From IMG/VR virus record IMGVR_UViG_3300033049_000163, positions 1 to 34,041 of that record: 34,041 nt of DNA, one strand, 5' to 3'. The notes beneath the pieces are model-generated. The model was not told the DNA's origin. It saw only the letters and a list, made by a program, of their open reading frames with translations, and ran no database searches. This DNA comes from a virus. The translations under genes were made by a program, and so were the position numbers. Shown here one piece after another: positions 1-34,041 of this stretch. Within the stretch, counting starts at the first letter, position 1. Each line of letters begins with the position of its first letter.

Positions 1-185
1 ATGTATGATCAATATATTGAAGACTGGGCGGATATGGTCAGAAAAAATTTTACTCTGAAATTAAGAAAGGAAATATCAAACAACCGAATCGAATTTCAGA
101 AAAAGATGTGTTCAAGTATGAGTCCTATGTAAAGCAAAAAGTGGAAGAATTTAAACAAGAATCTGATATCATAGCCTGCACCTAG
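1..185 (+). pseudogene. Flanking coding remnant at the left edge, two overlapping frames
   Basis: Two reading frames look protein-like here and neither is a complete gene. Frame 1 runs from an ATG at base 1 to a TAA at 130-132 (43 residues) and starts with YIEDWADMV. That resembles the C-terminal tail of P4-type integrases; the integrase in this window ends with LQDWADIVD. Frame 3, from about base 21, reads without a stop to a TAG at 183-185 and ends KVEEFKQESDIIACT, with a lysine/glutamate-rich helical look. The stop falls in the loop of the terminator at 173-197, so the frame-3 product may be the true 3' end of a flanking gene. The change of frame around base 30-60 suggests a recombination junction or a decayed gene. 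I do not recognise the frame-3 protein. Confidence 0.25.
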
Positions 186-197
186 CAGGCTTTTTTT
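173..197 (+). terminator. Intrinsic terminator
   Basis: A 7-bp perfect stem AGCCTGC/GCAGGCT with a 5-base loop is followed by a run of seven T on the + strand. It ends whatever is transcribed from the left flank and insulates the integrase region from read-through. Confidence 0.8.
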
Positions 198-484
198 ATT
201 TTGTGCTGTAACTAGGTACTTTTTTCAAAACGGGGAACCTAACGGGTATCCAAAACCACTAAACAAAATAAATTGATAAATTTCTATAGGTTAGTATCAA
301 TATGCTTCTAATGATCGAAAATTGACATTGGCAAAATTACAGCAAACTATAACAAACTTTAAAATATTCAAAATAATAAAAATCAAGATGATAGCAAATT
401 ATAAAAAACCTTTTAAAACTATACAAAACAGATCACATTGAGTACATTATTGAGTACACCTAAATTTTTCCGAAAGTGTACTCA
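186..484. other. Non-coding left prophage end; possible attachment region and integrase leader
   Basis: This stretch of about 300 bases is AT-rich and has no credible gene. It holds an imperfect tandem 12-mer at 230-241 and 242-253 (ACGGGGAACCTA / ACGGGTATCCAA, 9 of 12 identical). It also holds a TTGACA hexamer at 322-327 with TATAAC at 348-353; the 20-base spacing is too long for a good sigma-70 promoter. A set of TTGAGTACA boxes lies next to the integrase start. Short repeats upstream of a P4-type integrase fit arm-type integrase sites or autoregulation. No tRNA or tmRNA end is visible, so the attachment core cannot be fixed from this end alone. Confidence 0.35.
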
Positions 485-485
485 A
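438..485. repeat. TTGAGTACA boxes (two direct, one inverted) upstream of the integrase
   Basis: TTGAGTACA occurs at 438-446 and again at 450-458. Its exact inverse, TGTACTCAA, is at 477-485 and its last base is the A of the integrase ATG. Three 9-mers in 48 bases touching the start codon look like a protein-binding array. The likeliest binder is the integrase itself (arm sites or autorepression), but a phage repressor or excisionase cannot be excluded. Confidence 0.5.
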
Positions 486-1699
486 TGTTAAGCGATACAA
501 AAATAAAATCACTAAAACCGACTGACAAAATTTATAGAGTTATAGATTCATTAGGTCTTTATATCGAAGTTCGTCCAAATGGCCGAAAGTATTGGCGTTA
601 TCGTTATCAATGGCAGAAAAAAACTACAATGGTTGGTGTTGGTGAATATCCAATGGTTCAACTTGCAGAAGCTAGAAAAAAAAGAGATGAAGCTAAAGCA
701 CTATTAGGAAATGGTAAAAATCCAGCTGAAGAAAAGAAGGCTAATAACCAAGTTGTAGCTGCATCGCATACTTTTAAAGAAATTGCTGAAGAATTTAAAA
801 ATGAATATCTAAAATCAAAATCTGAACGATATATAAATCAATTTGACACTTCTATGAAGAAAGATGTCTACAACGTAATTGGTCACAAAGACATTAAAGA
901 AGTTTCATCTGCTGATATTCTTACGATCATGAAAAATACGATTAAGCGTATTAAAAAACAAAAAAACTTCGGTTCAGGTGAAGTGACTGCAATTCAAAAT
1001 CGAAAATTTATAGGCGCTGTTATGCGTTATGCGATTACTAGTTTACGCGCAGAGTACGACCCTACCCTTGCAGTCGTAGGTGCAGTTCAACGACCAGATG
1101 TTGAGCATGCTCGACCACTGACAAAAGAAGAAGCTAAAAATTTAAGAAGTAAATTAGAGAGCTATAGAGGATCTACAACCGTAAAAAATGCAGGATTGAC
1201 GATGTTGTACTCTATGTTAAGAACAATTGAAATTAGACGTATGCAGTGGGATTTTGTGGACTTTGAAGCAAGAACTATTACATTCCCTATTGCTTCGAAA
1301 CGTACCGGACAAACTCGCACAACCAAGAAAAATAGAATTCACATTGTTCCAATGTCTGATCAAATTTTTAAAATCTTGAAAGATCAATATGTCGTAACTG
1401 GCAACCAAGAATATGTTTTTTCTTCAGTATATAAAACGGGGATGATTGCCTCAACGACACTAAATAGAATGCTTGAATATATTGGTCTTGGTGAAGTAAC
1501 AGCTCATGATTTTAGGGCAACAGCATCAACGTTACTGAATGAAAAAGGATATGATGAAGATTGGATTGAGAAGCAATTAGCACATGCTGACGATAATAAA
1601 ACTAGAGCCTCATATAATCATGCAAGATATTTAGAAGAACGAAGAAGTATGTTGCAAGATTGGGCAGATATAGTAGATAGCTGGAAGAACTTAAAATGA
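485..1699 (+). CDS. int: Tyrosine recombinase / prophage integrase (DUF4102, P4-type)
   Basis: Site-specific recombinase that would integrate and, with an excisionase, excise the prophage. The first ~90 residues are the DUF4102 N-terminal domain (LSDTKIKSLKP, then SLGLYIEVRPNG), followed by a core-binding region and a C-terminal catalytic domain. Catalytic residues are visible: the first Arg in MLRTIEIR, His in NRIHIVPMS, HDFR (the HxxR box), LAHADD, and the nucleophilic Tyr in RASYNHARYLEERR near residue 377. The DWADIVD tail is normal for the family, so the protein is full length at 404 residues. A GTG nine bases upstream (476) is open, but it lies inside the inverted TGTACTCAA box. The ATG at 485 matches usual family starts (MLSDTKIK), so I chose it. 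The stop overlaps the next gene's ATG (ATGA). Confidence 0.93.
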   Translation: MLSDTKIKSLKPTDKIYRVIDSLGLYIEVRPNGRKYWRYRYQWQKKTTMVGVGEYPMVQLAEARKKRDEAKALLGNGKNPAEEKKANNQVVAASHTFKEIAEEFKNEYLKSKSERYINQFDTSMKKDVYNVIGHKDIKEVSSADILTIMKNTIKRIKKQKNFGSGEVTAIQNRKFIGAVMRYAITSLRAEYDPTLAVVGAVQRPDVEHARPLTKEEAKNLRSKLESYRGSTTVKNAGLTMLYSMLRTIEIRRMQWDFVDFEARTITFPIASKRTGQTRTTKKNRIHIVPMSDQIFKILKDQYVVTGNQEYVFSSVYKTGMIASTTLNRMLEYIGLGEVTAHDFRATASTLLNEKGYDEDWIEKQLAHADDNKTRASYNHARYLEERRSMLQDWADIVDSWKNLK

Positions 1700-2424
1700 A
1701 AAAAGACCCTATTGAATTGGCAGTGTATATTGCCACTGGATTATTTTTAGCATATTTGATTTATATATGCTTTATTGCAGAACCAGATCAGTTCTTATTT
1801 GGAAATGTGTTTATCAAAAAAAACTCCATTGATTTTGGCGGATTTGGAGGCCTACTCTCTGGAGTATTTGCTCCATTGGCTTTCCTGTGGCTTATATTAA
1901 ATTTTAGACAACAAGATAAGAATTTGAAGATTGCTGAGGCACAACTGAATATTTTACTTCAAGAAATAACAAATAAAAGAAAGGTTTCTAAAGCAGTATT
2001 TACTGTTGATACTGAAAATTCTAAATATTATATTACTGGGGAGAGTGCTTTAAATTTCGAAATTCCACTTATATGCGATCGTGCTTTAGTTAATTTATAT
2101 TCTAATGGGTTTAGCGATTCTACACCTTTCTCTTTAATTCCATGCTTTTCAAGAACACAAACTTATTTATCTAACTCAAAAAAAACAATAAAGGCAGAAC
2201 AGAAGATTTATTTAAGTATTCTCTTCCATTTTGGGAATTATGGTAGCACAAATCTTATAGAGCGAGTTTTTCAAATCCATTACCTAGATATAGATGGTTT
2301 TGATCAAGTTCAAAATTTTAAGGCTTCACTTTATATTCCTGGTGAAAATGCTCTTCTTTCCTATGTAGAAGAAAACATAAAAGGAAGAAGAGCAATATTA
2401 TTAATTCAACCACAGAGTGAATAA
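1696..2424 (+). CDS. Two-helix membrane protein of unknown function, coupled to the integrase
   Basis: I do not recognise this 242-residue protein. Two hydrophobic segments are visible at about residues 8-28 and 47-68 (GGLLSGVFAPLAFLWLIL). They are followed by a short coiled-coil-like stretch (RQQDKNLKIAEAQLNILLQE) and a mixed alpha/beta domain of about 150 residues, probably cytoplasmic. It overlaps the integrase stop by four bases, so translation is probably coupled and the gene is likely expressed in the lysogen. The layout of two N-terminal helices plus a soluble domain recurs in the gene at 5152-5964, without obvious sequence identity. Cargo at this position of temperate phages often affects superinfection or phage defence; that role is inference only. 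Confidence 0.7.
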   Translation: MKKDPIELAVYIATGLFLAYLIYICFIAEPDQFLFGNVFIKKNSIDFGGFGGLLSGVFAPLAFLWLILNFRQQDKNLKIAEAQLNILLQEITNKRKVSKAVFTVDTENSKYYITGESALNFEIPLICDRALVNLYSNGFSDSTPFSLIPCFSRTQTYLSNSKKTIKAEQKIYLSILFHFGNYGSTNLIERVFQIHYLDIDGFDQVQNFKASLYIPGENALLSYVEENIKGRRAILLIQPQSE

Positions 2425-2427
2425 AAT

Positions 2428-3072
2428 ATGTGCTCAAACTATGAAATTCCTACCCGACAAGCCATCACCCTACTTGATGTCAAACCTGATCAGTTAGGTC
2501 TTGAATTAAAGACGCATATTTATCCCGGTTACCATGCCCCGATTATTATGAAAAACTTTGATTTGGATTTCGGCAAGTTTGGGCTCCTTCCATCTTGGGC
2601 TAAAGATTTTAAGTTTAGTTCTTATACTTATAATGCACGAACTGAAACTATCGCAGAGAAACCAAGTTTTAGACACGCTTGGAAGTACAGTAAATTTTGT
2701 TTGGTACCAGTTCAAGAATTCTATGAGCCTAAGTATATAGATGGTAAAGCTCACTGGTACACGATCAAACGTGAAGATGACCAGCCTTTTACAGTGGCTG
2801 CGATTTATGATGATGCTGTAATTAAAGACTCTAAAGTCAGATCGTTTTCAATGCTTACGATTAATTCTGATAACCATCCATTCATGAAGCAATTTCATGC
2901 GCCAAATGATGAGAAACGCTCAATCATTGTCATACCAGAAGAATATCGGAAAGACTGGTTGAATGTTGATAAAGAAAACGCACATGAATATTTCTTTGAA
3001 ATGCGTGATGAGTTTGTCACTTTTCCGCGTGACCATTCATCTGAAGTAGCCAAACAAAGTGATCTATTTTAG
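2428..3072 (+). CDS. SRAP domain protein (SOS response-associated peptidase, YedK/HMCES family)
   Basis: SRAP proteins cap abasic sites in single-stranded DNA through a covalent thiazolidine link to Cys2, shielding them from cleavage and error-prone repair. The gene starts MCSNY, so after Met removal Cys is N-terminal as required. Other active-site positions can be placed: Asn69 in NARTET, Glu100 in EFYEP, and His157 in QFHAPND. The usual HxRMP box is altered to HAPND here. Length (214 residues) is normal. It begins three bases after the previous stop, without a strong Shine-Dalgarno. Placement just before umuDC makes functional sense, since both act on damaged single-stranded template. I see no SOS operator of its own, so it may be read from the integrase side. 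Confidence 0.9.
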   Translation: MCSNYEIPTRQAITLLDVKPDQLGLELKTHIYPGYHAPIIMKNFDLDFGKFGLLPSWAKDFKFSSYTYNARTETIAEKPSFRHAWKYSKFCLVPVQEFYEPKYIDGKAHWYTIKREDDQPFTVAAIYDDAVIKDSKVRSFSMLTINSDNHPFMKQFHAPNDEKRSIIVIPEEYRKDWLNVDKENAHEYFFEMRDEFVTFPRDHSSEVAKQSDLF

Positions 3073-3102
3073 ATCACCTATGATTATCCACAGCTTTTAA
3101 AT

Positions 3103-3153
3103 TTGAAATTTTAAAACATACAAACTAAACTCTTGAATATGTAACGTAATCAA
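3103..3153 (+). promoter_or_regulatory. umuDC promoter with UmuDAb-type SOS operator
   Basis: A -35-like TTGAAA (3103-3108) and a -10-like TAAACT (3126-3131) are 17 bases apart. Immediately downstream, 3133-3153 is a 21-base imperfect palindrome with arms TTGAA and ATCAA and the core ATGTAAC. From memory, the Acinetobacter UmuDAb/DdrR operator has TTGAA and TTCAA arms around the same ATGTAAC core with identical total length. The box overlaps the expected transcription start and lies 11 bases upstream of the umuD ATG, a good position for repression. Acinetobacter species lack LexA and use UmuDAb in its place. Confidence 0.7.
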
Positions 3154-3164
3154 GTGGTGTTTTT

Positions 3165-3782
3165 ATGGATATTAAATTAGATGACAGCTCATCAAAAGCT
3201 AAACTTCAAAGGCTTAAAGATGCAAATCTAGATCACTTGAACGGTTCTAAAGTTATTGATATAAAAAAATATTCTTCAAAGTCTCGTCAAATTTCTGACA
3301 TCTCTAAAATCTTGTCATTTCAAGCAATAACTAATGCCTCAATCCCCTTAGTTTTAAACAAAATTGCTGCAGGTTTCCCTTCACCTGCCGAAGATTATAT
3401 TGATAAAACTATCGACATGAATGACCTTCTTATTTCAAATAAAGAAGCGACATTCATTGTTCAAGTTGAATCGCTTTCGATGAAAGATATCGGGATTGAT
3501 ATAAATGATTATTTAATTGTCGATAGAAGTATTCGCTCACAGCATCAAGATATTGTTATCGCATTCATTGACAATGATTTCACTGTAAAAAGAATGATGA
3601 TTACACAAAGAATGTCTCATGATGAATTGTTTGATATTTTTCATAATGAAAATGATCTTAGAAATTTGCCAGCTGTTTGGCTTAAGCCTGAAAATATAGA
3701 ATATAAACCTATCCTTCCCCGCAATGAACAAGAATTAGTAATCTGGGGTGTTGTCACCAAAGTTATTAAGAACTTCAAATGA
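3165..3782 (+). CDS. umuD: UmuD-like S24 autoprotease, long UmuDAb form
   Basis: LexA/UmuD-type Ser-Lys autoprotease. It is 205 residues, against ~139 for E. coli UmuD, with about 60 extra N-terminal residues like the Acinetobacter regulator UmuDAb. The self-cleavage bond is Ala69-Gly70 in AAGFPSPAEDY, the nucleophile is Ser105 in ESLSMKD and the general base is Lys142 in FTVKRMM. The spacings 70 to 105 and 105 to 142 equal those I recall for UmuDAb (84, 119, 156). RecA-stimulated cleavage would give a UmuD'-like form that supports UmuC, and the intact form may bind the operator just upstream. The stop overlaps the umuC start (ATGA), so the two are co-translated. Whether the N-terminal part truly binds DNA is inferred from the UmuDAb parallel. 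Confidence 0.9.
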   Translation: MDIKLDDSSSKAKLQRLKDANLDHLNGSKVIDIKKYSSKSRQISDISKILSFQAITNASIPLVLNKIAAGFPSPAEDYIDKTIDMNDLLISNKEATFIVQVESLSMKDIGIDINDYLIVDRSIRSQHQDIVIAFIDNDFTVKRMMITQRMSHDELFDIFHNENDLRNLPAVWLKPENIEYKPILPRNEQELVIWGVVTKVIKNFK

Positions 3783-5074
3783 AACATGAAGAAAAGATAT
3801 TTGCACTTATTGATATCAATAATTGCTATGTCTCGTGTGAACGCTTCTTTAATCCCAAGCTAAATAATGTCCCTGTTATAGTCTTATCAAATAACGATGG
3901 GTGTGCTGTAGCTCGCAGTAACGAAGCCAAGCAGATGGGCATCAAAATGGGCGTTCCACTCTTCCAGATTAAAGATGTTGTACAGAAAAATCATGTTCAA
4001 GTACTTTCAAGCAATTATGCAATTTACGCTGAAATGTCACGTAGATTTCATTCGATACTTGCAGGTTATGTCGCACCACATGAACAAGAAATCTATTCAA
4101 TTGACGAATGTTTTCTAGATCTGACAAGCTTTAAGAATAACTATAATTTAGTGGAATATTGCCAAGGTATGCGCGAACGCATTCAGGAGTGGATAGGATT
4201 GCCTGTGTCTATTGGAATAGGAAGATCAAAGACTGAAGCAAAAATCGCTAATCACATGGCGAAGAAAGGCAAACGTTTTAATGGGGTTTGTGATCTAGCA
4301 ACTATGGACCCGAAATATCGTGATTATTTTTGGTCGCTGGTTGAGGTGGGCGAAGTTTGGGGCGTAGGCAGAAAGCAGAATAAAAAATTGAATGATATGG
4401 GGATAAAAACTGTTTTAGATCTATCCAAAGCTAATCCACCTATCATGGGAAAAATGTTCACAGTCTGCATGCAAAGAACTGTCCTTGAGCTTCAAGGTAT
4501 CTCATGCATGCCCATCGATGACCAGCCAAAACCAAAACAACAGATCGTTGCTAGTCGGTCATTTGGTGTAAAAATAACAGAACTTCAAGATTTAAAGGAA
4601 GCAATGTCGAAGTATGTGCAGGATGCTGTAGGTCGATTAAGGAAAGAAAAACTATTGTGCGGTGTGATAACGGCTTTTGTTCAGTCCAACCCTTTTGATG
4701 CATCTGTGCCGTATTACAGCAAAGCTCAAACATACAAATTTGCTGAACCAACTGATTGTGTTCTTGATCTTGTTGAGGTTGCTTATTTGTTATTAGAGAA
4801 GATTTATAAACCAGGCATCAAGTACAAAAAATGTGGTGTGTTTTATTCAGATCTAATTCAAAAATCAAACCATATCCCCGACTTGCTTTCAGATCATCAA
4901 ACTAGAATTGAGAATGAAAACTTGATGCATGCCTATGAAGAAATACAGACAAAGTTTGGCAAAGCCAAGATCTCAGTAGGTCCGTGTTACTTCAAAGATC
5001 GTAAGTGGTCTATGAGTCGAGATATGTTGTCTAAGAATTATTTTACGAAGAATGGGATGATTAAAGTTAAGTGA
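3779..5074 (+). CDS. umuC: DNA polymerase V catalytic subunit UmuC (Y-family)
   Basis: Error-prone translesion polymerase that works with UmuD'2 and RecA. The palm motifs are clear: FALIDINNCYVSCERFF at the N terminus (metal-binding Asp12) and SIDECFLDL (Asp109, Glu110). The finger region SNNDGCAVARSNEAKQMGI is typical, as is the little-finger/C-terminal part with YKKCGVFYSDL. At 431 residues it is full length and intact. It overlaps umuD by four bases. In Acinetobacter, prophage umuDC copies can contribute to damage-induced mutagenesis in the host; that applies here only by homology. No clear intrinsic terminator follows the stop. Confidence 0.95.
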   Translation: MKHEEKIFALIDINNCYVSCERFFNPKLNNVPVIVLSNNDGCAVARSNEAKQMGIKMGVPLFQIKDVVQKNHVQVLSSNYAIYAEMSRRFHSILAGYVAPHEQEIYSIDECFLDLTSFKNNYNLVEYCQGMRERIQEWIGLPVSIGIGRSKTEAKIANHMAKKGKRFNGVCDLATMDPKYRDYFWSLVEVGEVWGVGRKQNKKLNDMGIKTVLDLSKANPPIMGKMFTVCMQRTVLELQGISCMPIDDQPKPKQQIVASRSFGVKITELQDLKEAMSKYVQDAVGRLRKEKLLCGVITAFVQSNPFDASVPYYSKAQTYKFAEPTDCVLDLVEVAYLLLEKIYKPGIKYKKCGVFYSDLIQKSNHIPDLLSDHQTRIENENLMHAYEEIQTKFGKAKISVGPCYFKDRKWSMSRDMLSKNYFTKNGMIKVK

Positions 5075-5094
5075 ATTTTAGATGGGGTGGGTTG

Positions 5095-5123
5095 TTGACT
5101 GTAAGTGATTAATTTTGCATTAT
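5095..5123 (+). promoter_or_regulatory. Possible sigma-70 promoter for the downstream membrane-protein gene
   Basis: TTGACT (5095-5100) and CATTAT (5118-5123) are separated by 17 bases in an AT-rich gap 29 bases upstream of the ATG at 5152. This would give the gene expression independent of umuDC. Confidence 0.35.
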
Positions 5124-5151
5124 TTGCATAATTTTAAATGAAAATGATTAA

Positions 5152-5964
5152 ATGAAACCAACAAAAGAAACTACAATTGCTATAAATACTATAGCCACAT
5201 TAGCTGTGGCAACATTTGTTGTCATGGGGGCAACTTTTATATTATTTTATTATCTAGATTCTGCTACCGGAATAAAAGATGCATGGTCAACAATTGCTAG
5301 TTTTTTTGGTGGTTTTGCAACTCTGACAGCAGCTTACATTGCATCTAAACTATTTAATGATTGGCGATTCGAAAAAGATCATGATACCAAGTCTACTTAT
5401 TTAAATAGTGCAATTTTTAAAATTTCTGAAATTCGCAGCAGTTTAAACCTTTGTAGAAGTAATGCAGCTAACTTAAAAAAAATAAACAATAATTTAATTA
5501 TTAAAAATGAATACCTTAATCATTTATCAATAAATCATCAAAAATTGCTTTTTCTTATGTATGCAGACTTAGCTGTAATAAGCAAACTCTTTAAAAACGA
5601 AAGTTTGATTATCCAATACAATAAATATGAAAAATATATAAATGTTTTAGATTTATTTAATCAAGATTTATTAAACATTTATGGAGCTTATTACAAATAT
5701 TATGTAAATAAAAACCTAACATTTAATATAAATGGTGAATATAATATATTTAGACCAATTTATAACACTAGCCATAATGATGCTACTTTTGTCATAAATC
5801 AAAATAATGTGTATAAATTTTTCAATAAAGATTTGGATAGAGTAATGGGAGATAAAAAAGACAAAATTACTTATTTAAATCATATTGAAGAATGTTTAGT
5901 AGTTCATGAGGAATTAATCAATTTATGTATTATTGAATTAAAAGCTAAAAAACAATATGAATGA
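5152..5964 (+). CDS. Two-helix membrane protein with a large helical cytoplasmic domain, unknown
   Basis: I do not recognise this 270-residue protein. Hydrophobic segments lie at about residues 13-36 (ATLAVATFVVMGATFILFYYL) and 45-63 (ASFFGGFATLTAAYIASKLF), joined by a short loop. About 200 residues follow that are rich in Asn, Lys, Ile and Tyr and predicted helical, probably cytoplasmic. It is even more AT-rich than the phage core genes, a sign of separate acquisition. It has its own candidate promoter. Immediately downstream, on the opposite strand, lies a remnant of a lysis gene, so the cargo was probably inserted into the lysis end of the phage. The topology matches many uncharacterised phage-borne membrane proteins; a superinfection or defence role would be inference. 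Confidence 0.7.
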   Translation: MKPTKETTIAINTIATLAVATFVVMGATFILFYYLDSATGIKDAWSTIASFFGGFATLTAAYIASKLFNDWRFEKDHDTKSTYLNSAIFKISEIRSSLNLCRSNAANLKKINNNLIIKNEYLNHLSINHQKLLFLMYADLAVISKLFKNESLIIQYNKYEKYINVLDLFNQDLLNIYGAYYKYYVNKNLTFNINGEYNIFRPIYNTSHNDATFVINQNNVYKFFNKDLDRVMGDKKDKITYLNHIEECLVVHEELINLCIIELKAKKQYE

Positions 5965-5968
5965 TCAC

Positions 5969-6106
5969 TCAATTAAGAGCCTTATTCTTCGCATCATTCA
6001 AAGCGCTACACTCGTTGTATTTAGCAACGGTATCAATGATCCATAGCGTGATTTCTTTGCCCTGCCCTGATTGAAGTTTGAGGAGTTTAGGGCAAGGTGG
6101 CATCAT
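5969..6106 (-). pseudogene. Rz1/o-spanin-like gene remnant
   Basis: On the minus strand, a frame ending with TGA at 5969-5971 reads MMPPCPKLLKL, then KEITLWIIDTVAKYNECSAL and ends NDAKNKAL. This looks like the C-terminal part of small Rz1-like lysis proteins of Acinetobacter phages, in which a Pro-rich PPCP stretch precedes a LWxxDTxxKYNxCS segment. The frame hits a stop just above 6122, and no lipoprotein signal peptide is left, so the N-terminal half is missing. An ATG at 6106 is available but has no obvious ribosome binding site. Its orientation matches the endolysin/holin genes further right, so it is probably the far end of the same lysis module. Confidence 0.45.
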
Positions 6107-6211
6107 GATATGAAAAAATATTTAAATTTTCCAATAAGCTGTATTAAGATAACTTTAGAAAAATTTAACTCATAAGTAATTCTATTTGGAACTAATGATA
6201 AGAGAAATCTG

Positions 6212-6610
6212 TTGAGAAACTATTATCACCACATAAAGGCTCAGTCTAGACTGTATCAAGTGATAGTCTATGGTTGTATTGCGCTCATCTCCATTAACTT
6301 CTTTATGAATGTATGGGGCTATAACGCTATACTAAAATATAAATTAAATAATCCTACAAATATTATTGAAACTTGTGCATATTTTAGAGGGGAAAGTAAA
6401 TCTAAAAATGGTTCAGGTTATTACCTTAATGTTGATAACTATATTTATGATACCCAAAGAATTCGTCAAAAAGCTTTTCCTTCTGGTTTAACATGGCGTG
6501 ACTTTTATGAATCTTTAGATAAACAGCCATCTAAGTGCCATAAGATAAAATATGTGCAACTTGATTCTATCTTATCGAAAAAGATTTTTATTTATGACTA
6601 TCAAAAGTAA
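6212..6610 (+). CDS. Single-pass membrane protein, unknown
   Basis: A 132-residue protein with one transmembrane segment at about residues 15-36 (YQVIVYGCIALISINFFMNV) and a probable periplasmic domain of ~95 residues. That domain carries two cysteines, Cys55 and Cys109, which could form a disulfide. The only suitable start is TTG at 6212, preceded by AAGAGA at a reasonable distance; no in-frame ATG exists until residue 32, after the membrane segment. I do not recognise the family. It sits between two minus-strand fragments of lysis genes, so it looks like inserted cargo rather than an original phage core gene. Confidence 0.55.
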   Translation: MRNYYHHIKAQSRLYQVIVYGCIALISINFFMNVWGYNAILKYKLNNPTNIIETCAYFRGESKSKNGSGYYLNVDNYIYDTQRIRQKAFPSGLTWRDFYESLDKQPSKCHKIKYVQLDSILSKKIFIYDYQK

Positions 6611-6690
6611 TTATAAACCATTAAATTAAGAGTGCTTTTTGCTATTTAATATGTAATGGGGATTATGCGAATTCGCTCTCACTCAGAGGG

Positions 6691-6861
6691 CTATGACTCA
6701 CTTAATCTTTCTGCATCAGCTGCGTGTCCATCAGCGGCTTTTGCCACTCTTTGATATTCTGTGATGCACTTTTCGAGTTTTTCACTGCTTTTATTGGTGG
6801 TTGGTATTTTTCTTGTCTTAACTGGAGATTGGAGCAAGTAGAAATTTGGATAGGAAAATTT
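6691..6861 (-). pseudogene. Rz/i-spanin-like (DUF2514-type) C-terminal remnant
   Basis: A minus-strand frame ending with TAG at 6691-6693 reads TTNKSSEKLEKCITEYQ and then RVAKAADGHAADAERLSES. The pattern of Cys, EYQxVAxxAD and HAADxxRL is typical of the C-terminal ends of Rz-like i-spanins (DUF2514 and relatives). Upstream the frame loses similarity around 6800 and meets a stop at 6862-6864. The membrane anchor and most of the coiled coil are therefore gone. With the remnant at 5969-6106 it brackets the inserted gene at 6212-6610, and it lies on the same strand as the intact endolysin and holin genes. Confidence 0.5.
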
Positions 6862-7003
6862 TTATTAAAAAAATATCTAATTAATCCAAAGTATTACTTA
6901 ATAATATTGAATTATTTTTTAAAAATTCAAACATTTAATTTATCATTTAAAGATGTTATCTTTGTTCCCAATATTTACTTAAAAATCAATGTTGCAGAAT
7001 CAT

Positions 7004-7588
7004 ATGTTTAGAGAAGGAAAAATTACGACCTATAATGAGAATAAAGGTTATGGTTTCATCCAACTTGAAGATCATGAGAAAGATTTATTTTTTCATATCA
7101 GTGATTTTCCAAACAAGCAATTCCCTCCAAGAATCGGAGAAAGATTAAAATTTCGTATAGTTAGTGAAAACGGAAGAATAAAAGCAGAAAATATTATACG
7201 TTTAGATTTTAAGATCGAAGAGAAACAAAGTCCAATCTATAGTAAACCTAAAACTCGGTCACAATATAATAAGAGAAAACCGCAAGAAAAGAGTTTTAAT
7301 TTACTTAAAATTTTTATTGGTGTATTTATATTCTCCGTATTTCTAGCGGTTTTAATACCCTTTTTATCAGGAATATATAAAAGAGAGAACTTAAAAAGAC
7401 AACCCGTTGAACTTGTTGAAAGAACCTCATCTACTACAGCCAATTCAGTTCCACAATATCGTTGTGATGGACGAGTATACTGTAGTGAAATGAAATCATA
7501 TGAGGAGGCAGTATTTTTTATAAATAATTGCCCAGGAACAAAAATGGATGGTGATGGAGATGGAATCCCATGCGAAAGTCAATTCTGA
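7004..7588 (+). CDS. Cold-shock domain, membrane anchor and Excalibur domain fusion protein
   Basis: Three parts are visible in 194 residues. Residues 1-67 are a cold-shock (OB-fold) domain with RNP1-like KGYGFI (14-19) and RNP2-like DLFFHIS (27-33), expected to bind single-stranded nucleic acid. A Lys/Arg-rich linker leads to one transmembrane helix at about 100-122. The C-terminal ~43 residues are an Excalibur-type calcium-binding domain with Cys154, Cys160, Cys176, Cys190 and the acidic loop DGDGDGIPCE. Orientation should put the cold-shock domain in the cytoplasm and Excalibur outside. An ATG at 6989 is also in frame, but MFREGKITTYN is the usual family start, so I prefer 7004. The upstream 6862-7003 is AT-rich and holds a palindrome (TTGAATT at 6907-6913, AATTCAA at 6924-6930). 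The gene converges on the endolysin gene through a shared terminator. Confidence 0.85.
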   Translation: MFREGKITTYNENKGYGFIQLEDHEKDLFFHISDFPNKQFPPRIGERLKFRIVSENGRIKAENIIRLDFKIEEKQSPIYSKPKTRSQYNKRKPQEKSFNLLKIFIGVFIFSVFLAVLIPFLSGIYKRENLKRQPVELVERTSSTTANSVPQYRCDGRVYCSEMKSYEEAVFFINNCPGTKMDGDGDGIPCESQF

Positions 7589-7624
7589 TGAATCACCATA
7601 AAATTTAATTATAGTAACGTTGTA

Positions 7625-7646
7625 AAAAGCCCTTTAAAGGGCTTTT
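7625..7646. terminator. Bidirectional intrinsic terminator between convergent genes
   Basis: AAAAGCCC, a short TTTAAA centre and GGGCTTTT form a perfect palindrome with A and T runs on both sides. It can terminate the + strand cold-shock/excalibur gene and the - strand late operon after the endolysin. Confidence 0.85.
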
Positions 7647-7721
7647 ACGCAAATACCCACACTAACATTTGTATTTATCGTTTGGGCTGTACAACTTGAG
7701 ATTAACAAACAGATCAATAAA

Positions 7722-8237
7722 CTAATTATCTTGAGCTGCATATTTTAGATTCTCGGCGACTCGGTTAGTCCACCCTTTACCGTAGGTTACCCAAGTTTTT
7801 AAGGATGTATAAAAACTTAAACGCTCAGAAGCCAACAGCAATAACACGTCATTCACATCTTTGGCTTTTACTGCAGCAATTGTTTTAGGTCCAATAATTC
7901 CATCATCGGAAACACCAACAGCTTGTTGTAGCTCTTTAATTGCTCGACTTTTCCCAGCATTTACAGCAAAGTCCCACAATTGAAAAACAATCGCTGGGTG
8001 TAATTGATCAGCCCCTAATTTATCCCACCAATCATTTCGATAAATTTCTTTTGCTTGTGTTAATGTTAAATTCTTAATGTCTAAATTTGGGTATGTATTG
8101 GCAGCAATACCATATTTAGTGCCTTTAAAAATCCCCTTTCCAACTTTTCCACCCGTCCAATTACCAGGATCATTTTGATCTGTAGAATAACCACCTTCAT
8201 GACCAATTAAACGCTCAAATGCTTTTTCAAAATTCAT
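7722..8237 (-). CDS. Endolysin, glycoside hydrolase family 108 (N-acetylmuramidase)
   Basis: Phage lysozyme that cleaves the glycan backbone of peptidoglycan at the end of the lytic cycle. The GH108 signature FERLIGHEGGYSTDQNDPGNWTGG is at the N terminus; catalytic Glu14 sits in GHEGGY. The C-terminal part (AVGVSDDGIIGPKTIAAV) is the small peptidoglycan-binding domain usual for this family. Length (171 residues) is normal. There is no signal peptide, so export depends on the holin. Its start overlaps the holin stop by four bases (ATGA), so the two are translationally coupled. This is the last intact gene of the leftward late operon. Confidence 0.93.
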   Translation of the reverse strand: MNFEKAFERLIGHEGGYSTDQNDPGNWTGGKVGKGIFKGTKYGIAANTYPNLDIKNLTLTQAKEIYRNDWWDKLGADQLHPAIVFQLWDFAVNAGKSRAIKELQQAVGVSDDGIIGPKTIAAVKAKDVNDVLLLLASERLSFYTSLKTWVTYGKGWTNRVAENLKYAAQDN

Positions 8238-8605
8238 TTAAATATTGCTCCAAATGCCTCTTTAACTTCCGAGATAATTTCATTAAAAGATTTGCCTTTA
8301 AGTAGCTGCACTGACTGGTAAGCAATACCAATACAAAGCATTCCAAAAATGGCAAAAATCAACATGACAAATCCCTGTGCCATGTGTGTGTAGTGGGTTA
8401 AGTCGTAATATTCAATAAATGCAGATCCACCATATAAGCTAATGGCCACACTAAAAGTGAACTTCATAATGACGCCCATGGTGATTTTGATACGCCCTTG
8501 TGTGTCGATATCCCCTGATAATGTCAGTGCAAAAATAGCCCCAATTACCGCAGCCATAATTTTAAAAAGCCATGGTAAGCCTTTGATAGAAATTGGATCG
8601 TTCAC
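8234..8605 (-). CDS. Holin-like membrane protein with three helices
   Basis: A 123-residue protein with three hydrophobic segments at about residues 13-31, 42-62 and 75-98 and a charged C-terminal tail, directly upstream of the endolysin. This is the size, topology and position expected of a class I-type holin, which forms membrane lesions that release the endolysin. The longest open frame begins at 8671, but that would translate through the terminator hairpin at 8630-8651. The GTG at 8605 follows an excellent AGGGGA ribosome binding site, so I use it. The family assignment is by topology and context; I do not recognise a named holin family. Confidence 0.75.
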   Translation of the reverse strand: MNDPISIKGLPWLFKIMAAVIGAIFALTLSGDIDTQGRIKITMGVIMKFTFSVAISLYGGSAFIEYYDLTHYTHMAQGFVMLIFAIFGMLCIGIAYQSVQLLKGKSFNEIISEVKEAFGAIFK

Positions 8606-8629
8606 AGTGTTCCCCTGATTTTTGGCAAT

Positions 8630-8651
8630 AAAAAAGCACCCAGTTAGGTGC
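8630..8651 (-). terminator. Intrinsic terminator between tail and lysis genes
   Basis: On the minus strand GCACC, a TAACTGG loop region and GGTGC are followed by six T. It lies after the 76-aa gene and 25 bases before the holin GTG, so it separates tail and lysis genes and could tune lysis expression unless late transcription is antiterminated. Confidence 0.75.
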
Positions 8652-8667
8652 CTGTATTTGGTTAATT

Positions 8668-8898
8668 TCATACTTCTATCTGAACCACAGTGCCCTCTGG
8701 TGCAGATCTTTTGATTTCATTATTTGAGATAAATACTCGGTCACCAGTTTTGTATTCAACTGAACTGGTGCACATAACTAAGCCTGAATTATCCGAAACC
8801 AAGACTTTGTAATTTGGATGATTTGCTGAGGTAATCACACCTACAAATTCGGGATTTTGTGGCAATAATGCTAAAAATCTTGTGTAAATATTACTCAT
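8668..8898 (-). CDS. Small conserved-looking protein after the tail-tip gene, unknown
   Basis: A 76-residue soluble protein, probably beta-rich (GVITSANHPNYKVLVSDNSGLVMC, then GDRVFISNNEIKR). Its start overlaps the end of the 671-aa tail gene by eight bases, so it is translated with the tail genes. The GxVxS/VLVSDNSG/GDRVFI pattern suggests a small barrel similar to SH3- or OB-like baseplate accessory domains, but I do not recognise the family. A terminator follows it directly. Confidence 0.6.
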   Translation of the reverse strand: MSNIYTRFLALLPQNPEFVGVITSANHPNYKVLVSDNSGLVMCTSSVEYKTGDRVFISNNEIKRSAPEGTVVQIEV

Positions 8899-10906
8899 TC
8901 AACGTCCTTTCAACATTAATGGTTTGGGTGACTGTTGAATAAGTAAAAGAAACACTTACTGAGTCAACAATCCCCCACCATTCACCGTTAAATACAATAA
9001 CTTCACCTGGTACACATTCACCTATTTCTTCAACCATTGGTAATTCAAAATCATGACTTTGAACTTGAGCTGACTTCGCTAATTTAGCTTTTCCAAAACC
9101 GCCCATACTGACAGTGTTAAAAAGCGGATTACTAACAGGCTCCAACAAGACGTCTCCTGCCGAATCTCGTCTTTTAACTTGCCCAACATTTCCATTTCTT
9201 GGATTGGTTAAAGTAATTGCATTGAAATTGAGCAACTCCTCATAACTGTCAGAATGTTTTAAAACCAAACTTTCGGGCAACAAGCGATCGTAATCTAATG
9301 TCTTAAGTTTCTCCCAAAATGCTTTTTTATATAGTGGGCGAATTGAAAGTCTATTGTCTTTCTTTTCGCTATAAATAAATCCTCCCCCAGCTTCAGCAAT
9401 AAGCTTAATCGCATCTATTGGAGAAAGATTTGTATAACTCAGACTCTCAGTTTCAACAATCCAACCAAGATCATCAATAAGCTGCCAATCTAAAACAGCA
9501 TCACTGTTTACTCGATCTAATTCCGCTTGAACAAGTTGAACTGAAGATCGCTCATTTTCTTGTAGATAAGATCGAACAGGTGAATATTTTGATTCAAGCA
9601 ATGCGGTCTGACTTCGACCAGTCAAGGTAAATGTAATCGTTGGAAATTGGCGACTGCGAGAATATTCCTCATACATCATGTGATGCACCGAACCATTGAC
9701 CTTAATCTCTAAGATATCAAATTTTTCAATTTTCGAGATTTCAGTTTGAGGAACGGACAAGCTATAGGACCAACACCATTGGCTTCGATCAGTACTATAA
9801 CTGCCACTAATAACTTTGATTTCTTCCCCAGTTCGAAGATTGAATACAGATATATTGTTCACGATGTACCACCATTTTTTATTTTCAACTTGAGGAAGTG
9901 AAGGTTTGAGTTTGCAATGATCAACATCAAAATTGAGTAGTAGATTGCTTCGCCTCACATTTGATCTTTTGCAACAAAAGTTTAGATTAAACTTTTTGCT
10001 CTTCGTATCAGGATTTTCAGGTTTTGGCCAAGGATCAATTTTAGATTTTCGATAGTAAATAGAACTTGCAATCTCCCAATTCAATGCGTATTGAGAAATA
10101 ATCTCTAAGCCATCATCCCAATGAAAGCGATATACAGAAGCAATTTTTTGTGCAACCTCATGAGAGAATGTTAGATTTTTACGCTTTCTAACAAGATCTA
10201 CCCATTGCTCATCAATATTTACTTTTAAACTAATAGCTTGTTCTTGGAAAAAACTAAGATTGTGATGTCTTTTTTCTGTTTCATCCCAAGCTGTATTTAA
10301 TGAATTAAGTATTTTATAGGTTTCGTTAAATTTGGTCTTAAGTGCAGTATTTATCGAAATACCACGCTCAAAATTAAAATTTCTTGAAGAACTTATCTCA
10401 ATACTTGAATCATAAGAAAATGCTGAACTTAATGCCTTTAATACTGGTTTTGAGAACCTAACCTTTTCATTAAGTAAGATCGCTGAAGCAGCAAAATAAT
10501 CGGTTTTAAGCTCTCTAAAGACACCAACATTAAAATTAATATCAAAGCGAGCTGAAACATTTGCATTAAAATGAGTATTGATTTCTGAATTTATACTGCA
10601 AAACTGACTTATTTTTACAGCTTCAACATTCGAAGAAAATGAAGTAAAAATTAATGAATTCAGTTGAGCGAACTGACCATTTTGAGCCAATATTTCAGCA
10701 TCTAAGCTAGTACTCAATACTGTTTTTAATTGATTAAAAGTATCTACATGGGTGAATAAAATAGATAAGAATGAAGTGCTAATAACGGCATTTAATTCAG
10801 CCTTGTTGAGTTCATTCTCTCCAAAGTTTAAATTATTTGTCCCAGTATTTTGCTTGGAGAAACTCAGTGCGACATTTGTTTTTCTCGGCGGTTGGTACTT
10901 AGACAC
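8891..10906 (-). CDS. Tail-tip/baseplate-type structural protein (671 aa)
   Basis: Large late protein at the end of the tail gene run. The N-terminal ~310 residues are degenerate repeats of about 20-28 residues rich in Phe, Asn and Ser; towards the end Trp recurs (LNTAWDETE, DEQWVDL, YRFHWDDG, YALNWE). From about residue 330 the protein changes character to a beta-rich domain (WWYIVNNISVFNLRTGEEI, SWCWSYSLSVPQ) and a part with ALDWxL-type hub features (AELDRVNSDAVLDWQLIDDLGW, EAGGGFIYSEKKDNRLSIRP). This suggests a hub-like or receptor-side tail protein. The C terminus overlaps the 76-aa gene. The exact family is not recognised; position and size make a tail-tip role likely. Confidence 0.65.
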   Translation of the reverse strand: MSKYQPPRKTNVALSFSKQNTGTNNLNFGENELNKAELNAVISTSFLSILFTHVDTFNQLKTVLSTSLDAEILAQNGQFAQLNSLIFTSFSSNVEAVKISQFCSINSEINTHFNANVSARFDINFNVGVFRELKTDYFAASAILLNEKVRFSKPVLKALSSAFSYDSSIEISSSRNFNFERGISINTALKTKFNETYKILNSLNTAWDETEKRHHNLSFFQEQAISLKVNIDEQWVDLVRKRKNLTFSHEVAQKIASVYRFHWDDGLEIISQYALNWEIASSIYYRKSKIDPWPKPENPDTKSKKFNLNFCCKRSNVRRSNLLLNFDVDHCKLKPSLPQVENKKWWYIVNNISVFNLRTGEEIKVISGSYSTDRSQWCWSYSLSVPQTEISKIEKFDILEIKVNGSVHHMMYEEYSRSRQFPTITFTLTGRSQTALLESKYSPVRSYLQENERSSVQLVQAELDRVNSDAVLDWQLIDDLGWIVETESLSYTNLSPIDAIKLIAEAGGGFIYSEKKDNRLSIRPLYKKAFWEKLKTLDYDRLLPESLVLKHSDSYEELLNFNAITLTNPRNGNVGQVKRRDSAGDVLLEPVSNPLFNTVSMGGFGKAKLAKSAQVQSHDFELPMVEEIGECVPGEVIVFNGEWWGIVDSVSVSFTYSTVTQTINVERTLNE

Positions 10907-10918
10907 ATGACCACCTCT

Positions 10919-11320
10919 TTATGTAGGTAATGGTGTGGGCTTTAAAACTATAGAATTTAACATCAGTGTTGATCCCTCAATTAAATTTGGCTCCGCTATA
11001 CTTATATCTGCACCTACGGAAAAGTCTGTTACAGCAGTACCTGAACCATTATAAAGTCTAGCCCACTTAGCTGTTCCATTTTTTATAACAAGTGCCGCAT
11101 CAGTCTGATTTAACTCAATACTATCTACATTTAGTTTTTTAAAGCATGGCTTTGGAAGTGTCAGAGTAACAAGCCTTTTGCTTTCATCTGCAGCTATTGA
11201 AACGTTGACTGGTTTAGCGTCACTATAAAAAACAAAGGTAGCAAATGCGCTACCTTGATCTAAATATTCAGCAATGGCTTTAAGTTGAATTAAACCAACT
11301 TCAATCGATGTAAAATTCAT
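10919..11320 (-). CDS. Tail-associated structural protein, unknown (133 aa)
   Basis: A beta-rich 133-residue protein (ATFVFYSDAKPVNVSI, KRLVTLTLPKPCF, VDSIELNQTDAALVIKNG) with no membrane segment or signal peptide. The start overlaps the stop of the preceding gene (ATGA), and the next tail gene follows after 12 bases. Context places it in the tail-tip cluster. I do not recognise the family. Confidence 0.6.
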   Translation of the reverse strand: MNFTSIEVGLIQLKAIAEYLDQGSAFATFVFYSDAKPVNVSIAADESKRLVTLTLPKPCFKKLNVDSIELNQTDAALVIKNGTAKWARLYNGSGTAVTDFSVGADISIAEPNLIEGSTLMLNSIVLKPTPLPT

Positions 11321-11586
11321 TGAATATTATCCTCTGTCGCTAAGTTGAATTCCTCGGCAGGATCTATGGCCACAACATAATTTGCAGAATCGCTCGATCC
11401 AAAAAGTATATAAGAACCATCACTTTTTGATTGTGTTCTACTGAGTAATTGCCCATCAAATCGGCTATGGCAATGAACTGGACAACTGATAGGTATTCCT
11501 TTTTTTGTGGTCACACCTTTGATGAGGGATAGCGCAATATGTTTAATTGCTGTTTTATGAATATCAATGTTAAAAACTTCTTTCAT
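11317..11586 (-). CDS. Small tail-cluster protein, unknown (89 aa)
   Basis: An 89-residue protein starting directly after the stop of the 410-aa tail gene and overlapping the next gene by four bases. The sequence (ISCPVHCHSRFDGQLLSRTQSKSDGSYILFGSSDSANYVVAIDP) resembles a carboxypeptidase-regulatory-like or Cna-B-type beta fold, in which G-x-Y-x-F/L strands are common. Such short beta domains often decorate tail tips. The assignment rests on this pattern and on the neighbours. Confidence 0.6.
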   Translation of the reverse strand: MKEVFNIDIHKTAIKHIALSLIKGVTTKKGIPISCPVHCHSRFDGQLLSRTQSKSDGSYILFGSSDSANYVVAIDPAEEFNLATEDNIQ

Positions 11587-12819
11587 TTAACTCACCTCAT
11601 CAAAAATGGTGAACAAAAGTAATCCTAGAACACCACCTGCAGCAGTTCTGAAGCGACAACCGATATAAGCACGATTAGGCTCAGTAAATATTGTGTAGTT
11701 TGCAATCGTTGTAGCATTGTTAGTGCAACATTTTACAAGGGGTAATTTATCTAAAATATAATTATCAGGATCAAGTAAATAAAATGGGGTTAGAATCAAT
11801 CCATCTAATGGGTCTGGCTTAATTAAATTTGTAGCAACACCTGATTTAACACTTCCAAAACCAGTAATAAGTTTTGAGAAAAAAGTATTAATTTTCACTC
11901 CCGCATAATTATATAAACTCGCTACTTCAACTCGATCAGGATCACCTAATGGCGTTGCGCATAATACTGTAGAGTTTGCTGACGCATAACGATTGGTTGC
12001 AATAAGATATGGTTTAGGCAATCCATTATGCTGAATGACACCAAATGAATAAGGAATTTCCAGAATTGAATTTACTGTAGCACTGTTGATTATATATAAG
12101 CTGTCTTTTGTACCAATTATAACCCAACGTCTTAAACCATCTGTAGTTCCTTCACTTTCATACCATGCGGTGCTTGTAGCTGCAGATTCATGTACTGCAT
12201 ATTGCCATTTAAACCACCCTGCTATTGCTGAACTACCTGAACCAGTTCCCACCCAATTTTTGGATGGGTTCGAGTTATCAAAAGGAAATTGATTCCCTCC
12301 TATATCATCGATACCACTGCAAGACTCAAGAACACCAACTTTTGCAAATTTTGCATAAGTGGTGGTATAAACAGGATCTCGACTATTATCCACACGTAAG
12401 AAATAAGGATTGGAAACTTTATCCTTTGCTTGATAGACAGCTTTCTGTGTTCCAGTAAATGCTTTCGTCCAGCCCAGAGATGCTAATTTTGCAGAAATTG
12501 TTCCTGTGACTGTTTGATCTGGTAAATCAATAACAAACTCAATTTTGTTCGATGTTATTCCAAGAATTTTGAACTCTTTATTTAACTCTGGAATCGTTGA
12601 GCCGCTAAATTCGATAACCTGAAATTGCTTAAAACTATGATTTGAGCCAAATGTTGCGGTCCCAACACCATCAAGAATTGTCAAATTTGAAACAAGTTGC
12701 GTTCCAAACCCTGTAACAAGACAGGCATCAAGTACATCAATTAAACAGCCCCAAGTATTTGTTAATTGCGGGGCGTTTGTATTATCAAAACTAAACCATT
12801 TAATATCTGTATTTGCCAT
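11587..12819 (-). CDS. Tail structural protein (410 aa)
   Basis: A soluble, beta-rich late protein that begins MANTDIKWFSFDNTNAPQL. It has a segment like a small beta-barrel around residues 40-120 (GVGTATFGSNHSFKQFQVIEFSG, EFKILGITSNKIEFVID). The later part is rich in aromatic and Gly residues (GWFKWQYAVHES, LRRWVIIGTKDSLYII). I do not recognise a named family; position between the repeat proteins and the 671-aa protein suggests a tail-tip or fibre component. A terminator hairpin lies 15 bases upstream of its ATG, so it may begin a separate transcript or depend on read-through. Confidence 0.65.
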   Translation of the reverse strand: MANTDIKWFSFDNTNAPQLTNTWGCLIDVLDACLVTGFGTQLVSNLTILDGVGTATFGSNHSFKQFQVIEFSGSTIPELNKEFKILGITSNKIEFVIDLPDQTVTGTISAKLASLGWTKAFTGTQKAVYQAKDKVSNPYFLRVDNSRDPVYTTTYAKFAKVGVLESCSGIDDIGGNQFPFDNSNPSKNWVGTGSGSSAIAGWFKWQYAVHESAATSTAWYESEGTTDGLRRWVIIGTKDSLYIINSATVNSILEIPYSFGVIQHNGLPKPYLIATNRYASANSTVLCATPLGDPDRVEVASLYNYAGVKINTFFSKLITGFGSVKSGVATNLIKPDPLDGLILTPFYLLDPDNYILDKLPLVKCCTNNATTIANYTIFTEPNRAYIGCRFRTAAGGVLGLLLFTIFDEVS

Positions 12820-12833
12820 TATATTGAGTCCAT

Positions 12834-12857
12834 AAAAAAGACCGCTTTTGCGGTCTT
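12834..12857 (-). terminator. Intrinsic terminator inside the tail cluster
   Basis: On the minus strand AAAGACCGC, an AAAA loop and GCGGTCTTT continue into a six-T run. It follows the 538-aa gene and precedes the 410-aa gene. Confidence 0.85.
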
Positions 12858-12869
12858 TGTAAAATATGC

Positions 12870-14486
12870 TTAGATCACTCGATCAATATCACCACGTAAC
12901 ATGATCTGAAACTGATCTGTTAATTCAGTAGGTTCTGATTGCTTCACTGTACGTATCACCCAAACTGGAAACATTGCAGCATGGGTATCAAAAAACACCA
13001 CATTGTTATTAACCCAGCCTGAGCCCCATCCTTCTTTTTTAATTTTGAAGTAAGGAATACCTGTTACTGGGTTCATTGGCTCACAATCTGTATTAATATT
13101 TGCTGTGCCAATTTGTCCAGAATATTGTCCAATAATTCGGAAATTCGTATTGTCTGTAAATACCAATGCCCAACGCTCTTGTATAGCTCCCTTATTGGTT
13201 ATGGCAATAGGGTAAAGCGCATCGTTATAACGAGCTGAAATCGGCGCACCTGTAGGCTCTTCTACCCACACATTACCCCACGTTCCCTGCGAAAACATAT
13301 TTGAATAACGTGCTTGCATGTCACCAATAACCAATGCAGAACCAACGATTGTATTTTCAGCGCTGTAATTGTGAGTTAATGGCTTGGTGAAAGTTACTTG
13401 TCCACTGATCTGTACATCTCTAATTAACCCCATGTCTTGATAGCGATATTTAATATTTAAAGGTGGTATTAGCGAGTTTAGGGCGAAATCACCGCTTAAA
13501 GTGACCTCACCATAGTCGTAATTCACCACATACATATCAAAAGGAACCTTCACGCCTTTACTATCTTGAAGTTCACACCAAGAAATACGCTTGTCATCTA
13601 AAATATAGGTTTTGCCCGCAATATGATCAGGCATCACTATAGATTTGGCTGCACTGACAATTCCAATATCACCAACGCGGAAAATAGGCACACGACCATT
13701 CGGCGGTAAGCGTGTTGCAGACAATCCTAAAATCGAAGCATCAAGCGGAATGTAGGTATAGGAGATGGCATTATATTTAACAGTATCGGGAACAACCCAC
13801 ACGGGTATGTTGATATATTTTTTATTTGACTCATCATATTCTAAAAGAACGTCATACCACTCTTTTGCTTCAATTTCGGGCCTATTTGTCTCAGTGATTT
13901 CTGTTTTTGTATAAAAGTATATATCTACAAATCCAGTTTCATAATTCACAGAACCATGTGCTTTTGATGTTTCAACTTTTCCTTGCTCATCAAACTGCAA
14001 GTTTAAAGTGCCAAATTCAACAGTGCTCAAAACCACAGTAACTGAAGATGGTCGAACAGGGATAACTGGAATTCTAAAGCTTATATGATTGATTTCAATT
14101 GCATCTGTAGTGGTTGTTAATGACTGTAGAGAAACCGTGCTTTCAGTTAAAGGTGTCCAAGAATCAATTTCAACCATACCAGTGCCATAGTTCACAGAGC
14201 CAGCAGTAATACCTGTATTAGTAGAATTATTGATATTTCTATAGATTATTCCATCTCGATCAAGATAAACATCACTCCCAAGCTTAAAGCGTACTGAATT
14301 TGTCAGCACCAGTTCGGTAAACTGGGGTGTTAAATCAATTTTAAGTTTATCTGCAGTCATCTGCTTGACATTCGGACTTATATCGGGAGAATCACGATAT
14401 TTAATATTAATGTTAGTTGGAAAATAAGGTCTTAATTTCTTCTTTTCAGAAGCTATTGATTCAGTTTGCGGTGAATAAAAACTCAT
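12870..14486 (-). CDS. Tail structural protein with NYxTG repeat modules (538 aa)
   Basis: A large soluble late protein. Two copies of a beta-type module carry the box GSVNYGTG (residues 96-103) and GSVNYETG (178-185); a weaker third copy ends VVNYDYGEVTL. The same module occurs four times in the next protein upstream, so the two genes are partial paralogs. The C-terminal ~150 residues are different (MFSQGTWGNVWVEEPTG, WALVFTDNTNFRIIGQ). No hydrolase motif or membrane segment is visible. The position, after the tape measure and before the tail-tip proteins, suggests a baseplate, distal tail or fibre part. Its start lies two bases after the previous stop. Confidence 0.65.
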   Translation of the reverse strand: MSFYSPQTESIASEKKKLRPYFPTNINIKYRDSPDISPNVKQMTADKLKIDLTPQFTELVLTNSVRFKLGSDVYLDRDGIIYRNINNSTNTGITAGSVNYGTGMVEIDSWTPLTESTVSLQSLTTTTDAIEINHISFRIPVIPVRPSSVTVVLSTVEFGTLNLQFDEQGKVETSKAHGSVNYETGFVDIYFYTKTEITETNRPEIEAKEWYDVLLEYDESNKKYINIPVWVVPDTVKYNAISYTYIPLDASILGLSATRLPPNGRVPIFRVGDIGIVSAAKSIVMPDHIAGKTYILDDKRISWCELQDSKGVKVPFDMYVVNYDYGEVTLSGDFALNSLIPPLNIKYRYQDMGLIRDVQISGQVTFTKPLTHNYSAENTIVGSALVIGDMQARYSNMFSQGTWGNVWVEEPTGAPISARYNDALYPIAITNKGAIQERWALVFTDNTNFRIIGQYSGQIGTANINTDCEPMNPVTGIPYFKIKKEGWGSGWVNNNVVFFDTHAAMFPVWVIRTVKQSEPTELTDQFQIMLRGDIDRVI

Positions 14487-14488
14487 GA

Positions 14489-16450
14489 TTAATTACTCGC
14501 AAATACTTGAGGTGTATACATTTTTTGATAAACCATTACTTCTAAATATGGCTTTATCACGACAACACCTGAGCTGTAATTGATTGTTCCGTGAATATTG
14601 CCTAACTTGTCGTGTAAGTTACCTACAGTGTTATCAACCTTGGAATCTGTCAGGACCAATTCACTCAAATTCTGGTTAAGCTGATCTTGTAACTCCATTC
14701 TTAATTCAATACTACCTGGTTGAAGTGCATTACCTGTTCCCACATTAAAACTTAACTCTTGCTCAACAGTAGGAGTGATTATTGCGCTTTGATTTAATGG
14801 GTAACCCGTGTTGTAGTTAATTGTAAAAACTGTGCCCTTTTGGGGTAGGACTTTGGGTATAAATCTACCAACTCCAGTTGCATAGTTTATAGATCCCATT
14901 GCATCTCCATTAAACTTTCCTTGAGCATTGCTTGTAGCAGTTTTCTCAATGTCACCGACATTCCACTTCACGACAACACTATTTGCTGCAACAGCCTCTC
15001 CCAACTGTAACTCGAACGAAGGGCTTTCAAGAGTTAGATTTGAACGAACAAAAGTTGAGATTGGCGTACACCACAAAACGAGAATGTTGCTTCCAACATC
15101 GGCTAATTCACCTGTTGTCAAAAGCCAAGATCCAGTTTCGTAATTTATTGAACCTGAGCCGATAGATGTTGAACCTGCTTTGAGTTGGCCTGAACCATCA
15201 TCTTTAAGTTCATAAAACTTACCTTTCACCATGAATGACACAGAAACACTGCCCGGTGCAGGTGGAGGAATTAAAACTCCCGTCCAATTTGATCCTTGAT
15301 TATTTTGTGTCACTTGAATCGATTGGCTTTGGGTATTTTGTAAAGGTGTCGAAGCTGGTTTAAATGCAATGTTTAAAGTCGTATTCCCCGAACCTGCAGC
15401 TGTAGTCCATTGAATCAAGCCTTTTTGATAATCGATCGTTCCCACTTGAGTGCCAGCATTTGTTTTCAACAATCCCCCACTATCATTGACTTGTTGATTA
15501 AACAAAGCGAAACTGAGACTAGAAGGCATGACACTTGAACCTAAGTAAAAATTTTGAGATGGTGAAATAACAACTTGATAGCTTGCAGATACAACTCCAT
15601 CATTACCTGAAACTAAAGTAGACTTCTCACCTGAAGCATTTACATCAATGATCGCTGTTTCGCTTTGAGCGCTAGGGATAATCTGAGTAAAAACATCTTT
15701 TACATTTATTGTAAACTGGCCTAATTGAGCATCCTCAGTAGCTTGAGTTGAAGAGTAATATTTACCCGTATCAGCGACCAAAGAATCATGGATTACTGTT
15801 GTAGATTTTTGGCCTGCATACCAGTTTTTTGCAGATAACCCTATAAAATCAATTTCTAATGGGTCGCTAATACTATAGGTTGCAATCTTATATTCAATCT
15901 CTTTTTGATCAATAACGATTTTTGAAATACGGGTTTCAACTTTTAGTATTCGAACATATTGCTCATGGCTATTTATAAGCCCACCATTTGAAACCAACAC
16001 GATCGCATCACCCACATTACTTTCTATTTCACTGGTAAACATACAGACCTGAATCTGTTTCATACCCTGCCAAAGTGTATCTAGTGGCGTTCCTGCAATT
16101 TGAGTGCCCTTTGATAAATATGACTCAACTCGATTTTGTGCAGATTTACGTTGATCTGTATAATTTCCAGTGCTAAATAAAAGTGCTGAAACAGCAGGAT
16201 CTTTGGGGTTCTCAGATATAAATACGGTTGATCCCATTAATAAATCAGTATCAATTGTTGTTACCGCAGGAAATATCTTTCGCATTGATACATCGCCAAG
16301 GCTTCGATCTAATTCTGAAATGTCATTGAACAAGTTGTTACTCTGTCCATCAATGATGACTTGCCCATTGTATTTACCGCCCCCGTCATCATTATCACTT
16401 AAGCGCTCAGATTCATATAAAACTAAATCTTTAGTTTCAATTGGCATCAT
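14489..16450 (-). CDS. Tail structural protein with four NYxTG repeat modules (653 aa)
   Basis: The first ~240 residues form a distinct domain (LVLYESERLSDNDDGGGKYNG, DISELDRSLGDVSMRKIF) that looks like a conserved virion protein head. It is followed by four ~90-100-residue modules whose boxes are VGTIDYQKG (336-344), GSINYETG (433-440), GSINYATG (519-526) and GTINYSSG (621-628). Each module begins with a PxSV/SVxVxF-like strand. Such tandem beta modules fit an elongated tail-tip or fibre protein. Two ATGs are adjacent at 16450 and 16447; the GGAG four or seven bases upstream favours the second, giving MPIETKDL. The start overlaps the 137-aa gene by 14 bases. Confidence 0.7.
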   Translation of the reverse strand: MMPIETKDLVLYESERLSDNDDGGGKYNGQVIIDGQSNNLFNDISELDRSLGDVSMRKIFPAVTTIDTDLLMGSTVFISENPKDPAVSALLFSTGNYTDQRKSAQNRVESYLSKGTQIAGTPLDTLWQGMKQIQVCMFTSEIESNVGDAIVLVSNGGLINSHEQYVRILKVETRISKIVIDQKEIEYKIATYSISDPLEIDFIGLSAKNWYAGQKSTTVIHDSLVADTGKYYSSTQATEDAQLGQFTINVKDVFTQIIPSAQSETAIIDVNASGEKSTLVSGNDGVVSASYQVVISPSQNFYLGSSVMPSSLSFALFNQQVNDSGGLLKTNAGTQVGTIDYQKGLIQWTTAAGSGNTTLNIAFKPASTPLQNTQSQSIQVTQNNQGSNWTGVLIPPPAPGSVSVSFMVKGKFYELKDDGSGQLKAGSTSIGSGSINYETGSWLLTTGELADVGSNILVLWCTPISTFVRSNLTLESPSFELQLGEAVAANSVVVKWNVGDIEKTATSNAQGKFNGDAMGSINYATGVGRFIPKVLPQKGTVFTINYNTGYPLNQSAIITPTVEQELSFNVGTGNALQPGSIELRMELQDQLNQNLSELVLTDSKVDNTVGNLHDKLGNIHGTINYSSGVVVIKPYLEVMVYQKMYTPQVFASN

Positions 16451-16850
16451 TTATCTCCAAAAATCTTAGTGTCACGTTATATTCGTCATCTTCAGAAACA
16501 GTCGGATGCTCAAGCACAGGATTTGCTTCTATTGCTTTATCTTGATGATTAAAAACTACATTAAACGTGCGCTTGTCATGAAAATAGTTAAATTGAAGTT
16601 CAAATTTTTCTTGAAGAATTGACCAATCTTTTAACTTGCTAACAATATGCCTTTTTACCCACGCCATGTTTTTATCAGCTGTCAAAGTAATCAGACGACC
16701 CGATTTCTTTTTACCTTCCTGAATAATCAAAGCTCCATCTACTGCGCGATCTTGTTTCTGCTCAATCGGATTCCAATCAAATTCATCAGACCATAAAAAA
16801 CCGTCTGATAATGAGACGGTTTCTTGAGTTGATATACGTTTTAACTTCAT
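16437..16850 (-). CDS. Tail protein downstream of the tape measure (137 aa)
   Basis: A small late protein directly after the tape measure gene, three bases downstream. The N-terminal SLSDGFLWSDEFDWNPIEQ followed by GALIIQEGKKKSGRLITL matches a family of short phage tail proteins found just after the tape measure in many siphoviruses, where the consensus is L.DGLxWxDEFxWxPVxQ and GALIxQEG. It probably helps attach the tail tip or distal tail. Codons 10-18 form a terminator-like hairpin on the mRNA (16795-16821), unusual for a coding region. The start is supported by the conserved N-terminal motif after it. Confidence 0.75.
   Translation of the reverse strand: MKLKRISTQETVSLSDGFLWSDEFDWNPIEQKQDRAVDGALIIQEGKKKSGRLITLTADKNMAWVKRHIVSKLKDWSILQEKFELQFNYFHDKRTFNVVFNHQDKAIEANPVLEHPTVSEDDEYNVTLRFLEINDAN
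16795..16821 (-). terminator. Terminator-like hairpin inside the 5' end of a tail gene
   Basis: On the minus strand AACCGTCT, a 7-base loop and AGACGGTT run into six T. It looks like a normal intrinsic terminator but lies within codons 10-18 of the 137-aa gene, whose protein sequence is conserved across this stretch. If active it would attenuate everything downstream unless ribosomes or antitermination prevent it. Confidence 0.6.
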
Positions 16851-16853
16851 GTT

Positions 16854-19800
16854 TTACCCACTCTTTTTAAGTGTTTCAAGCCGTCTAAACAGTTCATTCA
16901 ATGTACTTTCTTGACTCGCATTCCCCATCAAGGAAACATCCTGTCCATTAAAATTAAAACTGTATTTAACTGTCTTACTTGGATCTGAATTGCTTGAAAG
17001 CGCGGCTGAGGTATTCTTTTGAGTTTCTGCATAAACATTTGGCGCCAATGCTTGCATTGTAGATTGCCCTTTGCCGTCAGAATAACGCTGTAATGCTTGT
17101 TCGATATATCTTGAACCGTCATACCCTGCTAATCCTTTCTTTCTTAGCTCTTGATACAACATGCTTGAAATATCCGTAAGCCCGCCAAGACTTCGATTCT
17201 TTTGCAGAACGTCTTGGTCTTTTGCGAGTGCGGTACCAAAAATATTTTGAGCTATTGACTCAGCTTGAGCATCGTCATAACCCATTTTTTTAAGCTCATC
17301 CCGGACATAACTCTTCGTATAGGATGTACTTGAAACAGCATTGGATTTTTTGGATTTTTCCTCTCTCGTTTTCGCTTCTGCCTCAGATTTTGCACTTAAA
17401 GCCTCATTCCATGCATCAATTGAATTTTGAGCCTCTTCTCTTGCAACCGCACCCATTTCACGATAGGCACTTGTTACACCGCTTGAAACAGTTGAAGCAT
17501 GAGACGAAGCAGCTTTATTCATTTCATCATAAGACTGTACAACTGCCTTTCCTGTATCATCAATTTGAACAGATAAACCAAGTGATGCAGCTTTTGCTTG
17601 AGTATGAGCAATTACAGCTTGATCACCTGAAGCAATCGCTGCTTGAATGGTTCTTTCATAAGCTTGTCTTAAACTTTCAGCGGTCGCTTGGCCACTACTT
17701 TGAATGGTATTAAAATCTGCCAAAGCTGATTGGGCTGCAAGCTTTAACTGCTCTTTAGTTTTAATCCCCAGACGTTCAAATGCTTGCTCAACAGGATTCA
17801 TGTCATCAGGAAGCTTTTGCATCACCTGACGAATTGCTTGAACACCTAGTTCAACCTGTTTTGTAGATATAACACCTTGTGTCTCAAACTCTTTTAACTT
17901 TGACATTGCAAAGTCTATTTCAGCTTGGGACTTTGCTGTTTCAAGCCATTTAACCCACGCTTGATATGTGACTTCACCAGCTTGTTTGCCTTGAACACCC
18001 AAAGCTGTGAGATTTTTTGAGAAGTTAACAACATTTACTCCCCCAGCTTTAAACTTTTCTGAAATTCTACTTAATAGAATATCTAAGTCTAGATCTAGAG
18101 CAGTAGCTGCTTTCCTTGCAACATCAGCGGAAGATTTCAAACCTGATGCAACCTCGGCTGAACGCGATTTTCGAGCTATATTTAATTCTTCTTCCTTTGT
18201 GTTTATAGCTGCCAATGCATCTTGCGCAGATTTTAAGGCATTCAAATCACCAGTTTTTCTAGCTTCTTCAATCTGCTTGGTAAGGGTAATTTTCTCAACT
18301 GCACTCGTTTTTAAATAAGCTTGAAAATCTGCCTCGGCTTTCTTCTCGCGCTCTTTTGCAAGTTCAGTGGCTTTGGTTTTTTCCTCGGTAGCAACTTTGG
18401 CTTCATTGAGTGATGCAACTGCTACCTTGCCGGATTGGTCAAGCGTTACCATGTAGCCTTTTTCAATCAGATCAGCTTGAATCTTTCCATCCATCACACC
18501 CTTATTGGCGGTAATGGCAGCTTCGGCATAGGATTGAACAGCTTTTAACTTTTCCTCCTCACTTGATTTTTTCCCTGCGACTTCCGAGTTTTGATCTGCA
18601 ATTATCTGATCAAGTTTAGCTTTTGAAGAAGCAACAGCTTCAGCATCTTTTTCTTTTTGTGTTTTTGATATCTCCTGAATGGCTTCAATGCCTTTGGATT
18701 TAAATTCCATTGCCTGATTTGATGATTGCTCATAATAACTTTTCGCTTTTAACGAAAGCTCCTCATATTCTTTTAGTGCGGCATCTTTATATTCACCAAA
18801 TAAAAGCTTTGACTTCCAATATGTAAATGCTGCTGCAACATCATAAATAACACCAGCAAGTAGGCTTGCCCCAATTTTCAAACCATTAAAACCATCATTG
18901 ATGAAACCAATTGCAACGTTTAACGCTTGCAAAAACTTTGTTAAACCATTGGTTTTATCGGACGCTTGATCTACCCCACTATTAAAATTAAATATATGGC
19001 TTAATAGGGAGTTTAATTGATCGCCTGCAATTTCGAGACTATTCCCAAGGGTGCTTGCCATGGATTTAAGTGCGTCATAAGCACTCATTAAGGCAGTCTT
19101 TAATGCCTCAATTGTTGCTGGATCAATCTTTTTAAGCTGATCCCCAACCCAAATAAATCCATCACCAATATCTTTTAAAACAAAATCAAGTTCCGAAATA
19201 TTATCAGCAAGAAGCACAAGCCATTGAGCTACAGTTGCAGATGCACCATTTGACTGGTCCATCTTACCAATCAATATTTCCCAGCTTGTCGATATACGTT
19301 GTAACGCATTACTAATTGTTGTAGGGAACTTATCGTAAGTCGCTTGCACTGATACAGATTGACTCTGAAGGGCTTTGACCACACGTTCAGAAGAAAGCTC
19401 GCCAGCTTCAGCCATCTTGCGAAGCTCACCTGTAGTTACACCTAAGCCTCTAGCTAAAGCTTCAGCTAATCCATAACCACCTTCCATGATGCTGTTAAAT
19501 TCTTCACCTCGAAGAACACCACCTTGCATTGCTTGAATAAATTGAGTGACTGCACCATCTGCAGCTTCTGCTGTGCCACCACCAATCTTAATCGCCTGGG
19601 TAACCGTCTTTGTTAGTTCTAACGCTTGTTGTTGCGTCATCCCCATATCTTTACCCACAGTGTTTAAACGTGTGAATAAATCAGCAGTCGTGGTTAGATT
19701 TGAGTTTGTAGCAAGCGCAACTTGATGAACACCTGCCATTGCCTGATTGAAGTTGCCACCATCTTTGGTGGCTATATTAATTCGTGCCGAAAGATTTGTA

Positions 19801-19964
19801 TATGAGTCCGCTGCTTGTGCCAAACCTTGAACACTTAAACCAACACCAACAGCAGCCATTGCAGCAACCAATGCATTTACTGCAAATTTAGCGCCATTCA
19901 TTCCTTGCTGCAAGCCTGCGGTATTAGCTAACAGGTTTAAGCGAAAATCCATTGATCCTGCCAT
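16854..19964 (-). CDS. Tail tape measure protein
   Basis: Sets tail length and is ejected into the host envelope during infection. The N-terminal ~240 residues carry the tape-measure domain: LSARINIATKDGGNFNQAMAG, then NTVGKDMGMTQQQALELT and VLRGEEFNSIMEGGYGLAEALARGLGVTTGELRKMAEAGEL. Alpha-helical, Ala/Lys/Gln-rich coiled-coil sequence follows through residues ~380-760, with hydrophobic patches around 350-385 (SLLAGVIYDVAAAFTYW). At 1036 residues it implies a long flexible tail. The usual rule of about 0.15 nm per residue gives about 155 nm, as an estimate only. I see no lytic transglycosylase or peptidase domain. It is followed after three bases by the 137-aa tail gene. Confidence 0.93.
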   Translation of the reverse strand: MAGSMDFRLNLLANTAGLQQGMNGAKFAVNALVAAMAAVGVGLSVQGLAQAADSYTNLSARINIATKDGGNFNQAMAGVHQVALATNSNLTTTADLFTRLNTVGKDMGMTQQQALELTKTVTQAIKIGGGTAEAADGAVTQFIQAMQGGVLRGEEFNSIMEGGYGLAEALARGLGVTTGELRKMAEAGELSSERVVKALQSQSVSVQATYDKFPTTISNALQRISTSWEILIGKMDQSNGASATVAQWLVLLADNISELDFVLKDIGDGFIWVGDQLKKIDPATIEALKTALMSAYDALKSMASTLGNSLEIAGDQLNSLLSHIFNFNSGVDQASDKTNGLTKFLQALNVAIGFINDGFNGLKIGASLLAGVIYDVAAAFTYWKSKLLFGEYKDAALKEYEELSLKAKSYYEQSSNQAMEFKSKGIEAIQEISKTQKEKDAEAVASSKAKLDQIIADQNSEVAGKKSSEEEKLKAVQSYAEAAITANKGVMDGKIQADLIEKGYMVTLDQSGKVAVASLNEAKVATEEKTKATELAKEREKKAEADFQAYLKTSAVEKITLTKQIEEARKTGDLNALKSAQDALAAINTKEEELNIARKSRSAEVASGLKSSADVARKAATALDLDLDILLSRISEKFKAGGVNVVNFSKNLTALGVQGKQAGEVTYQAWVKWLETAKSQAEIDFAMSKLKEFETQGVISTKQVELGVQAIRQVMQKLPDDMNPVEQAFERLGIKTKEQLKLAAQSALADFNTIQSSGQATAESLRQAYERTIQAAIASGDQAVIAHTQAKAASLGLSVQIDDTGKAVVQSYDEMNKAASSHASTVSSGVTSAYREMGAVAREEAQNSIDAWNEALSAKSEAEAKTREEKSKKSNAVSSTSYTKSYVRDELKKMGYDDAQAESIAQNIFGTALAKDQDVLQKNRSLGGLTDISSMLYQELRKKGLAGYDGSRYIEQALQRYSDGKGQSTMQALAPNVYAETQKNTSAALSSNSDPSKTVKYSFNFNGQDVSLMGNASQESTLNELFRRLETLKKSG

Positions 19965-19966
19965 GC

Positions 19967-20494
19967 TTAAACCTCACCACCAAATAAACAAGGTTGAATT
20001 TGACGATCCACATTTGCTATAGCGGTTTCAAGCATATCTCGTTGTTTTTTCCACTGAGACAACCCACGACCACACGCGCTTGCAAAGTCTTTTTCACATT
20101 CAAGTTTTGCATTCAATGCTTCGCGCATTTGCAATAGAGAAAAACTATCTATCTGTAGTAATGCTCTAGCTTCAAAGAATGCTCGTACCAATGCTTTTTT
20201 AAATGCAATAACTCTTGGGCTATTTCTTAGCAGTGTCATTAGAAAGGTTGCTTGTTGCTCATCTAAAATAGCGTATTCCGTAGCTTTGGCGTACCCACCT
20301 TGCTGTAATGGTTCACCCTTTCGGATTTCAAATCTAATAGGGCTTAGGTCTGCAAAATCTGGTCTATATGTTCTTACAAGTTTAATTACACTGGCATGCT
20401 GCAACCCCAAACCTATAGCGATCTGTAGCGTAGATGTATAAGGTTTAGAATTTTCAACATCCACAAGTTTCACAGGAATAAATTTCGCATTCAT
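19967..20494 (-). CDS. rha: Rha family phage regulatory protein
   Basis: The Rha N-terminal domain is recognisable: VKLVDVENSKPYTSTLQIAIGLGLQHASVIKLVR, then YAILDEQQATFLMTLLRNSPRVIAFKKALVRAFFEAR, in the HxxVIKxIR...ExxxLxxxQATFLxTLxRNTxxVVxFKxxLVxxF pattern. In phages phi80 and P22-like elements, Rha interferes with growth in hosts lacking IHF and is regarded as a regulator. The short helical tail (KLECEKDFASACGRGLSQWKKQRDMLETA) replaces the usual antirepressor or other C-terminal domain. A good AAAGGAG lies upstream of the ATG. Rha genes usually sit in early or regulatory regions, so its place between the moron pair and the tape measure gene, behind two terminators, is odd and suggests late acquisition. 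Confidence 0.85.
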   Translation of the reverse strand: MNAKFIPVKLVDVENSKPYTSTLQIAIGLGLQHASVIKLVRTYRPDFADLSPIRFEIRKGEPLQQGGYAKATEYAILDEQQATFLMTLLRNSPRVIAFKKALVRAFFEARALLQIDSFSLLQMREALNAKLECEKDFASACGRGLSQWKKQRDMLETAIANVDRQIQPCLFGGEV

Positions 20495-20576
20495 TTAAAT
20501 CACTCCTTTTCATTTAAGCAAATGCTTGAATGCAAATTCGATAGCATTTGTTTTTTAGTTGCCATATTTCAGGCAT

Positions 20577-20604
20577 TAAAAAAGCCGACTTTTTGGGTCG
20601 GCTT
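20577..20604 (-). terminator. Intrinsic terminator upstream of rha
   Basis: On the minus strand AAGCCGAC, a GGTTTTT-type loop read as CCAAAAA, and GTCGGCTT extend into a six-T run. Together with the next hairpin it makes a double terminator between the moron pair and rha. Confidence 0.8.
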
Positions 20605-20694
20605 CGCTTGGTTAAATCTTAAATCTTGTCAATGGGTTTTTATAATTGTTTTAGTTGTAATAGTGCGGTTTACAACTTTTAAGTTTTAGAGAAT

Positions 20695-20720
20695 AAAAAA
20701 GCACCCTAGGGTGCTTTTTT
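20695..20720. terminator. Bidirectional terminator after the moron pair
   Basis: GCACCC and GGGTGC with a two-base TA centre are flanked by six A and six T. It lies eight bases after the stop of the gene at 20728 and can act on both strands. Confidence 0.85.
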
Positions 20721-20727
20721 ATTAATC

Positions 20728-21306
20728 TCAACAATAATCAATTAATGCTGTCGCATTCCTTTGGTGATCAGACCCCATACTTATAAAAAGATTAGAAACA
20801 TCTTCATTCTTCTGCATAAATTGTAAAAATCCATTGATTGAAAAATTATAGGATTTTAATAACTCTTGCTTCATCTTTGCTTCACAATCAGATTTAGTTA
20901 CATGGCCTTCCAAATCCCGTTTAATTTGTTGCATATCTTTAACCGGCTGAGATAAAGCGACCCTAGATGTAGATCCAGCCACAGTAAACGCATCACTCCA
21001 TCGTCCAGCCAAATCAACATAGAATTTCTTTTCAGCTATAGTTATTTTTGGAGATTCGACAACTTTTTTAGCCTCCTGGTAGTCCATCATGTATTTGCTT
21101 TGAAGCTCTTTGATCCTAATGTCCGTTGCTTCTTTTAATTCTTTTTTAGCAAACTCTTGATTTGCAATTGCTTGAGCATCAATTAACTTTTGTTTCTGCT
21201 CAACTTCAGCCTGCTTTAATCGAGCCATATCTTCTTTATTGCTTTTATTGATGAAATAACCAATCAATAAAACAATAACAATGAGAGCACCTACAAGGTA
21301 TTTCAC
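20728..21306 (-). CDS. Membrane-anchored coiled-coil protein (moron gene 2), unknown
   Basis: A 192-residue protein with one N-terminal transmembrane helix (residues ~3-21, LVGALIVIVLLIGYF), then a charged coiled coil (NKEDMARLKQAEVEQKQKLIDAQ through DIRIKELQSKYM). A compact domain with two cysteines follows (SDCEAKM; final residue Cys). A TTG at 21321 is open, but the GTG at 21306 is eight bases from GGGAG and directly follows the upstream stop, so I choose it. With the secreted protein upstream it forms a unit with its own promoter and terminators. The anchored coiled coil could resemble an i-spanin, but the size and position away from the lysis genes argue against that; an envelope-modifying or exclusion role is possible. 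Confidence 0.6.
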   Translation of the reverse strand: MKYLVGALIVIVLLIGYFINKSNKEDMARLKQAEVEQKQKLIDAQAIANQEFAKKELKEATDIRIKELQSKYMMDYQEAKKVVESPKITIAEKKFYVDLAGRWSDAFTVAGSTSRVALSQPVKDMQQIKRDLEGHVTKSDCEAKMKQELLKSYNFSINGFLQFMQKNEDVSNLFISMGSDHQRNATALIDYC

Positions 21307-21308
21307 AA

Positions 21309-21593
21309 TCAACGCTCCCAAACAATTTTAGTTATAACTCCACCAATTACAGTCAAAGTATATCTCACACCATCTATCGTATAGCGGTAATCTGTTGCAA
21401 AAGCGATACGCCCATTAGCATCCCTTGTTTTGTATTCATAAGAAGATTCAGGATTACCTAATGTTTGAATCATATTGCCTTGAGAATCACCTTTACTCAC
21501 AAAACTATTTGATGATCTAACACTTTGTGCTTCAGTAGCAGCATATATATTGGTAGAAGCAAAAAATAAAAAAGCTAAAAATAATTTTTTCAT
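21309..21593 (-). CDS. Secreted small protein (moron gene 1), unknown
   Basis: A 94-residue protein with a clear Sec signal peptide (MKKLFLAFLFFASTNIYA, cleavage after AYA-type IYA at ~18). The mature domain contains FVSKGDSQGNMIQTLGNPESSYEYKTRDANGRIAFATDYRYTIDG. The G-D-S..LGNP pattern and the closing VITKIVWER resemble DUF2845/SmpA-OmlA-like small periplasmic beta proteins, in which a helix ending LGxP packs on a sheet. GAGGGG lies six bases before the ATG, and a promoter is visible 24 bases upstream. Two bases separate its stop from the GTG of the next gene. The periplasmic location suggests an effect on the host envelope; the role is unknown. Confidence 0.65.
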   Translation of the reverse strand: MKKLFLAFLFFASTNIYAATEAQSVRSSNSFVSKGDSQGNMIQTLGNPESSYEYKTRDANGRIAFATDYRYTIDGVRYTLTVIGGVITKIVWER

Positions 21594-21616
21594 GATATTC
21601 CCCTCATTATTTGAAC

Positions 21617-21645
21617 AGAATATATATTGCCTAGAGGTTGTGCAA
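21617..21645 (-). promoter_or_regulatory. Candidate sigma-70 promoter of the moron pair
   Basis: On the minus strand TTGCAC (21640-21645) is followed after 17 bases by TATTCT (21617-21622), or after 15 bases by TATATT (21619-21624). The AT-rich gap of 60 bases is otherwise empty, and the downstream gene has a strong ribosome binding site. Confidence 0.5.
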
Positions 21646-21653
21646 TGTGAAAA

Positions 21654-22208
21654 TTACCCTTTATTCATACTATCGATATATTTGTTATATCCATTTTTGT
21701 CAGCATGATATGCAACACGCAAGCTATTTCCCATGCTTAACAATGTATTTCTTTCATTTCGATGTGCTGCCTTGAGGTACTCTTTAAAAGTCCCAAAGCT
21801 ATAATTTAAAATATCCGAATGTCTATGCCCTTTACTTATTAAGTACTGAAATGAATCAAACCAGGTGTACTTCTCTTTAGAATCATTTTTTTTATTATTT
21901 TCTTGATTGAAATATGCTTGATTTACTTCGACTAGATTCTTAAATAACTCAAGTAATTCACCTTCATTTTCTAATAATTTAGGATCTAAGTCTGAGACAT
22001 TTGTTACTAAAGACGCAACCATGATCACTTGAAATTTTAGTTTTTTAAAAACATCAACAAATACTTCATCACTAAAATTATTATTGAACATAATTCTAAT
22101 TGGCTCAGCAAATTCGGACCACTGATCAAAATCTTTCATCAGAACTTGTCGGATTTCAATTTCATCTTTAAATGCAGATCTATTCGAAGCTAGAAAAAAC
22201 TCATTCAT
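21654..22208 (-). CDS. Tail assembly chaperone-like protein
   Basis: A 184-residue helical protein directly downstream of the tail tube gene. Its C-terminal half contains YTWFDSFQYLISKGHRHSDILNYSFGTFKEYLKAAHRNE, the pattern of tail assembly chaperones (WxDxxxxLxxxGHxxxDILxYsxxxxxxxLxAA), which keep the tape measure soluble during tail building. In many phages this gene has a programmed frameshift; I see no second overlapping frame here. The longest open frame starts at 22247, but that ATG lies in the loop of the terminator at 22232-22252, so the ATG at 22208 (MNEFFLASN) is the credible start. Confidence 0.7.
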   Translation of the reverse strand: MNEFFLASNRSAFKDEIEIRQVLMKDFDQWSEFAEPIRIMFNNNFSDEVFVDVFKKLKFQVIMVASLVTNVSDLDPKLLENEGELLELFKNLVEVNQAYFNQENNKKNDSKEKYTWFDSFQYLISKGHRHSDILNYSFGTFKEYLKAAHRNERNTLLSMGNSLRVAYHADKNGYNKYIDSMNKG

Positions 22209-22231
22209 ATTGATTACTCGAAAACAGGCAC

Positions 22232-22252
22232 AAAAAAAGACGCTCATGCGCC
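22232..22252 (-). terminator. Intrinsic terminator after the tail tube gene
   Basis: On the minus strand GGCGC, an ATGA loop and GCGTC precede seven T. An outer AGGCAC/GTGCCT pair (22226-22231 with 22256-22261) can extend the structure around the T run. It lies 20 bases after the tail tube stop, as expected where a highly expressed gene ends. Confidence 0.75.
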
Positions 22253-22271
22253 CCTGTGCCTGTAGTCTTAA

Positions 22272-23006
22272 TTACGCGGCAGGAATTGTCACAACATGGC
22301 CGTATAAACCAAGTGTAGGATCTAAGCCTTTTTCAGTATCTGAAAGCGCTTGACCTGAGATTTCATATTGACCTAGTTCTTCATGGATCAATGGGAAAGT
22401 TGTTTCAGGTGATTTTTTAGTACGCCACAAACGTACAGCAATATTTTCACCTGTTGCAGTATTGATTCCTTTAAAGAACAACTCGTATTCTTTATTGAAT
22501 TCACTCGCGATCGTTGTGTTACTTACTTTACCAGTAGTGAAACTGGCTGTTACTGGATCTGCAATTAACTCGTTGAAAGTAACCGTGCCAAATACAGCAT
22601 CTAGTGTGTATTTGTCTGCTGCGATCGTGGTTGAGCTAGTTTTGAAAGAAACTTGAGTTAAGTTGTAGCCATTCAACTTAATTTCGTGACCAGCTTTAAT
22701 CGATCCCAGTGCTTGATCTGCAAGTGTTTTACTTGCCACTTCTGATTTCATACCTGATAAAATGTATTGCAAGTTAGCTTCATCCACTTCTTCAAGCTGC
22801 CCTTTGAAATTAACACCTGTTGTTTTGGTTAATACAAAATCTGTGGTTCGTTGTCCTGATGTGCTTTCTTGGTGTTCAACTTGGTCTGTAGTTATTTCAA
22901 GTTCGAATTCAGGAACGTTACCAAGATGACGCATACCGCCAGCGACACCATTCGCAATCTCAGATAGGTAAAATTTACCCTGAAGCGAAATATATTTTTT
23001 AGCCAT
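22272..23006 (-). CDS. Major tail tube protein
   Basis: A 244-residue protein of the size and composition of siphophage major tail proteins. It starts with MAKKYISLQGKFYLSEIANGVAGGMRHLGNVPEFELEITTDQVEHQESTSG, typical of tail-tube family members where a membrane-free beta domain is followed by EHxESxSGxR. An inserted IgG-like part around residues 100-160 (LNGYNLTQVSFKTSSTTIAADKYTLD) includes a FGTVTFN strand. Position between the tail completion genes and the tail chaperone agrees. Its start overlaps the small 55-aa gene by eight bases, and a terminator follows it. Confidence 0.85.
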   Translation of the reverse strand: MAKKYISLQGKFYLSEIANGVAGGMRHLGNVPEFELEITTDQVEHQESTSGQRTTDFVLTKTTGVNFKGQLEEVDEANLQYILSGMKSEVASKTLADQALGSIKAGHEIKLNGYNLTQVSFKTSSTTIAADKYTLDAVFGTVTFNELIADPVTASFTTGKVSNTTIASEFNKEYELFFKGINTATGENIAVRLWRTKKSPETTFPLIHEELGQYEISGQALSDTEKGLDPTLGLYGHVVTIPAA

Positions 23007-23166
23007 CTGTTTTGACCTCTTTAGCTGGTTTTGTTTGTGCAGATGGTTTCACTTCTTCAATGATCTTATCTGCTTCTAATCGTTTAATTTGGTCATCTGA
23101 TAGACCACCAATAATATCGCCTTTTTCAAAACGACCCACAGGCTGTAATGCTTTATATGTTTTCAT
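22999..23166 (-). CDS. Small protein (55 aa), GHF/GDxIxGL-type domain
   Basis: A short gene between the tail completion and tail tube genes. It overlaps the former by three bases (ATGA) and the latter by eight, so translation is coupled on both sides. The product begins MKTYKALQPVGRFEKGDIIGGLSDDQIKRLEADKIIEEV. The same pattern (IGHFRPGDEIKGLEAKQLQALLASGAIEE) forms the N terminus of the protein at 24580-24960, so the two are paralogs; this one has only a short Lys-rich tail. Similar small proteins occur next to head-tail joining genes in Mu-like phages. The function is unknown. Confidence 0.75.
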   Translation of the reverse strand: MKTYKALQPVGRFEKGDIIGGLSDDQIKRLEADKIIEEVKPSAQTKPAKEVKTDG

Positions 23167-23624
23167 AGTGACCATGATTTAATCATTTGTGCTTCAAATA
23201 AGAATGGGAAATACGCCCGCCCAGTGCTGACAGCCTTGCCAACTGGAATGCCTGCATCAACACGTTTAAATCGCTTAAATCCAGTAATTTGTGGTTGATA
23301 ACCCTGCATCACAGAAAGAATCTTCCGAATTATTGGATCTGCCAATTGGCGAATTGAAGCTGTTTCAGTTAATTGAGCTGAAGCATCTGCGACTGTTAGA
23401 GCAATCAACCATTGCTGATAGACCGCATTAGCTTTTCCATCACCTGTTGTATCTGCTATTCGATCACCGACATAGATGATACCTATGCCAATATCACCAA
23501 CCACGGCTTGGAATAGATCATCCACATCAAACGGCGTAACCACTTCTTCAACTTCCGGAATTTCAGCTTTAATTCGCTTTAATATGTCATCTTCGAGTGC
23601 GAAATAATTTTCAATGTTTTGCAT
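23163..23624 (-). CDS. Tail completion/terminator protein, Mu gp37-like (DUF1834 type)
   Basis: A 153-residue protein that probably caps the tail tube or joins it to the head. MQNIENYFALEDDILKRIKAEIPEVEEVVTPFDVDDL with a later QWLIALTVADAS and the end AYFPFLFEAQMIKSW match the gp37/DUF1834 arrangement of N-terminal helix followed by alternating strands. It stands between the virion morphogenesis gene and the tail tube gene, the usual position. Its start overlaps the previous gene by 14 bases and its stop overlaps the 55-aa gene. Confidence 0.7.
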   Translation of the reverse strand: MQNIENYFALEDDILKRIKAEIPEVEEVVTPFDVDDLFQAVVGDIGIGIIYVGDRIADTTGDGKANAVYQQWLIALTVADASAQLTETASIRQLADPIIRKILSVMQGYQPQITGFKRFKRVDAGIPVGKAVSTGRAYFPFLFEAQMIKSWSL

Positions 23625-24117
23625 CAGTTAAAACCTTGTATAAATACTCTTCGATTTCGAAAAGAATCTCTTGGGAATCATCTACGGAAATACCTAAATA
23701 TGGACGAGGTGGAATGTATACAGCTTTAACCATTACCCATCCGCCAAGTGGTGTTTTGAAAGTTAAATACTTGCCAGACTTAGGTTTGACCCACCCACCA
23801 AAATGGAGGATTGGCGCATAAACAACATTGGTGCCAACTGAGATTTTATTGCCCTGAACTTTTGCAAATATCGAATTATGCAAACGTCCTGTATCTCTAA
23901 GCGTCTGCCCACCCTGAACTTTCGCTCTCCATGATTTTTTCCACGCTTTATCATCCGTACCAATTCCTGTCTGTATACGTCGTTGTGTATTTACAATTAG
24001 GATGTCAGAAATGTCATGCCATAGTTCAGATGGATCTTTCACTCGCTCTATCACACGTCGCATAAATTCCTGCAACTTTTCTTGGCCATGCATTTGTATA
24101 GTATCAGTCACAACCAC
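23611..24117 (-). CDS. Phage virion morphogenesis protein (Mu gpG / P2 gpS family)
   Basis: Head-tail joining or tail completion protein. It shows the family pattern: TQRRIQTGIGTDDKAWKKSWRAKVQGGQTLRDTGRLHNSI, then VGTNVVYAPILHFGG and IPPRPYLGIS, that is RFxxxxxPxGxxWxxl...LxxTGxLxxSIxxxV...GtNxxYAxxHxfG...iPaRpflG. Length 168 residues is normal. It lies one base after DUF1320 and overlaps the next gene by 14 bases, so the head-tail joining genes form a tight cluster. Confidence 0.88.
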   Translation of the reverse strand: MVVTDTIQMHGQEKLQEFMRRVIERVKDPSELWHDISDILIVNTQRRIQTGIGTDDKAWKKSWRAKVQGGQTLRDTGRLHNSIFAKVQGNKISVGTNVVYAPILHFGGWVKPKSGKYLTFKTPLGGWVMVKAVYIPPRPYLGISVDDSQEILFEIEEYLYKVLTDAKH

Positions 24118-24118
24118 C

Positions 24119-24571
24119 TCACTTGACGCTAGGCATCATGTCTAGAACACTGTCAGCAAAGACACCTCCTTTGTAGGTGGTACCAATAGGCAATGTCTTT
24201 GGTGATGTGTCCGCTACAACAACATCTTCGCTACCATATTCGTTTTTCTTAGCTATAGTAAGAACAGCTTTTCCTTCAGAGACACGCTTCAAAAATGAAA
24301 TCGCATCTTCATAACGATCACGAACTTCATCAGGTGCTTTATTTCGATGCAGCAAATATCGTGCAATTTCACAAATCATAATCTTTAAATTTTTGGGGAC
24401 TTCAGGTAAAGGGATTGAATACTCTTTGCCAATGTATCCATCCGCAATATCTGAAGCATCTTCAATAAAAGACTCTACAGAGAGATCTGCAGTTAATCCG
24501 CGCTCTAATTGCTCAATAGTTATCTTGCTATAACGAATCACCATATCTTCACGACTGGCATACTTCGACAT
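24119..24571 (-). CDS. Head-tail connector, Mu gp36-like (DUF1320)
   Basis: A 150-residue protein with MSKYASREDMVIRYSKITIEQL near the N terminus, IEDASDIADGYIGKEYSIPLPEVPKNLKIMICEIARYLLH in the middle and VRDRYEDAISFLKRVSEGKAVL after it, the diagnostic order for DUF1320/gp36 (yxtxxdlxxrfgxxel, aDaxIdxyLxxrYxlPL, lkxxacdIARYxLy, YxxAixfLxxvaxGkxxL). It would form part of the connector under the capsid portal. It follows the coiled-coil protein gene by eight bases. Confidence 0.88.
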   Translation of the reverse strand: MSKYASREDMVIRYSKITIEQLERGLTADLSVESFIEDASDIADGYIGKEYSIPLPEVPKNLKIMICEIARYLLHRNKAPDEVRDRYEDAISFLKRVSEGKAVLTIAKKNEYGSEDVVVADTSPKTLPIGTTYKGGVFADSVLDMMPSVK

Positions 24572-24579
24572 AGAACCAC

Positions 24580-24960
24580 CTATTTTTCAGCTACAGGTTT
24601 CTGCGTTGCTTTTGCAATAGTTTTTTCTAATTCAATCACTCTTGCTTTCAGATCAGTGATTTCTTTATCCGAAACTGCTTTTTCATCCTCAAGCGCTTTG
24701 TTTTTCGCTTTCAGATCAGTGATTTCTTTATCCGAAACTGCTTTTTCATCCTCAAGCGCTTTGTTTTTCGCTTTCAGATCAGTGATTTCGGCTTTCAAGG
24801 CATCAACTTCATCGTTAGATTTGCTAATGACTTTAGGTTCTTCTGGTTCTTCAATAGCCCCAGATGCTAAAAGGGCCTGAAGTTGTTTAGCTTCAAGCCC
24901 TTTGATTTCATCACCCGGTCGAAAGTGACCAATGGATTGTTTTGCTATGTATTTAGGCAT
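24580..24960 (-). CDS. Small head-region protein with a repeat-extended coiled coil
   Basis: 126 residues. The N-terminal ~40 residues (MPKYIAKQSIGHFRPGDEIKGLEAKQLQALLASGAIEE) match the 55-aa protein at 22999-23166. The remainder is a strongly charged coiled coil in which a 21-residue unit (AKNKALEDEKAVSDKEITDLK type) occurs twice and partly a third time, encoded by perfect 63-bp DNA repeats. Three heptads per unit keep the coiled-coil register. A longer frame opens at 25026, but AAGGAGG at 24966-24972 sets the start at 24960, and that ribosome binding site overlaps the capsid stop. It may be a head-tail joining accessory; I do not recognise a function. Confidence 0.7.
   Translation of the reverse strand: MPKYIAKQSIGHFRPGDEIKGLEAKQLQALLASGAIEEPEEPKVISKSNDEVDALKAEITDLKAKNKALEDEKAVSDKEITDLKAKNKALEDEKAVSDKEITDLKARVIELEKTIAKATQKPVAEK
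24644..24769 (-). repeat. Perfect 63-bp tandem repeat (2 full copies plus 20 bases)
   Basis: Bases 24644-24706 and 24707-24769 are identical, and the first 20 bases of a third copy follow at 24770-24789. The unit is a multiple of three and encodes 21 residues, so copy-number change keeps the frame. Perfect identity at silent sites indicates a recent duplication. Confidence 0.9.
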
Positions 24961-24970
24961 TTGAGCCTCC

Positions 24971-26047
24971 TTAAACAATAAAGCCGGTACCGCCACACAC
25001 GCCATTTTTGTTAGATGGCACTGCAAGTGGTGCTGATTCAGTCATTAAGAAAATACCGCTTGGATCTTCGTTATACCACTGACGGTCAAAGTATTTAGCC
25101 ACTGCCCCATTTGCTAACATGTTTTTAATTTTACATTGTGCAATTGAGCCTTGGGTGTCTGAGATAGCACCAAAATAATCATCAGGGATGAAGCGTTTTA
25201 AACCATTTTTTAAACGGTAAGTGGCATCATAAACCCACAATTCTTTTTCATCTAAATAGCCTTTAAATGAGGCACCTTCTTGAACATTCAAACTTGGCTT
25301 ATAAGGTACTGCAATTCCAGCATAAGGCTTCACAAAGCGTTCTTTGAATTCTTCATTATTTGATAAAGCTGCCCAAACCTTTCCTGACATTAGGTAGAGT
25401 TTAGAAGCACCCCCATTTGCATCAAGCAGAAGCTTTTCAATAGCTTCGATATCAGTTACAGGTTTAGCACCTGCCTGATTCCATGGAATTAATGGTGTAA
25501 AGTTCAGGGACGCATCACGTTCATAATCAACCATGTTGTATTCATAGTCATCAGATTGAAGTAAATACTTCCCTTTGAGCAATAACTCCGTTGCCATCAA
25601 TAAAACAGAGTTATCAATCGCATCATGATTTCGTTTCATAACTGCAATTTGAGCAATGACCATTTTTTCCTGATCAGATAATTGCTGACTTCCTGTAGAG
25701 ATGATCCCCGCGGTACGTAAACGTTCCATTAAAGCTTCATCAAATGAAGTTGCAGGCGTCACCATGTTTTTTGGTTTGTAATACGCTGGTTGAACAAATT
25801 CGACCTTTGCTGCACGTTTTGTATCAAAAGGCTTACCAGGTTGATGTGGGGATACTAAGGGTGCAAGATCATGCACTGTATTGATTTCTGCAAGTGGGAC
25901 CTCATCACGGTCAAATGATGGGCGATTTGGGAACAGCTTATCTAACAGCCAAGTATCCATTGGCTTATAGTTTGTGTGAATAATTGCAAGCTCACCCACA
26001 TCAAGTAATTCTAGTGGTGCGCCATTGACTGTAAAAGACTGAGGCAT
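24971..26047 (-). CDS. Major capsid protein E (lambda gpE family)
   Basis: HK97-fold shell protein of the phage_cap_E group. Family features: the N-terminal MDTWLLDKLFPNRPSFDRDEVPLAEINTVHDLAPLVSPHQPGKPF, then DEALMERLRTAGIIS, then LLLMATELLLKGKY, and the C-terminal KNMLANGAVAKYFDRQWYNEDPSGIFLMTESAPLAVPSNKNG. The length of 358 residues is normal and the protein is intact. It follows the decoration protein after 12 bases, the classic protease/scaffold, decoration, capsid order. The stop overlaps the ribosome binding site of the next gene. Confidence 0.93.
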   Translation of the reverse strand: MPQSFTVNGAPLELLDVGELAIIHTNYKPMDTWLLDKLFPNRPSFDRDEVPLAEINTVHDLAPLVSPHQPGKPFDTKRAAKVEFVQPAYYKPKNMVTPATSFDEALMERLRTAGIISTGSQQLSDQEKMVIAQIAVMKRNHDAIDNSVLLMATELLLKGKYLLQSDDYEYNMVDYERDASLNFTPLIPWNQAGAKPVTDIEAIEKLLLDANGGASKLYLMSGKVWAALSNNEEFKERFVKPYAGIAVPYKPSLNVQEGASFKGYLDEKELWVYDATYRLKNGLKRFIPDDYFGAISDTQGSIAQCKIKNMLANGAVAKYFDRQWYNEDPSGIFLMTESAPLAVPSNKNGVCGGTGFIV

Positions 26048-26059
26048 TGTTTAAAATCC

Positions 26060-26437
26060 TTATACTTTTGAAAATTCGATTTTGTTTAGAGTTGCTTTTG
26101 CTCGTGCTGCATCATATTTAGATGGCTCTAAATATTCCCCAGCAATTCGCACAGCTTCGATACTGAATACACCACCAAAATAAATTGGAATTTCAATTCC
26201 ATCAGCTGCCATTTGGGTTGCTTGTTGAGTAGTTACATCTTGGCCACATACAACATTCCAAGTTTTTTCATCTGTTGCATGAGTGACCACATTGGAATCA
26301 GATAAAATCAACAGATCCCCAGCTTTGTAAGCCGTTGCAGTAGTCACCTTGGCATTTGCACGACGAAGTTTTTCAACATCTAGATTGAATGGGCGTGATT
26401 CTCGGCTCACGTTTCCTAAGTAGGTTTTATTGCTCAT
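26060..26437 (-). CDS. Head decoration protein (lambda gpD-like, HDPD)
   Basis: A 125-residue protein preceding the capsid gene. Its sequence (VSRESRPFNLDVEKLRRANAKVTTATAYKAGDLLILSDSNVVTHATDEKTWNVVCGQD, then GIEIPIYFGGVFSIEAVRI and YDAARAKATLNKIEFSKV) fits the decoration or stabilising protein family that binds the expanded capsid at threefold sites. It begins four bases after the protease stop. Together with capsid E this indicates a lambda-type stabilised shell on an otherwise Mu-like packaging and portal set. Confidence 0.85.
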   Translation of the reverse strand: MSNKTYLGNVSRESRPFNLDVEKLRRANAKVTTATAYKAGDLLILSDSNVVTHATDEKTWNVVCGQDVTTQQATQMAADGIEIPIYFGGVFSIEAVRIAGEYLEPSKYDAARAKATLNKIEFSKV

Positions 26438-26440
26438 TTA

Positions 26441-27403
26441 TTAAGCCCCTTTATTCTGGCCAGCGAATGCTTGAGCACCAGAAGTAAACTTGTGAGGTTG
26501 ATCTTGATTAGGTGTACCACCTTGACCCCCAGTCGCTTGGTGATTGAATAAGTGTTGCAGCGCTGGATTAACTGCAGGAATAGGTTGCTGTTGTCCAGCT
26601 GGTGGTTGTTTTGATGAGAACTGGCGGAGTTGTTTAGCCATAAAACTAAAAGCAACATCATCCATATCTGTATAGGACTTAGTGTCATCAGCACTGAATT
26701 GAGTGTTTAATTCAATTTGAAGTGCTGCAATGTCTTCAGTACGTTTTTCAGCTTTAAACTTTTTAAGTTCAGTTTGTGCTTGATCACGTTCTTGCTCTGC
26801 TTTAAAACGAGCTGCTTTCTCTTGTTCGAGTTCGCTCACGTTGGTGTCCTCTTGTTGAAATTGATTAAGTTTTGATTGGTGGCTTGCTGCTACAGCGGAA
26901 GTGTTGTCATCTGCACCTAAAGCACAGAAAGAAACTTCGCGAATACGTCCACCACGGAAGATTGTGATTGGAGCATTTAAAGTGCGCCCATTTACTACAA
27001 CTTGACCCCGTTCAACCTCTTCAATTGATGCTGGATCGATGTAAACCGACATTTGCCAAGGAAAGCCCTCATCACTATCACTAGCAACCTGTTGACCGTA
27101 TGCATTGGTTAGTAAGTCCCCACTAACCTTTAAGCCCGATGTGTTGTCTTTGGTAAACTGTGTCACCACACCCACACGGCGGCCTGTATCATGGTCTAAG
27201 AGTGCTGCCAAAGGGGTATCGACCTGCATCGAATCAAGATCAAAAATCACGTCACCCCAATAGTAATGCCCTTGAATTGGCTCACCGCTGTATGCAATGC
27301 CATTAAATTTACGCAGGTCGCTTGTTTCAGTTTTTACGCTGATTTCAAAAGGATTGGCTTTAAATTGCAGTACCTTTTGCTCTATCTTTTTTTCCTCTGG
27401 CAT
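26441..27403 (-). CDS. Prohead maturation protease with C-terminal scaffold
   Basis: The N-terminal ~165 residues look like the HK97-type Ser protease: His71 in LLDHDTGRRVGVV, Ser119 in GFPWQMSVYIDP, and Glu156 in IREVSFCALGADDNT as likely catalytic residues (numbered from the start chosen here). A Gln/Glu/Lys coiled coil (ELEQEKAARFKAEQERDQAQTELKKFKAEKR) and a Gln/Pro/Gly-rich tail form the probable scaffold, released after assembly. The longest frame starts at 27448, but a terminator (27418-27438) lies inside that extension. The ATG at 27403 is seven bases from GGAG and gives MPEEKKIEQ, so I use it. Confidence 0.85.
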   Translation of the reverse strand: MPEEKKIEQKVLQFKANPFEISVKTETSDLRKFNGIAYSGEPIQGHYYWGDVIFDLDSMQVDTPLAALLDHDTGRRVGVVTQFTKDNTSGLKVSGDLLTNAYGQQVASDSDEGFPWQMSVYIDPASIEEVERGQVVVNGRTLNAPITIFRGGRIREVSFCALGADDNTSAVAASHQSKLNQFQQEDTNVSELEQEKAARFKAEQERDQAQTELKKFKAEKRTEDIAALQIELNTQFSADDTKSYTDMDDVAFSFMAKQLRQFSSKQPPAGQQQPIPAVNPALQHLFNHQATGGQGGTPNQDQPHKFTSGAQAFAGQNKGA

Positions 27404-27417
27404 TTTCATGCTCCAAT

Positions 27418-27438
27418 AAAAAACCGCCCTAAGGCGGT
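27418..27438 (-). terminator. Intrinsic terminator upstream of the prohead protease gene
   Basis: On the minus strand ACCGCC, a TTAG loop and GGCGGT run into six T and then the GGAG of the next gene. It separates the terminase/portal genes from the capsid genes. Confidence 0.85.
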
Positions 27439-27464
27439 CGGAATTCATTTAATTTCAAAGCGGG

Positions 27465-27623
27465 CTAAGTAATGTGTTGCCCAATCAGGAAACCTATTAA
27501 GATGCCTACGATCAACCAAAACCATGCTTGATAATAAAATGGTAGAATGTACTCAAATTCACTCTCATTGATTAAAACTAATGCTGGCGGTTCTACATAT
27601 TCAGGCTTTGACTCTCTATTCAT
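27465..27623 (-). CDS. Small membrane protein between MuF and protease (52 aa)
   Basis: A 52-residue protein that starts MNRESKPEYVEPPALV and ends with one transmembrane helix (WFWLIVGILIGFLIG). The ATG at 27623 overlaps the MuF stop region by eight bases; a longer frame from 27683 would lie inside the MuF gene and is less likely. The terminator at 27418-27438 follows. Small membrane proteins at this point of the head cluster are seen in related phages; no function is evident. Confidence 0.6.
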   Translation of the reverse strand: MNRESKPEYVEPPALVLINESEFEYILPFYYQAWFWLIVGILIGFLIGQHIT

Positions 27624-28890
27624 ATCCAACCCACTTACTATAAATTTTGTTATTAGCAATAAATAACATCGTAGCAACATCATCCGTATACTTCAAAATA
27701 ACATCAGTATCGGTCACACTCACCACTTCAAGGTTCAAATTTGGCGCAAGTAAAGCACCATCAAGACCATTGATTTTACCAAGATCAATCGCTTTGCCTT
27801 TCATATCCAAAATTGTGATTGTTTTACCTGCATTTTCAGCTGTTTTAAACAAAGTTGGTGTTTGAATACCGATTACATTACCTTTTTGCAAGTTGAATGA
27901 ATCAAAACCTTTGATATTGTTTCCCGTAAGCTTATTTTTAAGGTTTTTTGCAAATCCAAGCATTGATTGGAATGAATCATTCATCCAATCCCAAATAGAC
28001 TTAGATTTTCTATCAATACCTTTATTGGTTACGGCATCTTTCAAAAGTTCGGTCAGCTTCTCATCTTCAGCTGCAAGCTCTACAACAAAGCGCGGTGCTG
28101 ATGGTGCTATATCTTTGCCACTATCAATCACAGTATCTAAAAAATCATCTAAGATTTTTCGGTTTGATTTTTCAAGTGGTTTAAAAGCATCAACAATTGC
28201 ATTTTCAACATCTTGCTCAAGCAAAGCAGTATTCTTAATATCAAGAATTTCAGATGAGTATGGAAGATCTAAAAGATTGTCTGCTATTTTTTGATCAAGC
28301 ACTTCATTTAAATTCGAGCCCCAAGTCGCAGGGTTAAAACTCCAACCTAAATTACGTGCAACCTCTGGTAGATCTTCATCTGAAGTAATACCGTATTTCT
28401 CAGCTTGCTTCTTAGTTAAAGCAATCACATGGCAACGACACATAAAATCCCACGGCGGGTAATACAACGTCCAAAATGGATCATCAATGTGCCTAATGAT
28501 GTTGTTTAACTTAAGGTGAGTTGGTCTTACCCGGCTATCATTAATCGCAACATACATCAAATATGGGCGAGATTCCTTGTTTGCCTGTTGCTGTGTCCAT
28601 CTCCCATGTGCATAAGCCATCTGCATGTTAGTGCGATAGATATTTGCTAGGTGATGATCTGAGAGTTCAATGCCCTCATCAGCTATACGTTTCTTAAACT
28701 CATCAAATGTTGAACCATCTTCAGTTGATTTATTTACCAGCTCCAAAACAGTCTTGATTTGATCGATAGAGGCCAATCGACTTACTGTAGCGGAGTAATG
28801 CCTTGTTTTAAGATCAAGCAAGTAAAACTCTTCAGGTAAAACGACATTGCGACTACGCGCATATTTCAAGGCTTCTACATAATCAGTCAT
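27616..28890 (-). CDS. MuF-type minor head protein with ART-like C-terminal extension
   Basis: The MuF head morphogenesis core spans residues ~60-160: TFDEFKKRIADEG, IYRTNMQMAYAHGRWTQQ, VAINDSRVRPTHLKLNN and the closing YYPPWDFMCRCHVIALTKKQA with Cys151 and Cys153. MuF proteins sit at the portal and may be ejected. About 260 residues follow the core. The last ~75 (FDSFNLQKGNVIGIQTPTLF, GKTITILDMKGKAIDLGKINGLDGALLAPNLNLEVVSV) look like the second half of an ADP-ribosyltransferase exoenzyme fold, but the catalytic Glu-x-Glu is replaced by LDG, so the domain would be inactive. The MuF assignment is firm; the ART assignment is tentative. Confidence 0.88.
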   Translation of the reverse strand: MTDYVEALKYARSRNVVLPEEFYLLDLKTRHYSATVSRLASIDQIKTVLELVNKSTEDGSTFDEFKKRIADEGIELSDHHLANIYRTNMQMAYAHGRWTQQQANKESRPYLMYVAINDSRVRPTHLKLNNIIRHIDDPFWTLYYPPWDFMCRCHVIALTKKQAEKYGITSDEDLPEVARNLGWSFNPATWGSNLNEVLDQKIADNLLDLPYSSEILDIKNTALLEQDVENAIVDAFKPLEKSNRKILDDFLDTVIDSGKDIAPSAPRFVVELAAEDEKLTELLKDAVTNKGIDRKSKSIWDWMNDSFQSMLGFAKNLKNKLTGNNIKGFDSFNLQKGNVIGIQTPTLFKTAENAGKTITILDMKGKAIDLGKINGLDGALLAPNLNLEVVSVTDTDVILKYTDDVATMLFIANNKIYSKWVGYE

Positions 28891-28892
28891 GT

Positions 28893-30353
28893 CTATTTTC
28901 CTTGCATGGCATGTACATATCCCATCACATCAGAGATAAACAACGCCCTCGACATTGTGAGTTCAAAATCATCTACCGATGCACCTTTAGTTGCTGAATA
29001 CAACTTAGATACCAAATCGGTTGTGTCCGCTGATTCAGATACGATTACTTCAAGTTCTGATTCAGATAACAAAACCTTAGGCTGATTTTTAGCAATCTCT
29101 TCAAGTTCAATCTGTTCAGGCTTTAAGTTTTGACTATGAGCTTTAAAATTGAATGAAGTTTTAGGGAGTGCATGGAATTGTTTTACTGATGCCTGCACAG
29201 ATTCACCTATATCTCCATCCTGTAAGCCGTATTCGCGCTGGAAGTATTGAGGTGTGAGATTAGCCCCCGCGTTTTTTAAATGCGCATCACGCTCTGCTTG
29301 ATCCTTGTTTAGTGGTTTAGGTTTCTCACCTAAAGTTACTTCATACGTACCCCAATTATTCAGCTTACAAAGAGCATTCACTATCGCTTGCAAAGTAGGT
29401 GTAATCAAACGCATATCAGATTTTAATTTATCTAACCGAACATTTTCATGCACTTGACCTAATGCGCGACTCCCACCACCATCATTCCCACTAGTCAGGG
29501 TTTGCCCCAATACAACTTTTTGAATTTGACGAATCAACTGATTGTTGAATGATTCAAATGCAGCTCCTGCAGATCCACTTGTTCCAGAAGTTCCTAGTAC
29601 CTGAACATCATCTTTCCCATCAATTGACAGTACACTTTGAGCATGTGCATTTAACAAAGCATTATTCATATCAGTGGTTGTTGTATCTTTACTATTCACT
29701 TTCCCAAGTAAAATGGGTGTTCCAAAACGTTCTAAAAATTTCGCCCAAAATTTAAAGCCATTCTGTTTAAAGAAAAACAACCAATACAAAGTAGCTAATA
29801 AAGATTTACCATAAGGATTCTCATAAGAAGCCTTACGTCTTGTTAAAAAGAATTTAAAAGTTTGATCAACTTCTTTTTCAGCATATGTTCCATCCTGACG
29901 GTAGATTAAACGGCCATCATTTTTAGGTTCAAACCATTGCATTGGCTTTTCACCGATCCACTGAATACCTATGTAACCTTCAGGCTTTAACTCATATACA
30001 GCCTCTTGTACTGAATAACCAAAGAATAAGGCATTTAAACCACAAGATACGATTTCGTAATACCACTCTTTCACTGTGAGATTAAGGAGCTCAGATTCAG
30101 GAGTATCATTTGGTTCAACACGAAAAGGGGCTGCAAGCAAAGCATCTAAACGAGTTTCAATTGTTTGAGCGATCTCATCATCATCGAGCATAATTTTAAG
30201 CTTATGACGTTGAATACCTGCTTTTCTTAACACTTCATCTGTATCAGGCTGTCTTCCAAAGTTCACTAAAAACTTAGTGACCGCTTCCTGAGAATACAAA
30301 TTCCCATAAGACAAAGCCTTTTTTGACGCTTTGTCCTTTTTTGACTTTGTCAT
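28893..30353 (-). CDS. Portal protein (DUF935, Mu gp29-like)
   Basis: A 486-residue portal protein that forms the dodecameric DNA channel at the capsid vertex. DUF935 features: KIMLDDDEIAQTIETRLDALLAAPFRVEP, then NALFFGYSVQEAVYEL, GIQWIGEKPMQWFEPKNDGRL, YENPYGKSLLATLYWLFFFKQNGFKFWAKFLERFGTPILLGKV, and IQKVVLGQTLTSGNDGGGSRALGQVHENVR. Its stop lies two bases before the MuF start and its ATG is 16 bases after the terminase stop, so packaging genes form one cluster. Confidence 0.93.
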   Translation of the reverse strand: MTKSKKDKASKKALSYGNLYSQEAVTKFLVNFGRQPDTDEVLRKAGIQRHKLKIMLDDDEIAQTIETRLDALLAAPFRVEPNDTPESELLNLTVKEWYYEIVSCGLNALFFGYSVQEAVYELKPEGYIGIQWIGEKPMQWFEPKNDGRLIYRQDGTYAEKEVDQTFKFFLTRRKASYENPYGKSLLATLYWLFFFKQNGFKFWAKFLERFGTPILLGKVNSKDTTTTDMNNALLNAHAQSVLSIDGKDDVQVLGTSGTSGSAGAAFESFNNQLIRQIQKVVLGQTLTSGNDGGGSRALGQVHENVRLDKLKSDMRLITPTLQAIVNALCKLNNWGTYEVTLGEKPKPLNKDQAERDAHLKNAGANLTPQYFQREYGLQDGDIGESVQASVKQFHALPKTSFNFKAHSQNLKPEQIELEEIAKNQPKVLLSESELEVIVSESADTTDLVSKLYSATKGASVDDFELTMSRALFISDVMGYVHAMQGK

Positions 30354-30369
30354 ATTTGCTACCTATTTA

Positions 30370-32046
30370 TTAAAAAATTCGACTTCCAGCACCTGCAGGT
30401 TTTTTACCTTTTCGTCCCTGAACTCCACTAAAGCAGATCATTACACTATCTGCTCGGTTAGGTGATGAAGCGCCATCGGGTTGCTTATTTACTAGAATTT
30501 TTCCAGCACCATTTTTGGTGTATGTGGGTTGTGATAACTCAGTAACTAATGCCTCTAACTCAGCCTTTGGTAAATCCTCACTAGATAAAGAAATTATCGA
30601 ATCAGGATCATATTTCATTCCATTGAGTGCTCTATATGTATTTTGGAATCGTAATCTTAATGACCACCAAGCTTGTGCTTTTAAATTTGCAAAGAAATCT
30701 ACATTCTTTCGAGCCTCAACCATCTCTTCATCTGGCTCAAACACAGCACCTGAACCTCTAAACGGATCTGCTTGTATTATCTTGATTCCTTTCGCTTCGT
30801 TTTGCTCATTAATAACTCTCGCATCACCACGCACACCCGCACCAAGCCCGTCAGCATCATAAAGAAACTGGTTTAAATTTCGCTCAATGCTAATATCAAT
30901 TGTCTTTTGTGTGGTCCCAAAAATATCATCACCAACACCTGACCATGTTTCTAGATATTGCAGCACTACACCATGTCTATCCGCAAACGAGTTCTTATCT
31001 TTACCCTCATCAGCTACATCAAGTCCACCAATACGATCTCCTGATGGTCTAATATCCAGTTTTATATGAGCATCAATAGCTGCTTGTACCCATGCGCTTG
31101 GTATCAAAACACCTTCTACAGAAGCGGCATAGTTAATATCCACCTCTTGAGCAAGGACTACATCATCAAGCGTGGCTAATTGCTTTTCATACCATGGAAA
31201 AATCAACTTACCACGCAATTCAACCTGCCAATTTTTATCTGGATTCGCTCGCCAAGGCATAGTAAATATTGAATAACGTCCGCTAAATCGATCTCGATAA
31301 AAACGATCACCAATACCATTAGGCGTTGATCCTTTGATATGAACGTTTGTATTTTGCGATATTGCTGCGTCTACCGCTTCTTGACGCTCTACAAATGCCC
31401 ACTCATCAAGAAAATACATTGTGGTACGTCCACCACGGCCAATGTTGTCACCCGCCTCACCCGTGATGGTTGCACCATTATCGGGATTGATGATACGCAT
31501 GTAATTGTCATGCACTTTTTCAACAAAGCCCTTAGGCTTCATCCAATTTGGCATTTTACTGAACATATCTCGGATTTTATGAAATAGCGTTTTAGGGTCA
31601 CCCTTTTTATCGACCAACTCTTCCTTACGACTTCCTACACCGCCCGCGAAACCCTCAACAAATAGCCACCGATGCAAGAAAAATCCTAATACAACATAAG
31701 ACATTCCCTCATCACGTGATTTTTCAATCAAGCCGTGTGTTTGAGTGTTTTCACGTTCAAGCAACCAATCTACAAGTTCAACCTGTTTTGGTCGTAATAC
31801 AAAAGGAAGATTTGCGGGTAACCCGTATGACATACCACGAGGATCATAAGTCCAGATCCAATGATTAAACCAATGCACTGGATCAGTACGGCATTTATAA
31901 AGTTCAGCCTGTATGCTTAATTCGTTTTGCTCTGTCACCGCTTTATAATAATAACGGCGGCTCATTTCCCCTATGACATCAGGTAAGCGGGTATTGATTG
32001 TCCAAGTCTTGATTAAGGGTGCAATTTCATCCAGTGCATAAGTCAT
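30370..32046 (-). CDS. terL: Terminase large subunit
   Basis: DNA-packaging motor and nuclease. The ATPase half has a divergent Walker A (IEKSRDEGMSY, residues ~108-117) and a Walker B (TMYFLDEWAF, Asp214 and Glu215). The nuclease half contains GGLDVADEGKDKNSF (Asp343) and FLYDADGLGAGVRGD (Asp397/Asp399), typical of Mu gp28-like terminases. Length 558 residues is normal. It overlaps the small terminase gene by four bases (ATGA). With the DUF935 portal and MuF it indicates a Mu-type packaging set. I see no cos or pac site in the window. Confidence 0.93.
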   Translation of the reverse strand: MTYALDEIAPLIKTWTINTRLPDVIGEMSRRYYYKAVTEQNELSIQAELYKCRTDPVHWFNHWIWTYDPRGMSYGLPANLPFVLRPKQVELVDWLLERENTQTHGLIEKSRDEGMSYVVLGFFLHRWLFVEGFAGGVGSRKEELVDKKGDPKTLFHKIRDMFSKMPNWMKPKGFVEKVHDNYMRIINPDNGATITGEAGDNIGRGGRTTMYFLDEWAFVERQEAVDAAISQNTNVHIKGSTPNGIGDRFYRDRFSGRYSIFTMPWRANPDKNWQVELRGKLIFPWYEKQLATLDDVVLAQEVDINYAASVEGVLIPSAWVQAAIDAHIKLDIRPSGDRIGGLDVADEGKDKNSFADRHGVVLQYLETWSGVGDDIFGTTQKTIDISIERNLNQFLYDADGLGAGVRGDARVINEQNEAKGIKIIQADPFRGSGAVFEPDEEMVEARKNVDFFANLKAQAWWSLRLRFQNTYRALNGMKYDPDSIISLSSEDLPKAELEALVTELSQPTYTKNGAGKILVNKQPDGASSPNRADSVMICFSGVQGRKGKKPAGAGSRIF

Positions 32047-32549
32047 AACTTACCTGTAATTGCTAAACGTGAAAGTTCTTGCGGGGTCAGTTTTGCAAGT
32101 TCTTCGGGTGTGTATTGTGGAAGTACTGGGGCGTGAATATTTTCAGTTTTAATGGCCCCACCGCCTGCGCCAGTTATTTCCACTCGCTTTTCATAAAAGC
32201 CCTTAACGATCTTTTGAATTTGATCAATTATCTTGATCGATAAGACAACATTACCTTTTTTAGAAATCAATAAGTCACTAAGAATTTGCAACTGAACAAT
32301 GTCATTTGCACCACTAATGTTATGTATAGGTTGCTTTAAATATTCTTCACGCGCCCTATTAAATTCATCTTTAAATTCTTGCCTAAGATCCTTTCCAGCC
32401 ACTTTGGTCGGATCGTACACTTCGACTTGTTGAGGTGTAACTATCACATTAAGAGTTTCCTTGATATCCCTAACAACTTCAGTGGGTGTCATGAACTGAG
32501 CAAGTGACCGAATTATAAAGAGTTGTTCAGCCTTTTTTAGCCTTGCCAT
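32043..32549 (-). CDS. Terminase small subunit-like protein (DUF2280)
   Basis: A 168-residue protein with the DUF2280 signature (IRSLAQFMTPTEVVRDIKETLNVIVTPQQVEVYDPTKVAGKDLRQEFKDEFNRAREEYL) in its first half. The helix-turn-helix-like TPTEVVRDIKE and the VEVYDPTK box are typical. The family sits upstream of large terminases in many phages and is taken as the DNA-recognising small subunit. The C-terminal part ends QYTPEELAKLTPQELSRLAI, a common terminase-partner tail. AAGGTG lies four bases from the ATG. The gene overlaps terL by four bases. Confidence 0.85.
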   Translation of the reverse strand: MARLKKAEQLFIIRSLAQFMTPTEVVRDIKETLNVIVTPQQVEVYDPTKVAGKDLRQEFKDEFNRAREEYLKQPIHNISGANDIVQLQILSDLLISKKGNVVLSIKIIDQIQKIVKGFYEKRVEITGAGGGAIKTENIHAPVLPQYTPEELAKLTPQELSRLAITGKL

Positions 32550-32587
32550 AAATCACCTTTCATCAAGGCTCATCAAGGAAACATGAC

Positions 32588-32609
32588 AAAAAAAAGAGCC
32601 TATTGGCTC
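32588..32609 (-). terminator. Intrinsic terminator after the metallopeptidase gene
   Basis: On the minus strand GAGCC, an AATA loop and GGCTC lead into eight T. The stem overlaps the stop codon of the gene ending at 32608. A direct repeat (CTCATCAAGG) lies between this terminator and the small terminase start. Confidence 0.85.
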
Positions 32610-33252
32610 AATTTACTAGACAAGTTCCGCAGCACTTGGAAATATTTAAATCTGATACAAACGGCGGGTTATTTGCGACCTCTATCATTCGCTTGACGTT
32701 CTCGCTTGCTCCCCAGCGTTTGACCACCCCGATAAATTCCTCTACATCATGGCCAGCTAAATAATGTTTTGGTAAGCCAGTGTGATCACTGTAGAGTATG
32801 TCCCCATCTTCATCACGTTCTACACCAATGTGATATAGCTCATGCTCAATCAAAGCACAAAATTCACGATCGTTCGCACGTTCACAAAAGCTTGCATCAA
32901 CCGTAATGAGATATAAAGGTACAAACCCAAACCAGTCCCGCATTTGTTGTTCTTGTCGAGCTTTACGCCATCCACCCTGGTTAAACATTACTTTTTCACA
33001 CTGGCCTAACACCATCCGTTTTTTAGCTACGGCGGCAGATGATGCCCAAGCGAAAGCTAAGAATGTTTCATCATCATGTAATAGCTCTGCTATGTGGTCA
33101 TGGTCGGGATTATGAAGCGCACCGCCATGAGTTAGAAAGTTAGTTACAACCCATTCTTTTAGATCTGCTGCAGGTGCCAAGCGAATCGCTTCCTCTTCCT
33201 CTGCTTGGTCAATTAGATCTGTTGGTGGAAATGGTCTGATCTGTTCCATCAT
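32608..33252 (-). CDS. Putative phage metallopeptidase
   Basis: A 214-residue protein with the zinc-peptidase motif HELYH at residues 137-141 (CALIEHELYHIGVERDEDG) and a later AGHDVEEFIGVVKRWG that probably gives the third ligand (His168, or an acidic neighbour). This matches the phage metallopeptidase family found beside terminase genes. The first ~80 residues contain several His and Asp (NPDHDHIAELLHDD). The C terminus carries a Cys cluster, KCCGTCLVN, which may bind metal. Two ATGs are in frame at 33252 and 33249; the second is better spaced from GGGTG. The substrate and role are unknown. Confidence 0.8.
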   Translation of the reverse strand: MMEQIRPFPPTDLIDQAEEEEAIRLAPAADLKEWVVTNFLTHGGALHNPDHDHIAELLHDDETFLAFAWASSAAVAKKRMVLGQCEKVMFNQGGWRKARQEQQMRDWFGFVPLYLITVDASFCERANDREFCALIEHELYHIGVERDEDGDILYSDHTGLPKHYLAGHDVEEFIGVVKRWGASENVKRMIEVANNPPFVSDLNISKCCGTCLVN

Positions 33253-33260
33253 TCACCCAT

Positions 33261-33292
33261 AAAAAAACCCACATTTTGGAGAAAATATGGGT
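33261..33292 (-). terminator. Intrinsic terminator upstream of the metallopeptidase gene
   Basis: An 11-bp stem (ACCCATATTTT with AAAATGTGGGT on the minus strand, one G-U pair) with a CTCC loop is followed by seven T, ending eight bases before the ATG at 33252. Confidence 0.8.
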
Positions 33293-33408
33293 ATCAAATT
33301 ACATAGGCAATTGGGGAATTACCTACACCAACTATACTACTAGGAATTAAACGCACTTGAAATAGCAAATTAAATCATGTAATAAAATTTAACAAAGGAT
33401 ATAAAATA

Positions 33409-33798
33409 TTAATCAAATTTATTACTGACAAATTTTATAACATAACCAGATAGGATTTGATCAGGATGAAAGCGCTCAATTTTATAACCCATCTCTTCAG
33501 CTAAATCATATTTACTAAATGCATTTGCTGCTTTCTTGCCACCGCGCCCAACAGACCAAGGACTTCCTACAATTTCAATAAGAAGATTTAGCTTCACAAT
33601 ATAAAAATCAAATCGCCAATTTCTTGTTGATTCAAATTGGAATTTACGGCGATACCCTATTAAGCATTCTTCTAATTCTTGAAATAAAGTTTCTTCAGCT
33701 TCTAAATATTTTTGTGTTGCTTTTGGTAATGGTTTTGTTCTTGGTTTAGTTTTAATGGGTGGTTTTTTAGTAAAGCTGGTATATTGGTTAATTTCCAT
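33409..33798 (-). CDS. PD-(D/E)XK-type phage nuclease (DUF559/VRR-like)
   Basis: A 129-residue basic protein. The motif FESTRNWRFDFYIVKLNLLIEIVGSPWSVGRGGKKAANAFSKYDLAEEMGYKIERFHPDQI follows the usual nuclease pattern. The first Asp is in RFDFYI, the Glu in LLIEIVG, then a GR box and the helix-plus-strand ending GYxIERF. The third residue of the Glu-x-Lys motif is Val here, a variation seen in this phage subgroup. Similar proteins stand between replication and packaging genes and may resolve or cut branched DNA. A GTG nine bases upstream (33807) is open; I chose ATG at 33798. It stands apart from the late operon, with ~150 non-coding bases to the left. Confidence 0.75.
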   Translation of the reverse strand: MEINQYTSFTKKPPIKTKPRTKPLPKATQKYLEAEETLFQELEECLIGYRRKFQFESTRNWRFDFYIVKLNLLIEIVGSPWSVGRGGKKAANAFSKYDLAEEMGYKIERFHPDQILSGYVIKFVSNKFD

Positions 33799-33812
33799 AA
33801 ATTGCACCCAAT

Positions 33813-33834
33813 AAAAAACCTCCCGAAGGAGGTT
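33813..33834 (-). terminator. Intrinsic terminator before the nuclease gene
   Basis: On the minus strand AACCTCC, a UUCG tetraloop and GGAGGTT run into six T. It ends the gene whose stop is at 33841, seven bases away. Confidence 0.88.
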
Positions 33835-33840
33835 TAGTTA

Positions 33841-34041
33841 TTAACCAACTAACTGCTTACGAAAGGATTTATGGATCATCTCTTTTATGTCATCTTCTAA
33901 GTTGGCTTCAAATATAAGAATAATACTTGCAGATTCAAATTCAAAAGACGACTTATCATATTCTTGACCAGATAGATAAAGTTCTAGATTCCCGCTATTA
34001 CTTATATCTGAGAATCCAAATTTATCTCCACAAATATTTAC
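33841..34041 (-). CDS. 3' end of a gene cut by the window edge, unknown
   Basis: The minus-strand frame from the window edge to a TAA at 33841-33843 is open for 66 residues and has no start in the window. It reads CGDKFGFSDISNSGNLELYLSG through SASIILIFEANLEDDIKEMIHKSF and ends RKQLVG. A terminator directly follows, which supports a real gene end. I do not recognise the family. It is a soluble, acidic C-terminal part. Confidence 0.6.
   Translation of the reverse strand, partial: VNICGDKFGFSDISNSGNLELYLSGQEYDKSSFEFESASIILIFEANLEDDIKEMIHKSFRKQLVG

Follow-up and report, generated by a model that had tools for sequence, protein, structure and literature searches.

A conserved mini-lipoprotein behind the endolysin as a candidate for the outer-membrane step of lysis in an Acinetobacter phage that carries remnants of two spanin systems

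We analysed a viral record of 34,041 bases (hereafter the window), in which the late genes on the minus strand end with a putative holin and a GH108/PG_binding_3 endolysin, beyond which cargo genes on the plus strand extend as far as the integrase (476-1699). The putative holin (8234-8671, minus strand; phrog_16485) is listed with 145 aa, has membrane helices by hydropathy and may have its true start at a GTG at 8605. Directly behind the endolysin (7722-8237, minus strand, 171 aa) lies an ORF that had been missed in the original prediction for this locus: a conserved lipoprotein of 35 aa (7634-7741, minus strand; MQLKIISLLICLLISS-C-TAQTINTNVSVGICVKAL), whose start falls within the 3' end of the endolysin gene and which we consider here, under the name mini-lipoprotein, as a candidate outer-membrane disruption gene. 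Its stop codon is spanned by a perfect 22-bp inverted repeat (7625-7646), detected as a self-match of the reverse strand and probably terminator-like in nature.

Between this point and the integrase, cargo genes alternate with minus-strand fragments of spanin genes, referred to below as scars. A cargo protein of 199 aa with a cold-shock domain, a membrane helix and an Excalibur domain (6989-7588, plus strand) is followed by scar 1, which can be read in two frames (scar 1a, 6688-6834; scar 1b, 6705-6797; both minus strand), by a single-pass membrane protein of 132 aa assigned to no family (6212-6610, plus strand), by scar 2 (5969-6106, minus strand) and by an N-terminal membrane protein of 270 aa with a weak match to phrog_17209 (5152-5964, plus strand). 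The oppositely oriented cargo genes are thus located where the original prediction had described them. The same zone holds UmuD-like and UmuC-like genes (3165-5074, plus strand), and UmuC-like genes occupy it in several relatives as well. For defence functions of the cargo genes we obtained only the cold-shock-domain match and weak hits, and Rfam and tRNA scans of the window returned no matches.

The mini-lipoprotein consists of a signal peptide with a hydrophobic stretch, a lipobox that by motif reads ISSC or LSGC in the aligned family, and a mature tail of about 19-21 residues. The consensus of the mature part is C-[T]-[A]-[H]-[ST]-I-x-x-x-V-x-V-x-[IV]-C-V, with an alternating V-x-V-x-I-C-V pattern and a near-invariant second cysteine. 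Across 65 thinned sequences, pN/pS was 0.26 in frame versus 1.40 and 2.19 in the other two frames, a ratio as low as the in-frame value was reached in none of 300 column shuffles, and entropy by codon position (0.52, 0.35 and 1.38) was concentrated at third positions. These statistics identify the mini-lipoprotein as a conserved coding gene under strong purifying selection. They also bear on the idea that the short ORF makes no protein and has arisen by chance within a terminator or untranslated region that is itself conserved, an idea suggested by the perfect 22-bp inverted repeat over the stop codon and by the annotators of TRS1, who placed a terminator at the same position; for the 17 codons tested, however, it is excluded by the codon-position statistics, and we give it next to no credence. 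AlphaFold modelled only the signal helix of the 35-mer (pLDDT 59). When compared with o-spanin families, the protein had its best PHROG match at E 0.025, over the signal peptide and the start of the tail, and none of 24 family members matched any family better than E 0.008.

A profile-guided scan confirmed relatives of the mini-lipoprotein in at least 525 viral contigs. Among the 84,980 species genomes of GTDB all 19 hits were in Acinetobacter, and sampling across the order yielded a single match in 390 genomes, the Acinetobacter centre itself. We take the window to be of Acinetobacter type; all relatives of the mini-lipoprotein in genomes are from this genus. The gene is unannotated in most of the deposited records examined, while phi1_092021 carries it as a hypothetical protein. 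The lipoprotein of Acibel004 (Kongari) was considered as a further member of the family and set aside, the Acibel004 genome containing no match.

Retention of the gene was counted in the 53 endolysin relatives with downstream sequence among loci L001-L055. The mini-lipoprotein is intact in 38 of these, has an altered tail in 3, lacks a start in 2 and is absent or truncated beyond recognition in the remaining 10, one of which (L054) has its own spanin pair. About a fifth of the relatives therefore lack or have lost the gene, and some prophages, possibly decayed, do without it. In L029, L032, L042, L045, L046, L048, L051 and L053 cargo or other genes follow shortly behind the endolysin and the mini-lipoprotein is missing or truncated; the sequence read of these loci contained no known spanin, and they represent either decayed prophages or yet another solution. 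Second, often partial, copies occur at the same locus in L026 (8629-8715), L047 (6694-6771), L263 (6911-7159) and L269 (7997-8086), and are possibly scars or parts of a neighbouring prophage. Among the more distant endolysin relatives (L062-L067), L062 encodes behind its endolysin a lipoprotein of 75 aa and a short membrane protein, which look like another unannotated spanin arrangement.

The association of the mini-lipoprotein with the endolysin extends across endolysin types. In the 80 loci fetched by the mini-lipoprotein itself (L101-L180), the gene lies directly behind at least three unrelated groups of endolysins, which are of the GH108, GH19-like and GH24 types and show no BLAST similarity from one group to another; a gene other than an endolysin intervenes in 4 loci. 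It follows GH24 enzymes in TRS1, Piluca and YMC-13-01-C62 and a different lysozyme in Brutus, and within Obolenskvirus (LZ35, YMC-13-01-C62 and Brutus) the endolysins differ while the mature mini-lipoprotein is nearly the same. The Brutus copy would need another start codon, because the stretch read contains no in-frame ATG. Taken at the level of gene order, these observations place the mini-lipoprotein in the lysis module.

Both scars proved to be homologues of spanins, as had been predicted for two minus-strand fragments in this region. The ORF at 6691-6837 (minus strand) matches positions 127-161 of the 169 in phrog_5777 (E 1.3e-10), and the ORF at 5969-6106 (minus strand) matches positions 35-79 of the 86 in phrog_2425 (E 2.1e-10); no further match to either family was found in the whole record. 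Since the matches begin at positions 127 and 35, the predicted loss of the N-terminal anchors is borne out, and upstream of the scars neither a membrane anchor (expected of an i-spanin) nor a lipobox (expected of an o-spanin) was found in any frame. A tblastn search of deposited phages with the 6691-6837 fragment gave no match, and it was PHROGs, together with whole genomes of Acinetobacter, that led to the family of scar 1. In these genomes, intact phrog_5777 genes code for i-spanins that are 158-176 aa long and have a membrane helix at the N terminus; the gene embeds a lipoprotein o-spanin of 74 aa in another frame and in most loci read overlaps the end of the endolysin gene. This arrangement is a lambda-type embedded spanin pair.

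The original prediction had treated the two fragments as the pieces of one broken Rz/Rz1 pair, a reading that we dropped. Scar 1 alone holds both C termini of an embedded pair: the C-terminal 49 residues of the i-spanin (Rz) at 6834-6688 (45% identity, E 2.7e-9) and, in the other frame, the last 31 residues of its embedded o-spanin at 6797-6705 (61% identity over 31 aa, E 1.8e-8). Scar 2 represents the C-terminal end of an o-spanin of phrog_2425 and resembles that of the o-spanin of fLi-Aba02, whose intact pair is of the overlapped type; its family was found in none of the 12 phrog_5777 loci from Acinetobacter genomes. Because scar 2 thus belongs to a separate, overlapped-type family that is absent from these twelve loci, the similarities identify the two scars as remnants of two different spanin systems. 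Elsewhere in Acinetobacter the pairs of both families are intact and lie close behind the endolysin, whereas in the window only their C-terminal parts are left, truncated and displaced by cargo. The scars are also relics rather than conserved small genes, the latter having been named as an outcome against the original prediction, because their homologues are degenerate, with a stop codon in L004 and no start codon in L003. About a dozen places in Acinetobacter genomes hold only the C-terminal part of phrog_5777 (starting at positions 94-140 and continuing nearly always to about 164), which indicates that loss of the 5' part of this Rz gene is recurrent.

Nucleotide comparison with relatives, proposed earlier as a way of locating the cargo boundaries, put the boundary common to most of them not within a spanin gene but at 7624-7638, the stop of the mini-lipoprotein gene, where their similarity to the window stops. 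In L004 and L007 it continues as one block through the cold-shock/Excalibur gene (6989-7588) to the end of scar 1. The other relatives share smaller parts of the cargo zone: in L005 these are 6670-6745 and, besides, a stretch of the UmuC-like gene; in L003 only scar 2 is shared (5975-6094); and in L018 the shared part is 4900-6058, comprising the 5152-5964 gene and part of scar 2. Another relative, L292, equals the window over 6305-6787 at 95% identity, within the block formed by scar 1 and the 6212-6610 cargo gene. Beyond this common stretch its lysis end differs from that of the window and consists of a GH19-like endolysin and a split Rz gene (L292 positions 1-540 and 1290-2172): the N-terminal half of Rz, with an in-frame stop in the membrane helix, is followed by a cargo gene of 184 aa, by the C-terminal half of Rz in both frames and then by the 6212-6610 gene. 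Because the Rz gene of L292 is split by this 184-aa cargo gene, insertion of cargo into Rz is directly visible in a relative. That part of the original prediction in which cargo broke up spanin genes is accordingly upheld by L292, while the part that derived both fragments from one Rz/Rz1 pair is not. The piece ahead of the Rz C terminus in L292 has the sequence MLPCPKLLKLE and so resembles the start of scar 2; the two spanin types may have recombined here into a chimeric junction.

To judge whether spanins and the mini-lipoprotein replace each other, we used loci that had been fetched through either gene, for the most part with 3-6 kb of sequence, and screened them with models of the two spanin families. 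Of 80 loci in which the phrog_2425 o-spanin is intact, none contained the mini-lipoprotein, and neither did any of the 12 phrog_5777 loci from Acinetobacter genomes. Conversely, in loci bearing the mini-lipoprotein, matches to the two spanin families are limited to scars (the window, L003, L004, L007 and L005, the last assigned by nucleotide match) or to L277, in which an intact Rz/Rz1 pair is followed by a mini-lipoprotein copy without a start and most of its signal peptide. In L295 an intact Rz/Rz1 pair is followed by only the last residues of the mini-lipoprotein. One record of 76.7 kb contains an intact mini-lipoprotein and an Rz1 locus about 41 kb apart, and probably represents two prophages. 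No sampled locus holds both an intact mini-lipoprotein and an intact spanin pair. Across the loci sampled in this way, then, the mini-lipoprotein replaces spanins in position, occupying the same slot as Rz/Rz1.

These observations can be set against two readings in which the mini-lipoprotein does not perform the outer-membrane step. Small phage outer-membrane lipoproteins with superinfection-exclusion or conversion roles exist, such as the T5 Llp and Cor proteins, and the mini-lipoprotein could be one of these, present in a late operon by chance. The confinement of the gene to hosts of one genus would fit such a function outside lysis; nevertheless, the gene follows the endolysin whatever the endolysin type, strictly lytic Obolenskvirus included, and it and the spanins substitute for each other in the slot, which together make this explanation quite unlikely. 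The other reading is that of the original prediction, in which the outer-membrane step has been lost and the phage lyses poorly, or relies on its endolysin or on a cargo membrane protein. Both recognised spanins are indeed truncated, some relatives also lack the mini-lipoprotein, and endolysin-mediated damage to the outer membrane has been proposed for Acinetobacter phages. However, the copy of the mini-lipoprotein in the window is intact, and the gene shows purifying selection in many phages. Conservation is lacking for the cargo membrane proteins: relatives carry the genes at 6212-6610 and 5152-5964 rarely or variably, and a pattern scan for relatives of 5152-5964 found none. The conserved lipoprotein is thus a far better candidate for this task, and we regard loss of the step as improbable.

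The reading that we prefer, with a probability of roughly 0.6, is that the mini-lipoprotein is an outer-membrane disruptor that replaces Rz/Rz1, and that the two spanin fragments are scars of displaced, older spanins. In a cassette ordered holin, GH108 endolysin, mini-lipoprotein, the last product would be exported and, as its motif predicts, lipidated at Cys17, with the threonine at +2 predicting an outer-membrane location for the tail of about 19 residues. Once the endolysin has removed the peptidoglycan, the accumulated lipopeptide would most likely disrupt the outer membrane, the job done elsewhere by Rz/Rz1; the second cysteine may perhaps serve to form disulfide-linked dimers. The scars would then be seams of older two-component spanins between blocks of cargo that entered, or were exchanged in, the region from the lysis genes to the integrase. 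Replacement of the lysis end may have left behind one layer at a time, made up of a scar and the cargo on its distal side.

The closest competitor is an ordinary two-component spanin with separated genes, in which the mini-lipoprotein is an unusually short o-spanin whose partner is an unlinked phage i-spanin or a host inner-membrane protein. Its lipobox, the cysteine near its C terminus and its position behind the endolysin are all o-spanin-like, and Kongari et al. list 31 genomes that have a lipoprotein and no linked i-spanin (PMC6139136). A spanin mechanism would need such a partner, because the tail, at about 19 residues, is too short to bridge the periplasm and lacks a membrane helix at its C terminus; it is also below the expected length, the smallest two-component spanins surveyed totalling 62 periplasmic residues. 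No linked i-spanin (type II membrane protein) is adjacent to the mini-lipoprotein, and when the window was compared with YMC-13-01-C62, TRS1 and Piluca, the four shared no homologous membrane protein. The window offers a single unlinked type II candidate, a 197-aa protein with an N-terminal membrane helix and no PHROG family, encoded between tail genes (20728-21321, minus strand); it was dropped as a general partner, since a related protein occurs in just 1 of the 50 relatives' records. Because the tail is short and helix-less and no shared or conserved membrane-protein partner was found in these comparisons, we favour, with moderate confidence, a stand-alone outer-membrane lipopeptide, and consider the short o-spanin a less likely though serious alternative.

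Compared with known systems, the mini-lipoprotein resembles lambda Rz1 and other o-spanins in being a small lipobox lipoprotein behind the endolysin that overlaps the upstream gene and has a cysteine besides the lipidated one. It differs from them in its mature part (about 19-21 residues versus 40 in Rz1), which has no proline-rich region, in having no overlapping or adjacent i-spanin and in showing no detectable homology beyond the signal peptide. With unimolecular spanins such as T1 gp11 it shares the presence of a single lipoprotein gene in the spanin slot, but it has no C-terminal transmembrane helix and is far too short to span the periplasm, the two features by which that class is recognised. 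The disruptin of coliphage phiKT, a phage without spanins, is a small cationic, non-lipidated peptide proposed to replace spanins at the outer-membrane step; both proteins are small, proposed spanin replacements, whereas the mini-lipoprotein is a lipoprotein with a nearly neutral tail. The colicin lysis (bacteriocin release) lipoproteins, plasmid-borne beside colicin genes, are likewise very small, expressed late and outer-membrane-perturbing, the last property being proposed for the mini-lipoprotein. We know of no sequence similarity between the two.

A comparison of 134 Acinetobacter phages surprisingly found no spanins, and its authors suggested that the outer membrane is passed in some unknown way (PMC8878043). 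Absence of spanins has been reported explicitly for Obolenskvirus, including Brutus and Scipio (PMC10888812), as well as for YMC-13-01-C62 (PMC6139136) and Piluca (PMC9022569), and we find the mini-lipoprotein in all four of these phages. While spanin fragments on their own amount to ordinary phage mosaicism, the scars illustrate a turnover of the spanin slot in which earlier occupants can still be recognised, and the interest of the locus lies in the overlooked gene that adjoins them. For phages of the "no spanin" reports, the mini-lipoprotein offers a concrete candidate that is widespread and for the most part unannotated. If it acts on the outer membrane, it would be among the smallest lysis proteins that do so, and it is, on the sequence evidence, the best candidate for the outer-membrane step in these supposedly "spanin-less" Acinetobacter phages.
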